DNA of 64,000 nt, from NCBI RefSeq assembly GCF_003667705.1, contig NZ_CP033019.1, positions 4,340,001 to 4,404,000 of the forward strand, read 5' to 3'. Source of the stretch: Janthinobacterium agaricidamnosum (lineage in GTDB: Bacteria > Pseudomonadota > Gammaproteobacteria > Burkholderiales > Burkholderiaceae_D). Under the pieces are notes generated by a model. It was not told where the DNA came from, did not search any database, and saw only the letters and a list, made by a program, of their open reading frames with translations. How positions within the stretch are numbered: the stretch's first letter is position 1; the number at the start of each line of letters is the position of its first letter. Shown here piece after piece: positions 1 through 64,000 of the stretch. A program made the translations under genes and the position numbers.

Positions 1-328
1 AGCCGGCTACCCAAATCTTGATCGAAGGATAGGTGTGCAGGATGGGCACGACTTTTTCGCGCAAGGCGCGGAAATACGCGGGATCGCGGAACATCTCGCT
101 CACCTGCACCGTAAAAAATTGCAGCATCTGCGCGAACATGGCCGGCTCGTGCAAGATGCGGTCCTGCAATTGCGACAGGCTGGCGCAGCCGAAGCGCTCC
201 ATGGCCTGACGCATGCGCCGGCGCAGGGAGGCCACGGAATAATCGCGGAAATCGTGCTGATAGCGCAGCAATATTCCCTCAAGCAATAATTTCAGTTCTA
301 TATCGAAAATATCGTCATCTAACAACAT
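1..328 (-). CDS. CheR-type chemotaxis methyltransferase (partial, 3' end outside window)
   Basis: The minus-strand frame is open from an ATG at 328 to the window edge, giving about 109 residues. It begins MLLDDDIFDIELKLLLEG and runs into a segment with RYQHDFRDYS, RRRM, FFTVQVSEMFRDP and IKIWVAG. This matches the helical N-terminal domain of CheR, followed by the start of the SAM-binding methyltransferase domain, where WVAGCS is usual. CheR methylates glutamates of chemoreceptors using S-adenosylmethionine. A purine-rich GAGG ribosome site lies just upstream of the ATG. The SAM domain and any fused C-terminal domains cannot be seen, so classical CheR and a CheR-like regulator (for example fused to TPR or CheB) cannot be told apart. 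Confidence 0.8.
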   Translation of the reverse strand, partial: MLLDDDIFDIELKLLLEGILLRYQHDFRDYSVASLRRRMRQAMERFGCASLSQLQDRILHEPAMFAQMLQFFTVQVSEMFRDPAYFRALREKVVPILHTYPSIKIWVAG

Positions 329-467
329 CCACCTCATCGGATACCTGACCGTTGAACACGGGGCAACACGCACCGTGCAGTCACTGCCAAATGCTAGCAG
401 ATCGTCGCCGATTATCCCGCAGGAAAAGCGTCAGTTAGGTACGCTGGCGTACGCTAGAGCCACTTTT

Positions 468-1454
468 TCACGCATCCACGCCCTTCATGCCTTCCTCCGT
501 ATAGCGCGCGCCCGCCGCCATGCCCAGGGGAAAGGCCGCGTTCATCGCCGCCAGCTCCGCCCCGTCCAGCCGCACGGCCAGCGCGCCGAGGTTGTCGTGC
601 AGGTAGGCGATGCGCTTGGTGCCGGGGATGGGAATGATGTCGTCGCCTTGCGCCAGCAGCCAGGCCAGCGCCAGCTGGGCCGGCGTGCAGCCTTTGGCGC
701 GCGCGATGTCCCTGACCTGCGCGACGATGGCCTGGTTATGCGCCAGGTTGTCGGCGGCAAAACGGGGATTGAAGTGGCGGAAATCTCCCGCGTCGAGACT
801 GGCCGCATCGGCGATGGCGCCCGTCAGGAAACCGCGCCCCAGCGGGCTGTAGGCAAAGAAACTGGCGCCCACGTCGCGGCAGGCGGCCAGTACGCCCTGC
901 TCCGGCTCGCGTGTCCACAGCGAGTATTCGCTCTGCACGGCAGCCACGGGGCAGAGCGCCGCCGCGCGCCGCAAAGTGGCGGCGCTCACTTCGCACAGGC
1001 CCACGGCGCGAATTTTTCCTTCTTGCCGCAATTGCGCCAGCGCTCCCATCGACTCTGCCAAAGGGGTATCGAGGTTCAGGCGGTGCAGGTAAAACAGGTC
1101 GATGCTCTCCACGCCCAGGCGCGCCAGCGACGCTTCGCACGCCTGGCGGATGTAGGCGGGGGAATTGTCGACGCGGCGCGCATAACTGCCCGGCTCGCGC
1201 GCCAGGCCGCACTTGGTGGCGACCAGCGCCTGGCCTGGGTGGCGCGCCAGGAAACGTCCCAGCAATTGCTCGTTGTGGCCAAAACCGTAGGCGTCTGCCG
1301 TGTCAAACAGGGTCACGCCCGCCGCCAGGGCCGCTTCCAGGGTGGCCATCGATTGCGCCTCGTCCGTGGCGCCATAAAATTCCGACATGCCCATGCAGCC
1401 CAGGCCCAGTGCCGAACTGTTCAAGCCGCTATTACCGATGCGTCGTTGTTGCAT
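468..1454 (-). CDS. Aldo/keto reductase
   Basis: A 328-residue NAD(P)H-dependent oxidoreductase of the aldo/keto reductase superfamily, predicted to be a cytosolic TIM barrel that reduces aldehydes or ketones. The catalytic tetrad is visible: Asp51 in FDTADAYG, Tyr56, Lys81 in ATKCG and His124 in YLHR. The C-terminal cofactor-binding stretch PIPGTKRIAYLHDN is also present. Length and motifs fit the AKR13/YakC-type group. It is transcribed divergently from a LysR regulator with about 90 bp between starts, so that regulator probably controls it. The physiological substrate is not evident. Confidence 0.88.
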   Translation of the reverse strand: MQQRRIGNSGLNSSALGLGCMGMSEFYGATDEAQSMATLEAALAAGVTLFDTADAYGFGHNEQLLGRFLARHPGQALVATKCGLAREPGSYARRVDNSPAYIRQACEASLARLGVESIDLFYLHRLNLDTPLAESMGALAQLRQEGKIRAVGLCEVSAATLRRAAALCPVAAVQSEYSLWTREPEQGVLAACRDVGASFFAYSPLGRGFLTGAIADAASLDAGDFRHFNPRFAADNLAHNQAIVAQVRDIARAKGCTPAQLALAWLLAQGDDIIPIPGTKRIAYLHDNLGALAVRLDGAELAAMNAAFPLGMAAGARYTEEGMKGVDA

Positions 1455-1530
1455 GCTGCTCTCCTCATGTGTTGACCCGATGCAGCCAGTCTAGGCCGTG
1501 CCGGCTGGCGGGGGAATGCGCGATTTCGTG

Positions 1531-1545
1531 ATACCTTTCTGGTAT
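1531..1545. promoter_or_regulatory. Candidate LysR-type operator overlapping the lysR start codon
   Basis: Inverted repeat ATACC-N5-GGTAT. It contains the T-N11-A pattern (T1532, A1544) typical of LysR binding boxes. The right arm includes the A of the lysR start codon (1544). This placement suggests autoregulation and control of the divergent reductase. The match is short, so it is a candidate only. Confidence 0.45.
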
Positions 1546-2434
1546 GAGAGCCCTCGACACCCACGCCCTGACCCTGTTTTGCGCCGTCGCCCGTTGCCTG
1601 AACTTTCGCCAGGCGGCCGAACAATTGCACATGACCCAGCCGCCCTTGTCGCGCGCCATCAAGACACTGGAAGAAAAACTGGGCGCGCGCCTGTTCGAGC
1701 GCGACACGCAGGGCGTGGCCTTGACGCAGGCGGGCCGCACCCTGCTGCCGCAGGCACTGCACATCCTCGACTTGCTGGAGACGGCGCAAACGTCGCTGCA
1801 GCGTGATGCCGCCCCCGCACGCCTGCGCCTGGGTCTGACCAGCTCCGTGGCGGCCGGCCTGTTCCGCCCGCTGCTGGCGGCGCTGGAGGCGCAACTGGGC
1901 AATGTCCGGCTGGAACTGACGGCGGCACCGTCGCCGCGCCTGGTGGCTGGCGTGCGCAAGGGCCAGCTCGACGCGACCCTGCTCGCGCTGCCCAGCGCCA
2001 CGTTCGAACTGACCGTGCAGCCGCTGGCGCGCCAGCCCATGATGCTGGCCCTGCCCGCCGGGCACCGGCTGGCGAAGAAGCGCAAGCTCAGTCTGACCGA
2101 CATCGCGGCAGAATCGATTTACTGGTTCGAACGGGCGCGCCAGCCCGCCTTCTTCGACCATTGCCAGCAAGTGTTTCGCCGCCATGGCTTCGCGCCCGCC
2201 TTCCTGCGCGAGGCGCCCGACCACCACGTGCTGCTCGGCGACGTGGCGGCCGGCAAGGGCATGGCGCTGCTGGCCGACTCGTTCCGCGCGTTGCGCCTCG
2301 CTGGCGTGGCCTACCGGCCATTGGTGGAGGGCGAGGAATTGGCGGCCGGCATCGGCCTGGCCTGGCGGAAAGAGCACGGCCATGCGGCACTGCCCCTGCT
2401 GCGCCGGCTGGCGCAACAACACCTGCAAAAGTGA
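1544..2434 (+). CDS. LysR family transcriptional regulator
   Basis: A 296-residue LysR-type regulator. The N-terminal winged helix-turn-helix spans about residues 1-62 (ALTLFCAVARCLNFRQAAE, TQPPLSRAIKTLEEKLGARLFER). The rest is the periplasmic-binding-protein-like co-inducer domain (RLRLGLTSS at about 90 onward). It is divergent from the aldo/keto reductase and probably regulates that gene. A T-N11-A palindrome covers the start codon. No clear Shine-Dalgarno sequence precedes the ATG. Confidence 0.9.
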   Translation: MRALDTHALTLFCAVARCLNFRQAAEQLHMTQPPLSRAIKTLEEKLGARLFERDTQGVALTQAGRTLLPQALHILDLLETAQTSLQRDAAPARLRLGLTSSVAAGLFRPLLAALEAQLGNVRLELTAAPSPRLVAGVRKGQLDATLLALPSATFELTVQPLARQPMMLALPAGHRLAKKRKLSLTDIAAESIYWFERARQPAFFDHCQQVFRRHGFAPAFLREAPDHHVLLGDVAAGKGMALLADSFRALRLAGVAYRPLVEGEELAAGIGLAWRKEHGHAALPLLRRLAQQHLQK

Positions 2435-2501
2435 GGGTCACACGCGGATGCGCCAGACGCGCTACCATAGCGCCTTCCCCATTTTGCGCCCCACCACGAC
2501 C

Positions 2502-3011
2502 ATGACGTTTACCCTCAACGACGCCGCCTACGCCACCGATACCCCCGCCGCCAAGCAAGCCATGTATGCGGACCTGCGTTCGCAGCTGCAAGGCTTGCTG
2601 TCGGGCGAAACCGACTTCATCGCCAATACGGCCAACTTCAGTTCGCTGGTCTTCCACACGATGCCGGGCCTGAACTGGGCCGGCTTTTATTTCCTCAAGG
2701 GCGAGGAACTGGTGCTGGGACCGTTCCAGGGCAAGCCGGCCTGCATCCGCATCAAGAAGGGCCGCGGCGTATGCGGCACCACCGTGGTCGAAGGCAAGTC
2801 CATCGTCGTGCAGGACGTGCACGCCTTTCCCGGCCACATCGCCTGCGACGTCAATTCCCGTTCGGAACTGGTCGTGCCCGTGTTTGCACACGGCCAGATC
2901 GTCGGCGTGTTCGACCTCGACAGCCCTTTGACCGGCCGCTTCGATGACGTCGACGCGCAAGGCGTCGAATCGCTGGTGCGCGTGCTGGAAGCGGCTATCG
3001 TCGCTGAATAA
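2502..3011 (+). CDS. msrC: Free methionine-(R)-sulfoxide reductase (GAF domain)
   Basis: A 169-residue single-GAF-domain enzyme that reduces free methionine-R-sulfoxide, an oxidative-damage repair function in the cytosol. The three redox cysteines are at 81, 91 and 115 (KPAC, RGVC, HIAC). Their spacing of 10 and 24 residues is that of E. coli fRMsr (Cys84, 94, 118). The ATG at 2502 is chosen because the fold starts there; the frame is open much further upstream but that part lies inside lysR. It lies 67 bp downstream of lysR on the same strand. Confidence 0.88.
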   Translation: MTFTLNDAAYATDTPAAKQAMYADLRSQLQGLLSGETDFIANTANFSSLVFHTMPGLNWAGFYFLKGEELVLGPFQGKPACIRIKKGRGVCGTTVVEGKSIVVQDVHAFPGHIACDVNSRSELVVPVFAHGQIVGVFDLDSPLTGRFDDVDAQGVESLVRVLEAAIVAE

Positions 3012-3599
3012 TCAGTTGCCGGACTTGACGGCGATGAATTCGCCCTTGCCGACAGTCGCCAGGCACGTCGTATAGCGGCTGTCGGCGCGGATGGCTTCGA
3101 TGAAGCCGGCCATGTCCGCGTAGTGCGAACTGGCGTTGTCGACCACCAGCACGCCGCCCGCCGCCAGCACCCGGTCCAGCTGCGGCCACCATTGTGCGTA
3201 TTGCTGGCGCGCGGAATCGAGGAAGATGAAATCGTAGGCGCCGTCCGCCGCATCGCGCAGCACGTCGCCCGCGTCCGCCAGCAGCTGACCGATCACGCCT
3301 TGCAGTTGCGCGCGCACAAAGTTGTCGTGCGCCATGTCGAACTTGTCCTGCGCCTTTTCCACCGTCACCACGCTGCCGCCCAGCGCCTGCGCCGCGCGCG
3401 CCAGCCACAGGGTCGAGTAACCGTTCGAGGTGCCGATTTCCAGCAGCCGGCGCGCGCCGCGCGCGTGCACGAGCACGGCCAGCAATTCGCCCGTATCGCG
3501 CGTGATATTGAGCATGCGGCTGGCACGTTCCGTGTGCGCCGCATCGTTGCTGCTGCCGAAGGCTTCGAGTTCGCTCAACAGGGTATCAATGTCCGGCAT
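3012..3599 (-). CDS. Class I SAM-dependent O-methyltransferase
   Basis: A 195-residue methyltransferase of the catechol-O-methyltransferase-like family (Methyltransf_3/24 type). SAM motif I is RLLEIGTSNGYSTLWLA; later motifs include VVTVEKAQDKF, YDFIFLDSAR and GGVLVVDNAS. The start at 3599 (MPDIDTLL) is preferred over 3632 because an AAGGAG ribosome site sits just upstream of it. It is convergent with and directly abuts the sulfoxide reductase gene (stops at 3011/3012). The methyl acceptor is unknown. Confidence 0.8.
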   Translation of the reverse strand: MPDIDTLLSELEAFGSSNDAAHTERASRMLNITRDTGELLAVLVHARGARRLLEIGTSNGYSTLWLARAAQALGGSVVTVEKAQDKFDMAHDNFVRAQLQGVIGQLLADAGDVLRDAADGAYDFIFLDSARQQYAQWWPQLDRVLAAGGVLVVDNASSHYADMAGFIEAIRADSRYTTCLATVGKGEFIAVKSGN

Positions 3600-3637
3600 G
3601 ATGGCTCCTTGTGAAAAACACCAGCATAGCAAAAAAA

Positions 3638-4528
3638 CTAGGCGCTGGCGCGGCGCAGGGGGCGCTTCAGGGTTTGCACCATCACCACGCCTAGCAGGGT
3701 CACGCCGCCGCCGATCACATCGTAGCTGTGCAAGGTTTCACCGAGGAACAGCATGGCGATAATCACCGTGAACACGGGCAGCAGATTCATCAAGGTGGTG
3801 GCGCGGCTGGGTCCCAGCTTGGCCAGGCCATGCATCCACAAAAACGGCGCGACAATCGATGCGGGGATGCCGGCAAACAGCACCAGCGGCAAGCCGGCGC
3901 CGGTGACGGGCGGCGCCGACTGGCTCAAGTAATACACGAACAGCACGGGCACGGCGCACCAGACCTGGATCAGCAAGGAGTGCCAGTTTTTCAGAGGAAT
4001 CTTCCAGCGCTTGAGCAGCACGCCGTAGCCCGCATACGACAGGCAGGCCAGCAGCATCAGCGCGTCGCCCAAGGCCGCGCCATGGGCGATCAGGGCGGCC
4101 GGGTCGCCATGGCTGAGCAGGTAGCCAAGTCCCAGCAAGGACACGATGCCGCCGAACACGCCGCCCACGGTAGGCGCCTCTTTCAACACCAGTACGGACA
4201 GGCCCACGGCCAGCAGCGGCATCATCGACGCGAGGATGCCCATGTTGGTGGCCGTCGTCGTCTGTGCGGCGATGTAGGCGAGGCACTGGTACATGACCAT
4301 GCCCAGCATGCCCAGCACAAACAGTTTGCCCAGATACGGTGTCACCACGGCCCGCTGCTTCCACACGGCGCGTCCAAACACGAGCGCCAGCAGCACCCCG
4401 GCCAGCAGCCAGCGGAAGAACGAGATGGCGGCCGGATCGATCACGCCCACGGCCAGCTTGCTGACGATGGTATTGATGGCCCAGATCAGCACGGCGATCA
4501 CGGGAAACAGATAATGCTTGGCTTGCAT
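3638..4528 (-). CDS. EamA/DMT family membrane transporter
   Basis: About 296 residues with ten hydrophobic segments and two EamA repeats (the first opening FPVIAVLIWAINTIVSKLA, the second around LGDALMLLACLSYAGYGVLL). This is the 10-TMS drug/metabolite exporter architecture. The start at 4528 (MQAKHYLF) has a GGAG upstream; a longer start at 4579 would overlap the divergent promoter. It is divergent from an AraC regulator, which probably controls it. The substrate cannot be read from sequence. Confidence 0.85.
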   Translation of the reverse strand: MQAKHYLFPVIAVLIWAINTIVSKLAVGVIDPAAISFFRWLLAGVLLALVFGRAVWKQRAVVTPYLGKLFVLGMLGMVMYQCLAYIAAQTTTATNMGILASMMPLLAVGLSVLVLKEAPTVGGVFGGIVSLLGLGYLLSHGDPAALIAHGAALGDALMLLACLSYAGYGVLLKRWKIPLKNWHSLLIQVWCAVPVLFVYYLSQSAPPVTGAGLPLVLFAGIPASIVAPFLWMHGLAKLGPSRATTLMNLLPVFTVIIAMLFLGETLHSYDVIGGGVTLLGVVMVQTLKRPLRRASA

Positions 4529-4559
4529 GCGGCGGACTCCAGATTTCAATACCGCCATT

Positions 4560-4588
4560 TTCGCATGGTCTGATTCCATGGATATAAT
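4560..4588 (+). promoter_or_regulatory. Candidate sigma-70 promoter for the AraC-type regulator
   Basis: TTCGCA, 17-nt spacer, TATAAT (4583-4588), ending about 40 bp before the araC-type start. The -10 is a perfect consensus. The element lies in the divergent region between exporter and regulator. Confidence 0.5.
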
Positions 4589-4629
4589 GCATATCGGACA
4601 ATCGATGCGAAGAACAGGACAAAGACACC

Positions 4630-5409
4630 ATGGCCAGCAACCAGCATTTCCCCGCCGTTTCCGACGCCCTGCCCTATCCCGTGTACTTTCGCCTCGACGA
4701 TTACCGTGCGCACCAGCAATTCGATTACCAGAGCCATCCGTGGGGCCAGCTCACCTATTGTTCCACGGGCGTGATGGAAATCATGGTGGCGGGCCAGCGC
4801 TATCTGTCGCCGCCCCAGTACGCCGTGTGGATACCGCCCGAGACCCTGCACGACGGCTATATCCGCCAGGACGTCGTGTTTCACTCCGCCTACATCGATG
4901 CCAGCCTGTGCGCGCAGCTGCCGGCCCAGCCGTGCGCGCTGGTATTGAGTCCCCTGCTCAAAGCCATCCTCGGCGACTTCGCCGACAGAAACGTCACCAC
5001 GCCCGCCACCGCAGCCGACCAGCGCCTGGCGCAGGTGCTGGTCGACCAGCTGCAGCTGGCGCCGTGCAGCCGCAACTACCTGCCCGGCAGTGACGAGCCC
5101 GTCATTGCGGCGCTCTTGGCCGCCCTGCAGGCGGAGCCGGGAAGTAACCGCTCACTGGCCGAGTGGGCCGCGCAATTGCACGTCACGGAGCGCACCCTGG
5201 CGCGCCGCTGCCAGCGCGAGCTGGGCATGCCGTTCGGCGAATGGCGCCAGCGCCAGCGCTTCCTGGCGGCCCTGCCCCTGCTGGAACAGGGAGAAACCGT
5301 GCAGGCGATCGCGCTGGAACTGGGCTACAGCACGGCCTCCGCCTTCATCGCCATGTTTCGCCGCCAGAGCGGCGGCACGCCGGACCAGTTCCGCCGCGGC
5401 CTGCGCTGA
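4630..5409 (+). CDS. AraC family transcriptional regulator
   Basis: A 259-residue regulator with an N-terminal cupin-like sensor domain (about 15-120, with HPWGQL, YLSPPQYAVWIPPETLHD) and a C-terminal double helix-turn-helix. The HTH begins near SLAEWAAQLHVTERTLARR and the second helix pair is ALELGYSTASAFIAMFRRQ followed by GTPDQFRR. It is divergent from the EamA exporter, an arrangement typical of a local regulator of an efflux pump. The likely ligand is whatever the exporter carries. Confidence 0.9.
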   Translation: MASNQHFPAVSDALPYPVYFRLDDYRAHQQFDYQSHPWGQLTYCSTGVMEIMVAGQRYLSPPQYAVWIPPETLHDGYIRQDVVFHSAYIDASLCAQLPAQPCALVLSPLLKAILGDFADRNVTTPATAADQRLAQVLVDQLQLAPCSRNYLPGSDEPVIAALLAALQAEPGSNRSLAEWAAQLHVTERTLARRCQRELGMPFGEWRQRQRFLAALPLLEQGETVQAIALELGYSTASAFIAMFRRQSGGTPDQFRRGLR

Positions 5410-5490
5410 AAAAGCGGCTCCGCTTTGTCATGCTTTGTCATATTGGGATGCTAAAATTCAAACATCTTTCCAGAGAGCAAAAGGACGCGC

Positions 5491-7953
5491 ATGAACCCCA
5501 GCACCGACACGGCCACCGATACCCAAGGCAGCGAACACATGCCCCAGGCATCAGAAACGACCGTGACGGCGCCAGCGCCCGTCAAGCTCGGCAAGGAAGA
5601 CATCCCCACCGTATTGGGCAAGCTGCGCACCCTGGTGCAGAACAAGACGCGTTTCGAGCCGCACGACATCACGCCGCTGGGCGAGGAAGACGTGCTGCAG
5701 GATTTTTCCCTGCAAGCCAATTACGCGCTCGAAGCGCGCTTCGAACAGCGTGTGATCAATGGCTATTTCACGCCCTCGGGCAATGACTGCCGCTGTGGCT
5801 CCCACGAGGTGGGAGCGCTCGCTCACGCGCAGGAGAAGGAACGGCTGCGCCGCGCGGCGGGCAAGCTCGACAATGCCTTGCGCCAGGCGGGCCAGGCCTA
5901 CAACGCCATCGAAGCGGGCGCCTACCTGCCGCACGCCGTCAAATACTGGCACCTCGATACGTGCGTCCCCTGTTCGGGCAAAGGCCGCATCGGCTGCCAC
6001 ACCTGCCACGGCGCGACGACGGAAACATGCTGGAACTGCCACGGCGGGCGCACCGTCAGCTGCGACGCTTACGGCTGCTACGGCAGCGGCAAGGTGTCGT
6101 GCTCGTATTGCAGCGGCAGCGGCACGGTGGCCGAGCAAGTCACCGATTACATCACGGTGCAAGTACCCACTACCACCTACAGCAACGGCAGCTCGCACAC
6201 GAGCTACCACAGCGAAACGCGCACGCAATACCGCACCGAGCATCGCAATTGCTACCATTGCAGCTACGGCAAGGTCACGTGCAACACCTGCCACGGTTCC
6301 GGCAACATCAATTGCGGCACTTGCCGCGCCAGCGGCAAGGTCACTTGCCGCACCTGCAGCGGCGTGGGCGACCTGCGCTGCAACCCGTGCGACGGCTCCG
6401 GCAAGGTGGGCACGGCGGCCTGGGTCGACGTGCATGTGACGCCCGGCTACAGCGTCAGCCTGCCCAAGCAGGCGCCCGATGACGCGCGCCGCATCCGCGA
6501 CAAGGAGAGCGTGCACTCACTGGCGGCCATTGCCAGCAGCCTGGCCCTGGCAAAAGTGAGCATTTACAATGAAGACCAGCCGCAGGAAGTCGACGCCCTG
6601 TATGCGGCCAAGCTGCGCATCGTGCGCCTGGACGCATCGTGCAACGCAGAAAAACACCACCTGGTGGCGTACGGCACGGACTTGCGCTGGCTGACCCTTG
6701 ACCACATCGTGGAAAAGCTGCTGCGCGGCGACCTCAAGGCGCTCAGCGATGCGCTGGCCGGCAGCGCCGACGACGGCCTGTTCTCGGCCCACGTGCAGGG
6801 GCTATTGACGCCGCTGCGCGACGTGGCCGCCTCGGAACTGAATGCGGACGTGATCGAGTCTGTCCTCAGCGGCGACGCGGACCACGCGCACATCGATGTC
6901 GTCTCCGCCGACTATGCGCAGAACGTGCGCACCTGCGTGCTCGGTGCCTTGCGCCAGGTCTACACGCGGCTGGCCAAGCAATTCTGGTGGAAAAGCGCGC
7001 TGGCCGCGCTGGCCGCCGCCATCGCCGCCTGGTTCTTCGCCGGGCGCGGCGCGGCCGCCATCGCCGGCTTGCTCGTCACGGGCGCCGGCTACTGGCTGTT
7101 CAACCGCAAGGTGAAAAGCGTGCTGAGCGAAGCGCTGGGCGGCGAACAGCAGGCCGAACGCGCCATGGGCATCGCCGGCAAGGGCCGCCGCAACCAGCTG
7201 GCGCAAGTGCTGATCCTCGCGCCCGCCAGCGTCGCCGTGCTGGCCGCCAGCTATGGCTTGCCCGTGCGCGTGCGCCCCGCTGCGCCGCCGCAGCAGGCGG
7301 CCATGGCGTCGGCACCCGTCGCGCCCCATGCACCGGCCGCCGTGCCGCAGGACGCAAGTGCCGCCAAGGCCGTCAAGCTGTACGAAAATGGCGACAAGGC
7401 GCAGGCGCTGGCCATGCTGGAAAGCCTGGTCGGCAAGGGCGACGCGGGCGCGTATGGTCTGTATGGCTGGATGCTGCTGATGGGCGAAGGCAAGCCCGGC
7501 CCCGTCACGGCGCCGACGGCGCAGCAGCGCGAAGCGCGCCAGCGGGCCGCCAAGCCCCTGGTCGGCAAGGGCTTGCTGAAGAACGACAGCTATGCGCTGA
7601 CGGCGAAGGGCGTGATGCTGGCCGAGGGCTGGCAGGAACCACGCAACATGGCGCGCGCCCTCGACCTGCTGAAACAGGCGGCGAACAAGGGCAATGCGCA
7701 AGCCATGCACTTATTGGGCCTGTACCACGTGCGTGGTTACCAGATTCCCGTCAATCACAAGGAAGCGCGCAAATGGTTCACCTTGGCCGCCGACAAGGGC
7801 AGCGCAGGCGACATCTACAACCTGGGACTGATGGACTGGGAAGGCGCCGGATTGAAACGCCCGGACCGCGCCAGCGCCATGCAGCGCTGGAAGATCGCTG
7901 CCGCCATGGGCGAGGAACGCGCGATCAAGGCCGTCGCCCAGGGACAGCCTTAA
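5491..7953 (+). CDS. Membrane protein with ten DnaJ-type CxxC motifs and C-terminal Sel1 repeats
   Basis: An 820-residue protein with an unusual domain order. Residues about 158-306 hold two blocks of five cysteine motifs of the DnaJ zinc-finger kind (CVPCSGKG, CHTC, CWNC, CSYCSGSG, then CYHC, CNTCHGSG, CGTC, CRTCSGVG, CNPCDGSG). A Thr/Ser/Tyr-rich linker of about 40 residues separates the blocks. Two or three hydrophobic segments follow at about 497-540 and 572-592. A proline/alanine linker leads to Sel1-type repeats at about 620-815 (for example ALDLLKQAANKGNAQAMHLLGLYH). No J domain is present, so it is not a standard DnaJ. The zinc fingers suggest binding of unfolded protein; the Sel1 part suggests a scaffold. 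I do not know its function. Confidence 0.75.
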   Translation: MNPSTDTATDTQGSEHMPQASETTVTAPAPVKLGKEDIPTVLGKLRTLVQNKTRFEPHDITPLGEEDVLQDFSLQANYALEARFEQRVINGYFTPSGNDCRCGSHEVGALAHAQEKERLRRAAGKLDNALRQAGQAYNAIEAGAYLPHAVKYWHLDTCVPCSGKGRIGCHTCHGATTETCWNCHGGRTVSCDAYGCYGSGKVSCSYCSGSGTVAEQVTDYITVQVPTTTYSNGSSHTSYHSETRTQYRTEHRNCYHCSYGKVTCNTCHGSGNINCGTCRASGKVTCRTCSGVGDLRCNPCDGSGKVGTAAWVDVHVTPGYSVSLPKQAPDDARRIRDKESVHSLAAIASSLALAKVSIYNEDQPQEVDALYAAKLRIVRLDASCNAEKHHLVAYGTDLRWLTLDHIVEKLLRGDLKALSDALAGSADDGLFSAHVQGLLTPLRDVAASELNADVIESVLSGDADHAHIDVVSADYAQNVRTCVLGALRQVYTRLAKQFWWKSALAALAAAIAAWFFAGRGAAAIAGLLVTGAGYWLFNRKVKSVLSEALGGEQQAERAMGIAGKGRRNQLAQVLILAPASVAVLAASYGLPVRVRPAAPPQQAAMASAPVAPHAPAAVPQDASAAKAVKLYENGDKAQALAMLESLVGKGDAGAYGLYGWMLLMGEGKPGPVTAPTAQQREARQRAAKPLVGKGLLKNDSYALTAKGVMLAEGWQEPRNMARALDLLKQAANKGNAQAMHLLGLYHVRGYQIPVNHKEARKWFTLAADKGSAGDIYNLGLMDWEGAGLKRPDRASAMQRWKIAAAMGEERAIKAVAQGQP

Positions 7954-8597
7954 GCGGCTGCCGCCAGCGCCTGCAAGGCCATCGGGTTCGGCGTGGGCTC
8001 ACCGATTTTCGTCAGCAGGTTGCGGTCCGTGTGGTGGAACGGTTCATCCTTGCCGCGGATCAGCATGACCGTGTCTTCATCGTAGCCCCAGGTGCCGTCG
8101 GCGTGGATGTCGACCTTGATCCGGTATTCGACGGTGGTGAACGCGTGTTCGAGGAAGGGGTTCGAGCAGATGCCGTAGGCCGTCGAATCGCGCTTGGCCA
8201 CCAGTTCGAAACTGGTGGCGTCCGCCGTCGTCGTGCCCGACGCCATGGCGATCTGGCCGCGCGGAATGGCCAGGGTCTGGATCACGGCGCCCGTGGCCGG
8301 CTCCCACAGCCAGTAGCCCACTTGCTCATGGTAGGTTTTCACTTGATCCGGCTTGGTGATGTGGATGTAGTAGCGCAAGCCGTAGAACAGTTGCGGGCCG
8401 TTGGTGACGGGGTCGATCGGCTGCAGTTCGATGCGCTCGACGAAGGCCTGCTTGCGCGGGCCATCGGCTTTCGGCTTGACGTCCAGGCCGCGCGTGCCCG
8501 TCCAGATGCCGGCCATGCCGGTCAGGGGCCCCAGGTTGTTCAGGGTATGCACGTCGGCGGACGGCTCGGTGTAGATATCTTCGGGAAAATCGCTCAT
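7950..8597 (-). CDS. Nitrobindin-like heme-binding beta-barrel (FABP-like) protein
   Basis: A 215-residue protein resembling the nitrobindin/THAP4 beta-barrel family. Visible hallmarks are the early LTGMAGIWTGTRG motif (family pattern GxWxGxxxG), YYIHI and VGYWLWEP barrel strands, IPRGQIAMASG and a C-terminal FHHTDRN histidine region near where the heme ligand lies. Homologues bind heme and react with nitric oxide or peroxynitrite, but many bacterial members are uncharacterised. It overlaps the upstream plus-strand gene by 4 bp at the stops and follows the tetR-map group on the same strand with a 56-bp gap. Confidence 0.7.
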   Translation of the reverse strand: MSDFPEDIYTEPSADVHTLNNLGPLTGMAGIWTGTRGLDVKPKADGPRKQAFVERIELQPIDPVTNGPQLFYGLRYYIHITKPDQVKTYHEQVGYWLWEPATGAVIQTLAIPRGQIAMASGTTTADATSFELVAKRDSTAYGICSNPFLEHAFTTVEYRIKVDIHADGTWGYDEDTVMLIRGKDEPFHHTDRNLLTKIGEPTPNPMALQALAAAA

Positions 8598-8653
8598 GCG
8601 GAAGTCTTCAAAATGGGGCAACAGTGCTTGCCGCCATTGTAAGACGCAGGCCG

Positions 8654-9058
8654 CTATCTGGGAAAGAGCGCGATGTGGCGTTCGACGAACAGCAAGGCTG
8701 CAGCGGCCAGCGAAGGACGCTGCGTTTCGAACACGGCCGCATCGCGCGTTTGCAGCAGATTGGCGGCCGCCTCGGGCAGGCCCAATTCGCCGGCGACGAA
8801 CGCCGCCACCGCGTCGATATTCGCGTACAGGGCGCTGTCGAAGCCTTCCCAGTCCACATAGGCCAGCCACTCGGCCAGGGTCAGCACTTGGGCGACGGGC
8901 GGCGCCAGGGCTGCGATGCGTTCAGAACGCAGCACGCTGTCGTCGCGGATGCCTTCCTGCTGCAGCACGGCCAGCGCCACCTGCTGCAGCGCGTCTTCGG
9001 GATCGTGCCGGTATTTGTTCAGCAGGCGCTGCGTCAGGCTGGTACTGGCCGCATCCAT
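8654..9058 (-). CDS. Conserved-looking protein of unknown function downstream of map
   Basis: A 134-residue, mostly helical protein with no signal peptide, membrane segment or motif I recognise. It starts MDAASTSLTQRLLNKYRHDP and has acidic, Ala/Leu-rich helices. Its start lies 2 bp after the map stop codon, so the two are probably co-translated under the TetR regulator upstream. Codon use is like its neighbours, supporting a real gene. Confidence 0.55.
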   Translation of the reverse strand: MDAASTSLTQRLLNKYRHDPEDALQQVALAVLQQEGIRDDSVLRSERIAALAPPVAQVLTLAEWLAYVDWEGFDSALYANIDAVAAFVAGELGLPEAAANLLQTRDAAVFETQRPSLAAAALLFVERHIALFPR

Positions 9059-9060
9059 GC

Positions 9061-9864
9061 TCAGACCAGCGGCTCGGTCGAACCGGTCAGGGTAAAGATT
9101 TCAAAGCCCGTTTCCGTCACGGCCAGCGAATGCTCGAACTGCGCCGACAGCGAACGGTCTTTCGTCACCGTCGTCCATTTGTCGGGCAAGACCTTGACCT
9201 GGTAGCTGCCCACGTTGAGCATCGGTTCGATCGTGAAAATCATGCCCGGTTCGAGCACGATGCCCGTGCCGGCGCGGCCGTAGTGCAGCACTTGCGGCGT
9301 GTCGTGGAAGACCTGGCCCACGCCATGGCCGCAGAAGTCGCGCACGGAGGAAAAGCCCTGCGCCTTGGCCACCGCCTCGATGGCGGCGCCCACGTCGCCC
9401 AGGGTCGCGCCCGGACGCACGGTGTGGATGCCGGCCATCATGGCGTCATACGCCGTGTTGACGAGGCGGTTGGCCAGGATGGACACGGCGCCCACCTTGA
9501 AGGTGCGGCTGGTGTCGCCGAACCAGCCGTTGAATTTCGGCGTCACGTCGATGTTCAGGATGTCGCCCACTTTCAGGATCTTGGTCTCGGACGGGATGCC
9601 GTGCGTGACGACGTGATTGACGGAGATGCAGCTGGCGTGCTTGTAGCCGTGGTAGTCGATGGTGCCGGGGATGGCGCCGGCGGCGCGCATGAATTCCTCG
9701 CACATGGCGTCGAGTCTGGCCGTCGACACGCCCGGTTTGACGAAAGGCGCGATGTAGTCGAGCGTGTCGGCGGCGATGCGGCCGGCCGCGCGCATGCCGA
9801 TAAAACCTTCTTCGTCGTGCAGCGGGATTTTCTTGCCGTGTTCAAGCTGGGTGGAATAGCGCAT
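9061..9864 (-). CDS. map: Type I methionine aminopeptidase
   Basis: A 267-residue MetAP that removes the initiator methionine from nascent proteins. The five metal ligands are visible: Asp in LNIDVT, Asp in GDTSRTF, His in CGHGVG, Glu in FTIEPML and Glu in AQFEHS. The substrate-side His in NHVVTHG is present too. There is no N-terminal zinc-binding extension. The start at 9864 fits the family (MRYSTQLEHGKKIPLHDEEG). It sits between a tetR gene (17-bp gap) and a small unknown gene rather than beside rpsB, so it is probably a second, regulated copy; whether a housekeeping map exists elsewhere is not visible here. Confidence 0.92.
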   Translation of the reverse strand: MRYSTQLEHGKKIPLHDEEGFIGMRAAGRIAADTLDYIAPFVKPGVSTARLDAMCEEFMRAAGAIPGTIDYHGYKHASCISVNHVVTHGIPSETKILKVGDILNIDVTPKFNGWFGDTSRTFKVGAVSILANRLVNTAYDAMMAGIHTVRPGATLGDVGAAIEAVAKAQGFSSVRDFCGHGVGQVFHDTPQVLHYGRAGTGIVLEPGMIFTIEPMLNVGSYQVKVLPDKWTTVTKDRSLSAQFEHSLAVTETGFEIFTLTGSTEPLV

Positions 9865-9881
9865 GGGGATTCTTTTCTTTG

Positions 9882-10481
9882 TTAGTGTGATGTGGAATGC
9901 AAGGCCCAGCCGCGCACGGCGTCGTGCGAGGCGCGCAGCATGGCGTCGACGCTGGCCGGTATCGGCCGCTCCTGGGTCAGGTAGGGCTTGACGACGGCCA
10001 CGGGCGCGTCGATCAGCACGAATTTGAGCAGCATGTGATCGAGGTCCAGCGACGTGGTGGCCGGCATGGCTTCGGCGCAGCGCACAAAGCAGGCGTCGAG
10101 CGCCGCCTGTTCCTCTTCGACGGCGGCCAGCAATTGCTCGCTGAGACCACTGCTGAAATCGGGGCTGTCCGCGCATTGCAGCAGGAAGCGCGCGTATAGG
10201 GGCTTGCGCCGGCACCAGTCCAGCAGACCGTGCACGCCGGCCCAGGTGTCGCCGCCGAGCCAGCGGCTGGCTACTTCCTCGCGGAAGTCGCTTTTCACGC
10301 GCAGCCAGGCGCGCGCCAGGATGGCGTTGCGCGAATCGAAGCGGTGATACACGGAGCCGATGGGCGCGCCGGCCTTGACGGCGATGGCGGCCATCGACAC
10401 GGCGCCCACGCCGCACTGGGCGGCGACGGCGATCGCGCTGTCGATAAAGTTGTTTTCGTTGAATTTGGCGAGTCTGACCAT
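9882..10481 (-). CDS. TetR family transcriptional regulator
   Basis: A 199-residue regulator with an N-terminal helix-turn-helix (AIAVAAQCGVGAVSMAAIAVKAGAPIGSVYHRF, split here at about residues 16-48) and a helical ligand domain. It leads a probable operon with map and the small gene at 8654. The ATG at 10479-10481 has no ribosome site; a strong promoter predicts that transcription starts on or next to this ATG, and a 13-bp-arm palindrome overlaps it. The mRNA may be leaderless and autorepressed. Confidence 0.88.
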   Translation of the reverse strand: MVRLAKFNENNFIDSAIAVAAQCGVGAVSMAAIAVKAGAPIGSVYHRFDSRNAILARAWLRVKSDFREEVASRWLGGDTWAGVHGLLDWCRRKPLYARFLLQCADSPDFSSGLSEQLLAAVEEEQAALDACFVRCAEAMPATTSLDLDHMLLKFVLIDAPVAVVKPYLTQERPIPASVDAMLRASHDAVRGWALHSTSH

Positions 10482-10509
10482 TCAAATAGAATACAGATTC
10501 TATTTGAAT
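10480..10509. promoter_or_regulatory. Perfect palindromic operator of the tetR-map operon
   Basis: Two perfect 13-bp arms (ATTCAAATAGAAT and its reverse complement) flank a 4-nt spacer ACAG. The element covers the -10 hexamer, most of the promoter spacer and the start codon of tetR. This is the expected form and place of a TetR autorepressor site. Confidence 0.8.
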
Positions 10510-10516
10510 CCGTCAA
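10488..10516 (-). promoter_or_regulatory. Sigma-70 promoter of tetR, predicted leaderless transcript
   Basis: On the minus strand: TTGACG (10511-10516), 17-nt spacer, TATTCT (10488-10493). Counting 7 nt downstream places the transcription start at about 10481, the first base of the tetR ATG. Confidence 0.65.
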
Positions 10517-10581
10517 GCGCCCCCGACATGCGCCAACATGAGTTGCCCTGCTGCCTTACAATGGTATGCACGAACCGCCAC

Positions 10582-10587
10582 AAGGAG
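10582..10587 (+). promoter_or_regulatory. Ribosome binding site fixing a TTG start for AMP nucleosidase
   Basis: AAGGAG lies 7 nt before TTG at 10595. The only upstream ATG in frame (10538) lacks such a site and would add 19 residues unlike the family. Confidence 0.6.
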
Positions 10588-10594
10588 AATCCGC

Positions 10595-12109
10595 TTGCTT
10601 ACGCCCCCCTTCATCGCCTCCTCCCGCTTCGACGATCCACGCCTGGCGTTGGAACAGGTGCAAGCCATTTACCGCAGCAGCATCGAACACTTGCGCGACG
10701 CGCTGCAGCGCTTTGTCGCCGGCGAAGACATGCACGAACGGGTGCGCGCCTGCTACCCCTTCGTGCGCATCCAGACCGACACCGTGGCGCGCGCCGACTC
10801 GCCGCTGGCCTACGGCTTCGTCGCCGGCCCCGGCGTGTTTGAAACCACGCTGACGCGCCCCGACCTGTTCGGCGATTACTACCTGGACCAGTTCACCCTG
10901 CTGCTGAAAAACCATAACAGCGGCCAGAAAGTCCACCTGGAAGTAGGCGTGAGCGCCCAGCCCATCCCCGTGCATTTCTCGTTCGCCGAGCATGACCATA
11001 TCGAGGGCAATATGGATGCGGGCCGCCGCCTGGCCATGCGCGACCTATTCGACCTGCCCGACCTGTCGGCCATGGACGACGGCATCGCCAACGGCACGCA
11101 CGAACCGGCACACGGCGAAGCGCAGCCCCTGTCGCTGTTCACGGGACCGCGCGTCGATTATTCGCTGCAGCGCCTGCGCCACTACAGCGGCACCTCGCCG
11201 CAGCATTTCCAGAACTTCGTCCTGTTTACCAATTACCAGTTCTATATCGACGAATTCATCCGCCTGGGCCACGCCATGATGGACCGCGCGCCCGATGCGC
11301 AAGCGCCCTCGGACGAGGACGGCTACGTCGCCTTTGTCGAACCGGGCAACGTCGTCACGCGCCGGGTCGGCCAGACGGTCGAAAGCGAGGATGCGCTGGG
11401 CGCCGCCCCGCCGCGCCTGCCGCAGATGCCCGCGTATCACCTGCTGCGCGCGGACGGCAGCGGCATCACCATGGTCAATATCGGTGTCGGTCCGGCCAAC
11501 GCCAAGACCATCACCGACCATATCGCCGTGCTGCGCCCGCACGCCTGGCTGATGCTCGGCCATTGCGCGGGCCTGCGCACCACGCAAAGCCTGGGCGACT
11601 ACGTGCTGGCGCACGCGTATGTGCGCGAAGACCACGTGCTCGACGAAGACTTGCCGCTGTGGGTGCCGATCCCGCCGCTGGCGGAAATCCAGCAGGCGCT
11701 GCAAACGGCGGTGGCGGAAATCACCCAACTGACGGGGCATGACTTGAAACACATCATGCGCACGGGGACCGTGGCCAGCACGGACAACCGCAATTGGGAA
11801 CTGCTGCCGCAGCGCACGCCGGAGCGCCGCTTCAGCCAGAGCCGCGCCATCGCGCTGGACATGGAAAGCGCGACGATCGCCGCCAACGGCTTCCGTTTCC
11901 GCGTGCCGTACGGCACCCTGCTGTGCGTGAGCGACAAGCCGCTGCACGGCGAAATCAAGCTGCCCGGCATGGCCAACCACTTCTACCGCGAAAGAGTCGA
12001 CCAGCATCTGCGCATCGGCATCCGCGCCGTGGAACTGCTGCGCCGCCAGGGCGTGGACCGCCTGCACAGCCGAAAATTGCGCAGTTTTGCGGAAGTGGCG
12101 TTTCAATAA
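10595..12109 (+). CDS. amn: AMP nucleosidase
   Basis: A 504-residue enzyme that hydrolyses AMP to adenine and ribose 5-phosphate, setting AMP levels in purine metabolism. It has the N-terminal regulatory domain (YPFVRIQTDTVARADSPLAYGF, FGDYYLDQF) and the C-terminal nucleoside-phosphorylase fold (TMVNIGVGPANAKTITDH, LMLGHCAGLR, IALDMESATIAANGFRFRVPYGTLLCVSDKPLHGE). E. coli Amn is 484 residues. The TTG at 10595 is preferred because an AAGGAG lies 7 nt upstream. A strong terminator follows the gene. Confidence 0.92.
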   Translation: MLTPPFIASSRFDDPRLALEQVQAIYRSSIEHLRDALQRFVAGEDMHERVRACYPFVRIQTDTVARADSPLAYGFVAGPGVFETTLTRPDLFGDYYLDQFTLLLKNHNSGQKVHLEVGVSAQPIPVHFSFAEHDHIEGNMDAGRRLAMRDLFDLPDLSAMDDGIANGTHEPAHGEAQPLSLFTGPRVDYSLQRLRHYSGTSPQHFQNFVLFTNYQFYIDEFIRLGHAMMDRAPDAQAPSDEDGYVAFVEPGNVVTRRVGQTVESEDALGAAPPRLPQMPAYHLLRADGSGITMVNIGVGPANAKTITDHIAVLRPHAWLMLGHCAGLRTTQSLGDYVLAHAYVREDHVLDEDLPLWVPIPPLAEIQQALQTAVAEITQLTGHDLKHIMRTGTVASTDNRNWELLPQRTPERRFSQSRAIALDMESATIAANGFRFRVPYGTLLCVSDKPLHGEIKLPGMANHFYRERVDQHLRIGIRAVELLRRQGVDRLHSRKLRSFAEVAFQ

Positions 12110-12130
12110 GCGCGCTTCCCCGTCATGCCG

Positions 12131-12157
12131 GCCGCCCTCCACGGGCGGCTTTTTTTT
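12131..12157 (+). terminator. Rho-independent terminator after amn
   Basis: Perfect 7-bp stem GCCGCCC/GGGCGGC with a 5-nt loop, followed by eight T. Confidence 0.85.
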
Positions 12158-12160
12158 GCC

Positions 12161-12542
12161 CGTAGCGCTGACGCAATGCGGCGGGCAATCGTCGCAACGA
12201 CACTATAAAACGTCACAAAAAAACAACAGATGTCTAGATCCGCATTACAAAAAAAACAAAACTATCCACGCTTTTTTTGCTAATTGGAAAATTAAATTTA
12301 TTTAACAATTGAAATTTAATGATTTCCTGCCATACACAAATCAAATTCATCCAGCGTCGTTCTTCGAAGAGAGAATCCATACGCAAAAAGCAGAGCCGTC
12401 TTGACAGCCCAAGGCGAAAAATGGTCTGATGAATTGTAAATTTAAGCTGCTAAATTTATAAACATGGTAATTTTGAAAATACTTTCAAATAGCTAAATAA
12501 AAACCCTAAGGAAACTAAAGTTTCCTAGTTGGAGGATGGACA
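12161..12542 (+). other. AT-rich leader region before the TonB receptor gene
   Basis: About 380 bp without a credible gene. It is strikingly AT-rich from about 12225 on, against the high-GC flanks. A TTGACA occurs near 12400 but I see no matched -10. A GGAGG ribosome site precedes the 12543 start. It probably carries the promoter and regulator sites for the receptor. Confidence 0.5.
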
Positions 12543-15065
12543 ATGATTGAAAAGAAATTAAGCAAATCCTTGCGCATGATGTTTGCCGGCACTTTGGTCA
12601 TGAGCGCAGGCTTCATGCACCAGGCCGCTCAAGCGCAGGAAGCCAAGGCTGACGAGAAATTGCAGCGCGTGGTCGTCACCGGTTCCGCCATCAAGCGCGT
12701 GGATGCCGAAACGGCCGCACCGGTGGAGATTTACACCAAAAAAGATATCGAGCGCACGGGCGCCACCAGCGTTGCCGAATTGGTCAAGAATCTGGCCTCG
12801 ATCGACATCAATGATCAAGGCGAGCTGAGCGCCAACTCGCCTTCCGGTTCCGGCACCACCAACATCAAGATGCGCGGCTTGAGCGAACGCAACGTGCTGA
12901 TCCTCTTGAACGGCCGCCGCCTGCCAACCAATGCGCTGGCTGACGGTTCGGGCGCGGGCGCCGCGGTCGACGTCAACGCTATCCCGCTGAGCGCGCTGGA
13001 ACGCATTGAAATCCTGAAGGACGGCGGATCCGCCATTTATGGCGCCGATGCGGTGGCCGGCGTGATGAACTTCATCACCAAAAAGAACTACCAGGGCCTG
13101 GAAGCGAAGACCAGCTATGGTCAAAGCTCGCGCTCGGACGCCAAGGAAAAGACGGCCAACCTCGTGTACGGTTTTGGCGACTACGACACCCAGGGCTTCA
13201 ACGTACTGGCCACGGTCGACGTGTTCAAGCGCGATCCGATCTACCGCAAGGACCGCGACCTGACCCGTTCGGCCGACTTCCGTCGCTTTGGCGGCCCGGA
13301 TGGCCGCAGCGGCTTCCATCCTAGCGGCAATATCGCCGGCGGCGGCACCCTGGTGCCATGCCCACCGGACGATTTGAGCAACGGCTCCTGCCGTTTCGAC
13401 GTCAACAAGACCTTGCTGACCTCGACCAACGGCGCCGACCGCGTCAGCGGCATGCTGATCGGCAGCCTGAAAATCAGCGACAACATCCGCGCGTTCGCGG
13501 AATTTACCTATTCCGAAAGCAAGGATGACTTCGAAGCCCAGGCTGCTCCGGGCAACTTCGTAGTCAATGGCAAGACCGTTGCCGGCCGCTTTATGCAAAT
13601 GGGTCCTCGCAAGACCAACCGCAAGGGCACAATGACCCAGTTCTCGACGGGCCTGGAAGGCACGACGCGCGGCATCGACTGGGACGTCGCCATCGGCAAG
13701 GGCGTAAGCAAGGCCACCAACCGCGATTCGAACTACGCACATTACGATCTGTTCAACGAAGCGATCGAGAATGGTTCGATCGACCCGACCCGCACTGACA
13801 ACCCGCAAGCCGCCGTCGACAAGATTCGCCTGACGCCTACGCGCGCCGGCAAATCGGAACTGACCTTCTTCAACGCCAAGGCCTCGGCGCCGATCATGGA
13901 CCTGGCTGGCGGTGCGATGGCCTACGCCGTCGGCGTGTCGTACAACAAGGAAACGCTGAGCGACCAGCCCGACCAGAACCAGATCGATGGCCTGGTCTTC
14001 GGCAGCATCCAGCAGGCTGCCGTGAAGGCGGACCGCAATTCCAAGGGCATCTTCGGCGAACTGTCGATTCCCTTCCTGAAAAACGTCGAAGCTCAGGTCG
14101 CCTTGCGCTATGACGACATCTCGAATGTCGGCAGCAAGACCAGCCCGAAACTGGCTTTGCGCTACCAGCCGCTGAACAACCTGATGTTCCGCGGTTCGTA
14201 TGCAGGCAGCTACCTGGCGCCATCGCTGAAACAGATGTATGGCGGCGTCGATGCCGGTGCCTATACGACGAACGACAAGGAAATCTGCAATGCCTTCCCT
14301 TCGATTTCCGGCAATTGCACCAACTTCTCCTACTACCAGGTCTCCGGCTCCAACAAGGACTTGAAACCTGAAACGGGCAAGACCTATAACCTGGGCGTGG
14401 TGTTCTCGCCAGTGAACTCGCTGACGGTCAGCATCGATTACTTCAAGATCGACAAGAAGAACGAGATCGGTACCCTGACGGAAACCAAGGCAATCGAGCG
14501 CGGCAACGTCGAAATCAAGAATGGCGACGCGCGCATCCTGCTGAACAACCAGAACCTGGCTACCACCGAAGTACGCGGTTTCGATACGGACGTACGCTAC
14601 ACCTCGCCGCAAACGATGTTCGGCAAGTTCACGATCCGCAATGCGTCCACCGTCTACACCCGCATGGAAACGCAGGATACGGAAACGGATCCGGTGCAAA
14701 GCACGCTGAAGACGTTCATGAACCCGAAATACCGCAACACGTTTACTGCGAGCCTGGAAAAGGACAATATGTCCGGCTCCCTGGTCATTCGCACGACGGG
14801 CGACATGATCGACTCTGACAAGCGCCGCGAAGAAATCAAGCCGGGCACCCGCACGATTCCTTCGCACACGGAAGTCGATCTGACGGGCCAGTACGTGGCG
14901 ATGCAAAACCTGACCTTCACGGCCGGCATCAAGAACCTGTTCGACAAAATGCCGCCGTTTAGCGCAATGGGCGCCGGTAACCAGTACGGCACCCTGGGCT
15001 TTGCTCAGCTGTACAACGTGCGCGGCCGTTACTTCTACATCGGCGCAGGCTACAAGTTCATGTAA
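12543..15065 (+). CDS. TonB-dependent outer-membrane receptor
   Basis: An 840-residue TonB-dependent transporter. A signal peptide covers about residues 1-31 (cleavage near AQAQEAK). The plug domain starts around LQRVVVTGSAIKRVDAE, with IKMRGLSERNVLILLNGRRLP and KDGGSAIYGADAVAGVMNFIT. The 22-strand barrel follows and ends YFYIGAGYKFM, with the C-terminal aromatic typical of outer-membrane proteins. Residues QRVVVTGS are close to a TonB-box-like position. No neighbour reveals the substrate; it stands alone between two terminators behind an AT-rich leader, next to an insertion sequence. Confidence 0.9.
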   Translation: MIEKKLSKSLRMMFAGTLVMSAGFMHQAAQAQEAKADEKLQRVVVTGSAIKRVDAETAAPVEIYTKKDIERTGATSVAELVKNLASIDINDQGELSANSPSGSGTTNIKMRGLSERNVLILLNGRRLPTNALADGSGAGAAVDVNAIPLSALERIEILKDGGSAIYGADAVAGVMNFITKKNYQGLEAKTSYGQSSRSDAKEKTANLVYGFGDYDTQGFNVLATVDVFKRDPIYRKDRDLTRSADFRRFGGPDGRSGFHPSGNIAGGGTLVPCPPDDLSNGSCRFDVNKTLLTSTNGADRVSGMLIGSLKISDNIRAFAEFTYSESKDDFEAQAAPGNFVVNGKTVAGRFMQMGPRKTNRKGTMTQFSTGLEGTTRGIDWDVAIGKGVSKATNRDSNYAHYDLFNEAIENGSIDPTRTDNPQAAVDKIRLTPTRAGKSELTFFNAKASAPIMDLAGGAMAYAVGVSYNKETLSDQPDQNQIDGLVFGSIQQAAVKADRNSKGIFGELSIPFLKNVEAQVALRYDDISNVGSKTSPKLALRYQPLNNLMFRGSYAGSYLAPSLKQMYGGVDAGAYTTNDKEICNAFPSISGNCTNFSYYQVSGSNKDLKPETGKTYNLGVVFSPVNSLTVSIDYFKIDKKNEIGTLTETKAIERGNVEIKNGDARILLNNQNLATTEVRGFDTDVRYTSPQTMFGKFTIRNASTVYTRMETQDTETDPVQSTLKTFMNPKYRNTFTASLEKDNMSGSLVIRTTGDMIDSDKRREEIKPGTRTIPSHTEVDLTGQYVAMQNLTFTAGIKNLFDKMPPFSAMGAGNQYGTLGFAQLYNVRGRYFYIGAGYKFM

Positions 15066-15113
15066 TGTAGCGCAATCCCCGGCAGCCTGAAATGGCTGCC
15101 GGTACTGCCCTCG

Positions 15114-15140
15114 AAAGCCGCACGAGAGTGCGGCTTTTTT
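15114..15140. terminator. Rho-independent terminator after the TonB receptor gene
   Basis: Perfect 10-bp stem AAAGCCGCAC/GTGCGGCTTT with GAGA loop and a T run. The A run on the other side lets it work in both directions, so it may also stop reading from the insertion sequence. Confidence 0.85.
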
Positions 15141-15161
15141 CATGCCCGGCAGACGAAAAAA

Positions 15162-16221
15162 AGCTATGTCACCGTCAAATGTGGGAACTCGCCCAATGTT
15201 GCCTTCAATAATGTTTCTGGGGAGCGGATGCGCCCGGCGTCCAGTATCCAGCGCCAGCCCAGGTAATTCGGCAGGTAGCGCGTCGCCACGCCGTGAAAGG
15301 GGCGTAGCCAGCCGCGCAAGCGGCTGTGATACGCGTTGACGTTCTGCACGTGGGCGGCGCCCTGCACGCGGATGCCGGCACGCACATTGACGGCCTGGTG
15401 ACTGATGCCCGCTTCACGCGCGAAGGCGCGATAGGCAGCGTGGCCGTCGGTCATCAGCAAGATGTCCTTGTCGATCACCGGTGGCAGGCAGGCATGCAGC
15501 TGCGCCTTGGTCAGCGCCCCTTTTCCCGCGACGAAATCGCGGGTTTGTCCCGTGCGGTCGCGCGCCACCAGGATACAGACTTGTTCACTGGAAATGCCGC
15601 GCTTGCGGGCATGGCCGCCACGGCGGCGCGCCGGACGCGTCAGATGCCGCGCGCCCTTTTCCGATTCCAGCACATACAGCTCGTCCGCTTCGGCGATGCC
15701 ATGCAGGTAATGGGGCCGGTCCGTCTTGGCCAGGCTTAAAAACCGGTGGCGCCAGCGAAAGGCGGTGTTGCGGTGCACACCCAGCTGGCTTGCTGCCTTG
15801 CGCACGGAAGCCGACTCGAGCAGGCAGTTGGCGTAGTCGAGCCACAAGGTCTTGTGGCGCAAGCGGGCCAGCGGTGTGCCGGTGAGCGCATTGAAGGTGC
15901 GCCCGCACGGCACGCAACGGTAGCGCTGCAGTCCGTGCGCATGACCGTGCCGGTGCGCATGGCTGCTGTTGCAGGCGGGACAGTGTAACCGCTGCCGGGC
16001 CACGCTTTCGACCAGTGCCACGGCGGCGTTCCGCGATCCTGCCCCGTGCAGCAGAGCAGTGCTCGCCTGACGCTGGCGACGGCTCAGTGCGGCGAACTGG
16101 GCGATGAAGGTTTTCCATTCGGCTGGCTGCATGGATGGCTCCCGTTTGTCTGATATGTACAGTCAGACAGCCGGGCCTGGGGAAGATTCCTTGAGTTCCC
16201 CTATTTGTCGGGGACAGAGCC
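15162..16221 (-). mobile_element. IS1595-family insertion sequence, about 1.06 kb
   Basis: One intact transposase gene (15164-16132) lies between imperfect terminal inverted repeats at 15162-15190 and 16193-16221. The two ends match at 23 of 29 positions (left AGCTATGTCACC..., right end read inward GGCTCTGTCCCC...). Both flanks are A-rich (CGAAAAAA at left, TAAAAAAA at right), so an exact target duplication cannot be called. The right end touches the T tract of the terminator of the DUF1854/ABC operon. Confidence 0.8.
15164..16132 (-). CDS. IS1595-family transposase
   Basis: A 322-residue transposase. It has an N-terminal zinc ribbon (Cys51, Cys54, Cys73, Cys76; CPAC...CVPCGRTFN), a helix-turn-helix around SVRKAASQLGVHRNTAFRWRHR, and an ISXO2-like DDE-type domain with Asp150 (EADELYV) and Asp229 (LMTDGHAAY). 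The conserved tail HVQNVNAYHSRLRGWLRPF and YLPNYLGWR is typical of this family. The frame is complete, so the element may be active. The C-terminal codons overlap the left inverted repeat. Confidence 0.88.
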   Translation of the reverse strand: MQPAEWKTFIAQFAALSRRQRQASTALLHGAGSRNAAVALVESVARQRLHCPACNSSHAHRHGHAHGLQRYRCVPCGRTFNALTGTPLARLRHKTLWLDYANCLLESASVRKAASQLGVHRNTAFRWRHRFLSLAKTDRPHYLHGIAEADELYVLESEKGARHLTRPARRRGGHARKRGISSEQVCILVARDRTGQTRDFVAGKGALTKAQLHACLPPVIDKDILLMTDGHAAYRAFAREAGISHQAVNVRAGIRVQGAAHVQNVNAYHSRLRGWLRPFHGVATRYLPNYLGWRWILDAGRIRSPETLLKATLGEFPHLTVT

Positions 16222-16222
16222 T

Positions 16223-16250
16223 AAAAAAAACCGCTGCAGGCAGCGGTTTT
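16223..16250 (-). terminator. Terminator of the DUF1854/ABC transporter operon
   Basis: Perfect 11-bp stem AAAACCGCTGC/GCAGCGGTTTT with a 2-nt centre, followed on the minus strand by eight T (16223-16230). The insertion sequence ends right at this T tract. Confidence 0.85.
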
Positions 16251-16271
16251 CAGGTAACTCCAACGCTTAGC

Positions 16272-16742
16272 TTACAGGAAGCGGTCGAGTATCTTGCGCG
16301 TCGTCTTGTCGATATTAAACATGTCGCGTATCAAAAAGTGGATGCCGTGGTTGTCGGCGATCAAGAGCGACGCGGCACCGATGCGGCGGATGTCTTCTTC
16401 GCCTTTCAGCACGAATTGCGTCTCGCCCCGGTCCGTGTCGACATGCCAGGTGCATGGCGTGGCGAAGCTGGAGACGCTTTTCACCCTCGCGATCTCGGGC
16501 ATGAATTCGCGTCCTTCCAGCTCTTCCTGCAGCAGGCTGCGCGCCGGCTCCGGCATGGCGTCGAGGCGGTCGATCCACGCCACTTCCTTGCCGTTGCCCA
16601 GCACCAGCGAAATGCCTTCGTCCGGCGACTGGATGGGGAAGGCGCGCACGGGCGCCACGCCTTCAAAGACCTGGCCGTCCGCGTCCGTCATCACCAGCTT
16701 GCCGAAAGGGTCGCGGCTTAATGTAAAAGTTGTACTGGCCAT
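16272..16742 (-). CDS. DUF1854 family protein associated with cyanophycin metabolism
   Basis: A 156-residue soluble protein of the DUF1854 type (FTLSRDPFGKLVMTDADGQ, PVRAFPIQSPDEGISLV, GREFMPEIARVKSVSSFATPC, LKGEEDIRRIG, LIRDMFNIDKTTRKILDRFL). The family is usually found next to an ABC transporter and cyanophycin synthetases, as here: it starts 2 bp after the transporter stop. Its biochemical role is unknown. A terminator follows. Confidence 0.8.
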   Translation of the reverse strand: MASTTFTLSRDPFGKLVMTDADGQVFEGVAPVRAFPIQSPDEGISLVLGNGKEVAWIDRLDAMPEPARSLLQEELEGREFMPEIARVKSVSSFATPCTWHVDTDRGETQFVLKGEEDIRRIGAASLLIADNHGIHFLIRDMFNIDKTTRKILDRFL

Positions 16743-16744
16743 GC

Positions 16745-19015
16745 TTATTCCTTGTCATCCAGGGCGAGTTCGTTGTTGCGCGCCTGTGCTTCGTAGAGGC
16801 GGAAATAGGCGCCCTCTTTCGCCATCAGTTCATCGTGACTGCCCACTTCGACGACCTGGCCACGGTCCAGCACCACCAGACGGTCGGCCCGGTGCAGGGT
16901 CGACAGCCTGTGCGCGATGGCGATCGTCGTGCGGCCCTGCACCAGATTGTCGAGCGCCTTCTGGATCTCTTTTTCCGTTTCCGAATCGACCGACGATGTC
17001 GCTTCATCCATGATCAGGATGCGCGGGTCGATCAGCAGGGCGCGGGCGATCGAGATGCGCTGGCGTTCGCCGCCGGACAAGCCCTGGCCACGTTCGCCCA
17101 CCATCGAATCGTAGCCTTGCGGCAGGCGCAAGATGAATTCGTGCGCATGCGCGGCGCGCGCGGCGGCGATGATCTCCTGGCGCGTCGCATGCGGTTTGCC
17201 GTAGGCGATATTTTCCGCGATGGTACCGAAGAACAGGAACGGTTCCTGCAGCACCAGGCCGATATTGCGGCGGTAGTCGGACACGGCGAACGAACGGATG
17301 TCGACGCCGTCGAGCAAGATCGCCCCTTCCGACACGTCGTAGAAACGGCAGATCAGGTTGACCAGCGTGCTCTTGCCCGAACCGCTGTGGCCCACCAGGC
17401 CGATCATCTCGCCCGCCTTGATGTTCAGGGTGATGCCGCGGTTGACGGCGCGGTTGCCATAGCGGAAACCGACTTCGCGCAAATCGATCCTGCCTTCGAT
17501 CTTCTCCAGTTTCACGGGCTGCGCCGGTTCCGGTACGCTCGACACATGGTCGAGGATGTCGAAGATGCGCTTGGCGGCGGACGCCGATTTCTGCGTCACG
17601 GAGACGATGCGGCTCATCGAATCGAGGCGGCCGTAGAAGCGCGTGCTGTAGGCGATGAAGGCGGTCAGCACGCCGACGGTGATTTCGCCGCGCGACAGCT
17701 GCCAGATGCCGAAGCACCAGATGACCAATAAGCCCATCTCCGTCAGGAAGGAAACGGTCGGCGAGAACAGCGACCAGACCTTGTTCAACTTGTCGTTGAC
17801 GGCCAGGTTGTGCGCGTTGGCGTCGCGGAAGCGGGCCGCTTCGCGCTTTTCCTGCGCAAACGCTTTGACGACTCGAATGCCGGGGATGGTATCGGCCAGC
17901 ACGTTGGTCACTTCGCTCCACACGCGGTCGATCTTTTCAAAGCCCGTGCGCAAACGGTCGCGCACCAGGTGGATCATCCACGCGATGAACGGTAGCGGCG
18001 CCAGCGTCATGATGGCCAGCCACGGATTCATCGACCACAGGATCACGCCCGTCATGATGATCATCAGCACGTCGGAAGCGAAATCGAGCAAGTGCAGCGA
18101 GAGGAAGACGCAGATGCGGTCGCTGCCGCTGCCGATGCGCGCCATCAGGTCGCCCGTGCGCTTGCCGCCGAAAAATTCCAGCGACAGTTTCATCAGATGT
18201 TCATAGGTGGCCGAGCGCAAGTCGGCGCCCATGCGTTCGGACACCAGGGCCAGCACATAGGTCTTGCCCCAGCCCAGCAGCCAGGCCAGCAGGGCCGAAC
18301 CGAGCAAGCCGCTCATGTAGTACACCACCAGCCACGGATCGATATGCTTGCCGTTCTGATACGGGATCAGCACATTGTCCATCAGCGGCGCCGTCAGGTA
18401 GGGCGGAATCATGTGCGCGGCCGTGGAGAGCAGCATCAGCATGAAGCCCAGGGCCAGCTGGCCACGGTAGGGATGGGCGAAACGCCACAGGCGGAACAGG
18501 GTCCAGGTCGATGGCGGCGTATGCAGCACCTTGGCGCAGATCGGACATTCTTCCTGCTCCGGCTCCAGAGGCGCCTTGCAGCTGGGACACACTTCCTGCT
18601 CCGCTTCCAGCACGGGCTGGCCCGTCAGGTGGCTGTCGAGGCGCTCGACGAACTGTTCCAGCACGCGGATCGCATGCAGATTCTGGCCCAGGGTAAAACG
18701 CCACGACGCCAGGCGGCCGTGGTCGTCGAACAATTCCAGGTGGCCGACGCCGGCGTGGTCGTGGTGCGTCAGGCGCAGTCCGTGGCGGAAAGACCAACTT
18801 TTCCAGGTGGTATCGCCCGGGGAACGGGCCAGTAAACGCTTCTCTGTGACAACAATTATGCCTTTTGTGAAACGTAATCGCGCATCGAGGTCAACCTCAA
18901 CGCTACTTAAAACGTTCTCCCCTGGAGAAAGCTTGCTTTCCACTTCCGCCAGCCAGTGTTCCGGCAGCGAGGTAAGGGGAATAGTTGTTGCAGGAACACT
19001 CAGTTCAGTTGTCAT
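16745..19015 (-). CDS. ABC exporter with N-terminal PH-like and zinc-ribbon domains, cyanophycin locus
   Basis: A 756-residue half-transporter with an added N-terminus. Residues about 20-130 look like a beta-rich PH-like domain (RFTKGIIVVTEKRLLAR, WRFTLGQNLHAIRVLEQF). A zinc ribbon follows (Cys143, Cys146, Cys157, Cys160). Six membrane segments start at about 187. The nucleotide-binding domain has Walker A GHSGSGKST (about 541), signature LSGGERQR (about 644) and Walker B ILIMDEATSS (about 667). The type is that of homodimeric exporters (MsbA-like). It is divergent from the two cphA genes and co-transcribed with DUF1854. Its substrate is unknown; a link with cyanophycin is inferred from location. 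Confidence 0.85.
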   Translation of the reverse strand: MTTELSVPATTIPLTSLPEHWLAEVESKLSPGENVLSSVEVDLDARLRFTKGIIVVTEKRLLARSPGDTTWKSWSFRHGLRLTHHDHAGVGHLELFDDHGRLASWRFTLGQNLHAIRVLEQFVERLDSHLTGQPVLEAEQEVCPSCKAPLEPEQEECPICAKVLHTPPSTWTLFRLWRFAHPYRGQLALGFMLMLLSTAAHMIPPYLTAPLMDNVLIPYQNGKHIDPWLVVYYMSGLLGSALLAWLLGWGKTYVLALVSERMGADLRSATYEHLMKLSLEFFGGKRTGDLMARIGSGSDRICVFLSLHLLDFASDVLMIIMTGVILWSMNPWLAIMTLAPLPFIAWMIHLVRDRLRTGFEKIDRVWSEVTNVLADTIPGIRVVKAFAQEKREAARFRDANAHNLAVNDKLNKVWSLFSPTVSFLTEMGLLVIWCFGIWQLSRGEITVGVLTAFIAYSTRFYGRLDSMSRIVSVTQKSASAAKRIFDILDHVSSVPEPAQPVKLEKIEGRIDLREVGFRYGNRAVNRGITLNIKAGEMIGLVGHSGSGKSTLVNLICRFYDVSEGAILLDGVDIRSFAVSDYRRNIGLVLQEPFLFFGTIAENIAYGKPHATRQEIIAAARAAHAHEFILRLPQGYDSMVGERGQGLSGGERQRISIARALLIDPRILIMDEATSSVDSETEKEIQKALDNLVQGRTTIAIAHRLSTLHRADRLVVLDRGQVVEVGSHDELMAKEGAYFRLYEAQARNNELALDDKE

Positions 19016-19482
19016 CGTAAAGCATACTCCGGCTCGAGGCCAAGCCCTTCAGGGCGGGATTTGGGGGATGGGGCAGACGCCCGATCAATGTTTGTGTATT
19101 GCGCGATGGCGAGGTAGATGCACCAGTGGCAATTTCCTGTATTGTATCGAATGGATGCCTGCAGGTAATGAATGATGGCAAAACGGAGCAAAAAAATGCG
19201 CGGCCATCGTACAGGGGCAAGTATACAACAGCCCGCTGTTGCGCAAATGCTCCAGCTTAGCCCGGAGTCGGTAACTTTATAACAAGTATGGCAACAATTA
19301 GTAACAATTAGAATGACAACACCAGCAGAATACGAGAAGCAAACGCGACAAGAGGCCGCTAAAAGTGGCACACTGCGCATACCCGGGATAAAGAACCAAG
19401 CACGAGCCTGAAAAGACTCTGTAAAGCCAACATAAAGTATCTGGCGCCCAGACGCCTGGCTTGTTATCAAGAAACCACTTAC
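19016..19482. other. Divergent regulatory region between ABC exporter and cphA'
   Basis: 467 bp without a gene. It must hold both divergent promoters and the cphA' leader. I see a tandem 10-bp near-repeat (AACAATTAGT, AACAATTAGA at 19293-19312) and an AT-rich patch at about 19270-19315 with TATAA-like hexamers on both strands. No promoter could be fixed with confidence. No convincing Shine-Dalgarno sequence precedes the cphA' start. Confidence 0.4.
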
Positions 19483-21660
19483 ATGATCAAGAAGAAGAAC
19501 ATCGAATTCGTCCGCGTCACCCACTTGCGCGGCCCCAACATCTGGACTTACCGCCCGGTGATTGAAGCCTGGGTCGACATCGGCGAACTGGAAGACTATC
19601 CATCGAATACCCTGCCCGGCCTGTACGAGCGCCTGGTGGCGTGGCTGCCCGGCATGATCGAGCACCGCTGCGGCGTGGGCGAACGGGGCGGCTTTTTCGA
19701 GCGCCTGCGCGAAGGCACATGGTCGGCTCACATCCTCGAACACGTGGTGCTGGAACTGCAAAACCTGGCCGGCATGCGCACGGGCTTCGGCCAGACGCGC
19801 TCGACCAGCCAGCGCGGCGTCTACAAGATGGCCTTCCGCACGCGCGAAGAGCACGTGGGCCGCGCCGCCCTGGCCGCCGCGCGCGAACTGCTGATGGCCG
19901 CCATCAATGATGAAGCCTACGACCTGGAAGCGGCCCTGGCGCCGCTGCGCGACATGGTCGACTCGCGCTGCCTGGGCCCGAGCACGGCGAGCATCGTCGA
20001 TGCGGCCACCGAGCGCCGCATCCCTTCCTTGCGCCTGAACGACGGCAACCTGGTGCAGCTGGGCCACGGCGCCGCGCAGCGCCGCATCTGGACGGCCGAA
20101 ACGGACCGCACCAGCGCGATTGCCGAAGGCATCGCCAGCGACAAGGATCTGACCAAATTCCTGCTCAAATCGTGCGGCGTGCGCGTGCCCGAAGGCAGCC
20201 TGGTGCGCAGCGCCGAAGCGGCCTGGGAAGAAGCGCAGGACATCGGCGTGCCCGTCGTCGTCAAGCCGTATGACGGCAACCACGGCCGCGGCGTGTCGCT
20301 GAACCTGATGACGGAAGCCGACGTGAAGGCCGCCTATGAACTGGCCGCGCGCAAGGGCGACAGCTCCGCCGTGCTGGTGGAAAGCTTCATCACGGGCGAC
20401 GAACACCGTCTGCTCGTCGTCGGCAACAAGCTGATCGCGGCCGCCAAGGGCGAATCCCTGTGGGTCGACGGCGATGGCACTTCCAGCGTGCTGGAACTGG
20501 TGAACACGCAGATCAATATCGATCCGCGCCGCGGCGAAGGCGAAGATTTCCCGCTCGGCACCGTCAAGCCGCATGAATCGGGCGAGATCATCCTCGAACT
20601 GCAGCGCCAGGGCATGACCGCCCTGTCCGTGCCGCAGGCGGGCCAGAAAGTGCTGATCCAGCCGAACGGCAACGTGGCCATCGACGTCACGGACGACGTG
20701 CACCCGTCCGTCGTGCATGCGGCCCTGCTGGCCGCGCGCGTGGTCGGCCTCGATATCGCCGGCATTGACCTGGTCACCTCCGACATCACGCGTCCGCTGG
20801 AAGAGCAGCGCGGCGCCATCATCGAAGTCAATGCCAGCCCCGGCCTGCTGGCGCACATCAAGCCAGGCGTGGGCCAGCCCCGCCCTGTCGGCGCGGCCAT
20901 CGTCGACCACCTGTTCGCGGCCGAGGAAACGGGCCGCATTCCGCTGATCGGCGTGACGGGCACGCGCGGCACCAGCCTGATCGTGCGCATGCTGTGCAAA
21001 CTGCTCAACCTGTCGGGCCTGCATACGGGCGCCGTCTGCAGCGAAGGCATGTATCTGGACCAGCGCCGCGTCGTCAGCAGCGATTGCGTGAACTGGGACG
21101 CGGGCCAGCGCCTGCTGCTCAACCGCACCGTGCAGACGGCCCTGTTCGAGAGCAATCCGCGCATGATCCTGGCCGAAGGCCTGGCCTACGACAAGTGCCA
21201 GATCGGCGTCGTCACGGACATGGGCAGCCTCGATAGCGTCAAGGATTTCGACGTGCTGGACGAAGCGGGCCTGTACAAGGCCGTGCGCAGCCAGGTCGAC
21301 GTGGTCGTGCCGACGGGCGTGGCCGTGCTCAACGCCGCCAACGCGCACGTGCTGGAACTGGCCGAACTGTGCGACGGCACGGTGACCCTGTATGCGCAGG
21401 ATGGCAGCTTGCCCGCCATCGCGGCGCAACTGGCCGCCGGCCAGCGCGCCGTATTCGTGCGCGGCAACCACATCGTGCTGGCCGAAGGCGGCATCGAAAC
21501 GGTCCTGCTGTGCCTGGACCTGCTGAAACCGGCCACGGCCGGCAATGTCGACAGCGTACTGGCCGTCGCGGCCGCCGCCTGGGCCCTGAACCTGCCCGTC
21601 GACCTGATTTGCGCCGGCCTGCGCACCTTCGACGCGGCCCCCGGCTGCATCGGGAATTAA
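19483..21660 (+). CDS. cphA': Cyanophycin synthetase-like protein CphA' with degenerate Mur-ligase P-loop
   Basis: A 725-residue homologue of cyanophycin synthetase. The N-terminal domain (HLRGPNIWTYRPVIEAWVDIG) and the ATP-grasp domain (about 215-480, VPVVVKPYDGNHGRGVSLN, INIDPRRGEGEDFPLG, IIEVNASPGLLAHIKPGVG) look intact. The Mur-ligase-like domain reads GVTGTRGTSLIV at 490-501 where active enzymes have GTNGKTT: the P-loop lysine is Thr497. The protein also ends at about the point where the C-terminal Mur lobe should begin (LRTFDAAPGCIGN). It thus probably keeps only the ATP-grasp (Asp-adding) activity or is structural. It is followed by full-length cphA. Confidence 0.85.
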   Translation: MIKKKNIEFVRVTHLRGPNIWTYRPVIEAWVDIGELEDYPSNTLPGLYERLVAWLPGMIEHRCGVGERGGFFERLREGTWSAHILEHVVLELQNLAGMRTGFGQTRSTSQRGVYKMAFRTREEHVGRAALAAARELLMAAINDEAYDLEAALAPLRDMVDSRCLGPSTASIVDAATERRIPSLRLNDGNLVQLGHGAAQRRIWTAETDRTSAIAEGIASDKDLTKFLLKSCGVRVPEGSLVRSAEAAWEEAQDIGVPVVVKPYDGNHGRGVSLNLMTEADVKAAYELAARKGDSSAVLVESFITGDEHRLLVVGNKLIAAAKGESLWVDGDGTSSVLELVNTQINIDPRRGEGEDFPLGTVKPHESGEIILELQRQGMTALSVPQAGQKVLIQPNGNVAIDVTDDVHPSVVHAALLAARVVGLDIAGIDLVTSDITRPLEEQRGAIIEVNASPGLLAHIKPGVGQPRPVGAAIVDHLFAAEETGRIPLIGVTGTRGTSLIVRMLCKLLNLSGLHTGAVCSEGMYLDQRRVVSSDCVNWDAGQRLLLNRTVQTALFESNPRMILAEGLAYDKCQIGVVTDMGSLDSVKDFDVLDEAGLYKAVRSQVDVVVPTGVAVLNAANAHVLELAELCDGTVTLYAQDGSLPAIAAQLAAGQRAVFVRGNHIVLAEGGIETVLLCLDLLKPATAGNVDSVLAVAAAAWALNLPVDLICAGLRTFDAAPGCIGN

Positions 21661-21667
21661 GACTCAA

Positions 21668-21685
21668 GCCCGGCTACGGCCGGGC
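21668..21685 (+). other. Intercistronic C(UACG)G hairpin between cphA' and cphA
   Basis: Perfect 7-bp stem GCCCGGC/GCCGGGC closed by UACG, a UNCG-class extra-stable tetraloop. No T run follows, so it is more likely an mRNA-processing or stability element than a terminator. Confidence 0.6.
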
Positions 21686-21717
21686 CCACAAGAACACAAC
21701 AGGATTACGGTTTAATT

Positions 21718-24288
21718 ATGGAAGTATCTCGCGTACGGGCCTTGCGGGGCCCTAACCTCTGGAGCCACGACACTGCCGTGGAAGCCATTGTTTCCTGCAC
21801 CACGCAGGAACTCGACATCGCCCAGCTGCCCGGCTTCGAAGCCCGCCTGCGCGCGCGCTTTCCGCAACTGAGCCCGCTGCAACCGCTGGGCAATTACAAC
21901 GCCGCGCCGATGGCGCAGGTGCTGGAACTGGCGGCGCTGGGCCTGCAGGCGCAAGCCGGCTGTCCCGTCACCTTCAGCCGCACCACGCCGACCCTGGAAA
22001 CGGGCATCTTCCAGGTCGTCGTCGAATACTCGGAAGAAGCCGTCGGCCGCCTGGCGCTGGAACTGGCGCAGCAGCTGTGCCGCGCCGCGCTCGACGATGC
22101 GCCGTTCGACCTGGCCGGCGCCCTGCACCAGCTGCAGGAACTCGATGAAGACGTGCGCCTGGGCCCTTCGACGGGCGCCATCGTCAACGCCGCCGTGGCC
22201 CGCAACATCCCGTTCCGCCGCCTGACCGAAGGCAGCCTGGTGACGTTCGGCTGGGGCAGCAAGCAGCGCAAGATCCAGGCCGCCGAAATGGACGGCACCA
22301 GCGCGATTGCCGAAGCCATCGCGCAGGACAAGGAACTGACGAAAAAACTGCTCGATTCGGCCGGCGTGCCCGTGCCGCAAGGCCGTGTCGCCGTCGACGC
22401 GGACGACGCCTGGGCCGCCGCCTGCGAGATCGGCCTGCCCGTCGTCGTGAAACCGAAGGATGGCAACCAGGGCAAGGGCGTTACCGTCAATGTCACCACG
22501 CGCGAGCAGCTGACGGCCGGCTTCCTCGCGGCGCAGGAATTCCGCGACGACATCCTCGTCGAACGCTATCTGCCGGGCCACGATTTCCGCTTGCTCGTCA
22601 TCGGCAACAAGATGGTGGCAGCGGCCCGCCGCGACCCGCCGCAAGTCGTGGGCGACGGCCAGCACACGGTGCGCGAACTGGTCGACCAGGTCAACCTGGA
22701 CCCGCGCCGCGGCAGCGGCCACGCCACCTCGCTGACGAAAATCCGCTTCGACGACATCGCCCTGGCCAGCCTGGCCAAGCAGGGCTACGTGGCCGACTCC
22801 GTGCCGCCCGTGGGCCAGCGCGTGATCTTGCGCAATAACGCCAACCTGTCGACGGGCGGCTCGGCCACCGACGTCACCGTCGACGTGCATCCGGAAGTGG
22901 CGGCGCGCGCCGTCGCGGCCGCGCACATGGTGGGCCTCGATATCTGCGGCGTGGACGTGGTTTCCGACAGCATTCTGAAACCGCTGGAAGAGCAGAACGC
23001 CGGCATCGTCGAAGTCAACGCAGCACCGGGTTTGCGCATGCACCTGGCGCCGTCGTTCGGCAAGCCGCGTCCCGTCGGCGAAGCCATCATCGCCGCCATG
23101 TTCGCCGAGGGCGACGATGGCCGCATTCCCGTCGTCGCCGTCACCGGCACCAACGGCAAGACCACCACCGTGCGCCTGATCGCCCACCTGCTGACCACCT
23201 CCGGCCTGCGCACCGGCATGACGAACACGGATGGCGTGTACATCGAAGGACGCCAGATCGACAGCGGCGACTGCAGCGGTCCGCGCAGCGCGCGCAACGT
23301 GCTGCTGCACCCGGACGTGGACGCGGCCGTGTTCGAGACGGCGCGCGGCGGCATGCTGCGCGAAGGCCTGGCCTTCGACCGCTGCCAGGTCGCCGTGGTG
23401 ACGAATATCGGCGCGGGCGACCACCTGGGCCTGAACTACATCACCACCGTGGAAGACCTGGCGGTATTGAAGCGCGTGATCGTGCAGAACGTGGCCGACA
23501 GCGGCGTGGCCGTGCTGAACGCCACCGACCCGGCCGTGGCCCGCATGGCCAAGAATTGCAGCGGCACGGTGACTTTCTTCGCCGCCGACAAGACGCATCC
23601 CGTAATGGCCACGCACCGCGCGCAGGGCAACCGCGTCGTGTACGTGGAAGACGGCAAGCTGGTCGCGGCGCAAGGCAAGGAACGCCACGAAATCGCCCTG
23701 TCGCAAGTGCCCATTACGCGCAACGGCGCCATCGGCTTCCAGGTCGACAACGTCATGGCGTCGCTGGCCGCCGCCTGGGCCGTGGGCCTGGACTGGAAAA
23801 CCATCGCGCTGGGCCTGAAAACCTTTGCCAATGAAGCCGACAACGCGCCGGGCCGCTTCAACGTGTTCGACTATCGTGGCGCCACCCTGATCGCCGACTA
23901 CGGCCACAATCCGGACGCCATCCTGGCGCTGGTGCAGGCCGTCGAAAGCATGCCGGCCAAGCGCCGCTCGGTGGTCATCAGCGGCGCCGGCGACCGCCGC
24001 GACGAAGACATCCGTCAGCAGACGGAAATCCTCGGCGCCGCCTTCGACGACGTGCTGCTGTACCAGGACCAGTGCCAGCGCGGCCGCGCCGACGGTGAAG
24101 TCGTGGCCTTGCTGCGCCAGGGCCTGGACGGCGCCAAGCGCACCAGCCATATCGATGAAATCAACGGCGAATTCGTCGCCATCGACAAGGCCCTGGCGCG
24201 TTTGAGCGAAGGCGATCTGTGCCTGATCCTGATCGACCAGGTGGAAGAAGCGCTGGCGCACATCGCCATGCGCGTCGCCGAAGCGTAA
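21718..24288 (+). CDS. cphA: Cyanophycin synthetase
   Basis: An 856-residue enzyme that builds cyanophycin, a storage polymer of a poly-aspartate backbone with arginine side chains, by two ATP-dependent ligations. Domains in order: N-terminal domain (RALRGPNLWSHDTAVEA), ATP-grasp domain (about 210-460; LPVVVKPKDGNQGKGVTVN, VNLDPRRGSGHATSLTK, EVNAAPGLRMHLAPS) and a complete Mur-ligase-like domain with P-loop GTNGKTT (Lys481), followed by the C-terminal lobe (APGRFNVFDYRG, ADYGHNPDAILAL, SGAGDRRDEDI). All key motifs are present. It is the second gene of the cphA'-cphA pair, 57 bp apart, and is followed by a strong terminator. Confidence 0.95.
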   Translation: MEVSRVRALRGPNLWSHDTAVEAIVSCTTQELDIAQLPGFEARLRARFPQLSPLQPLGNYNAAPMAQVLELAALGLQAQAGCPVTFSRTTPTLETGIFQVVVEYSEEAVGRLALELAQQLCRAALDDAPFDLAGALHQLQELDEDVRLGPSTGAIVNAAVARNIPFRRLTEGSLVTFGWGSKQRKIQAAEMDGTSAIAEAIAQDKELTKKLLDSAGVPVPQGRVAVDADDAWAAACEIGLPVVVKPKDGNQGKGVTVNVTTREQLTAGFLAAQEFRDDILVERYLPGHDFRLLVIGNKMVAAARRDPPQVVGDGQHTVRELVDQVNLDPRRGSGHATSLTKIRFDDIALASLAKQGYVADSVPPVGQRVILRNNANLSTGGSATDVTVDVHPEVAARAVAAAHMVGLDICGVDVVSDSILKPLEEQNAGIVEVNAAPGLRMHLAPSFGKPRPVGEAIIAAMFAEGDDGRIPVVAVTGTNGKTTTVRLIAHLLTTSGLRTGMTNTDGVYIEGRQIDSGDCSGPRSARNVLLHPDVDAAVFETARGGMLREGLAFDRCQVAVVTNIGAGDHLGLNYITTVEDLAVLKRVIVQNVADSGVAVLNATDPAVARMAKNCSGTVTFFAADKTHPVMATHRAQGNRVVYVEDGKLVAAQGKERHEIALSQVPITRNGAIGFQVDNVMASLAAAWAVGLDWKTIALGLKTFANEADNAPGRFNVFDYRGATLIADYGHNPDAILALVQAVESMPAKRRSVVISGAGDRRDEDIRQQTEILGAAFDDVLLYQDQCQRGRADGEVVALLRQGLDGAKRTSHIDEINGEFVAIDKALARLSEGDLCLILIDQVEEALAHIAMRVAEA

Positions 24289-24308
24289 GCGCGCCAACTG
24301 CGCACAAG

Positions 24309-24334
24309 GGCGGCCTGCGGGCCGCCTTTTTTTT
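24309..24334 (+). terminator. Rho-independent terminator after cphA
   Basis: Perfect 7-bp stem GGCGGCC/GGCCGCC with TGCG loop and eight T. Confidence 0.88.
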
Positions 24335-24442
24335 CGCCCCTGCGCGACCGGCGCACCGGCGCGCATTTCATCGGCAGCGAACAGCGATGCCTGGGTGCGC
24401 CGCCAGGGCGCATGAATGCAGCAGGGATACCGGAATTGATAT

Positions 24443-24462
24443 TGACTTCGCAAAAGAAGTCA
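24443..24462. promoter_or_regulatory. Inverted repeat upstream of the second TonB receptor
   Basis: TGACTTC-N6-GAAGTCA, 7-bp perfect arms, about 110 bp before the receptor start. AAGTCATT recurs as a direct repeat about 18 nt further on. This is a candidate operator; no regulator can be assigned. Confidence 0.4.
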
Positions 24463-24570
24463 TTTGTGGGGCAAAGTCATTCCCACCTACCATGTTTCTT
24501 GAGCAGGTTCCAGCTCTGGCGGCGACTGCCGCAGCGTTCTCAACATAACTAAAATACAGGTGGAGACAAG

Positions 24571-27234
24571 ATGAAGCAATCGATGGCAACGGGCACCCGC
24601 ACGTCCCGGCACAACACACGTCTGACCTTGAAGGCCACGGTGGCCGCGCTGGCCGGCGCCGGCCTGCTGAGCAGCGCGTCCGTCTGGGCGCAACAGGCGC
24701 CTGCCGCAGAAACACCGGCGGCAGAAGTAGCAGAAACAGCACCGGCGGTGGCAGCCGACAGCGGCATCGCCGTCGTCGCCGTTACGGGCGTGCGCAGGGC
24801 GGCACAGAGCGCGCAGACGATCAAGAAAAACAACGACCAGGTGGTCGACTCCATCGTCGCCGATGAAATCGGCAAATTCCCCGACAAGAACGTGGCCGAA
24901 ATCCTCGGCCGCGTGACGGGCGTGCAGATCCGCCGCGAAAGCGGCGAGGCGGGCACCGTCATCATCCGCGGCTTGCCCGGCGTGGTGACCCTGCTCAACG
25001 GCCGCGAGATGTTCACCTCGGTGGGCCGCAGCCTGTACCTGGCCGACATTCCGACGGCCATGTTGCAGCGCGTGGACGTGTACAAATCGCAGGGCGCCGA
25101 CATGGTCGAAGGCGGCACGGCCGGCGTGATCGACGTGCGCACCAACCGCCCGTTCGACTTCAAGGGCTTTACGGCATCGGGCAATGTGCGCGCCGAACAC
25201 CGCGACAAGGCCGGCTCGACGGACCCGAACGTCAGCGGCATGGTCTCGAACCGCTGGAAGACCCCATACGGCGAATTCGGCGCCCTGCTCGGCCTGTCCT
25301 ACCAGCGCGGCAGATACTATGACGAGACGATCTGGAACGCCGAACCCGTCAAACGCCCCGAAGCGGGCAACATCACGGGCCCCGATTCCGTCGGCATGAT
25401 CCCGACCGTGGGCGACCGCAAGCGCTACGCGGCCAATGCCGCTTTCCAGTGGCGCCCGAACTCGCAGGTGGAAGTGTATGCGGAAGGCATGTCGACCCTG
25501 ATCAAGCATGCGTTCGACAGCCAGTTCTTCGTCGGTTCGCTGCCCTGGGGCCAGAACCCGGACATCACCCTGATCCCCGGTACCAGCCAGGCGGCCACGG
25601 TGGGCAAGATCGACGGCCCGTGGTCGCCGTTTACCCTCGGTTCGACACAGGCGCGGCGCGACCGCTCGATCGGTTCGCAAGGCGCCATCGGCGCGCGCTG
25701 GGACATCACGCCGCAGCTACGCGCCACCACGGAGCTGGCGCGCACGGTGAGCAACTTCGAGCGCGAATTTCCCATCCTCGACTTCCTCGCCCACCCGACC
25801 AGCGTGATCGGCAGCACGAATGTGAACGGCGGCGCGCAGATCAGCTACCCCGGCTACAACATGCTGGACCCGAAGAACTACACGCTGCTCGGCTTCTACG
25901 ATAACCACAGCCACGACGAAGGCAGCTCGACCGACTGGCGCGGCGACCTTACCTACGACATGGACAGCACGGGCTTTTTCCGCGAATTTTCGGGCGGCGT
26001 GCGCCTGGCCAAGCGCAAGGCCGAATCGATCCGCGAAAAAAATGGCCAGGGCGGGTTGACGTCGATTATGACTGCGGACGCGATTCCCGGCCTGGCTTGC
26101 GCCTCGCACGAGAACACGGGCAACTTCGGCCTGCAAAGCTGGCTCACGCCCTGCCGCGACTTCATGCTCAACAACACGGCCGCGCTGCGCCAGCTGTTTA
26201 CGGGCAGCAGCGAACGCAGCCCGGACGATCCGATGACCCACTACAAGGATGTGGAAAAAACCAATGCCGTCTACGGCAAGGCGCGCATCGGCTTTGACCT
26301 GGCGCAGGTACCGGTCGATGGCACGCTGGGCGTGCGCGTGGTGCAGACCAAGCAGGACTTGCAAGGCAATTCCTCGCAAAACGGCATCGTCACGCCCGTG
26401 CGCGTGAAGACGTCGGATACGGACGTGCTGCCCAGCCTGACCCTGAAAGCCCTGCTGCGCCAGGACCTGATCGCCCGCATGACCGCCGGCAAAGCCGTGC
26501 AGCGCCCGAACTTCGCCGACTTCAACCCCGGCGTGAGCCTGGGCCAGAGCCTGGAAATGGTGCGCCCGACTGGCAGCGGCGGCAATCCCGACCTCAAACC
26601 CGTGGAAGGCAAGAACCTCGATGCAGCGCTGGAATGGTATTTCGCCCAGACGGGTTCCGTCACGGCCACCGTGTTCCGCCACAATTTCAAGAACTACATC
26701 CTCTCCGGCTCGGCCAAGGAAACGTACGGCGGCATCGAGTACGACATCACGCGTCCGCGCAACACCTCGAAGGGCCATCTGCAAGGTCTGGAAATGGCTT
26801 ACCAGCAGTTCTACGACAAGCTGCCCGGCTGGATGAGCGGACTGGGCCTGCAGGCGAACGCCACCTACATGACGGGCGAGCTGGAAGAGTTGAATGGCAG
26901 CGTGCACCCGTTCACGGGCATGTCGAAGTGGTCGGCCAATATCGTCGGCCTGTACGAACAGGGACCGTGGTCGGCGCGCCTGGCCTACAGCTGGCGCGAC
27001 AAATATGTCGACGACTACAACTACCGCGGCAAGGGCATCCACCTGACCGTGGCGCCGACCAAGACCCTGGACGCATCGGTCTCGTACAAGCTCAATCCGA
27101 ACACCACGGTGACGCTGGACGCGAACAACCTGCTCGACTCGACCTACCGCGACTACCACGACACGCCCGACTATGTGCGCGATGTGCGGCGCTATGACAA
27201 GGTCGTCGGCTTGTCCGTCCGCTGGAGCTACTAA
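24571..27234 (+). CDS. TonB-dependent receptor, Caulobacter/Xanthomonas type
   Basis: An 887-residue outer-membrane receptor. The signal peptide is long (about residues 1-39, ending near VWAQQ), followed by an Ala/Glu/Pro-rich linker. The plug shows the family hallmark KNNDQVVDSIVADEIGKFPD, then NVAEILGRVTGVQIRRESGE, IIRGLPGVVTLLNGREMF and GTAGVIDVRTNRPFDF. The barrel ends VVGLSVRWSY with terminal aromatic. Receptors of this group (TIGR01782-like) commonly take up plant-derived carbohydrates or other complex organics. A GGTGGAGA ribosome site precedes the ATG and a terminator follows. No enzyme partner is adjacent. Confidence 0.9.
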   Translation: MKQSMATGTRTSRHNTRLTLKATVAALAGAGLLSSASVWAQQAPAAETPAAEVAETAPAVAADSGIAVVAVTGVRRAAQSAQTIKKNNDQVVDSIVADEIGKFPDKNVAEILGRVTGVQIRRESGEAGTVIIRGLPGVVTLLNGREMFTSVGRSLYLADIPTAMLQRVDVYKSQGADMVEGGTAGVIDVRTNRPFDFKGFTASGNVRAEHRDKAGSTDPNVSGMVSNRWKTPYGEFGALLGLSYQRGRYYDETIWNAEPVKRPEAGNITGPDSVGMIPTVGDRKRYAANAAFQWRPNSQVEVYAEGMSTLIKHAFDSQFFVGSLPWGQNPDITLIPGTSQAATVGKIDGPWSPFTLGSTQARRDRSIGSQGAIGARWDITPQLRATTELARTVSNFEREFPILDFLAHPTSVIGSTNVNGGAQISYPGYNMLDPKNYTLLGFYDNHSHDEGSSTDWRGDLTYDMDSTGFFREFSGGVRLAKRKAESIREKNGQGGLTSIMTADAIPGLACASHENTGNFGLQSWLTPCRDFMLNNTAALRQLFTGSSERSPDDPMTHYKDVEKTNAVYGKARIGFDLAQVPVDGTLGVRVVQTKQDLQGNSSQNGIVTPVRVKTSDTDVLPSLTLKALLRQDLIARMTAGKAVQRPNFADFNPGVSLGQSLEMVRPTGSGGNPDLKPVEGKNLDAALEWYFAQTGSVTATVFRHNFKNYILSGSAKETYGGIEYDITRPRNTSKGHLQGLEMAYQQFYDKLPGWMSGLGLQANATYMTGELEELNGSVHPFTGMSKWSANIVGLYEQGPWSARLAYSWRDKYVDDYNYRGKGIHLTVAPTKTLDASVSYKLNPNTTVTLDANNLLDSTYRDYHDTPDYVRDVRRYDKVVGLSVRWSY

Positions 27235-27273
27235 CTCATATCCCCCCCCTTTCTTCCTTGCGAGGGTTTTCAG

Positions 27274-27303
27274 CGCCAGCCGGCAACGGTTGGCGTTTTT
27301 TTT
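27274..27303 (+). terminator. Rho-independent terminator after the second TonB receptor
   Basis: Stem CGCCAGCC/GGTTGGCG (one G-U pair) with a 6-nt loop, followed by eight T. Confidence 0.8.
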
Positions 27304-27407
27304 GCTCTATGGAATCTATCCGACAGTGGAATTGATCTGGCGCAAAGCGATGGCGTCGGGGCGCTTTTATGCTAGCAGCTTGACTAGCGAACCCGGCGGG
27401 GGACAGC

Positions 27408-27692
27408 ATGCGCGATGCACGGCCCATCGACACACAGTTATTTCAACCCGACATCCCGGTACGGCTCGACATGCGCACGGCGGCGCTGGTCGAACATGCG
27501 CTGGCCTTGCAGGAAATGGCCGGCACGGGCGCCGCCGCCCTGTTTTTGCATTGCCACGACGTGCCCCTGCCCACCGCCTTGCGCGTGCTGACGACGGGAC
27601 CGCGCCGCAAACCGGCCGGGCCGCATCTGTTTGCCCGCCTGCGTCCGCGCACGACCGCCCGGGTGCAAGGCGCGCCGCTACCGGCGCGCTGA
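27408..27692 (+). CDS. Small hypothetical protein upstream of rpiR-type gene
   Basis: A 94-residue reading frame preceded by GGGGGACAGC, a possible ribosome site. It ends 44 bp before the RpiR regulator start on the same strand. I recognise no domain; the C-terminal third is rich in Arg and Pro, which is also what non-coding high-GC frames look like. It may be a real small gene or chance. Confidence 0.35.
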   Translation: MRDARPIDTQLFQPDIPVRLDMRTAALVEHALALQEMAGTGAAALFLHCHDVPLPTALRVLTTGPRRKPAGPHLFARLRPRTTARVQGAPLPAR

Positions 27693-27736
27693 CGAATCCT
27701 GTACCATCGCCGCAACCTATCAAATGAGGCACGGCG

Positions 27737-28633
27737 ATGCAGGCAGCGACACCCCACGATTCCTATGCGGCACTGATGGACCTGATCAAGGCGCGCCATG
27801 CGGAACTGAGCCCGCAATTCCAGGCCGGTGCCCGCTACCTGGCCGACCATCCGGACGAAGTGGCCGTCTCATCGATGCGCAGCATCGCCGCGCGCGCGCA
27901 GGTGCAGTCGGCCGCCCTCGTGCGCCTGGCGCAGCAGCTGGGCTTTGCCGGCTGGCCCGAACTGAAAGCCATCTTCGTCGAACGCCTGCGCGCGGGCCAG
28001 GCCGGCTATGCGGCAAAGGCGGGCGCGCTGGCCGGCAAAGAGGGGAAAGAGCGCGACCTGGTCACGGAAGTGTTCACGGCGCAGCAGCGCAACCTGGCCG
28101 CCACGGAAAGCGCCAACCACACCGCCCTGGACGCGGCCGCCAGCCTGCTGCAGGCGGCACCCCGCGTGCACGTGGCCGGCTTTCGCGCCGCCCATCCGAT
28201 CGCCTACACCCTGCACTACCTGTACCGGCTGGTGCGCCCCAGCGTGCAGCTGCTGAGCGGCCAGGGCGGCACCCTGGAAATGGACTTGCGCGCCCTGCAG
28301 GCGGGCGAAGCCGTCGTCATCGTCAGCTTCGCGCCGTATTCGAGCGAAGCGCTGCTGGTGGCGCAGGCGGCGCGCCAGGCCGGCTGCCAGGTCGTCGCCA
28401 TCAGCGACAGCGCCATGTCGCCGCTGGCCCTGCAGGCAGACGCCAGCATCGTCATCGCCGTCGACAGCCCCTCGTTCTTCCCTTCCATCGTGGCCGGCGT
28501 CGCTGCCGTGGAAAGCCTGGTGGAATTGCTGGTGGCGCGCGCGGGGCCGGATGCCGTCACGGCCATCGGCGCGGCGGAAAGCCAGCTGCGGGCGCTGGGC
28601 GCCTATGCAAAAACATCGAATGATGCAAATTAA
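27737..28633 (+). CDS. MurR/RpiR family transcriptional regulator (HTH plus SIS domain)
   Basis: A 298-residue regulator. The N-terminal HTH_6 domain covers about 1-80 (LSPQFQAGARYLADHPDEVAVSSMRSIAARAQV, PAALVRLAQQLGF-like). The C-terminal SIS sugar-isomerase-like domain covers about 130-260 (VHVAGFRAAHPIAYTLHYLYRL, AVVIVSFAPYSSEALLVAQAARQAG, VVAISDSAMSPLALQAD). SIS regulators sense phosphorylated sugars or related ligands. It lies directly upstream of an aminotransferase gene, with an operator-like inverted repeat between them, so it probably controls that gene. Confidence 0.9.
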   Translation: MQAATPHDSYAALMDLIKARHAELSPQFQAGARYLADHPDEVAVSSMRSIAARAQVQSAALVRLAQQLGFAGWPELKAIFVERLRAGQAGYAAKAGALAGKEGKERDLVTEVFTAQQRNLAATESANHTALDAAASLLQAAPRVHVAGFRAAHPIAYTLHYLYRLVRPSVQLLSGQGGTLEMDLRALQAGEAVVIVSFAPYSSEALLVAQAARQAGCQVVAISDSAMSPLALQADASIVIAVDSPSFFPSIVAGVAAVESLVELLVARAGPDAVTAIGAAESQLRALGAYAKTSNDAN

Positions 28634-28651
28634 AACAAAATACATCAATCG

Positions 28652-28680
28652 TTGCAATGCGGCGCAACGCCTCCTATAAT
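28652..28680 (+). promoter_or_regulatory. Sigma-70 promoter with overlapping operator for the aminotransferase gene
   Basis: TTGCAA (28652-28657), 17-nt spacer, TATAAT (28675-28680). An inverted repeat CGTTGC-N8-GCAACG (28650-28669) covers the -35 and spacer, a good site for repression by the adjacent RpiR-type regulator. Confidence 0.65.
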
Positions 28681-28716
28681 CGGCCATTCCCCCTTTGCCG
28701 ATAAGAAAGCGATGCC

Positions 28717-30039
28717 ATGAGCCATGTCTTCCACCGCAGCCTGACCGCCACCTACCCTGTCGCCGCGGGCGGCGACGGTCCCTACCTGATCGATGCCGAC
28801 GGCAAGCGCTACCTGGACGCCTGCGGTGGCGCCGCCGTCTCTTGCCTCGGCCATTCGGATGCGGCCGTGACCGCCGCCGTGCAGCGGCAGATTGCCACGA
28901 TGGCGTACGCGCACAGCGCGTTTTTTACCAGCGAACCGATGGAGCAGCTGGCCGATTTTCTCGTCGCGCGGGCGCCTGCCGGCATCGACAGCGTGTATTT
29001 TGTCTCGGGCGGCTCGGAAGCGGTGGAAAGCGCGCTGAAAATGGCGCGCCAGTATTTCGTCGAGCGGGGCCAGCCGCAGCGCCGCCACGTCATCGCGCGC
29101 CGCCAGAGCTATCACGGCAACACCCTGGGCGCGCTGGCCACGGGCGGCAACGCCTGGCGCCGCCAGCAGTTCGAACCGCTGCTGATTGGCGTGACCCACG
29201 TATCACCCTGCTATGCCTGGCGCGACCAGCAGGCGCATGAAACGGATGCTGATTACGTGGCGCGCCTGGGCCAGGAGCTGGAAGACCATATCGCCGCACT
29301 GGGCGCGGAGAACGTCATGGCCTTCATCGCCGAGCCCGTCGTCGGCGCCACGGCCGGCGCCCTGCCCGCCGTCGCCGGCTATTTTGCGCGCATGCGCGCC
29401 ATCTGCCAGCGCCACGGCATCCTCCTGATCCTCGACGAAGTCATGTGCGGCATGGGGCGCACGGGCAGCCTGTTCGCCTGCGAGCAGGAAGCCATCACTG
29501 CCGACCTGATCTGCATCGCCAAGGGCCTGGGCGCCGGCTACCAGCCCATCGGCGCCGTGATGGTGTCCAAGGACATCCGCGAGACCATCCGCACCGGCAC
29601 GGGCTTCTTCCAGCACGGCCACACGTATATCGGCCACGCCACGGCCTGCGCCGCCGCCCTGGCCGTGCAGCGGCAGATCGAGGAGCGCGATTTATTGGCC
29701 AACGTGCGCGCCATGGGCAGCTTGCTGCAGGAGCGGCTGCGCCAGCGTTTCGGCGAGCACCCGCACGTGGGCGACATCCGCGGCCGCGGCCTGTTCCTGG
29801 GGCTGGAACTGGTGCAGGAGCGCGCCGGCAAACAGCCGTTCGACCCCGCCCGCCGCCAGCACGCGCGCATCAAGGCGCAAGCCATGCAGAACGGACTGAT
29901 GTGCTACCCCATGGGCGGCACCATCGACGGCCTGCACGGCGACCACATCCTGCTGGCGCCGCCCTACATCATCGACACCAGCCACGTCGAGGAAATCGTT
30001 GACAAGCTGGGCATGGCCATCGACGCCTGCATCAGCTAA
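28717..30039 (+). CDS. Class III PLP-dependent aminotransferase
   Basis: A 440-residue cytosolic transaminase of fold type I, subgroup II. Hallmarks are VSGGSEAVESALKMARQY, RRQSYHGNTLGALATGG, the Asp in LILDEVMCGMGRTG and the Schiff-base Lys269 in CIAKGLGAGYQPIGAV; GHTYIGHATACAAALAV follows. The family includes omega-amino-acid and acetylornithine-type aminotransferases, annotated often as aspartate aminotransferase family. The substrate is not clear. Its control by an RpiR-type regulator hints at amino-sugar or amino-acid catabolism. The stop overlaps the convergent PAAR gene by 4 bp. Confidence 0.88.
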   Translation: MSHVFHRSLTATYPVAAGGDGPYLIDADGKRYLDACGGAAVSCLGHSDAAVTAAVQRQIATMAYAHSAFFTSEPMEQLADFLVARAPAGIDSVYFVSGGSEAVESALKMARQYFVERGQPQRRHVIARRQSYHGNTLGALATGGNAWRRQQFEPLLIGVTHVSPCYAWRDQQAHETDADYVARLGQELEDHIAALGAENVMAFIAEPVVGATAGALPAVAGYFARMRAICQRHGILLILDEVMCGMGRTGSLFACEQEAITADLICIAKGLGAGYQPIGAVMVSKDIRETIRTGTGFFQHGHTYIGHATACAAALAVQRQIEERDLLANVRAMGSLLQERLRQRFGEHPHVGDIRGRGLFLGLELVQERAGKQPFDPARRQHARIKAQAMQNGLMCYPMGGTIDGLHGDHILLAPPYIIDTSHVEEIVDKLGMAIDACIS

Positions 30040-30299
30040 GGCCGCCCACTGTTGCCCACGGTAGAGATCAGGCTGGCGCCGCAGCTCGTCTTGTGCCCCT
30101 CGAAGGCCACGGGCACGCCATCGATCAGCACCTGCGGATCTCCCTCGGCGATCACGCAGCGCACATGGCCCTTGATCGGGCAGACGCAAGGGTCGCCCTT
30201 GCGCGCCACGGCCACGCCCAGCACCGTGCTGTTCGGCGCCGCGCCTACCACCTTGCCGCCGTGGCTGGTGGGGTCGTTCAAGCGGATCACGCCACGCAT
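30036..30299 (-). CDS. PAAR-domain spike-tip protein (type VI secretion)
   Basis: An 87-residue PAAR protein (MRGVIRLNDPTSHGGKVV, DPCVCPIKGH, VAFEGHKTSCG, LISTVG). PAAR proteins form the sharp zinc-bound tip on the VgrG trimer of the T6SS and carry effectors. There is no effector extension. It is the last gene of a minus-strand run vgrG-tle3-tla3-PAAR, with a good AAGGAG ribosome site. Confidence 0.9.
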   Translation of the reverse strand: MRGVIRLNDPTSHGGKVVGAAPNSTVLGVAVARKGDPCVCPIKGHVRCVIAEGDPQVLIDGVPVAFEGHKTSCGASLISTVGNSGRP

Positions 30300-30327
30300 G
30301 CTCTTCTCCTTGAATAGGTCAAACGCC

Positions 30328-31671
30328 TCATTGCGAAAACCCCTGGTAATACTCGCGCGCATCGTGGCGCAAGCCCCACCAGGGCAGATATGCATGGTTG
30401 CCGCTGCGCGCGCGGAACCACGGTTTGTCGGGCCGGATCGGCCGCACGACGGCGGGCGGCGCCACCACCAGCGCCACGGGGGCAAGCAGGTCGCTGGTGC
30501 CGGCCACCAGCACGGGTTTACCGAAATGGTGCGCGTAAGCGATGCCCAGCGCCACGTTCGTCAGCGCCGTGCCCGCGCCCGTCTCGCCCAGCACGGCCGT
30601 CAGATTGAAGCTTTGCTTCAACAGATCGAATTCCGGCAATTGCACGGTAAGCGTCTGCGCCAGCGCACCGAGCCGCGCGGACGAATCCTGATGCGTATTG
30701 CCAGCGTCGTGGATGACATAACCGATCCCGGTTTCCGCTTGATTGGCCTTAGCCGCAGCCTCTTCGATGGCCGCCGTCCACGCCTTCACCAGGCGCGGCG
30801 GCTCGCCCTTTTTGATTTCAAAATCCGCCACCTGTTTGGTGCTCGGATAGCCGAGCCACGCCAGCGGCGCCCGCTCCGTTTTAAAGTCGGGGCCGGCCAG
30901 CACCAGCAGTACCAGGTTCTCGTTGATCTGCCGGTCCAGGGGACGGCTGGGCGCATCCCAATTCATGGCCCAGACGGTTTCCTTGGGGTGGGTTTGCAGA
31001 TAGTCGAGCGCGGCGGAAAGTGACGTGAAACCGGCGTTGGGGCCGCCCATGGTGACGCGGACGTCGGGTGGGGTGGAGCGGGTCCACAGGGTGGGAGAGT
31101 GGATGTTGCCGATGCTAAAAGTCCTTGCAACTCTTTTGCGCACAAATGCTATCGTTTCGACCGGATCGAGCTTACCTTCTGGCAGGGCATATTCGATATG
31201 AATACCAGCCAACTCTCGCCAGCGTGATTTGTCCTCGGCTGAATGAACGTTATAAAAATATTCCGAGTCGGAGTAATACACATCATGGTACAAGTTCATT
31301 AACTCATTAATGTATTTTTCATGGTATCCATCGAAAGTTTCAGAGCCTTCATTACCTATAGCAATGGAGGCAATACTCTGCAACTTAGAATATTTTTCAG
31401 GTTTTTCTTTTACCATATCATCGTTCGGATTAGGCCGTGCCAGGCCAAGGGTCCAAAGTAGCTGCCATTCAGTGGGATAGTCTCTACGATGCAAAGGATT
31501 TAACCATTGCAACCCGACTACCTGAGCCAGAAATGGTCTCTGCACTAAAGATCCATCAATAGGAACGACAGGAGTCACTATGTTTGCCGATGTACGTAAA
31601 CGGGCGCAAGCTGACAAAACTAAAACAATCAAAAACGCACCGAGTATAGATAACAATATAGATCTAGCCAT
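30328..31671 (-). CDS. DUF2875-type T6SS lipase accessory lipoprotein (Tla3-like)
   Basis: A 447-residue protein with a lipoprotein signal peptide (lipobox LSAC, Cys22). Segments such as QVVGLQWLNPLHRRDYPTEW, LLWTLGLARPN and VWAMNWDAPSRPLD resemble the DUF2875 family. In P. aeruginosa a DUF2875 protein (Tla3) lies beside Tle3 and helps load it on VgrG2b. Here it directly follows the Tle3-type gene and precedes PAAR. The C-terminal half resembles a thiolase-like fold. The first 190 codons or so (31100-31671) are clearly AT-richer than the rest, suggesting recombination. An immunity role cannot be excluded. Confidence 0.65.
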   Translation of the reverse strand: MARSILLSILGAFLIVLVLSACARLRTSANIVTPVVPIDGSLVQRPFLAQVVGLQWLNPLHRRDYPTEWQLLWTLGLARPNPNDDMVKEKPEKYSKLQSIASIAIGNEGSETFDGYHEKYINELMNLYHDVYYSDSEYFYNVHSAEDKSRWRELAGIHIEYALPEGKLDPVETIAFVRKRVARTFSIGNIHSPTLWTRSTPPDVRVTMGGPNAGFTSLSAALDYLQTHPKETVWAMNWDAPSRPLDRQINENLVLLVLAGPDFKTERAPLAWLGYPSTKQVADFEIKKGEPPRLVKAWTAAIEEAAAKANQAETGIGYVIHDAGNTHQDSSARLGALAQTLTVQLPEFDLLKQSFNLTAVLGETGAGTALTNVALGIAYAHHFGKPVLVAGTSDLLAPVALVVAPPAVVRPIRPDKPWFRARSGNHAYLPWWGLRHDAREYYQGFSQ

Positions 31672-31738
31672 GACATGATCTCCAACAAGATAAATATTTA
31701 CTTAATATTTAGGAATTTATATGAAATGTGATTTCTCT

Positions 31739-33988
31739 TTATAAAAATGCTCGTTCACCGAAATTAGGACGAGAATCAAGAGCAGGGTTCTCTCTCACGT
31801 CAACTATGGATACAGGAAGATTTCCTTCTCCACCAGTCTGCTGAGACCATTGAGTAATGGTCAAACCATGCAATTTCCCATCATTAAAATATTCTTCGAA
31901 CAATTTAGCGGATTCAGTATTATTTAGTGCCCTCAACAACCGCCAATCCGCCGCCACCCTCAACTTGCGCAGCTGGTCCGGCTTGATGCGGCACACGCCC
32001 ACCGCCACGTCATACGCAAGCGCCCGCTCTGAGTGCATGGGGTTGGTCAGGATGGTGGAATGGTCGGTGGCGTAGGCGCCGGCCTGACTGGACATCATTT
32101 CCCCTACCCGCGTGCTGCGCCATTGCAGGTACTCGGCGTCGGGCGTGGCGTTGGGCATTTCCTGTTGCACTTTTTGACCCTCGGGACTTTTCCCTTCCCG
32201 TACGGCTTGCGCGCGTATCACCGCGCGCTGCTCGAATCGCAGGCGCGCCTCGTCATCGGCCGTGCCCCTGGCCCTGTCCATGCGTTTGGCTTCGTTTTTC
32301 CCAGCCAGCCCCTGCAAGCCGCCGGGCGGAATCTCATGATCGGCAAGGTAATCGTCGCCGGGCGCGCGTTGCTTGCCGGCCTGGCGCGATTCGCCGGGCG
32401 GCTCGTAGCCTTCGTCGAATTCCTCGCTGGTCTGGCCAAAGCGCAAGGACTGCGGCTTAAAGGGCGGCAGCAAGTCGGGCGCGTTCAGTTCGATTTTCCA
32501 ATCTTTGTGGGGCGAGGCATTGCAGGGGCTGCGAGCCAGGCCCGTGGCCACGATGAACAGGGGCGCAAACCCGACCGTCAGGATGGTGGACAAGCGGCTC
32601 TCCTGACTGGCCTCGACGCCCTGTTTAATGGAATACGACGCATATTTCTGCGCCGGAAACCAGAAATCGTTGCCGCCCGACGCAGGCTTGCGCCAGTGAT
32701 CGCGCCAGTAGTGATAGCTGCCCTGCTTGCCCACCTCAAAACCCTGGGCAAACACGCGCTGCACGCACACGCCTGCCGCCTCGGTGGCAGCCAGTTCGCC
32801 GCCGTCCTTGCCGTCCTTGGCCAGCGAACCCGACAGGCCGCGCCAGCCGATGCCCTCGATGGCCACGGACGACACCACCACATCGTGCGGATTGCAATAG
32901 ATGGTCACCCTGCCATACGATGATTTCTTGCCGCCCCGGGCGGCGCCGGCAATCCCGTATTGCTCGCGGTCCGCCGCGGCGGAAAAACCGTGCTCCAGAT
33001 TGGCCATGCAGCGGTCGATTTCCTCGTCCGTCTGCACCTCGCCCAGGCTGGCGCGCTGGCCGATGATGGCAAAGAAGTTTTTCAAGGTGGCGATGCGCGC
33101 CTGCACCGTCACCCTGCCCGTGCTGCCGTCCGCCGCGCGCAGGTTGCCGGCCACCCAGTTCTCGGCGCTATTGCATTTCGCCAGGCTGTACGGCGAATTA
33201 CAAATCACATAGTTGTCGGCCACGCAGGGAACGCCATCCACCTTGGGCAGACGGGTGCCCAGAAAGGCCGCCGCCATCGCCACCATCGTGCCCTGGCTGT
33301 GGCACACGATGGTGACGGGCACGTCGGCCTGCTGTTGGCGGATGGCTTCGACCAGCTTGGCCAGGCGGTAGGCGGCCAGCACGAAATACGGGCGCGGCGG
33401 GCAGCTGTACACTTGCCGTTCCGGGAAGGGATTCATGTGCTGGATGGTGTTCCACAAGAATAAACCCTCGCTCAGCCCGTCCTTCCACAGGTCGGCCAGC
33501 GCGCTGCAGCCATTGGCAAACGGCCCGCCACCCCAGTAATTGTCTTCGTTCAGGTAGATGCACTTGCCGTATTGCTGCAGTTCCTCGCCGGAAGCCTTGT
33601 AGCCCCAGCGAAAACGGATCACGGGAGAAAAAGTGCCGGCATCGCGGATCAAGGTATCGGCCGACATCTCCGGATGGAGAAAGCCTTCGGCCGTGATTTC
33701 GGCGCCATAGCTGACCGGCTTCAGTTCGCCGCCTTCCACGCCACGGTGCTGCATATGATGGCAGGAACGCTTGAGGCGTTCGTTGAGGCCGTTGCACAGT
33801 CCCTCTTCGGCCGCCGCGTACCACTCGCCATCGGAATTGACGCCGTGCACGAAGATCACGATGCCGGGCAGCGGCAGTTGCTGCAGCGTGTCCCGGTCGC
33901 TGCTCTGGAAATTGGCGTTGCAGGAAAACTGACCGAGGATATCGATTTCGGGGTCGTCGCACAGCGGCGGGTGGGGATCGAATTGCAT
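31739..33988 (-). CDS. Tle3-type T6SS lipase effector (alpha/beta hydrolase plus DUF3274-like region)
   Basis: A 749-residue protein without a signal peptide. The N-terminal half is an alpha/beta hydrolase: oxyanion-side GIVIFVHGVNSDGEW (about 42-56) and the nucleophile Ser231 in VTIVCHSQGTM, a CxSxG form of the lipase elbow. The rest resembles the Tle3/DUF3274 tail (for example IYCNPHDVVVSSVAIEGIGW, which supplies the Asp-containing segment). Tle3 enzymes are antibacterial phospholipases delivered to the periplasm. It follows vgrG by 24 bp. The last 75 codons (31739-31960) are AT-rich compared with the body. No tli3-type immunity gene is beside it. Confidence 0.78.
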   Translation of the reverse strand: MQFDPHPPLCDDPEIDILGQFSCNANFQSSDRDTLQQLPLPGIVIFVHGVNSDGEWYAAAEEGLCNGLNERLKRSCHHMQHRGVEGGELKPVSYGAEITAEGFLHPEMSADTLIRDAGTFSPVIRFRWGYKASGEELQQYGKCIYLNEDNYWGGGPFANGCSALADLWKDGLSEGLFLWNTIQHMNPFPERQVYSCPPRPYFVLAAYRLAKLVEAIRQQQADVPVTIVCHSQGTMVAMAAAFLGTRLPKVDGVPCVADNYVICNSPYSLAKCNSAENWVAGNLRAADGSTGRVTVQARIATLKNFFAIIGQRASLGEVQTDEEIDRCMANLEHGFSAAADREQYGIAGAARGGKKSSYGRVTIYCNPHDVVVSSVAIEGIGWRGLSGSLAKDGKDGGELAATEAAGVCVQRVFAQGFEVGKQGSYHYWRDHWRKPASGGNDFWFPAQKYASYSIKQGVEASQESRLSTILTVGFAPLFIVATGLARSPCNASPHKDWKIELNAPDLLPPFKPQSLRFGQTSEEFDEGYEPPGESRQAGKQRAPGDDYLADHEIPPGGLQGLAGKNEAKRMDRARGTADDEARLRFEQRAVIRAQAVREGKSPEGQKVQQEMPNATPDAEYLQWRSTRVGEMMSSQAGAYATDHSTILTNPMHSERALAYDVAVGVCRIKPDQLRKLRVAADWRLLRALNNTESAKLFEEYFNDGKLHGLTITQWSQQTGGEGNLPVSIVDVRENPALDSRPNFGERAFL

Positions 33989-34012
33989 GGTGTGCTCTCC
34001 AGTGACGGGGGT

Positions 34013-36757
34013 TCAGGAACGGCGGCGGAAGAAAAATCCCTTCAGCCGCTGCAGGTGGTCGGTCGCCACCTTCGGCCCGCGCCCGTCGGCACCGCTGACG
34101 CCCGTCAAGGGACTGTCGCCTTCGCGCTCGATGTGCACTTCCACGCCTTCGACGGGCAAGCCGTCGGTGGGACGCAGCAAGCGCGGCACGCGGCCCAGCT
34201 CGCCTTCGCCGAAGGTGGGCAGTTCCGCCTTCATGCTGGCCGGGCCGCTCCAGTGGTGGCCATCGGTCTTCACCGTCAGTGCGCCGGGACCGCCCAGTTC
34301 CACCGCGCCGCCGGACAGTTTCAGGTAGGCGCCACCCGCCGTCATGAAGGTGATTTCGTCCTGCGCCATGCCGACCAGGCGCGTGCCGGCCGTCAGGCGG
34401 ATGTCCTTGGCGGCGTCCGCCTGCAGCAGGTCGTGCTGGCTTTGCAGCAAAAATTTGCCGAAATGGGCCACCTGCACGATGCCATCCTGGTGCGCGAACA
34501 GGGAAATGCCCTTGCCCCCGTTGACGTTGCAGCGCTGGGCCGCGCTCAGTTGCAGATGCTGCTGGGCCACCATGTCGATATTCGCGCCCGCGTTGCCGGC
34601 AATGGTCCGGGGCGTGCTCAGCGCCACACCCTCGGGCGCCGTGATGCTGACGGCGGGCTGGTCGGCGGCAATCGCCGCTCCCAGCGCCTTGCTGCCGGCC
34701 GCGTCCAGCGCCAGTGCCTGGTGCTGGGCGGCAAACTCGCCCAAGGAGCTAAACAATTCCAGGCACTCCTTCATCACGGCGGCATGCTCGTTGCCGTCGA
34801 GCTGCTTGCCGCTGGCACCCAGCTGTTTCCAGGCCGAAATCAGCAGCGAGCGGGCCGTGCGCACGCTGCCGCTGGCGTCGCTGCGCAATTCAAAGCCGTC
34901 GCCGCGCTGCCGCCCTACGCCGTCGCTGCGCGGCTCGGTCAGGTAGCCGAGGTTCAATTGCGTGGCCGCCTGGTCGCTGGCCAGTTGCGCGCTGATTTGC
35001 GACGGCGTGTCGTCAAAGCACAGCTGGTTGCCGCGCCCGCCCCGCACTTCGCGGCTGCGCATGCCGGACAGATAACGGTTGCCCGGCAAGGCGCCGCGGC
35101 TGCTCAGGCCGGGTGGCGCGCCCACGGCGTTGTACAGCTGGCCCACGATGATGGGCCGGTCCGGGTCGCCGCCAAGAAAATCGATCAGCACTTCCGCGCC
35201 GATGCGTGGCAAGCTCAAGGTGCCGCATTGTTTGCCGCTGCCCGGGCCATTGCCGGTCCAGCTCGACGCCACGCGCACCCAGGCCGAATCGCGCTCCGTA
35301 TCGGAAGCACCGGAACCGTTGGCATGCGCGTGGTCCGGCGCGCGCGTCGCAACAAAACGCACCTTGACGCGCCCCAGCGCATCGCAATGCACTTCCTCGC
35401 CGGCAGGCCCGACGACCAGCGCGCTTTGCAGGCGGACGACGGGGAAATCGCTGCGCGGATCAAAAGCGGGCACGATGGCGATGCCACGCCGCACGCAGGT
35501 AAAACGGTTGCGGTAGCGCAAAGCCGCCTGGCCATCGGCGCCGGCCCCTTGTGCCAGAGCGGCATCGCACTGCCAGCCGCTCTGTGCAAACAGGCGCCCG
35601 ACCCTGGCATCGAGCCCTGTCGGCAAGTTATTGCTGGCAGCCACGTTCAAGGCCGTGATGACGAAACTGCGCTCGGCCACCGGGTGGCAGTCGATATCGG
35701 CATGCCCTTCCAGGCTGAACCATTGGCCCGCGCAAAAGTCGCGCACGCAGCCTTCTCCCTGGAAACACTTGCTGTCCATGTCGTGACGTGCCATCGCCAG
35801 CTGGCCCAATTGCCGCAATTCGTCATTGCTGCCGGCGGCCAGCGGCGGCTCCACGATATAGTCGTCGAGACTGGCCGCCAGGCGATTGCCATTCCCGCCC
35901 TGATCTGCTCCGCTGTGAGACTGCGTGGCCATGAACTGCGGACTGTGCGGGTGGCCATCGTCCCAGCTGTAGCATTCGAACTTTCCCGCTTGCAAGCGAC
36001 GCACCGCACTCCAGGCCGTCACGGTATCCCTTTCCTCGGTGGCGTCGTCGCGGTGATAGCGTACCGTGCCGGCCGCATTTTCCGGCAGGCGGCTGGCGTC
36101 GTCGAACAGCAGCAGAGCATGCACGGGCATGGTGGTGGCGTTCGCGCTGGCGGTCGCTGCCGCCTGGAAACACCAGGCGATGCCGCGGCGCCTGAGCAGG
36201 CGGCGGATAAAGGCGGCATCGGATTCATTGTGCTGCATCGTGAATTCGCGCACGGGCAAGCTGCGCGCCGCCAGCGCCGCATCGATGGTGAGATCCAGGC
36301 TGGCGGCGAGCACGCTATTGCCCTGCCGCCACTCCTCAAACAGGAGCTGCACGATCTGCAATTCATGCTTGTTGCGAAACACGCGCGTGTTGACGCGTTT
36401 TTCCATCAACGCCAGGCCGTCGCGCAGCACCAGTTGATAGGTCGCCAGACCGCCATCGCTTTGCCCCGCGCTCGCTTCGGCGACGATGCCGCAGACCCTG
36501 CGCAGCTGCCCCTGGTCCGTCACGATCTGCAATTCGGCCGGCACGGCGATGAACTGTTTCAGCGGCAACCGCGCTTCGGTGGCGACGCACAGGATGCGGT
36601 ATTCCAGGCCACCGCAGACGGCCTCGCTTCCGCTGATGCGCTGCGGCAGCAAGACATCCTCATTGCTGCCTTCCGGATAAGCGAGGCGCAGCCGCAAGGC
36701 TCGGTTACCAGCGGTCAAGGCCTTGTCCACGGCCAGCCATTGCGCGAAGTCTTCCAT
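34013..36757 (-). CDS. vgrG: Type VI secretion spike protein VgrG
   Basis: A 914-residue VgrG. The gp27-like N-terminal part includes YRILCVATEARLPLKQFI and NESDAAFIRRLLRRRGIAW. The gp5-like OB segment has GRVKVRF, SAWVRVASSWTGNGPGSG, LPRIGAEVLIDFLGGDPDRP and VGQLYN. A DUF2345 domain and a beta-helix-like tail follow (about 560-860), ending in a short RRRS tail. The start at 36757 has a GGAAG ribosome site and fits better than 36781. It is followed closely by the Tle3-type gene, so that lipase is its probable cargo. Confidence 0.93.
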   Translation of the reverse strand: MEDFAQWLAVDKALTAGNRALRLRLAYPEGSNEDVLLPQRISGSEAVCGGLEYRILCVATEARLPLKQFIAVPAELQIVTDQGQLRRVCGIVAEASAGQSDGGLATYQLVLRDGLALMEKRVNTRVFRNKHELQIVQLLFEEWRQGNSVLAASLDLTIDAALAARSLPVREFTMQHNESDAAFIRRLLRRRGIAWCFQAAATASANATTMPVHALLLFDDASRLPENAAGTVRYHRDDATEERDTVTAWSAVRRLQAGKFECYSWDDGHPHSPQFMATQSHSGADQGGNGNRLAASLDDYIVEPPLAAGSNDELRQLGQLAMARHDMDSKCFQGEGCVRDFCAGQWFSLEGHADIDCHPVAERSFVITALNVAASNNLPTGLDARVGRLFAQSGWQCDAALAQGAGADGQAALRYRNRFTCVRRGIAIVPAFDPRSDFPVVRLQSALVVGPAGEEVHCDALGRVKVRFVATRAPDHAHANGSGASDTERDSAWVRVASSWTGNGPGSGKQCGTLSLPRIGAEVLIDFLGGDPDRPIIVGQLYNAVGAPPGLSSRGALPGNRYLSGMRSREVRGGRGNQLCFDDTPSQISAQLASDQAATQLNLGYLTEPRSDGVGRQRGDGFELRSDASGSVRTARSLLISAWKQLGASGKQLDGNEHAAVMKECLELFSSLGEFAAQHQALALDAAGSKALGAAIAADQPAVSITAPEGVALSTPRTIAGNAGANIDMVAQQHLQLSAAQRCNVNGGKGISLFAHQDGIVQVAHFGKFLLQSQHDLLQADAAKDIRLTAGTRLVGMAQDEITFMTAGGAYLKLSGGAVELGGPGALTVKTDGHHWSGPASMKAELPTFGEGELGRVPRLLRPTDGLPVEGVEVHIEREGDSPLTGVSGADGRGPKVATDHLQRLKGFFFRRRS

Positions 36758-36805
36758 GGTTTTCTTCCTTCCAGCGGTCATCGGGGCACAATATGTATGG
36801 CGGTC

Positions 36806-37834
36806 TCAGGCGGAACCATCGAATCGTATGTCGTAATGCATGTCGTCACGGTCGCGAGCCGGCAGCTTGCCGGCCAGAAAGGCATCCTGCGCCAGGCAGG
36901 CGCCCATGCCCAGGACGCAGGTGCGCACGTCTTCCCGCCGCAGCACCAGGCGTATCTCGAAGCCCACGCCGGGCAAGCCGAACAGCGCCAGCATCTGGCG
37001 CAGGGCCAGCGCGCCCGTCCGGCCGGGCAAGAAATCCTCGTAGACACGGCGCTCCAACGGTCCCAGCACCAGGCGCACGCGCAAGTCGGCGCGCCGGCAG
37101 CGCTCGCCCAGCATGGCGCCGTGCCCCAGCCGGGCGTGCGCGGTGGCCAGCAGGGTGCGCTCCTGCGGCGCGCGCCGGAACCAGGCACCCACAAAACGCT
37201 GCATGCGCACGGGCACGCCAAAATACTCGGCCAGCACCGCCTGCATCACATCGGCCGCCACGGGCCGATGCCGCAGCAAGGCCGCGTAATGGGCCAGCAC
37301 ATGCGCAGGCAAGCCATCCGCCTGCCGTGCCACCTCGGCAGGCCAGGCACCGGCCAGGGCCAGTTGCAGGGGCAGGAAATCGCCGCCGTTGGCGTCCATC
37401 TGGCATTCGATGCGGTAACGTGCCCAGGCCTGGTAAAACAGGGCCAGCGCGCGCTGCGACAGCGTATCGAGCCAGTCACGGGGACCGCCATCGCCCGTTT
37501 GCCGTTCGTGGCGGGCGAACGTTTCCGTGTAATGCAGCGGCAAGCTGCCATGCACGCCCAAAAAACCCAGCATTGCCGCTCGCACATGCACCTGCGTATG
37601 ACCATCTGCTTCCTGCTCCAGCCACAGCTGTTCGATTTCTCCCGGCGCAAACGACAGCGATGCGCTGCCATGCAGGCGCAGGCAATCATCAAACACCTGC
37701 TCCTGCGAGATACCCTGCTGCATCAGCCAGGCAGACAGCAGCCGCACCGCCTGAAAGAAAGTGGTGCCGGACGGGTCGGCCAGCAGGCGCGCGACTACAC
37801 CAGCGCCTGGTTTCCATTGCGGGGCAGGCAGCAC
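36806..37834 (-). CDS. tssG: Type VI secretion baseplate subunit TssG
   Basis: A 342-residue TssG (VasB). Typical segments are FFQAVRLLSAW, SLSFAPGEIEQLW, LGVHGSLPLHYTE, RALALFYQAWARYR and LRHRPVAADVMQAVLAEYFGVPV. TssG joins TssF and TssK in the baseplate wedge. Its start overlaps the end of tssF by 40 bp, a sign of coupled translation. Confidence 0.92.
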   Translation of the reverse strand: MLPAPQWKPGAGVVARLLADPSGTTFFQAVRLLSAWLMQQGISQEQVFDDCLRLHGSASLSFAPGEIEQLWLEQEADGHTQVHVRAAMLGFLGVHGSLPLHYTETFARHERQTGDGGPRDWLDTLSQRALALFYQAWARYRIECQMDANGGDFLPLQLALAGAWPAEVARQADGLPAHVLAHYAALLRHRPVAADVMQAVLAEYFGVPVRMQRFVGAWFRRAPQERTLLATAHARLGHGAMLGERCRRADLRVRLVLGPLERRVYEDFLPGRTGALALRQMLALFGLPGVGFEIRLVLRREDVRTCVLGMGACLAQDAFLAGKLPARDRDDMHYDIRFDGSA

Positions 37835-39627
37835 AGCAACTCCTTTCCAGTCTTCTGCGACAAGACGATCAGGCGGGTAAACGAGCCCAGGTGCACGTAC
37901 AGCCCGAGAAAACGTTCGATCACCTGAGCAAACGCATGCAAGCCGCTGCCGACAAAGGCGTCCTCATCGACGGATAGCAGGACGTCGATGCCGAACACCA
38001 GGCTGCCGCCCGCCTCATCCTGCAGCCAGGTACTGGCGGCGCGCTGGCGCAGTCCCGTCATGCCCGCGATCTGGCGCGCGGCGCTGGCCGAACCGGGCAA
38101 GTTGTACAACTCGAGTATTTGCTTGAAGAGCGGCAACCCCTGCTCGCTCAGCGACTGATGATTCAGGGACAGTTGTGCGATCAGCCGCCAGTGCGACGCC
38201 ACTCCCGCAGGGAAGCGGCAAGCCGCGCTGGGCTTGCGCAGCAGGCGCACCGGCAAGGCGCTGGCGACCCCGTCATGGCGCAAGTCGCCCGCGGCATTGC
38301 CGAACACCAGGCGGCTGGGCAAATCGCGGTTGCTGCAGGTGAGCATGATGGACACCGTTTGCGTGGCGTCGTGCAGCGGCTGCATGGTGCCGTCGACAAA
38401 GGCGATGCGCATGTCGTAGCCGGGATTGCTCAGCGCCATGTCTTCGTCGCGCCGCGTCACCCAGTAGCGCCCCTGACGGCCGCCCGCCTCGCCGTGGCGC
38501 ATCGAATAAAACGGGTAAAACGTGTCCAGCGCGGCGCCCTGCGCCGTTTCACCGAGCACCTGCACACTGTCGACGCTGTGGATATCGTAGCAATGCGCCT
38601 GTCTGACCGATGGCAGCAGCACATGCTCGGCGCTCGCGTGCGTCAGGCGGATGGGATTGGCCGCCTGGCGGAACAGGTTGACGACGGGCGTGCATCCCGT
38701 CACCAGATGCCTTGCTGACAGGGGCCGCAGGATGCGCGCGATATCCGCATCGGCCTGCACGTCGGCCAGCAGAAGATGCACGGTGCAACGCCGGCACGCC
38801 GGAGGCAACAGCGGGCGCAGCGCGGCCATGTCCAGGTCGACGAAATTGAATTTATCCGGAAAGGCAAACCATTCGCCCAGCAGGCGGTAGGCAGGATGCG
38901 AGGCGGCTCGGGCCGGTATCAAGGCGTCTTCGGCGGCAAAACCGACCGGATGCAAGGGCACCGCGTCCAGCGCATGCCAGGCGCCATCGACTTCCACACA
39001 GGCGCGGCGCGTGCGCAGGAACAGGCTATCGCGCAAGGTGGCGCAAAACGCAGGCTCGCCGTCGAGGAACAGGCGCAGCATCGGCAGCGGCAGCCCGTCC
39101 AGTGTGGATGTGGCGCCCGTCGCTTCGAGCGTGACGCTGATCGCCGCCCCCAAGTCCGGCGTCAGGCGCAGTGCGGGCGGCGCCGCCACGATGGACTGAA
39201 AGCGCACGTCGGACAGGCGCAGCGGCGCCACGGCGACATCGTAGACGGTGGTGAACTTGCAGGTGACGCCCTGATGCTCGGCAGCATGCATGACCGTGCC
39301 GCGCGGGATCATGGCCGGCTCGGTCACCGTCGCAAGATCGTTATCGATGCGGGCAATGGCGCAGGCAGGAAACGGGCGCAAATAATGGGGAAAGTTCACC
39401 TCCAACAAGGTTTCGCTGAAGGTGCCGAAACCATCGGCCAGCCGTTTGGCCGTACGTGCGTTGAACATGGCAAACGCCTGCAGCATGCGCGCCAGGTGCG
39501 GGTCGCCCATGTCGCCGCCCTGGATGCCCAGCGCCCCCGCGATGGCCGGATAGCGCCGGGCAAACGCCTGGTTGTGCGCATGCAAGGTGCCCAGTTCGCG
39601 CTCGTAAAATTGCAACAACTCATCCAT
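37795..39627 (-). CDS. tssF: Type VI secretion baseplate subunit TssF
   Basis: A 610-residue TssF (VasA). The start MDELLQFYERELGTLHAH with AFARRYPAIAGALGI is the family's N-terminal signature; GTFSETLLEVNFPHYLRPFP and IPRGTVMHA follow. The ATG at 39627 is preferred to upstream ATGs on that basis and has a GGGAG before it. It leads the run tssF-tssG-vgrG-lipase-adaptor-PAAR. The other core genes (tssA, B, C, E, H, J, K, L, M) are not in the window. Confidence 0.93.
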   Translation of the reverse strand: MDELLQFYERELGTLHAHNQAFARRYPAIAGALGIQGGDMGDPHLARMLQAFAMFNARTAKRLADGFGTFSETLLEVNFPHYLRPFPACAIARIDNDLATVTEPAMIPRGTVMHAAEHQGVTCKFTTVYDVAVAPLRLSDVRFQSIVAAPPALRLTPDLGAAISVTLEATGATSTLDGLPLPMLRLFLDGEPAFCATLRDSLFLRTRRACVEVDGAWHALDAVPLHPVGFAAEDALIPARAASHPAYRLLGEWFAFPDKFNFVDLDMAALRPLLPPACRRCTVHLLLADVQADADIARILRPLSARHLVTGCTPVVNLFRQAANPIRLTHASAEHVLLPSVRQAHCYDIHSVDSVQVLGETAQGAALDTFYPFYSMRHGEAGGRQGRYWVTRRDEDMALSNPGYDMRIAFVDGTMQPLHDATQTVSIMLTCSNRDLPSRLVFGNAAGDLRHDGVASALPVRLLRKPSAACRFPAGVASHWRLIAQLSLNHQSLSEQGLPLFKQILELYNLPGSASAARQIAGMTGLRQRAASTWLQDEAGGSLVFGIDVLLSVDEDAFVGSGLHAFAQVIERFLGLYVHLGSFTRLIVLSQKTGKELLCCLPRNGNQALV

Positions 39628-39918
39628 GCCCGCTCCCAACGCCTGACCCGCACATGTAGGTACAGCCCCATCTGCATTATTGAGGAAGCGGGGAAAAGGA
39701 AAATTGAGTTTGAACAAGATTGCAAGCATGAATCGGCAAGCAATGCCTCGCCCACGCCAGCAACTTTTGTTCACTCCTTGTCAATACTAATTGACTTATT
39801 CGAAACAATCGTTTTAAATCAGGAAGTTACTCAAAATCAATCATTTTGCGCACACAGCCATCGCAATTCCCTCTCCGATGCCTGATGCGCACCTTGATGC
39901 ACTCCGAAGCCAAGGTAT

Positions 39919-42153
39919 ATGGAACTGCTCGACTCCCTGCGTCAGACCCCGTCGCAAGACGACACGATCAGCGGGCACTACGAAGTGCGCCGCTTGCTGG
40001 GCGAGGGCGGTTTCGGCCATGTCTTCGAAGCCTGGGATGCCAAGCTATGCCGTAGCGTGGCGCTGAAACGCCTGAAACCGCAAGCCGACGTGCTGCATCC
40101 GGAAAAACTCATCAATGAAGCGCGCCTGGCCGCCTCGCTCAAGCATGCGGCCTTCGTGCGCATCTTCGCCATCGAGGGCCAGGGCACGGGCCAGTCCATC
40201 GTCATGGAACTGGTCGAAGGCCAGACCCTGGGCCAGTTCATGCACGGCGGCCAGGCTGACCTGCGGCCGGCGCTCGACATCGCCTACCAGATCGCCGATG
40301 CGATGGACGAGGCGCACGCCATGGACCTCGTGCACGGCGACCTGAAACCGTCAAACCTGATGCTGGAAGCAAACGGCAAGGTGCGCATCCTCGACTTCGG
40401 CCTGGCCCGCCACATCGACCCGCAAGCGACGCAAACGACCACCCTGTGCGACTTGCAGGGCACCATCGCCTACATGGCGCCCGAGCGCCTGATGGGCCGC
40501 CTGCCCGACACGCGCGGCGACGTGTATGCCTTGGGCGCCATGCTGTACGAAATGCTGGCCGGCCAGCGCCACTTCGCCCATCTGAACGGCCTGGCCCTGG
40601 CCGCCGCCCACATGCAGGCGACGGCACCGTGGCCCGACCTGCCCGCCTCCGTCCCGCCCGCCATCAACGCCCTCGTGCGCGCGATGACGGCGCACGATCC
40701 GGCCGAACGGCCACGCACCATGCGCGACGTGCGCGAGGCGATAGGGGGGGGGCACAGAGAGACGACAACATTGGCAACACCTGTCGTGGCGACGCCACCG
40801 CCATTAGATGTGGCGCCCGCAGTCTCTATCCGCTTGCCCATTCCACGCAAGCGCACATTACAAATCACTGCCGGGATTGCGCTGCTGGCTTTGGCTGCAT
40901 GGCAAATGCCAATCATTTCTTCCACAGTGAAGTCATTCATCACAGCCAAAGAAGCGCCCGCACCTTTTTCGGAAATCGCCAGCATGGCAGCCGGTATGGA
41001 AGCTCTGCGGGTTTTCGACCGCGAGACCAGCCAGACGCAAGCGATCGAACATTTCAACACGGTACTCAAGCATAGTCCGCACAATGCGGCCGCAGCGGCA
41101 GGTCTCTCCCTCGCCTACAGCCTGCGCTATATTGGCGATGGCCGCGATGATACCTGGCTCCAGCGCGCCGATGCCAGTGCCCAGCAGGCCCTGATGTCCG
41201 ACAATCAAGTGGCGCTGGCCCATGTCGCCCATGCTTGGGTTCTGGATCTTCAAGGCAAGCAGGATGCGGCAATGCAGGCAACGGCGATTGCGCTCAATCT
41301 CGATCCACATAATATGCTGGGACTTGCAGGCAAAGCGCGCCTGTTGATACAGGCAAGTAAATTTGACTTGGCTCAAGTGACGCTGGACAAGGCCATCGAA
41401 ATTTATCCACGCGAACGCCTTTTCCCTTTGCTCTTAGGCATGATGCGTTATCGTCAAACAGATTATGCAATGGCAGAGCAAGCCTTCCGCACCAGCATAA
41501 AACTGGACCCGCAATCGTCAAACGCCTACGCCTATCTGAATGCGGTTCTCCTACGCCAGAATCGCAATGATGAGGCACTTCAAGTACTTCAACAAGGCTT
41601 GCAACTACAACCGCATTGGGAGCTATACAGCAACCTTGGTACAAGCCTCTTTGCGAAAGGCGACTATTTAGGAGCAGTGCAGGCTTTTGAAAATGCAGTC
41701 TCATCCAATAAGGGTGGCCCTGGCATTTATATGCTTTGGGCTAACCTTGCTGATGCACAACGTTGGATCCCTGCACAAGCCGCCGCCTCCAAAAAATCTT
41801 ATCAACGCGCAGTCACATTGCTCAAGCCGATATTGGCGCGCCAGCCTGACAATGCCACCTTTAACTCCCGTATGGCGCTGTACTCAGCCTATCTGGGAGA
41901 AAAAAAATATGCCATGGAACGGATGCGGCAAGCTATTTCAATTGCACCTGACAGCGCTGATGTCCATTTCAGAGCAGCCTTGACCCATGAGTTACTTGGC
42001 AATCGTACAGAAGCGATTCAGGCAGTGCTACATGCCTCCAAACTCGGCTACCCCATCAACCTGATCGATTCGGCCCCCGATCTGTTGAACCTGCGGCGAG
42101 ATGCCCGCTACCAGCAATTTCTTATCAACATGGAAAGAGATAGTAAAAAATGA
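39919..42153 (+). CDS. Membrane Ser/Thr protein kinase with C-terminal TPR domain
   Basis: A 744-residue kinase. The Hanks-type domain covers about 20-290: G-loop LLGEGGFGHV, Lys50 in VALKR, catalytic HGDLKPSN (Asp141; HGD replaces HRD), DFG at 159-161 and APE. A hydrophobic segment (about 313-333) would anchor it in the inner membrane. About eight TPR units follow to the end. It is divergent from the T6SS run, so it may regulate that system as PpkA-type kinases do, though no FHA target is here. A run of eight G (40744-40751) lies just after the kinase domain. From about 40780 on the DNA is less GC-rich than the kinase half. Confidence 0.88.
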   Translation: MELLDSLRQTPSQDDTISGHYEVRRLLGEGGFGHVFEAWDAKLCRSVALKRLKPQADVLHPEKLINEARLAASLKHAAFVRIFAIEGQGTGQSIVMELVEGQTLGQFMHGGQADLRPALDIAYQIADAMDEAHAMDLVHGDLKPSNLMLEANGKVRILDFGLARHIDPQATQTTTLCDLQGTIAYMAPERLMGRLPDTRGDVYALGAMLYEMLAGQRHFAHLNGLALAAAHMQATAPWPDLPASVPPAINALVRAMTAHDPAERPRTMRDVREAIGGGHRETTTLATPVVATPPPLDVAPAVSIRLPIPRKRTLQITAGIALLALAAWQMPIISSTVKSFITAKEAPAPFSEIASMAAGMEALRVFDRETSQTQAIEHFNTVLKHSPHNAAAAAGLSLAYSLRYIGDGRDDTWLQRADASAQQALMSDNQVALAHVAHAWVLDLQGKQDAAMQATAIALNLDPHNMLGLAGKARLLIQASKFDLAQVTLDKAIEIYPRERLFPLLLGMMRYRQTDYAMAEQAFRTSIKLDPQSSNAYAYLNAVLLRQNRNDEALQVLQQGLQLQPHWELYSNLGTSLFAKGDYLGAVQAFENAVSSNKGGPGIYMLWANLADAQRWIPAQAAASKKSYQRAVTLLKPILARQPDNATFNSRMALYSAYLGEKKYAMERMRQAISIAPDSADVHFRAALTHELLGNRTEAIQAVLHASKLGYPINLIDSAPDLLNLRRDARYQQFLINMERDSKK
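40744..40751 (+). repeat. G8 homopolymer inside the kinase gene
   Basis: Eight consecutive G encode Gly-Gly-Gly at about residue 276, between the kinase domain and the membrane segment. Gain or loss of a G would cut the protein after the kinase domain. It is a potential slippage (phase-variation) site. Confidence 0.7.
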
Positions 42154-42707
42154 CACTTGTAAGCCCTTGGATGAAGCTATCCGTACACTTCGATGCAGAT
42201 CAAATCACCAACCAATTGGATTACAGCTTCACCTCGTGCGATGGAACGGCAGACCCCCGCCACGGTCCCTACATGGGCGGCGTACACTTCCAGAAAGGCC
42301 AGCACGTTTACCTCGACGTTACCTGCTGTGGCTCCAAGGAAAGCGGCTTCACCTCGTTCCAGATCGTCGACTGCTGCATCATCACCGTACCGCAATTGAC
42401 GCAAATCGGTCCGAAAGTACCGACCGTGTACTCGCCGCCATCCCCATTCTTGCAAGCCGTGGGCGCCACCTATCATTTACCACTGGACTTCGAAATTCAG
42501 CAACTGCTGGGCGAACCGGAACTGCCGCCCCTGCACCGCATCCGCCAGGAGTGGAAACACAATCTGGACGTAGGCTATGCTGCCGGTCGCTGGGAATTGT
42601 CCTTCGTCATGACCGTGCGCATTATGCGCGGCGAAGACGTTCAACCGGAACTGCGCGTATTTTCTTTCGACCCGGAAAGTTCGGTCGGCGGTACCGTCGC
42701 TCTTTAA
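42150..42707 (+). CDS. Hypothetical protein translationally coupled to the kinase
   Basis: A 185-residue soluble protein with no domain I recognise. It begins MTLVSPWMKLSVHFDADQ and looks beta-rich, with a Cys pair in YLDVTCCGSKE and VDCCIITV. The start ATG overlaps the kinase stop (ATGA), so the two are coupled. It may be a kinase partner, but that is inferred only from position. Base composition is like the 3' half of the kinase gene. Confidence 0.6.
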   Translation: MTLVSPWMKLSVHFDADQITNQLDYSFTSCDGTADPRHGPYMGGVHFQKGQHVYLDVTCCGSKESGFTSFQIVDCCIITVPQLTQIGPKVPTVYSPPSPFLQAVGATYHLPLDFEIQQLLGEPELPPLHRIRQEWKHNLDVGYAAGRWELSFVMTVRIMRGEDVQPELRVFSFDPESSVGGTVAL

Positions 42708-42992
42708 GGTCTGGCACCACTGGCTGAAACAGAAACGCATTACTGGAACAGGGCGCGAGCCCTTACGCGCCACTACCCTGTAAAACGCGAATGACGCCAG
42801 GCTTTATGTCAGCACACAAGCTAGTGTGCTGACCGTCAGTAGTAGACGCGTTGTTGGCTGGAGATATTCCTTCCTCGCAGGTATCTACTCCGCCTCGGCC
42901 GACTTTGAAAAATGGGCGTGTCCCGCGACCTTCGCCAGTTCCAGTGCCAAATTTCAGTAATATGGATGGTGACATAACCATTCTGACGCCAC

Positions 42993-43487
42993 TCACTTCC
43001 TTGTCCTGACCGCATCGAAATAAAAGCCGTTCCAATAGACCAGGATGCGGCCCGGTTCCTTCAAAAAGAGGTGGGTGCAGCAGACGTCGATCTCCGTGAC
43101 CGGGTCGGGCAACCCCATGTTTGCCGAGCTCACATGCCCCTGCTCTTGAAACGAGCGCGCCAAGTCGTTGACGCTTCGCTCGTAGCTCGGCGATGCACAC
43201 GCCGCTCCATTAAACACGAACTTGTCCTTGGTGACCGCGACGGTTTTGCCGATCAACGCGCGCGCCTGCCGGTCCGACATCGAGGCGATGTCGGCGGCGT
43301 CGATCACCTTCGTCAACCGCTACTGGCCAAGGATGTCAGCGTTGAGCTCGGCTCCGGCGCGCACGCCAGGAACTGACTCGGCATCCACAGCCGCCGTTCC
43401 GACGGATGCCCACACCAGCCCCACGAGGAAGAGCGCGAGACCACCTGCAATTTGCGGATCCTTCCAGGAACGGCGCTCAGCGACATG
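42993..43487 (-). pseudogene. Broken gene for a small secreted protein
   Basis: Read on the minus strand in one frame, codons from about 43485 give VAERRSWKDPQIAGGLALFL, a signal-peptide-like segment ending near GTAAVDAES. The frame then meets TAG (43320-43322) and continues RLTKVIDAADIASMSDRQAR to a stop at 42993. The last 107 codons are open from TTG 43316. A Shine-Dalgarno AAGGAAGAG and ATG (43487) lie at the right place but in another frame. A frameshift near the start plus a nonsense codon therefore seem to have broken a gene of about 165 codons. The family is not recognised. Confidence 0.55.
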
Positions 43488-43647
43488 ACTCTTCCTTTCG
43501 TGATGTGGTCCTGATGCTCTGTGGCCTTATGCTGCGTGCCTTTGGTGCTGTGGCCAGGTGCTGAGCCTGAGCTGGCGGGCTACTTCGCCGCGTCGCGGAA
43601 AGGTGTGCGTTGCTGGTATGGCCGGTGAGAAAAGTCTATCCAATCGA

Positions 43648-45388
43648 TTAAGTGTAGGGACGTATGACGCGCAGCGTGGCGTTTCCCCTCATGCGGCACC
43701 ATAGCAATGCAGATGGCAATGCTAGATCAAATCCATACCTCGCCTGCTCTCGGTCTTGTTTTTCGCGCGGCAGTTGCGCCAGATTGCCACCGGCCATCGT
43801 GTAAAAATAGTCCAGAACCTGATTTGGGTCTTCGAGCTTCAGCATAGTGTGATGCCGATGCTCGGGCAGGACGATGGCCACGGCATGCGGCCCGCCTGTC
43901 CACAGGCTACGCTCCATTGCGCCCCTTTGCAGTAGCCTGCGGAACAGATTCCATTCGTAGATTGCGACACCATCGATCTGATAAGCGCTGAAAGACGGCA
44001 GCGTGTGCACAACGACATAATGCGAGTTCGCGAGAATATGCTGGTCGGTCAGCCTGATATCGCCCAGTGCGCCCTTAATCTTTGCAAGCACGTCCTTTTC
44101 CGTAAGTCGTTGGCGCAAGGCGACCAGTCGCTTCACGCCTTTCGTCAGCGGCCAATTCTTGCCGCCCCAATAATTCAATTCATCGCCCAGATCAGCCGTA
44201 CGGCTATTGCGCTTCCACTTCGCCTGGATGAAAAATATCTGCCGCCGCGCCACCTCGAAAATGATCAGGTCGCAGTCGTACATCTTGCCTTTGCCATTTT
44301 CGCTCCGCTTGAATCCGGCCCGCACCACATAATCCGCTGGAGAAACGCGTCGCGTGATGTATTCCGTAATTTCCTTTTCAAATTTTTCGCCGAGGTCACG
44401 GGCCTGCTCCCCGCTCAAGGCGGCGGATTTGCAGCAATGGACCGCGTGTCCGAGCCCCGTTTTTCCCAGGCTCAGGCAGCCGCCAGCGTGCACGTAAATG
44501 CCGCGATTAGATGGAATAGCAGCGGCGCGATCAGCCAGCACGAGGTTCAGCAGGTCTCGATCAAGTTCAAGTCGCTCACATAGAGCATCGTTCGGTATGA
44601 CGCCCGCTTCGTCGGCGAGTCGGACAATTTCAAGCAGCGCGAACCAACGACACAGTTCGCGCGCGCCGCTGATCAGTTCCGACGAGGAGGCATCGCGTGC
44701 CATATACGTGCCGATAGAGAAGAAACTGTCCAGAAAAGCGTCTTCCAGCGTGTCGAGCAGCTCGGGCCGCAACAGTGTCAGGATGCTGGCGGTGCGGGTC
44801 AGGTCGCCATGACGCAGGTGGGTAATAACGTCACGCAGCACCAGCGTCAACGACAGTTGAGACTGCACCTCCATGGTCGTTGTGATCGTCCGGTTGTACA
44901 AGATTTCTCCACCGTGCGGCGTGAAGGAAAACGTCACCAGTTGGCGCGTTACCTGCGCTTCCAATATCCCCATCAGCGTCAGGAAGACCACTTCGTGGAA
45001 GCTGAATGCACGCACGGCAACCCGGCTGCTGTCAGCGTCGAGCTTGAACCGCTGGTTTGGCTGCTCGCTGCGCTGATGAACGAAGTCGGCGTGATCGCGG
45101 ACGAGTTCCTCCAGCAGTTCGACCTGTCGGGCGAGCACCAGTTCCGGCACCAGCGGAAGTTGGTCAGGTCCCAACTGCGCGACCTGCTGAAAGACGCGCT
45201 CAGCCTGGTGCACCTGCGACAACAATGTTCCACCTCGCCACGTCGGCATTGAGCTTGCCAGCGCCCGATAAACCTGCGCCAGATGCCACCAGCGCACAAC
45301 TTTCGTCGGTAAAGGGCTTTCTAAAAAAACGGGAAAGTGTCTTCCTTTCCGGCTCTTCCAGCATGGCGGCATCGAGATATATCAGCAT
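43648..45388 (-). CDS. PD-(D/E)XK-like nuclease-domain protein, probable frameshift near 5' end
   Basis: The main frame (stop at 43648, open up to 45372, 574 codons) encodes a mostly helical N-terminal part and a nuclease-like core: a Glu-containing helix FEKEITEYI, YDCDLIIFEV with Asp366/Asp368, and FFIQAKWKR with Lys385, the D...(Q)xK pattern of the PD-(D/E)XK fold. The first 48 residues of that frame look like non-coding sequence. A different frame starting at ATG 45388 gives a natural-looking MLIYLDAAMLEEPERKTL to ADVARW near 45222. Removing one base near 45215-45225 would join them. So the gene is either disrupted, misread in assembly, or starts late. I cannot name a system; restriction-like or defence roles are guesses. 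Confidence 0.55.
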
Positions 45389-45884
45389 GGGCAACAGAAA
45401 GCGATGGCATCAGGTCGAATAATGATAAACGAGTTTATGATTGTTGCCACCTGTTGCTTTTGAGAGCGGCCCTATGACCAGCGTCTTTCCAGCTGCAATC
45501 GCCAGAGCGCAGCATGCCAAGATTGACTGGGCCCACGAATAACGATGGCCACTTTCGCGAAATGGAGAGCGGAGCCTCCCCGTCCCGAAACACTCGCTCG
45601 ATGGTCTACTTGAAGACTTGCTCTGCAAAGGCGGCCACGGCCAAAGCAAGCACATCGTCTTGCGAAATGGAAATAGAATTTCATTCTACCCAGGCCGCCC
45701 CGACCTCCACAAGCGCGGCTTTTTCACATCCGCACGCAATACCCCGCTCCGCCCGCCGAAAGCGGTAAAATGACGGCCTTGAACCCAAGCTCCGCTCCAC
45801 TGGCGCGGCTTGGCACGCACAACAGCACCACCCACAGCCCGGCAGGCATGCCTTCCCTGCGGCCGGACCAACGACAAAGAACAC
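45389..45884. other. Intergenic region before mutS
   Basis: About 500 bp with no convincing gene. Short frames occur on both strands (a 22-codon frame from 45474, and a plus-strand frame with HSLDGLLEDLLCKGG near 45590) but none has a credible start and length. It is the boundary between the accessory stretch and mutS. Confidence 0.4.
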
Positions 45885-48575
45885 ATGACCACCGTCCCAA
45901 AAGAAATCAACGCCGCCGCGGCAAAGAAGAATTCGGCTGAAAAGCTCACGCCCATGATGCAACAATATATGGGCATCAAGGAAAACCACCCGACGATGCT
46001 GGTCTTCTACCGCATGGGCGATTTCTACGAGTTGTTTTTCGAAGATGCGGAAAAAGCGGCGCGCCTGCTGGGCATTACCCTGACGGCGCGCGGCGTGGCC
46101 AGCGGCAACCCCATCAAGATGTGCGGCGTGCCGTTTCACTCGCTGGACGGCTACCTGGCCAAGCTGGTCAAGCTGGGCGAGTCGGTGGCCATTTGCGAAC
46201 AGATCGGCGACCCGGCCACCAGCAAGGGACCCGTCGAGCGCAAGGTCATGCGCGTGGTCACGCCCGGCACCCTGACGGATGCGGACTTGCTGCCGGAAAA
46301 GGCCGAGCGCCCGCTGCTGGCCATGTGCAGCATCACGCAGCGCAAGACGGTCACCACGGGCCTGGCCTGGCTGTCGCTGGCCAGCGGCGCCTTGAAACTG
46401 ATGGAGTTTTCCGGCGACAGCGCCACCGTGGCGGCGCGCCTGCAGCAGGAATTGGAACGCATCGTGCCCGCTGAAATTCTCAGCGGCGACAACGGCAACC
46501 TGTTCGACGACTACGCGGGCACGCACATCAACCGCGTGCCGGATTGGCATTTCGATGTGGTGGGCGGCCACAAGGCACTGCTCGATCAATTGGGCGTGGC
46601 GACCCTGACGGGCTTTGGCGCCGATGGCCTCGGCGCCGCGTTCGGCGCGGCCGGCGCGCTGCTGCGCTATGCGCAATCGACGCAAGGGCGGGGCTTGCAG
46701 CACGTGCGCTCCTTGACGACGGAAACGGAAAGCGAATTCATCGGCCTGGACGCGGCCACGCGCCGCAACCTGGAATTGACGGAAACCATCCGCGGGCAGG
46801 AATCGCCGACCTTGTTCTCCCTGCTGGATCATTGCCGCACGGCCATGGGTTCGCGCATGCTGCGCCACTGGCTGCACCATGCGCGGCGCGACCAGAACGT
46901 GGCGCGCGCGCGCCATGAAGCGATTGCCGCGCTGGCGCAAAGCGAGGCGGCCGGTCCGCTCGCCGCCACGCTGGCGCAAGTACCCGATATCGAACGCATC
47001 ACCACACGCATCGCCCTGCTGTCGGCGCGTCCGCGCGACCTGGCCGCCCTGCGCGACGGCCTGCTGCAACTGCCGGCCCTGCGCGGCGACGTGGTCCGTT
47101 GTTATGGTCCCGGCCAGGGCGGCGAAACGGGTTTGCTGGCCGCCATCCACGGAGCCCTGGCCACGCCGGCCGCCTGCCTGGACTTGCTGGTGCGCGCCGT
47201 GGCGCAGGAACCGGCCGCCATGGTGCGCGACGGCGGCGTGTTCGCCACCGGTTTCGATGCCGAACTGGACGAATTGCGCGCCCTGTCGGAGAACGCGGGC
47301 CAGTTCCTGCTCGACCTGGAAACGCGCGAACGGGCCCGCACGGGCATCGCCAACCTGCGCGTCGAATACAACAAGGTGCACGGCTTCTATATCGAAGTCA
47401 CGCACGGCCAGACGGACAAGGTGCCGGACGACTACCGCCGCCGCCAGACCCTGAAGAACGCCGAGCGCTACATCACGCCCGAACTCAAGGTGTTCGAAGA
47501 CAAGGCCCTGTCGGCGCAAGACAAGGCCCTCGTACGCGAAAAACTGCTGTACGACCTGCTGCTGGCCGAGCTGGCGCCGTACATCGGCACCCTGCAGACG
47601 ATTTCGCAAGGCCTGGCCCAGCTCGACACCCTGAACGCGCTGACGGAACACGCGCAGCAGCACAACTGGGCCGCCCCGCAACTGGTCGACGAGCCGTGCA
47701 TCAACATCGTCGAAGGCCGCCACCCCGTGGTGGAAAAGCAGATCGAACGCTTCATCGCCAACGATTGCCGCCTCGTCAACGAACGCCGCCTGCTCTTGAT
47801 TACCGGTCCGAACATGGGCGGTAAATCGACGTTCATGCGCCAGGTGGCATTGATCACCCTGCTGGCCTACGTGGGCAGTTACGTGCCGGCCGCATCCGCC
47901 ACCATCGGCCCCATCGACCGCATCTTCACGCGTATCGGCGCCACCGACGACCTGGCGGGCGGACGCTCGACCTTCATGGTGGAAATGACGGAATCGGCAG
48001 CGATTTTGAACGGCGCCACCGAGCATTCGCTGGTGCTGATGGATGAAGTGGGCCGCGGCACTTCGACCTTCGACGGCCTGGCCCTGGCCTGGGCCATCGC
48101 GCGCCATCTGATCGACAGCAGCCGCAGTTTCACCCTGTTCGCCACGCACTACTTTGAGCTGACGCAATTGCCGGACAGCCATCCGAGCGCCGCCAACGTG
48201 CATCTGTCCGCCGTCGAGCACAAGGACAGCATCGTCTTCCTGCACGCCGTGCAAGCCGGTCCCGCCTCGCAAAGCTACGGCTTGCAGGTGGCGCAGCTGG
48301 CCGGCGTGCCGCAGCCCGTGATCAAGGCCGCGCGCAAGCACCTGGCGCGCCTGGAAGCGCAGGCGCTCGACGCCACGCCGCAGCGCGACCTGTTCGCCGC
48401 CCCGGCCGCCGATCCGTATGCGCAAGAGGAAGAAGAGGCGGCGGCGCCGCTGGCCGCATTGAACGCGGCGCAGCAAGCCTTGCTCGACGCCATCGCCGAC
48501 CTCGATCCCGACGCGCTCACGCCGCGCGATGCGCTGGAGCAGCTGTATCAGTTGAAACGGCTGGCCGCCGCATGA
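45885..48575 (+). CDS. mutS: DNA mismatch repair protein MutS
   Basis: An 896-residue MutS. The mismatch-reading motif [15 protein letters not shown] (Phe-x-Glu in DFYELF) sits near the N-terminus, followed by connector, core and clamp regions. The ATPase has Walker [14 protein letters not shown] (about 641) and Walker [16 protein letters not shown], and the C-terminal helix-turn-helix is [11 protein letters not shown]. The ATG at 45885 is chosen because upstream residues are not family-like; no strong ribosome site precedes it. It recognises base mismatches and recruits MutL. It overlaps the next gene by 4 bp. Confidence 0.96.
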
Positions 48576-49609
48576 CGATCCGGCGCGGCACGATCCGCCT
48601 GCTGGCCGCCGGCTTGCTGGCCGTCAGCCTGCCATGGCAAGCGGCGCTGGCCGCCCCTGGCGACCAGGCCGGCTTCGAGTTTGCCGTGCTGGGCCATTCC
48701 TTCAACGCGGGGCCCGACGATGGCCCCCTGAAAAAAGCCATCGCGGACACCAGCGCTTTCAACGCGTCCTTCGTCGTGGCCACCGGCATCAAGGCCGCCA
48801 GCGAATCGTGCAGCGACAAGCTGTACAGCCAACGCAAGGACCTGCTGGACGCCAGCGGCCCGCCGCTGATCGTCTCGCTGTCGGCCAGCGACTGGGCCAA
48901 CTGCCGCAATTCGCGCGGCCGCATCAACGCCATCGAGCGCCTGAACCGCCTGCGCGACGTGTATTTCGCCGACGACCAGAGCCTGGGCCAGCGCAAGCTG
49001 ACCCTGTCACGATTGTCATCGACGGCGAAATTCCGCAGCTATGCGGAAAACGCCCACTGGGAATACGGCGGCGTGCTGTTTGCCACCATCAACCTGCCCG
49101 CAAATAACAACCATTTCCTGCCAGAAGCCGGCCGCAACAGCGAATTCGAAGACCGGCTGGTCGCCAACCGTTCCTGGCTGCAGCGCCTGTTCGCCATGGC
49201 GCAACGAAAGAAACTCGACGGCATCGTGCTGTTTTCCGATGGCGACATGGGCGTGCTCGATGAAGACGACAATTCGCTGCTGCCCAGCTTTAGTTCGAAA
49301 CAGGATGGTTTTGCCGGACCGCGCAAGCAGGTGCGCACCCTGGCGAAGAAGTTCAGCGGCAAGGTGTTATTGATCGATACGCAGCGCGAAGCCGAAGCGG
49401 ACGGCAAGGAAGGCAAAAACAAAAAGGCCGCGGCCAGGACGGACGCGCCAAAAATCAGCTGGAAAGGCAACCTGGGCCACGTCAGCATCGACAACGACTG
49501 GTCCGCCATTGCCGTACGGCCCGGCAAGACGCCATTCTTTGAGGTACGTCAACGTGCCACCCGCCCATCGGCGCAAGCGAGGGCCAAGGCGTCAACGCTA
49601 CGTCGTTAA
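48572..49609 (+). CDS. Secreted protein of unknown function coupled to mutS
   Basis: A 345-residue protein with a signal peptide (about 1-27, AALAAPG). The mature part starts [23 protein letters not shown], which resembles the opening of calcineurin-like phosphoesterases, but the usual DxH and GNHE metal motifs are missing. It has a segment [21 protein letters not shown] and a Lys/Arg-rich tail. Its ATG overlaps the mutS stop (ATGA). The partnership with mutS is probably only one of shared transcription. Confidence 0.65.
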
Positions 49610-49628
49610 TTACAGCGGCACAAACGAA

Positions 49629-49651
49629 CAGGCCGGCATATAGCCGGCCTG
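49629..49651. terminator. Hairpin between convergent genes
   Basis: Perfect 9-bp stem CAGGCCGGC/GCCGGCCTG with ATATA loop, between the secreted-protein gene and slyD. No T run on either side, so termination is uncertain. Confidence 0.4.
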
Positions 49652-49663
49652 GAACAAGCGGTA

Positions 49664-50209
49664 TTAATGAATCGGGTGCGTGCGGAAGTGATCGCCCTCT
49701 TCGCCTTCATCATCTTCATCGCCATGGTCATGGCCGTGTGCGCCATGCACGTGGCCATGGGCGATTTCTTCTTCGGTGGCTTCGCGCACGTCAGCGACGG
49801 TCAGCGAGAAGCGCAGCGCGATGCCGGCCAGTGGATGGTTGCCATCCAGCACGACTTTGTCGTCGGCGATATCGGTCACGGTGAAGATCATCGCTTCTTC
49901 GTCCGGCGAATCGCTTTCCGGCATGCCTTCGAACTGCATGCCCACTTCCAGCGGCTCAGGCAGGCGATTGCGCGGCTCGACCTTGACCAGGGCGGGATCG
50001 TATTCACCGAAAGCATCATCCGGTTCGATCTGGATCGTGTTGGAATAGCCAACTTCCTTGCCGTCGAGCTCTTCTTCGATCTTCGGCAGGGTGTTTTCAT
50101 AATCACCGTGCAGGTAGACCATCGGCTGACGGCCGTCTTCGATCAGATTGTCTTGCGCGTCTGACAGTTTGTAGTTGACAGTCACGACCGTATTTTTGGC
50201 AATCTTCAT
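49664..50209 (-). CDS. slyD: FKBP-type peptidyl-prolyl isomerase SlyD
   Basis: A 181-residue SlyD-type isomerase and chaperone. The split FKBP domain (NTVVTVNYKLSDAQDN, PMVYLHGDYENTLPKIEEEL) holds an inserted IF chaperone flap (about 70-125). A His/Asp/Glu-rich metal-binding tail follows (HGHVHGAHGHDHGDEDDEG). SlyD speeds proline isomerisation and helps nickel delivery. The start at 50209 has an AAGGAAG ribosome site. Confidence 0.92.
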   Translation of the reverse strand: MKIAKNTVVTVNYKLSDAQDNLIEDGRQPMVYLHGDYENTLPKIEEELDGKEVGYSNTIQIEPDDAFGEYDPALVKVEPRNRLPEPLEVGMQFEGMPESDSPDEEAMIFTVTDIADDKVVLDGNHPLAGIALRFSLTVADVREATEEEIAHGHVHGAHGHDHGDEDDEGEEGDHFRTHPIH

Positions 50210-50302
50210 TATGCTTCCTTTCATTGTATAAGCTGGCAAATTATACCTTCACGCCGCCAACGGCAGGCGCATTCCTGCATTTCCGGTTGTTATAATGGGC
50301 GC

Positions 50303-51424
50303 ATGAAAAAATTAACTCTCCTCGGCGATATCACGCCGGCGCAATTCCTGCGCGACTACTGGCATAAAAAACCCTTGTTGATCCGTCAAGCCGTGCCTGG
50401 CTTCAAGGCGCTGTTCGATGTCAAGGCCCTGGCCGAGCTGGCTGCCCTGGACCACGTCGAATCGCGTCTGGTCAGCCATGCGGATGGACACTGGAACATG
50501 CAGCAAGGTCCACTGACCAGCCTGCCCTCGCTCAAACAGAAGGAATGGACCCTGCTGGTGCAGGGCGCCAACTTGCACAGCGCCAAGGCCGACGCCCTGC
50601 TGCGCCAGTTCCGCTTCCTGCCCGACGCGCGCCTGGACGACCTGATGGTCAGCTTCGCCACCGATGGCGGCGGCGTGGGCCCGCATTTCGATTCCTATGA
50701 CGTATTCCTTCTGCAAGGCCAGGGCAAGCGCCACTGGCGCATCGGTGCGCAGAAGGACCTGAGCCTCATCGACGGCTTGCCGCTGAAAATCCTCAGCAAC
50801 TTCACGCCCGACGAAGAATTCACGCTGGAACCGGGCGACATGCTGTATTTGCCGCCCCACTACGCGCACGACGGCGTGGCCATCGGCGACTGCCAGACGT
50901 ATTCGATCGGTTTCCGCTCGCCATCGTTCCAGGAACTGGGCGAAGCTTTCCTGCAATTCATGGCCGATTCGATCGACTTGCCGGGCATTTACAGCGATCC
51001 CGACCTGAAAGCGTCGGGCAAGCCGGCGGAAATCCCCCGTGAAATGCTCAGCACCATCGCGGAAGAAATGAACAAGGTGCGCTTCACGGAAGAAGACGTG
51101 ACCATTTTCCTGGGCGAACACCTGTCGGAACCGAAGCACAATGTGTTTTTCACGCCGCTGTCCAAGCCGCTGACGGTGGGCCGCTTCGCGGACGCCGCGC
51201 AGAAAAAGGGTGTCGTGTTGTCGCGCAAGACGCTGATGCTGTATCGTGGCAAGAATGTCTTCATCAATGGCGAATCGTTTGCCATTGGCAAGGCCGACAA
51301 AACGGCCCTGGAAACCTTGGCCAACGAACGCGCCCTCGATGGCGCCGCCGTGGCACAGGCGTCCGATGACGTGATGGATGCTTTGTATACCTGGTATCAG
51401 GATGGCTGGATCGAACTGGCTTGA
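50303..51424 (+). CDS. roxA: JmjC/cupin ribosomal oxygenase (uL16 3-hydroxylase, YcfD-like)
   Basis: A 373-residue 2-oxoglutarate/Fe(II)-dependent oxygenase. The iron triad is His128, Asp130 (GPHFDSYDVF) and His189 (LPPHYAHDG). A C-terminal winged-helix-like dimerisation part follows. The E. coli homologue YcfD hydroxylates an arginine in ribosomal protein uL16. Length and motif spacing fit. It is divergent from slyD with about 90 bp between. Confidence 0.9.
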   Translation: MKKLTLLGDITPAQFLRDYWHKKPLLIRQAVPGFKALFDVKALAELAALDHVESRLVSHADGHWNMQQGPLTSLPSLKQKEWTLLVQGANLHSAKADALLRQFRFLPDARLDDLMVSFATDGGGVGPHFDSYDVFLLQGQGKRHWRIGAQKDLSLIDGLPLKILSNFTPDEEFTLEPGDMLYLPPHYAHDGVAIGDCQTYSIGFRSPSFQELGEAFLQFMADSIDLPGIYSDPDLKASGKPAEIPREMLSTIAEEMNKVRFTEEDVTIFLGEHLSEPKHNVFFTPLSKPLTVGRFADAAQKKGVVLSRKTLMLYRGKNVFINGESFAIGKADKTALETLANERALDGAAVAQASDDVMDALYTWYQDGWIELA

Positions 51425-51777
51425 ATGAGCGTGTCGTAGCAAAGTGGTATTACAGTAGGTAAAATAACAGCTTCTGCGCCAGCGCAATGAAACATATTAT
51501 TTTTATATCGTTTTGTCGCGCTTTCGCAAATCGCTTACACTTGCTTGCAATTTGCTTCGGCAAATATTGCGATATCACAAAATAGTTGCGAATTTGCCTC
51601 TTGCTCCTATTGCGACGCACCAAAAATCGCTATAATATTCGGTTAGGAAGTTTCCGTTGTCTGGCAGGCACCACCTGGTACGAAAAGCCTTCGAAGACGA
51701 CCTAACGAGCGATAATTACCGGTAATTATTCATCGCAACAATATTGATTTATTTTTTGAAATAATTAAGGAAAACAA
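51425..51777 (+). other. AT-rich promoter and structured leader of the Ala-rich lipoprotein gene
   Basis: About 350 bp. The first 200 bp are AT-rich with many GCAAAT/TTGC runs. A TATAAT lies at 51631-51636. The predicted mRNA leader (about 135 nt) holds a GTTAGG/CCTAAC long-range pair (51642-51647 with 51701-51706), a GGAA/TTCC mini-hairpin and a perfect 18-bp palindrome at 51712-51729. No protein gene is seen. Confidence 0.5.
51610..51636 (+). promoter_or_regulatory. Candidate promoter of the Ala-rich lipoprotein gene
   Basis: TTGCGA, 15-nt spacer, TATAAT (51631-51636). The -10 is perfect; the spacer is 2 nt short. The start would be near 51643, giving a leader of about 135 nt. Confidence 0.5.
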
Positions 51778-52032
51778 ATGAAAAAATCCCTGCTGATCGC
51801 CTCCCTGATGGTTGTTGCTCTGGCTGCTTGCAGCAAAAAAGAAGAAGCTCCTGCACCAGCACCAGTAGTTGAAACCCCAGCACCAGCACCAGCAGTTGAA
51901 GCTGCTCCAGCTGCTGCTGCTGACGCTGCTGCTTCGGCCGCTACCGACGCTGCTGCTGCTGCTTCGAGCGCTGCTTCGGCCGCTTCGGACGCTGCTGCTG
52001 CCGCTTCGGCTGCTGCATCGGCTGCTAAGTAA
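51778..52032 (+). CDS. Small Ala-rich lipoprotein
   Basis: An 84-residue lipoprotein. Signal peptide MKKSLLIASLMVVALAAC with lipobox Cys18, then a Lys/Glu patch, a Pro-Ala linker and a tail made of Ala with regularly spaced Asp and Ser (DAAAAASSAASAASDAAAA). The tail could form a single long helix or coiled coil, reminiscent of Lpp, though it is not Lpp by sequence. GGAAAAC precedes the ATG. A strong terminator follows. The long structured leader suggests post-transcriptional control and perhaps high expression. Confidence 0.75.
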   Translation: MKKSLLIASLMVVALAACSKKEEAPAPAPVVETPAPAPAVEAAPAAAADAAASAATDAAAAASSAASAASDAAAAASAAASAAK

Positions 52033-52051
52033 TTAGCACCCAGCACTAGAG

Positions 52052-52078
52052 AAAGCCGGCCTTAGGGCCGGCTTTTTT
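52052..52078 (+). terminator. Rho-independent terminator after the lipoprotein gene
   Basis: Perfect 10-bp stem AAAGCCGGCC/GGCCGGCTTT with TTAG loop and T run. Confidence 0.88.
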
Positions 52079-52086
52079 GTTGGGTA

Positions 52087-52206
52087 AACGCCCAACCAAA
52101 CCTACTGCGCGCGGCGCTTTGCGGCCTGCGATGCTCACCGTACTAAAGTACGGTTGCGCTTCTTAGCCACAAATCACTGGCGCTCGCTACGGTTTTGTTG
52201 GGCGTT
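52087..52206 (+). repeat. Interspersed structured repeat, copy 1
   Basis: About 120 bp. The core (about 52105-52190) matches the reverse complement of 57585-57665 with few changes and contains CCGTACT-AA-AGTACGG. The ends form a 10-bp perfect inverted repeat AACGCCCAAC/GTTGGGCGTT, then a C/T mismatch, then AAACC/GGTTT. It lies between two terminators. Confidence 0.8.
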
Positions 52207-52232
52207 GCTACGTCCAAGTGCATTCACAATTA

Positions 52233-52268
52233 AAAAAGGCTGACCCGGTTTCCCGGGCCAGCCTTTTT
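52233..52268 (-). terminator. Terminator of bamC
   Basis: Stem of about 16 bp with one mismatch (AAAAAGGCTG...CAGCCTTTTT arms, TTTC loop). The A/T ends let it work on both strands; it lies 40 bp after the bamC stop. Confidence 0.8.
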
Positions 52269-52308
52269 AATGCGCGGCAGGTTCTGATGCCTGCCGCGAA
52301 TGTAGCGC

Positions 52309-53502
52309 TTATTTCAACTGATCATTCAGCAGACCCAGGATCTTCTCGGCCACCGGCGAGGTATCGGGTTTGCCTTCGTTGCTGAGGACGCTGACCAAGC
52401 TGGTCGAGCCAGTGCCGGCCTTGACCAGGACGCGGTAGCGCTGCGCTTCCTTGTCCTTGTCGGACGACGAGCCCCAGCTGAACAGCTTCGAGAAGAAGCC
52501 ATCTTTCTTGACCGCGTCCGGATCGACGTAACGCACGAAATACGTGCCTTGCGTGCGGTCGCGGTCTTCCACGGTGAAGCCGACGCGGTCCAGCGCCAGG
52601 CCGACACGGCGCCAGGCGCGGTCGAAACCCTCATCGACTTCGATGGCGCGCGCCGGCGTGGCGGCATCGCCCACCAGCTTGGCGTGCTGCGGCTGCACAA
52701 TCGCGGCATCGACGGACGTCTTCGCTTGTGCTTCGTCGCTGGCCGCGCCCAGGCGCGTCATCAGCTTGGCCAGGAATTGCGCTTCCAGGCCCGGATCGTT
52801 CGGGCGAGCGGTCCAGGTGGTGGTTTCCTTGTCGCGGCCGGTGACAACCTCTTCCACGCCGCGGTGGCTGATGTAGATCTCGGTCGAACCGTCGGCCAGG
52901 CGCTCCACGCGGGTACGGAACTTGTCTTTTTCACCGGTCGAGTACAGCGAATCGAAGGCCTTGCCGATGGTGCTGCGGATAAAGTCTTGCGGCACCTTGG
53001 CGCGGTTTTCGTTCCACTCGGTTTCCATGATGCCAGCCGTCGGCTGGTCGACGGCAATGGTAAAGCCCGAATCTTCCCAGAATTGCTTGAGCTGCGGCCA
53101 CAGCACCTCGGGCGACTGCTTGACGACCAGCCAGCGCTGGTTGCCCGCACGCTCGACCTTCACGCCGCCTGCCGTGACCGGCACCACGCCGACCACGCCG
53201 TCGGCGCCCACAACGACCGGGGTACCGGCCGTGGCGTTGCGCTGCGCGTTGTAGCCGGACGCCGTGGCCACGCCGTTTTTCGCATCCGGCAAGGAGTAGC
53301 GGTTGTCCTGCTGCAATTGCGTCAGGTCAGGCGGCACGTCCAGGGTGCCGGCTTTCTTGACCGACTTGTAGTCGACCTTGTCGCCGCCGACTACCGAACT
53401 GATCATGCCGCAGCCCGCGAGGCTGGCTGCGACGGCGCCGATGACGATGCCGCGGACGGCGATGGTGGCAGGCGCCGATTGGTTTTTCTTGCAATTAGTC
53501 AT
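52309..53502 (-). CDS. bamC: Outer-membrane assembly lipoprotein BamC
   Basis: A 397-residue lipoprotein of the BAM complex that inserts beta-barrel proteins in the outer membrane. Lipobox SLAGC (Cys31). The conserved unstructured N-terminal segment VDYKSVKKAGTLDVPPDLTQ (BamD-binding) and two helix-grip domains (QRWLVVKQSPEVLWPQLKQF; FDRAWRRVGLALDRVGFTVED) are visible. It is downstream of dapA on the same strand, the same order as dapA-bamC (nlpB) in many proteobacteria. Confidence 0.93.
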   Translation of the reverse strand: MTNCKKNQSAPATIAVRGIVIGAVAASLAGCGMISSVVGGDKVDYKSVKKAGTLDVPPDLTQLQQDNRYSLPDAKNGVATASGYNAQRNATAGTPVVVGADGVVGVVPVTAGGVKVERAGNQRWLVVKQSPEVLWPQLKQFWEDSGFTIAVDQPTAGIMETEWNENRAKVPQDFIRSTIGKAFDSLYSTGEKDKFRTRVERLADGSTEIYISHRGVEEVVTGRDKETTTWTARPNDPGLEAQFLAKLMTRLGAASDEAQAKTSVDAAIVQPQHAKLVGDAATPARAIEVDEGFDRAWRRVGLALDRVGFTVEDRDRTQGTYFVRYVDPDAVKKDGFFSKLFSWGSSSDKDKEAQRYRVLVKAGTGSTSLVSVLSNEGKPDTSPVAEKILGLLNDQLK

Positions 53503-53583
53503 GTCGTAACTGGATAAGAAGCTAAGTAGCAGCTGGAATCAGGGAAGGTCCGGACTGGTCAAGTCCGGGCTTGAAGTTCGGCC

Positions 53584-54462
53584 TTAAGACAGGACGCCGG
53601 CGTCACGCAAGGCATCGCGCACGGTGGCATGGCAGTTTTCAGCCAGCGGCACCAGTGGCAAGCGTATGCCGGCAGGCATCAGGCCCATTTCGGCCATCGC
53701 CCATTTGACGGGCACCGGGTTGGGCTCGACAAACAATTTCTGGTGCAGAGGGAAAACTTTGTTATTGATGGCAATCGCCTTGGCACGCTCGCCCGCCATG
53801 GCCGCGACGCACAGTTCGTGCATGGCGCGCGGCGCGACGTTGGCCGTCACGGAAATGTTGCCGTGACCGCCGCAGAACATCAGCGCCATGGCCGTCGGAT
53901 CGTCGCCCGAGTACACGGCGAAGTCGGCCGGCACCAGGCGCAGCAGGTCGATGCCGCGGCCGATATTGCCGGTCGCATCTTTCACGCCGACGATATTCGG
54001 GATGGCGGACAGGCGCACGATCGTTTCGTTGCTCATGTCGGCAACCGTGCGGCCAGGCACGTTGTACAGGATGACGGGGATGTCGACGGCTTCGGCGATG
54101 GCCTTGAAGTGCTGGTACATGCCTTCCTGGGTAGGACGGTTGTAGTACGGCACCACTTGCAAGACAGCATCGGCGCCCGCTTCTTTCGCGTAACGCGTCA
54201 GTTTGATGGCCTCGGCCGTGGAGTTGCCTCCGGCACCGGCGATGATAGGAATGCGTCCCTTGGCATGTTCGACGGTCAACTGGATCAGTTCGCAGTGTTC
54301 CTCCACGCTGACTGTTGCCGATTCGCCCGTTGTGCCAACGATGACGATGCCGTCCGTACCCTCGGCGATATGCCAGTCGATCAGCTTGCGCAGACCTGGA
54401 AAGTCCAGACTGCCGTCTGCGTGCATCGGGGTGACGATTGCTACAATGCTGCCCTTGATCAT
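53584..54462 (-). CDS. dapA: 4-hydroxy-tetrahydrodipicolinate synthase
   Basis: A 292-residue DapA, condensing pyruvate with aspartate semialdehyde in lysine and meso-diaminopimelate synthesis. Active-site residues match E. coli numbering exactly: Thr44, Thr45, Tyr107, Tyr133, Arg138 and Schiff-base Lys161 (VGVKDATG). It is followed by bamC, 81 bp away, probably in one operon. Confidence 0.96.
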
Positions 54463-54546
54463 AGTAAGTTTATAGCGCCGATAAATAAAACAACGATTGT
54501 AGCGGATAGCCCGCGCCTGTGGTGCATTCTGACATAGTATGGCCGC

Positions 54547-55134
54547 TCAAAACGTCGGCAGCAAGGCTGCCAACCGTGGAAAATCCGGCCGGACGGCACA
54601 AATTCGTTGCACCAGAGCAGCTTTTGGCTGTTCGACGCGCCCATCTTCATACGCTACCACACGCAAACCCTGCTGCACCGCCCAGGTCAGCATTTCGCCT
54701 TCCTTGAGCAGGAATTTCGGATTCGACGGCTTGCCGAACTGCTCATTACCCTCGGCAAACGTTTCATACAGCAGCACGCCATCGGGCGCCAGGCTGGCAA
54801 TCATGGCTTCCAGCAACGGCCGGTGCAGATAATTGGTGACGACGATGCCGGCAAAGCGGCCGGGAGCGAAGGGCCACACGGCGCCCGGCGCCTCCAGGTC
54901 CACCAGCGAGGTGGTGATACCCGTGCCGGCCGCCTTTTCCAGCATTTCCGGATCATGATCGAGCGCAAGCACCGGGTGGCCCAGGCTCACCAGGTGGCGC
55001 GCATGGCGGCCTGCGCCGCAGGCCAGGTCCAGCACTTCGCCGCCCGGGATCAGGGGCGCCCAGCGGCGCAGCCAACCGGAAATCGTTTCAGTGTCTACTG
55101 TTGGTTCAATTGCTTGCATCGGTACTTCCATCAA
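54547..55134 (-). CDS. Class I SAM-dependent methyltransferase
   Basis: A 195-residue methyltransferase. Motif I is EVLDLACGAGRHARHL, the acidic ribose-binding residue is in VLALDHDPEML, and later motifs are GIVVTNYLHRPLL and DGVLLYETFAEGNEQFG. The YETFxxGNExFG segment is typical of TehB-like/rRNA-independent small methyltransferases linked with tellurite resistance annotations. The substrate is unknown. It follows the M50 protease gene on the same strand. Confidence 0.82.
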   Translation of the reverse strand: MMEVPMQAIEPTVDTETISGWLRRWAPLIPGGEVLDLACGAGRHARHLVSLGHPVLALDHDPEMLEKAAGTGITTSLVDLEAPGAVWPFAPGRFAGIVVTNYLHRPLLEAMIASLAPDGVLLYETFAEGNEQFGKPSNPKFLLKEGEMLTWAVQQGLRVVAYEDGRVEQPKAALVQRICAVRPDFPRLAALLPTF

Positions 55135-55161
55135 TTATTTACAACCATCCAGTTGCTTGCA

Positions 55162-55839
55162 TCAAGTCAACAGGGCCGTCAGGGGCGTGACCACGGTGAC
55201 AAAAATGCCTATGACAAATTCGATCGCCGTCAGCAGGGCGCGGTTCAGGATGCCCGTGTACATCAGCAGCACCAGGGCGCCGAACACATACAGGCTGTAG
55301 CGCTCGATGCTGGCGTACGGGCGCGCCAGCTGCATCGGCAGCAAGCCCGTCATGATGCGTCCGCCATCGAGCGGCGGCACGGGAATCAGGTTAAAGACGA
55401 ACATGGCCGCATTGACGCTGACGCCGGCGCCCGCCATCTTGCGGAAAAACATGCCCATTTCCGTCGGCGGCAGCACGCTGAGCACGACAAAGGCGATCAT
55501 CCAGCCCAGGCCCATGACGAAATTGGCGCCAGGCCCGGCAAACGCCACCCAGGCCATCTGTTTCTTCGGATTGCGCAGGCGGCTGAAATCGACGGGCACC
55601 GGCTTGGCATAGCCGAACGGTACCTGGATCGTGAAATACAGTATCAACGGCAGCAGGATCGTGCCGAAAGGATCGATATGCCGGATCGGATTGAGGCTCA
55701 GCCTGCCCTCGTTCGAGGCCGTGGGGTCGCCGAAATAGCGGGCGGCGTAGCCATGCGCCGCCTCATGCAGGGAAATGGCAAACAGCACCGGCACCAGGTA
55801 CACCGCAACGGTCTGGACTATCGTATTGAAATCGCTCAT
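55162..55839 (-). CDS. Site-2 protease family (M50) membrane metalloprotease
   Basis: A 225-residue, five- to six-TM protein. The zinc motif is HEAAH (His25, Glu26, His29) and the second metal motif is NLIPVPPLDGGR. PxGPGAN-like FAGPGANFVMGLG is typical of the short bacterial M50 group. These cleave within membranes, but targets of this small subgroup are mostly unknown. It lies between the yciO-type gene and the methyltransferase gene in the same direction. Confidence 0.88.
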   Translation of the reverse strand: MSDFNTIVQTVAVYLVPVLFAISLHEAAHGYAARYFGDPTASNEGRLSLNPIRHIDPFGTILLPLILYFTIQVPFGYAKPVPVDFSRLRNPKKQMAWVAFAGPGANFVMGLGWMIAFVVLSVLPPTEMGMFFRKMAGAGVSVNAAMFVFNLIPVPPLDGGRIMTGLLPMQLARPYASIERYSLYVFGALVLLMYTGILNRALLTAIEFVIGIFVTVVTPLTALLT

Positions 55840-55933
55840 GACCGCGATTCTACCAGAGGCGTCCCAGGCCCTTTCTTACGTTGTCATTAAGAACAAATGA
55901 AGAGCTGCGCCGCAACAGGTGGGCAATGCCCCT

Positions 55934-56557
55934 CTACAAGCCCAGCACGGCAGGGTCGCCGCGTCCCACGCGCACCACTTCCGGCTCTGGCCCCGTCAGG
56001 TCGATCACGGTGCTGGGGCCGTGCGCGCAGACGCCGCCGTCGATGATCAGGTCGACCAGTTTTTCCAGGCGTTCGCGGATGGTGTCGGCATCCGTCAGGC
56101 TCTCCTCGTCGCCGGGCAGGGTCAATGTCGCACCCAGCAGCGGCTGGCCCAGCTCTTCCAGCAGGCATTGCACGATGCGGTGCTGCGGCACGCGCAGGCC
56201 GATGGTCTTGCGCGAAGGATGGCTGAGGCGGCGCGGCACTTCCTTGGTCGCTTCCAGGATGAAGGTGTAGGCGCCCGGCGTGGCCGCCTTGAGCAGGCGG
56301 AACTGGCGGTTGTCGACTCTGGCATACACGCCCAGCTCGCTCAAGTCGCGGCACAGCAAGGTCAGATGGTGCTTTTCATCCACGCCACGGATGCGGCGCA
56401 GGCGCTCGACGGCGCCCTTGTCGTCGAGCTGGCACACCAGCGCGTAGCAGGAATCGGTGGGCAAGGCCACGACGCCGCCGGACTGGATGATCTGGGCCGC
56501 CTGCTTGATCAGGCGCAATTGCGGATTCTCAGGGTGAATCTGGAAAAATTGACTCAT
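55934..56557 (-). CDS. YciO/Sua5 family threonylcarbamoyl-AMP synthase-like protein
   Basis: A 207-residue protein of the YrdC/Sua5/YciO family. Visible are GGVVALPTDSCYALVCQ, RRIRGVDEKHHLTLLCRDL (the KxR..K nucleotide-binding motif varied), PGAYTFILEAT and VRVPQH-type IGLRVPQHRIVQ. Family members make threonylcarbamoyl-AMP for tRNA t6A; the YciO branch is less active on that reaction. I place it with YciO because of length and the altered motif. Confidence 0.85.
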   Translation of the reverse strand: MSQFFQIHPENPQLRLIKQAAQIIQSGGVVALPTDSCYALVCQLDDKGAVERLRRIRGVDEKHHLTLLCRDLSELGVYARVDNRQFRLLKAATPGAYTFILEATKEVPRRLSHPSRKTIGLRVPQHRIVQCLLEELGQPLLGATLTLPGDEESLTDADTIRERLEKLVDLIIDGGVCAHGPSTVIDLTGPEPEVVRVGRGDPAVLGL

Positions 56558-56595
56558 GTGTAAGCGTTCTGGCGAACCAGCTTGTTAAGTTAGCA

Positions 56596-57480
56596 TTATT
56601 GTACGCCGCGCAGCGCGGCGATACGTTGTTCGATGGGCGGATGGGTGGCGAACAGCGCGCCCCAGCCGCCATTGCCGCCGCTGATGCCCAGCGCCTGCAT
56701 CGATTGCGGCAGTTCGCCCGGCGGCACGCCGCCCAGGCGGGCCAGCGCATGCATCATCGGCGTGGGGCTGCCCAGCAGCTTGGCTGAACCGGCATCGGCG
56801 CGGAATTCGCGCTGGCGCGAGAACCAGGCGACGATGATGGAAGCGAGCAAGCCGAAGATCACTTCGCACACCATCACGGTCACAAAGTAACCGATGCCGC
56901 GCCCGCCGCCTTCGCGGTTGTTATTTTTCAACAGCACATTGTCGACAAAGAAACCCACTACGCGGGCCATGAAGACGACAAAGGTATTCACCACGCCCTG
57001 GATCAGGGTCAAGGTGACCATGTCGCCATTGGCAACGTGGGCGATCTCGTGGCCCAGCACGGCCTCGACTTCATCGCGGTTCATGCTTTGCAGCAAACCG
57101 GTGGACACGGCCACCAGCGCCGAATTCTTGAACGCGCCCGTGGCAAACGCATTCGCGTCGCCTTCGTACACGGCCACTTCCGGCATGCCGATGCCGGCCC
57201 GCTCGGACAGCGCACGCACGGTATTGACCAGCCACAATTCCGTCGACGAGGTCGGATTGTCGATCACGCGCGCGCCCGTGCTCCACTTGGCCATCGGCTT
57301 GCTGATCAACAGGGAAAAGATGGACCCGGTGAAACCCACCACCAGCGAAAACACCAGCAGGCTGCCCAGGTTCAGGGTACTGCCCCGCGCCGGATTGCCC
57401 ACGCCCAACAAGCTGAGGACGAGCGACAGCACCAGCATCACGGCCAGGTTGGTTGCAATAAAAAGGACGATACGTTTCAT
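56596..57480 (-). CDS. htpX: Membrane zinc protease HtpX
   Basis: A 294-residue HtpX of family M48, an inner-membrane quality-control protease that cleaves misfolded membrane proteins under stress. Two N-terminal TM segments, zinc motif HEIAH (His144, Glu145, His148), two further hydrophobic segments and the third ligand in [10 protein letters not shown]. The start at 57480 ([14 protein letters not shown]) is the family start and has GGAG upstream. Confidence 0.95.
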
Positions 57481-57573
57481 GGGCGATGGCTCCAGATGAC
57501 TATGTATAACAAGAATAACAAAAAGATATGCACGCAAACGCAGATTTCAAGCAGCGACACGACGGCGCATCGG

Positions 57574-57689
57574 CAGCCAGGAAAATCGTCGCGAGCGGCA
57601 GTGATTTGTGGCCGAGAAGCGCAACCGTACTGGAGTACGGTGAGCATCGCCGGCCGCAAAGCGCGCCGCGCAGCAGATTTGCCTGGCTG
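57574..57689 (-). repeat. Interspersed structured repeat, copy 2
   Basis: Reverse-orientation copy of 52087-52206. The core contains CCGTACT-GG-AGTACGG as read on the plus strand. The ends form CAGCCAGG/CCTGGCTG, then a mismatch, then AAATC/GATTT. The outer stem differs in sequence from copy 1 yet is still fully paired. It lies between htpX and the PHP-domain gene, just downstream of the latter. Confidence 0.8.
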
Positions 57690-57693
57690 TCAG

Positions 57694-58527
57694 CTAAAAC
57701 CAGTCGTGCCAGATGGGGGTTACGTTGGCAGGCAACGGCGGCAGCATGGCAAAATCCACGCGCGATTCGCCCGGCGCATGGAAATCCGTGCCGCGCGAGG
57801 CGAGGAAGCCGTAGGCATTGGCCAGCTGCGCGTATTCCGGATACTGGTCCGGACTGTGGCTGCCCGTGACGACTTCGATGGCCGCGCCGCCGAGTTGCTT
57901 GAATTCATCGAACAGCACGCCTTGCGCCATGTCGCTGAAGCGGTAGCGGCCCGGGTGGGCGATAACGGCCACGCCGCCCGCGCCGCGTATCCAGCCCACG
58001 GCTTCGGCCAGGGTGGCCCAGCGGTGCTCGACATAGCCCGGCTTGCCTTCCAACAGGTATTTCTTGAACACGTCGGGGATATTCGCGCATTTGCCCATTT
58101 CCACGATGTAGCGGGCAAAGTGCGTGCGCGACATCAGGTCCGGGTTGCCGACGAATTTCAAGGCCCCTTCATAGGCGTCGGGGATGCCGGCCAGGTCCAG
58201 CTGGCGGGCAATCTCGCGGCCGCGCGCGTCGCGCCCCGAACGCGTCTGGTGCAAGCCCTGCACGAGGCCCGGGTTGTTTTCATCGACTTGCAAGCCCACG
58301 ATGTGCACGGTTTCGCCGGCCCAGGTGATCGAGATTTCCACGCCGGCCACGAAACGCATGCCCAGGTCCAGCGCGGCCGCGCGCGCGGCGGCCACGCCGG
58401 ACACTTCATCGTGGTCCGTCAGCGCCCACACATCGACGCCCGCCTTGCGCGCGTGCGCCGCCACGGCGGCCGGTGACAGCACGCCGTCGGAGATATTCGA
58501 ATGACAATGCAGGTCGACTTTAAGCAT
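57694..58527 (-). CDS. PHP-domain phosphatase (3',5'-nucleoside bisphosphate phosphatase, YciV/RNase AM type)
   Basis: A 277-residue PHP protein. Metal ligands include VDLHCHSNISDG (His7, His9, Asp14), ALTDHDEVSG, GVEISITWAG, AVIAHPGRYR and SRGTDFHAPGE. E. coli YciV removes the 3'-phosphate from pAp and acts as a 5'-3' exonuclease on short RNAs and rRNA ends. Motifs, including the insert VGNPDLMSRTHFARYIVE, fit that branch. Confidence 0.87.
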   Translation of the reverse strand: MLKVDLHCHSNISDGVLSPAAVAAHARKAGVDVWALTDHDEVSGVAAARAAALDLGMRFVAGVEISITWAGETVHIVGLQVDENNPGLVQGLHQTRSGRDARGREIARQLDLAGIPDAYEGALKFVGNPDLMSRTHFARYIVEMGKCANIPDVFKKYLLEGKPGYVEHRWATLAEAVGWIRGAGGVAVIAHPGRYRFSDMAQGVLFDEFKQLGGAAIEVVTGSHSPDQYPEYAQLANAYGFLASRGTDFHAPGESRVDFAMLPPLPANVTPIWHDWF

Positions 58528-58617
58528 GTGAAAACAATACCCTGCACGGGCTCAGCATGGAAGAAGTTTTCATTGTACGCTGCTTGTCAAATCGCGCTGC
58601 GGCGTTCCCGACACACA

Positions 58618-59502
58618 TCAGGTCAAAAATGCTTCCACCAGGCGCGCCAGTGCCGCCGGCTGATCATGATGCAGCATGTGGCCCGCGTCCAGCATCATCT
58701 CGCAGCGCACATCCTTGATGCAGGCCAAACGCCGGTCGATCTCGATGCGCGCCTGTTCCTTGGGCCCCATCCATTGCCACATATTCGTCTCAATAGCTTC
58801 CACCCACAGCACGGGCGCCGTGATGCGGCGCCAGCAGGCCATCACTTCTTCCACCTGGTACAGGATGGGATTGACGCGCTTGTGCTGCGGGTCGCCCAGA
58901 ATGTCCCATTCGCCCGCTTCGTTCTGCGCCGACCAGTGTTCAGCCAGGAAGGCCGCGCGGTCGTCCGGCAGGCGCGGATTGGTCTTTTGCAGGCGCTCGG
59001 CCACGGCGCGCTGCGAAGGATAGCTGCGCATGGCGGGCGGCTCGCGCAATTCGGCTAGCCACTTGGCGTAGCGGCCCGGCGCCTGCTCCGGCTGCGTTGC
59101 CATCATGCCGAAGCCTTCCAGGTTGATGAAGCGGCTGATGCGTTCGGGCCGCACGCCCGCGTACAGGCCAGCCACGTTGGCGCCCATGCTGTGACCGAGC
59201 AGATTGACGGGTGCTTCCGGCGAATAGTGCAGCAGCATGGCGTCCAGGTCGGCCAGGTAGTCGGGGAACCAGTAGGTATCGGACTGCGTGTAGTCGCTCA
59301 GGCCAAAGCCGCGCCAGTCGGGCGCGATCACGTGCCAGTCGCCTTGCAACTCGTCGACGACGAACTGGAACGAGGCGGCCACGTCCATCCAGCCGTGCAC
59401 CATGAACAGGATGGGCGCGCCTTCGCGGCCCCAGTGGCGCACATGCGTGCGGGCGCCGCGGATGTTGATGAATTCGGAACGGGAAAGTTTCATGGGTTTC
59501 AT
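58618..59502 (-). CDS. Alpha/beta hydrolase
   Basis: A 294-residue hydrolase with oxyanion segment FMVHGWMD, nucleophile Ser105 in LLGHSMGAN, and the His in LDAGHMLHHDQP. PDWRGFGLSDY is typical of the haloalkane dehalogenase/epoxide hydrolase-like group. No signal peptide. The start at 59502 is preferred to 59568 since the family alignment begins about there; 59493 is also possible. The substrate is unknown. Confidence 0.82.
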   Translation of the reverse strand: MKPMKLSRSEFINIRGARTHVRHWGREGAPILFMVHGWMDVAASFQFVVDELQGDWHVIAPDWRGFGLSDYTQSDTYWFPDYLADLDAMLLHYSPEAPVNLLGHSMGANVAGLYAGVRPERISRFINLEGFGMMATQPEQAPGRYAKWLAELREPPAMRSYPSQRAVAERLQKTNPRLPDDRAAFLAEHWSAQNEAGEWDILGDPQHKRVNPILYQVEEVMACWRRITAPVLWVEAIETNMWQWMGPKEQARIEIDRRLACIKDVRCEMMLDAGHMLHHDQPAALARLVEAFLT

Positions 59503-59700
59503 CTGATTGCCTGCCTTGAAAGTGGCGCAGATGGCGCCACATGCTGTGTCTGTAGATAGGTTGGACATAAAAGTACGACCGTTCGATAATTATACCGGAT
59601 TGACGGTCGGCGCTCGGACTTGTCCTGCAACAGCGTAAAATAGCGCAAAACTTTCGCGTCCGGCCGCGCCCGGCGCTTCCACCACCGCCACAGGCTGACG

Positions 59701-60225
59701 ATGACACTCTACCAATTGGGCGACTATGCGCCGCAGATTGATGCTTCCGCTTTTGTTGCCGACACGGCCAACGTGATCGGCAAGGTGACCCTGGAAGCGA
59801 ATACGTCCGTATGGTTCGGCGCCACGATTCGCGGCGACAACGAACGCATCACCGTGGGCGCCAACAGCAATGTGCAGGAAGGCGCCGTGCTGCATACGGA
59901 CCCGGGCTACCCGCTGGACATCGGCCGGAACGTGACCATTGGCCACCAGGCAATGTTGCATGGATGCACGATCGGCGATGGCGCCCTGATCGGCATCCAG
60001 GCCGTGATCCTGAACGGCGCGAAGATCGGCAAAAACTGCCTGGTCGGCGCGGGCGCGCTGGTCACGGAAGGCAAGGAATTTCCCGACAATATGCTGATCA
60101 TCGGCTCACCGGCGAAAGCCGTGCGGGCCCTGACGGCAGACGATATCACCAGGCTACAAGGCAACGCCGTGAACTATGTGCAGCGCGGCCAGCTATTTAA
60201 TACGCAACTCAAGAAGATTGGATAA
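59701..60225 (+). CDS. Gamma-class carbonic anhydrase-like hexapeptide protein
   Basis: A 174-residue left-handed beta-helix trimer protein. The three metal histidines are His65 (AVLHTDPG), His82 (IGHQAMLHGC) and His87. Hexapeptide repeats run to about 130, then a C-terminal helix (RALTADDITRLQG). Members such as YrdA/PaaY-like proteins may hydrate CO2 or be thioesterase partners; activity is not certain. hslO starts 4 bp after its stop. Confidence 0.88.
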   Translation: MTLYQLGDYAPQIDASAFVADTANVIGKVTLEANTSVWFGATIRGDNERITVGANSNVQEGAVLHTDPGYPLDIGRNVTIGHQAMLHGCTIGDGALIGIQAVILNGAKIGKNCLVGAGALVTEGKEFPDNMLIIGSPAKAVRALTADDITRLQGNAVNYVQRGQLFNTQLKKIG

Positions 60226-60229
60226 GAGA

Positions 60230-61210
60230 ATGACGACTGAAACCACGGGCGCCGTCAGCGCAGCCGTTAGCGGCCAGGATACCCTGCAAAAATTTATTTT
60301 CGACAACGCCGCCGTGCGCGGCCAGTTCATCGACGTATCGACCACCTGGCAGGAAGTGGTGTCGCGCCACGCCTATCCGACGGCCGTGAAAAAAGTGCTG
60401 GGCGAAATGGTGGCCGCCGCCGCCCTGCTGTCCGCCAACCTGAAATTCAACGGCTCCATCATCATGCAAATCCACGGTGACGGTCCCGTGCGCCTGATGG
60501 TGGTCGAATGCGATTCCGACCTGCGCCTGCGCGCCACGGCCAAGCTGGACCCGGACGCCACCATCCCCGACGTGGCCACCGTGCCGCAATTGCTCAACGC
60601 CACGGGCAAGGGCCGCTTCATCATCACCCTGGACCCGGCCGACAAGGTGCCGGGCCAGCAGCCGTACCAGGGCATCGTGCCGCTGGACGGCGACGACATG
60701 GCCACCGTGATCGAAAACTACATGTTGCGTTCGGAACAGCTCGACACGCGTCTGTGGCTGGCCACGGACGACACCGTCTCGCGCGGCCTGCTGCTGCAAA
60801 AACTGCCGCACCATGGCGGCAAGGCCGAGGCGACGCCCGTGTCGGAAGAAGACGCGCTGGACACGTGGAACCGCGCCGTGATGCTGGCATCGACCCTGAA
60901 AGAGACGGAAATCCTGTCGACGGACATCGATACCCTGATGCAGCGCTTGTTCTGGGAAGAGACGATCCGCGTCTTCGACCCGCTGCACCCGAGCTTCCAT
61001 TGCAGCTGCACGCGCGAAAAAGTGGGCAATATGCTCAAGATGCTGGGCGAGGAAGAAGTCAACAGCACCCTGGAAGAAGTGGGGCAAGTGGGCGTGAACT
61101 GCGATTTCTGCGGCCAGCATTATGAATTCGACAAGGTCGATTGCGCGCAGCTGTTCATCACGGATGCGCCGGCCGAGGTCTTGATTCCGCCAGCCGCCAG
61201 CATCAACTAA
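60230..61210 (+). CDS. hslO: Redox-regulated chaperone Hsp33
   Basis: A 326-residue Hsp33 holdase, activated by oxidation when its zinc cysteines form disulfides. The redox switch is CSC at 258-260 and CDFC at 291-294 (CxC...CxxC). N-terminal segments (KFIFDNAAVRGQFIDVS, LLSANLKFNGSIIMQIHGDGP) fit. The ATG at 60230 follows the carbonic-anhydrase stop by 4 bp, so they form one unit. Confidence 0.95.
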   Translation: MTTETTGAVSAAVSGQDTLQKFIFDNAAVRGQFIDVSTTWQEVVSRHAYPTAVKKVLGEMVAAAALLSANLKFNGSIIMQIHGDGPVRLMVVECDSDLRLRATAKLDPDATIPDVATVPQLLNATGKGRFIITLDPADKVPGQQPYQGIVPLDGDDMATVIENYMLRSEQLDTRLWLATDDTVSRGLLLQKLPHHGGKAEATPVSEEDALDTWNRAVMLASTLKETEILSTDIDTLMQRLFWEETIRVFDPLHPSFHCSCTREKVGNMLKMLGEEEVNSTLEEVGQVGVNCDFCGQHYEFDKVDCAQLFITDAPAEVLIPPAASIN

Positions 61211-61237
61211 GCATTACAGTTTCGCCATGAATCTGCC

Positions 61238-61258
61238 GCGCCGCCCTTGAGGCGGCGC
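61238..61258 (+). terminator. Hairpin after hslO
   Basis: Perfect 8-bp stem GCGCCGCC/GGCGGCGC with a 5-nt loop. The following sequence has only a short interrupted T run, so it may be a weak terminator. Confidence 0.4.
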
Positions 61259-61269
61259 AATCGTTTCCA

Positions 61270-61309
61270 CTGTCATCGTTCCGTCATCAGTTCGTCATCA
61301 GCCCGTCAC
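61270..61309 (+). promoter_or_regulatory. Four-unit PhoB (Pho) box
   Basis: Four 7-mers CTGTCAT, CCGTCAT, TCGTCAT and CCGTCAC begin at 61270, 61281, 61292 and 61303, each exactly 11 bp apart. This is the PhoB-box pattern (CTGTCAT half-sites at 11-bp period), here as two tandem boxes, 53 bp before the TonB receptor start. Confidence 0.8.
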
Positions 61310-61361
61310 GCGCCGCCGTTACGCTGCGCAGCTTGTATTACTTCCCACTTTCCACAGGCTG

Positions 61362-63776
61362 ATGATGACCACCCACTTGACGCTGGCCCTGCGCCGCCAT
61401 TCCTTCCACGTTTTGCTGGGCGCGTGCGCCGCGGGCTTGAGCTTGCCGGCCCTGGCGCAAACGGCCGTGGCCGCCGCCGTGGCATCCGCCACGACCGACA
61501 TGGCAGCCGCTGCCGCCCCGGCTGCCGACGACAACGTCCCGATGGCCACCGTGGAGATTTCCTCGCGCAAGACGCGCTCCTCGGTTGCCCTGAGCAAGAA
61601 TGAAATCCAGAAAATCCTGCCCGGCACGAATCCCCTGAAAGCCCTGCAAACCTTGCCAGGCGTCAGCTTCCAGACGGCCGATCCTTGGGGCAACAACGAG
61701 CAGAACCTGTCGCTGTTCGTGCATGGCTTTTCCGGCCAGCAACTCGGTTACACCATGGATGGCGTGCCGCTGGGCGACCAGCAGTACGGCAACTACAACG
61801 GCCTGTCGCCGCAGCGCGCCGTCATCAGCGAAAACGTGCGCAGCGTCGTGCTGTCCTCGGGTGCGGGCGACCTGGCGACGGCCTCGACCAGCAACCTGGG
61901 CGGCACCATCGAAACCTATTCCAGCGATCCGCTGGCCACGCAAGGCGCCAGCCTGCAGCAGACGGTGGGCAGCCACCGCACCTCGCGCACATTTGCCCGC
62001 TACGACACGGGCGTTTTCGGCGACGGCAGCAGCGCCTATTTTTCCATCCTGCACCACGAAGCGCGCGCCTGGGATTTCGATGCGCGCCAGGGCGGCGACC
62101 AGTTCAATGCCAAATACGTCAACCGCAGCGAGGCGGGCAAGCTGACCCTGTTCTTCAATTACTCGGACAAGATCGAGCCGAACGAAGACAGCACCGTGCA
62201 CGTGGCGGGCGAAACGAGCGCACCGTACACGCGCCCCTTCCTGTACCCGGACTTCAAGGCGGCCCTGAATTACCTGTCGCCCACGGGCGCGACGCCTGCC
62301 GCGGACGGCAACAATTACCGCAATTACTACAGCGATGCGCAGCGCACCGATTACCTGGCCTACGCCAAGTTCGACGCAAACTTGTCCGAAGGCATGACAT
62401 GGTCCAACCAGGTGTATTACCACAAGGATGACGGCGCCGGCGTGGTGGCCGGCCCCATCGGCGTGGCCGGCTTGCCGGGACTGTTCAGCGTGTACTACCC
62501 GAAACAGAACCTGAAACAAGTGTTCGGCAACTCGGGCTACGCCGTGCGCACCACGGAATACGACATCAAGCGCGGCGGCTTCATTTCCACCGTGCGCAAG
62601 GAAATCGGCGAGCACCAGCTGGAAGCGGGCCTGTGGCTGGAACAGAACCGCTCGTCCGCCTACCGCCGCTGGTATGCGCTCGACGTCAACAACCCCACCT
62701 CGCCGTATGACCGCCCCAGCAATCCCTTGATCACGCAGTACGGCAGCGAGATCGACAACAAGGTGGTGCAACTGCACTTGCAGGATGAATGGCGCATCCG
62801 CCCCGATATCGCCCTGCAGGCCGGTTTCAAGTCCAGCCTGCAGTTTGCCGACGGTCAATTCCCCGTGCAGCCAGCCCTGGGCGCCATCGCGGGCGGCTCG
62901 ACGGCCTTGCCGGTCGGCACCATCAACACGAAAAAATGGTTCCTGCCGCAAGTGGGCGCGCGCTGGGACTTCACGCCGCAAGACCAGCTGTACTTCAATA
63001 TCCAGAAAAACATGCGCCAGTTCGTCACCTATGGCGGCGGCGGCGCCTCGCCGTGGAGCTTGTCGAGTCAGGCCGCGTTTGATCTGTTCAAGCGCGACGC
63101 CAAGCCGGAAACGGCCCTCACCTATGAAGTGGGCGTGCGCGGCAGCCATCCTTTGAGCCTGGGCGCCATCACGGCCATCGATGGCCAGGTCAACGTCTAC
63201 CACGTCGATTTCAGCAACCGCTTGCTGCAGATCAGCCCCACGCCCGTGATTTCCTCCATCATCGGCGGCAATCCCGTGCTGGCCAACGTGGGCAGCGTGC
63301 GCACGGACGGCATCGATATCGCGGGCACCGTGCACTTTGGTAACAATTTTTCGTTCTACAATGCCCTGTCGTACAACCGCTCGCAGTACGCGGACAATTA
63401 CAACAATGGCGCCGCGCTGGTCTTGACCGCTGGCAAGAACGTACCGGGCTCGCCGGAATGGCTGAACAAGTTCGTGGCTTCCGCCACGTTTGGCGATATT
63501 GAGGTGCAACTGACGGGAGACTATGTGGGCAAGCGCTACGCGACGTACACCAACGATTTGTCGGTCCCCAGCTATTTCCTGATGGGCCTGGGCGTGTCGG
63601 GCAAGCTGCCGGCCATGGCCGGCTGGCTGAAAAACCCGCGCTGGCGCGTGAACGTCAGCAACCTGGCCAACCGCGAAGGATCGCTGAACGTGGTCGTGGG
63701 CGCGGCCGACAAGACGTACAACACCTTCCCCATCGCCCCGCGCCAGGGCTTCCTGACCTTGACGGCGGATTTCTGA
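61362..63776 (+). CDS. TonB-dependent receptor, probable Pho-regulated glycerophosphodiester or phosphate-source receptor
   Basis: An 804-residue TonB receptor. Signal peptide about 1-32 (LPALAQTAV). The plug has PMATVEISSRKTRSS (TonB-box position), NPLKALQTLPGVSFQTADPWG, LFVHGFSGQQLGYTMDGVPLGD and SGAGDLATASTSNLGGTIE. The barrel ends GFLTLTADF. A PhoB box lies upstream and the next gene, overlapping by 1 nt (TGATG), encodes a glycerophosphodiester phosphodiesterase. Import of glycerophosphodiesters or other organic phosphate under phosphate limitation is inferred from these two facts. ATG 61362 and 61365 are both possible starts. Confidence 0.88.
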   Translation: MMTTHLTLALRRHSFHVLLGACAAGLSLPALAQTAVAAAVASATTDMAAAAAPAADDNVPMATVEISSRKTRSSVALSKNEIQKILPGTNPLKALQTLPGVSFQTADPWGNNEQNLSLFVHGFSGQQLGYTMDGVPLGDQQYGNYNGLSPQRAVISENVRSVVLSSGAGDLATASTSNLGGTIETYSSDPLATQGASLQQTVGSHRTSRTFARYDTGVFGDGSSAYFSILHHEARAWDFDARQGGDQFNAKYVNRSEAGKLTLFFNYSDKIEPNEDSTVHVAGETSAPYTRPFLYPDFKAALNYLSPTGATPAADGNNYRNYYSDAQRTDYLAYAKFDANLSEGMTWSNQVYYHKDDGAGVVAGPIGVAGLPGLFSVYYPKQNLKQVFGNSGYAVRTTEYDIKRGGFISTVRKEIGEHQLEAGLWLEQNRSSAYRRWYALDVNNPTSPYDRPSNPLITQYGSEIDNKVVQLHLQDEWRIRPDIALQAGFKSSLQFADGQFPVQPALGAIAGGSTALPVGTINTKKWFLPQVGARWDFTPQDQLYFNIQKNMRQFVTYGGGGASPWSLSSQAAFDLFKRDAKPETALTYEVGVRGSHPLSLGAITAIDGQVNVYHVDFSNRLLQISPTPVISSIIGGNPVLANVGSVRTDGIDIAGTVHFGNNFSFYNALSYNRSQYADNYNNGAALVLTAGKNVPGSPEWLNKFVASATFGDIEVQLTGDYVGKRYATYTNDLSVPSYFLMGLGVSGKLPAMAGWLKNPRWRVNVSNLANREGSLNVVVGAADKTYNTFPIAPRQGFLTLTADF

Positions 63777-64000
63777 TGCGCTCACCCATCCTCCCGCAAC
63801 GGCACTTTTCGCGCCGCAACTTCGTCCAGGCGGCCGTGGGCGGCCTGGCCCTGGCGGCAGCACCGGGCTTTGCCGCCGGCCTGCTGGCCACGCCCCCGAG
63901 CCGCCCGCTCGTGTTCGCCCACCGGGGCGCCAGCGCCCTGCGCCCCGAGCATACCCTGGCGTCGTACGCCAAGGCCATCCTCGACGGTGCCGACTACGTC
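63776..64000 (+). CDS. glpQ: Tat-exported glycerophosphodiester phosphodiesterase (partial)
   Basis: The first 75 residues of a gene cut by the window edge. A twin-arginine signal FSRRNFVQAAVGG is followed by a hydrophobic stretch and the GDPD opening PLVFAHRGASALRPEHT, with catalytic-site His49, Arg50 and Glu58. The enzyme splits glycerophosphodiesters into glycerol 3-phosphate and alcohol, in the periplasm. It is translationally coupled to the upstream TonB receptor (ATG shares the A of TGA). Confidence 0.88.
   Translation, partial: MRSPILPQRHFSRRNFVQAAVGGLALAAAPGFAAGLLATPPSRPLVFAHRGASALRPEHTLASYAKAILDGADYV

Follow-up and report, generated by a model that had tools for sequence, protein, structure and literature searches.

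Hairpin repeats of Janthinobacterium form a dispersed family whose outer stem drifts while remaining paired

The two inverted repeats in the window (the whole stretch of 64,000 nucleotides of Janthinobacterium agaricidamnosum analyzed here) were confirmed as members of a dispersed repeat family, the outer stem of which drifts freely yet remains paired. Our preferred explanation, to which we give an even chance, is that both copies belong to a non-autonomous mobile hairpin family. Bacterial genomes often contain small mobile palindromes, many of which have no known mobilizing enzyme. Movement that depended on the fold and not on end sequences would depart from the usual terminal-repeat reading and would allow direct tests of how such repeats spread. 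The family offers two handles: fixed loops within a drifting stem, where one strand is recognizable as the folded one, and the strongly directional way in which the element adjoins stop codons in a genus that can be cultured.

Both copies were recovered where the original prediction had placed them, at 52087–52206 (+) and 57574–57689 (−). Q denotes the orientation used there (CACCGTACT..AGTACGGTTGCGC) and R its complement. The relevant features are the following.

52084..52210, minus strand: copy 1, full model match (R1 match, 137.5 bits; R is the minus strand, Q the plus strand)
52087..52096, plus strand: copy 1 outer arm AACGCCCAAC, from sequence and folding
52197..52206, plus strand: copy 1 outer arm GTTGGGCGTT, from sequence and folding
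52309..53502, minus strand: ORF of 397 aa converging on copy 1, query for named relatives
57568..57694, plus strand: copy 2, full model match (R1 match, 138.6 bits; R is the plus strand, Q the minus strand)
57574..57581, minus strand: copy 2 outer arm CCTGGCTG, from sequence and folding
57682..57689, minus strand: copy 2 outer arm CAGCCAGG, from sequence and folding
57694..58527, minus strand: ORF of 277 aa with its TAG stop against copy 2 (gap of 2 by the model boundary)

As predicted, the arms are self-complementary within each copy (AACGCCCAAC/GTTGGGCGTT and CAGCCAGG/CCTGGCTG) and are followed inward by a C-T mismatch and then AAAYC/GRTTT in both. A 28-base core pattern (≤3 mismatches) matched twice in the window and not once in any of 100 shuffles. 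On each strand, both copies had a better fold than any of 200 shuffles (z −4.8 to −7.5), with energies of −63.3 (R) vs −58.8 kcal/mol (Q) for copy 1 and −74.1 (R) vs −63.1 kcal/mol (Q) for copy 2. The shared core, originally put at about 85 bp, was found to be longer, at ~100 bp (88% identity over query positions 9–108). The claim that the outer ends differ completely holds for these two copies and fails across the family, where the arms of 36–38 copies form a single covarying stem with the genus consensus RACRCCTGAC / GTCAGGYGTY. The arms of the window copies look unrelated because both are far from this consensus.

The predicted location at the 3′ side of genes was also found. Four bases separate CAGCCAGG of copy 2 from the TAG of ORF 57694–58527, which is sense with the Q strand and presumably encodes a PHP-phosphoesterase-like protein, judging from its sequence. 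Copy 1 is flanked by two convergent ORFs, the left of which is followed first by a terminator-like hairpin and then by the copy. The other, ORF 52309–53502, which we take to be BamC-like from a reading of its sequence, was 87–98% identical across the 19 Janthinobacterium records compared, which puts the window in this genus. Beside copy 1, the ORF end at 51900–52032 contains a long Ala/Ser-rich low-complexity stretch, the repeat pattern of which varies between strains. Strains without a copy at this site (L133–L138, L185, L188; 8790–8850) carry another palindrome of ~40 bp with arms like GCGTCCGGCGT / ACGCCGGACGC around TTATCC..GGATAA; by eye, these arms seem to covary between strains, too. 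An Rfam cmscan of 51900–57900 (E ≤ 5) gave nine weak matches, of which only one overlapped a copy, an sX6 match at copy 1 that scored 16.1 bits, below the cut-off of 40.

A blastn search of the genome with copy 2 gave at least 40 distinct places, with the best 40 of 144 candidates scored. Of 38 copies aligned, 36 on the R strand were kept for a covariance model (two with long inserts were omitted), which at E ≤ 1 matched 103 times, a count that includes opposite-strand repeats. Scanning of the loci and merging of overlaps left 79 places on the one contig of 6,357,735 bases, 74 of them 120–142 nt long and five of 50–78 nt that retain both ends; the weakest place, L124 (E 0.006), is doubtful. 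The family length is about 121 bp, with shorter and longer forms present. Thus the search of the genome and its relatives, which the original prediction had called for, revealed not two copies only, nor many copies with non-complementary outer arms, but many copies with arms that stay paired. Matches occurred in 37 of 40 genomes of the genus (0 to at least 87 copies each, 87 being the scoring cap) and, at E ≤ 1e-4, in 107 of 195 genomes of the GTDB family, spread over 32 of its 44 genera; the latter counts are lower bounds, as filters were stricter and the best 17 candidates were scored per genome. Copies were present in 13 of 80 named loci, every one from Janthinobacterium. Plasmids and phages gave no match at E 1e-5, and among the papers listed by literature searches none gave an account of this repeat for Janthinobacterium. 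In a longer form of ~139–142 nt, the apex region contains additional bases such as GGCTCGGCGCC; this form was met repeatedly, both in several genera and at individual orthologous sites, and loci with it include L022, L101, L103, L105, L108–L112, L115, L117, and L118.

RNAalifold assigned 38 pairs to the aligned copies of this genome, 24 of which change on both sides, on each strand. In rows from 13 other genera, 28 of 38 pairs change on both sides. This second set comprises 70 copies from 15 genomes and 13 genera, selected as matching and mostly best-scoring, and each of the 14 pairs of its outer stem shows changes on both sides. Over 74 rows, of which four are opposite-strand repeats, 492 double-change cells were counted vs 106 after shuffling and 64–110 after sliding. 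Paired cells amounted to 97.1% (shuffled: 77.4%) in these rows and to 98.9% in the 40 distinct rows of the genus set, percentages that model-fitted alignments tend to inflate; the genus set had 96 double-change cells vs 21 shuffled. On the R strand of the other genera, the internal loops GTAGCGAGCGG / CGCGCAGTAG and GAGAAGCGCA / GAGCATCGCA are nearly fixed. The stem varies while the loops stay fixed, and conservation is lowest at the ends of the element, which encloses a conserved GTAG..GTAG core of an estimated 91 nt. The very strong covariation of the stem supports selection on the folded form, as originally proposed.

G-T wobbles were distributed unevenly between the strands. Over all pairs, the R:Q ratio was 80:0 (41 rows), 185:23 (79 rows), and 153:20 (70 rows), and in the outer stem 14:0, 58:16, and 47:10; for this stem, 45 rows, some of them shared with these sets, gave 41:7. 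These main counts rest on an R-strand model; in a structure-free control of 30 plain-blastn copies read at fixed offsets, the direction was unchanged and the size smaller (23:8, with 57 other mismatches). Orthologous copies (19 rows, four sites) contained nine wobble intermediates on R and two on Q. Since R holds most wobbles, a folded single strand (R, as RNA or single-stranded DNA) seems to be under selection. Of the earlier suggestion that the fold acts in RNA or as a DNA cruciform, the single-strand part is thereby retained, while a cruciform alone is disfavored because it would not bias wobbles to one strand. Targeting of a replication strand was considered and rejected: with the origin guessed from the GC skew of genome pieces, R lay on plus and minus strands at 20:20 in the first genome half and 17:22 in the second.

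Strains differ in element presence at several sites within 16 kb. The element was found in five of 27 aligned loci at site A (three skipped) and in four of 30 at site B, which additionally has one internally deleted copy. At both sites empty strains have a single TAA, whereas in filled strains TAA flanks the element on either side, and TTA is likewise duplicated at site 5 in the filled strain L131. In other genera, the two 4-mers lying one base beyond the arms are identical in 16 of 70 copies, compared to 0.75 expected (mean of 40 shuffles, highest 3), and six clear 6-bp duplications were seen (CTTATG, CTTCTG, CCATTG, CATCAG, CTAAAG, and CTTACG), the duplications there measuring 4–6 bp. The evidence for target duplication is therefore solid in other genera. 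In the own genus it is weak and based on the three sites: flanking 3-mers agree in 10 of 79 copies of the own genome vs 4.3 expected, with 10 also reached by one of 40 shuffles, and enrichment was absent from 40 copies of other genomes of the genus. Presence and absence between strains, together with the duplications in other genera, agree with the mobile element reading of the original prediction.

Two further sites, S293 (element in five of 30 strains) and S289 (seven of 30, one shortened), are not clean insertions, because the other strains have several unrelated segments after the stop. At S293, strains L320, L321, L324, and L326 carry another hairpin, GGGGTCTGACCC..GGGTCAGACCCC, directly after the same stop codon, and whole 3′ UTR segments have been swapped among strains. 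Insertion into pre-existing hairpins, with arms derived from the target, was considered in view of the other palindromes at empty sites 1 and 2. It was rejected, as the arms share the genus consensus in 38 copies and no comparable palindrome was seen by eye at empty sites A and B.

The position of the copies relative to stop codons was strongly one-sided. Gene ends were taken from ORFs, not annotation, with a rule of ≥100 codons and third-position GC > 0.6 on both sides in the own genome. A Q-sense ORF ends ≤3 nt from the element in 47 of 79 copies and an R-sense ORF in one of 79. The stops at the 47 anchored copies are 29 TAA, 15 TGA, and 3 TAG; gaps from stop to element range from −2 to +2, and the first bases of the element complete the stop after T. 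In seven other genomes of the genus (80 codons, third-position GC 0.65), 20 Q-sense vs one R-sense contact were counted among 41 copies of the best-scoring list, 15 vs 1 of 27 without sites common to the own genome, and 11 vs 1 of 20 with one copy per site. The bias is weak in other genera (16 vs 9 of 70). Gene truncation as the source of the boundary stops was rejected: element-less strains have the same end codon (A, S293, S289), and among the 79 Q-sense ORFs just four stop at −9 and one at −12, inside the element (search depth 12 nt). The suggested role as a termination element found no support, with ≥5 T in the 8 nt directly after the hairpin in only 5 of 79 (Q) and 1 of 79 (R), the signature of an intrinsic terminator. 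Nor do the copies appear to substitute for terminators, as a terminator-like site lies downstream in 11 of 47 stop-anchored copies vs six of 49 window ORFs.

No mobilizing enzyme was found near the copies or via Y1_Tnp. Within ~1–1.5 kb of the examined copies no transposase gene recurred (clusters judged by eye); none of the 12 top clusters among 2204 ORFs looked transposase-like, and the largest resembles read-through of the element itself. Y1_Tnp genes were present in 40 of 40 genus genomes (1–8 each), independent of hairpin copy number, and the strongest matches fell in G011, G015, G021, and G031, with 0, 10, 1, and 1 copies. The earlier idea of a RAYT-driven REP is not supported by this distribution.

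According to our preferred explanation, an enzyme acting in trans would take the loops and shape of the folded R strand (RNA or single-stranded DNA), not its end sequences, as the recognition signal, and would join the element at short targets in which TNA is frequent. In Janthinobacterium, stop triplets may be targets that are reached by integration or kept by selection. The gene would be unharmed because its stop is retained, or rebuilt from the first bases of the element (T + AA or GA). Against this explanation stand the missing enzyme, the weak duplication signal in the own genus, the weak stop bias in other genera, the sites S293 and S289, and the smaller wobble asymmetry of the structure-free control. 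A SINE-like bacterial element is a quite unlikely reading: R would be a structured RNA, taken up by a reverse transcriptase or a comparable enzyme of the host and copied into the DNA where staggered cuts occur; in Janthinobacterium, insertion would be aimed at stops in one orientation, perhaps via translation termination. Such an element would explain in one scheme the fixed loops, the drifting yet paired ends, the concentration of wobbles on one strand, the target duplications, and the directed placement at stops.

An ordinary MITE, in which a DDE transposase moves double-stranded DNA and leaves 4–6 bp duplications, the hairpin being retained for an RNA role or as an inverted-repeat by-product, appears doubtful to us. 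The exact 4-mer duplications of other genera, the variable copy number within the genus, and the internal-deletion forms that retain both ends argue for it, and target-site duplication, expected of a MITE, was found in other genera and with weak statistics at three sites in the own genus. MITE ends, however, are normally conserved. Here, conserved terminal inverted repeats common to an autonomous element were not found and the ends vary most; wobbles are concentrated on one strand, and the surroundings of the copies revealed no recurrent transposase, though an autonomous partner farther away may exist. We regard as unlikely a host-functional 3′-end RNA element, spread by mobility and kept in Q at stops, whose hairpin protects, processes, or regulates transcripts. 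The one-sided stop contact in the genus and the covarying structure with fixed loops would fit, but R, which pairs better, runs antisense to the upstream gene, the terminator signature is rare, terminator-like sites still lie downstream of anchored copies, and copy number ranges from none to at least 87 within the genus.

Template switching in replication, which copies one arm onto the other without selection, is known as quasi-palindrome correction for imperfect palindromes and would produce palindromes of arbitrary sequence. It predicts unbiased wobbles, contrary to the outer-stem ratios, and leaves both the fixed loops beside drifting stems and the stop-codon placement unexplained; we consider it very unlikely. 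We deem a REP moved by RAYT (Y1 transposase) extremely unlikely. Its 3′-side placement agrees with REPs reported, in the available portion of the source, downstream of coding regions and often supplying TAG stops (PMC3733652), but the length of ~121 bp instead of 20–40 bp, the internal GTAG in place of a terminal tag, the target duplications, and the unrelated Y1_Tnp genes all speak against it.

Among known repeats, the closest in kind are ERIC, bcr1, and REPs. In the available text, GTAG/CGTC-tagged REPs are palindromes downstream of genes, with G-T pairing in the stem and termini that supply stop codons (PMC3733652), features that the hairpin family shares. The latter is much longer than the REP palindrome, carries GTAG inside the outer stem and not unpaired at one end, and has target duplications without a link to Y1 transposases. 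Stop contact thus has a precedent in GTAG REPs; its one-sidedness and size are the unusual part. The Beta-proteobacterial repeat element (BRE) is described, in the available part of the report, as ~90 bp long, mostly intergenic, with ≤29 copies per genome and features of a mobile element (Hot et al., 2011; PMC3110155). As a dispersed repeat of Betaproteobacteria with a length that fits the ~91-nt core, it resembles the present family, and it differs as a variable-number tandem repeat with 69% GC (PMC3110155). The drifting outer stem, strand asymmetry, and stop contact seen here were not met in that part of the BRE description (PMC3110155). Compared by description only, BRE may be the core of the hairpin family, part of which would then already have been described.

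The bcr1 repeat is a mobile intergenic palindrome with foldable transcripts and variable copy number. It appears in table entries among the repeats of the Bacillus cereus group (PMC2267715), and the same properties are given for ERIC of enterobacteria (PMC2229807), as far as the available portions of these sources describe. Both resemble the hairpin family as mobile palindromes of 100–170 bp. By blastn the family is not ERIC, as no similar sequence was found in 20,395 E. coli records (E 1e-5). To our knowledge, neither the combination of fixed loops and an outer stem free to drift nor one-sided stop contact is known for ERIC or bcr1. Integron attC sites are one-strand hairpins recognized by shape with poorly conserved arms, and the hairpin family likewise combines poorly conserved arms with a one-strand fold; it differs in its short target duplications. 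An attC identity was rejected because conserved RYYYAAC ... GTTRRRY ends were not found across genera and the copies are dispersed and not arranged in cassette arrays. One tandem pair of copies was seen in L142 (11232–11494), with the same GTGACGCTGGTGG behind each.
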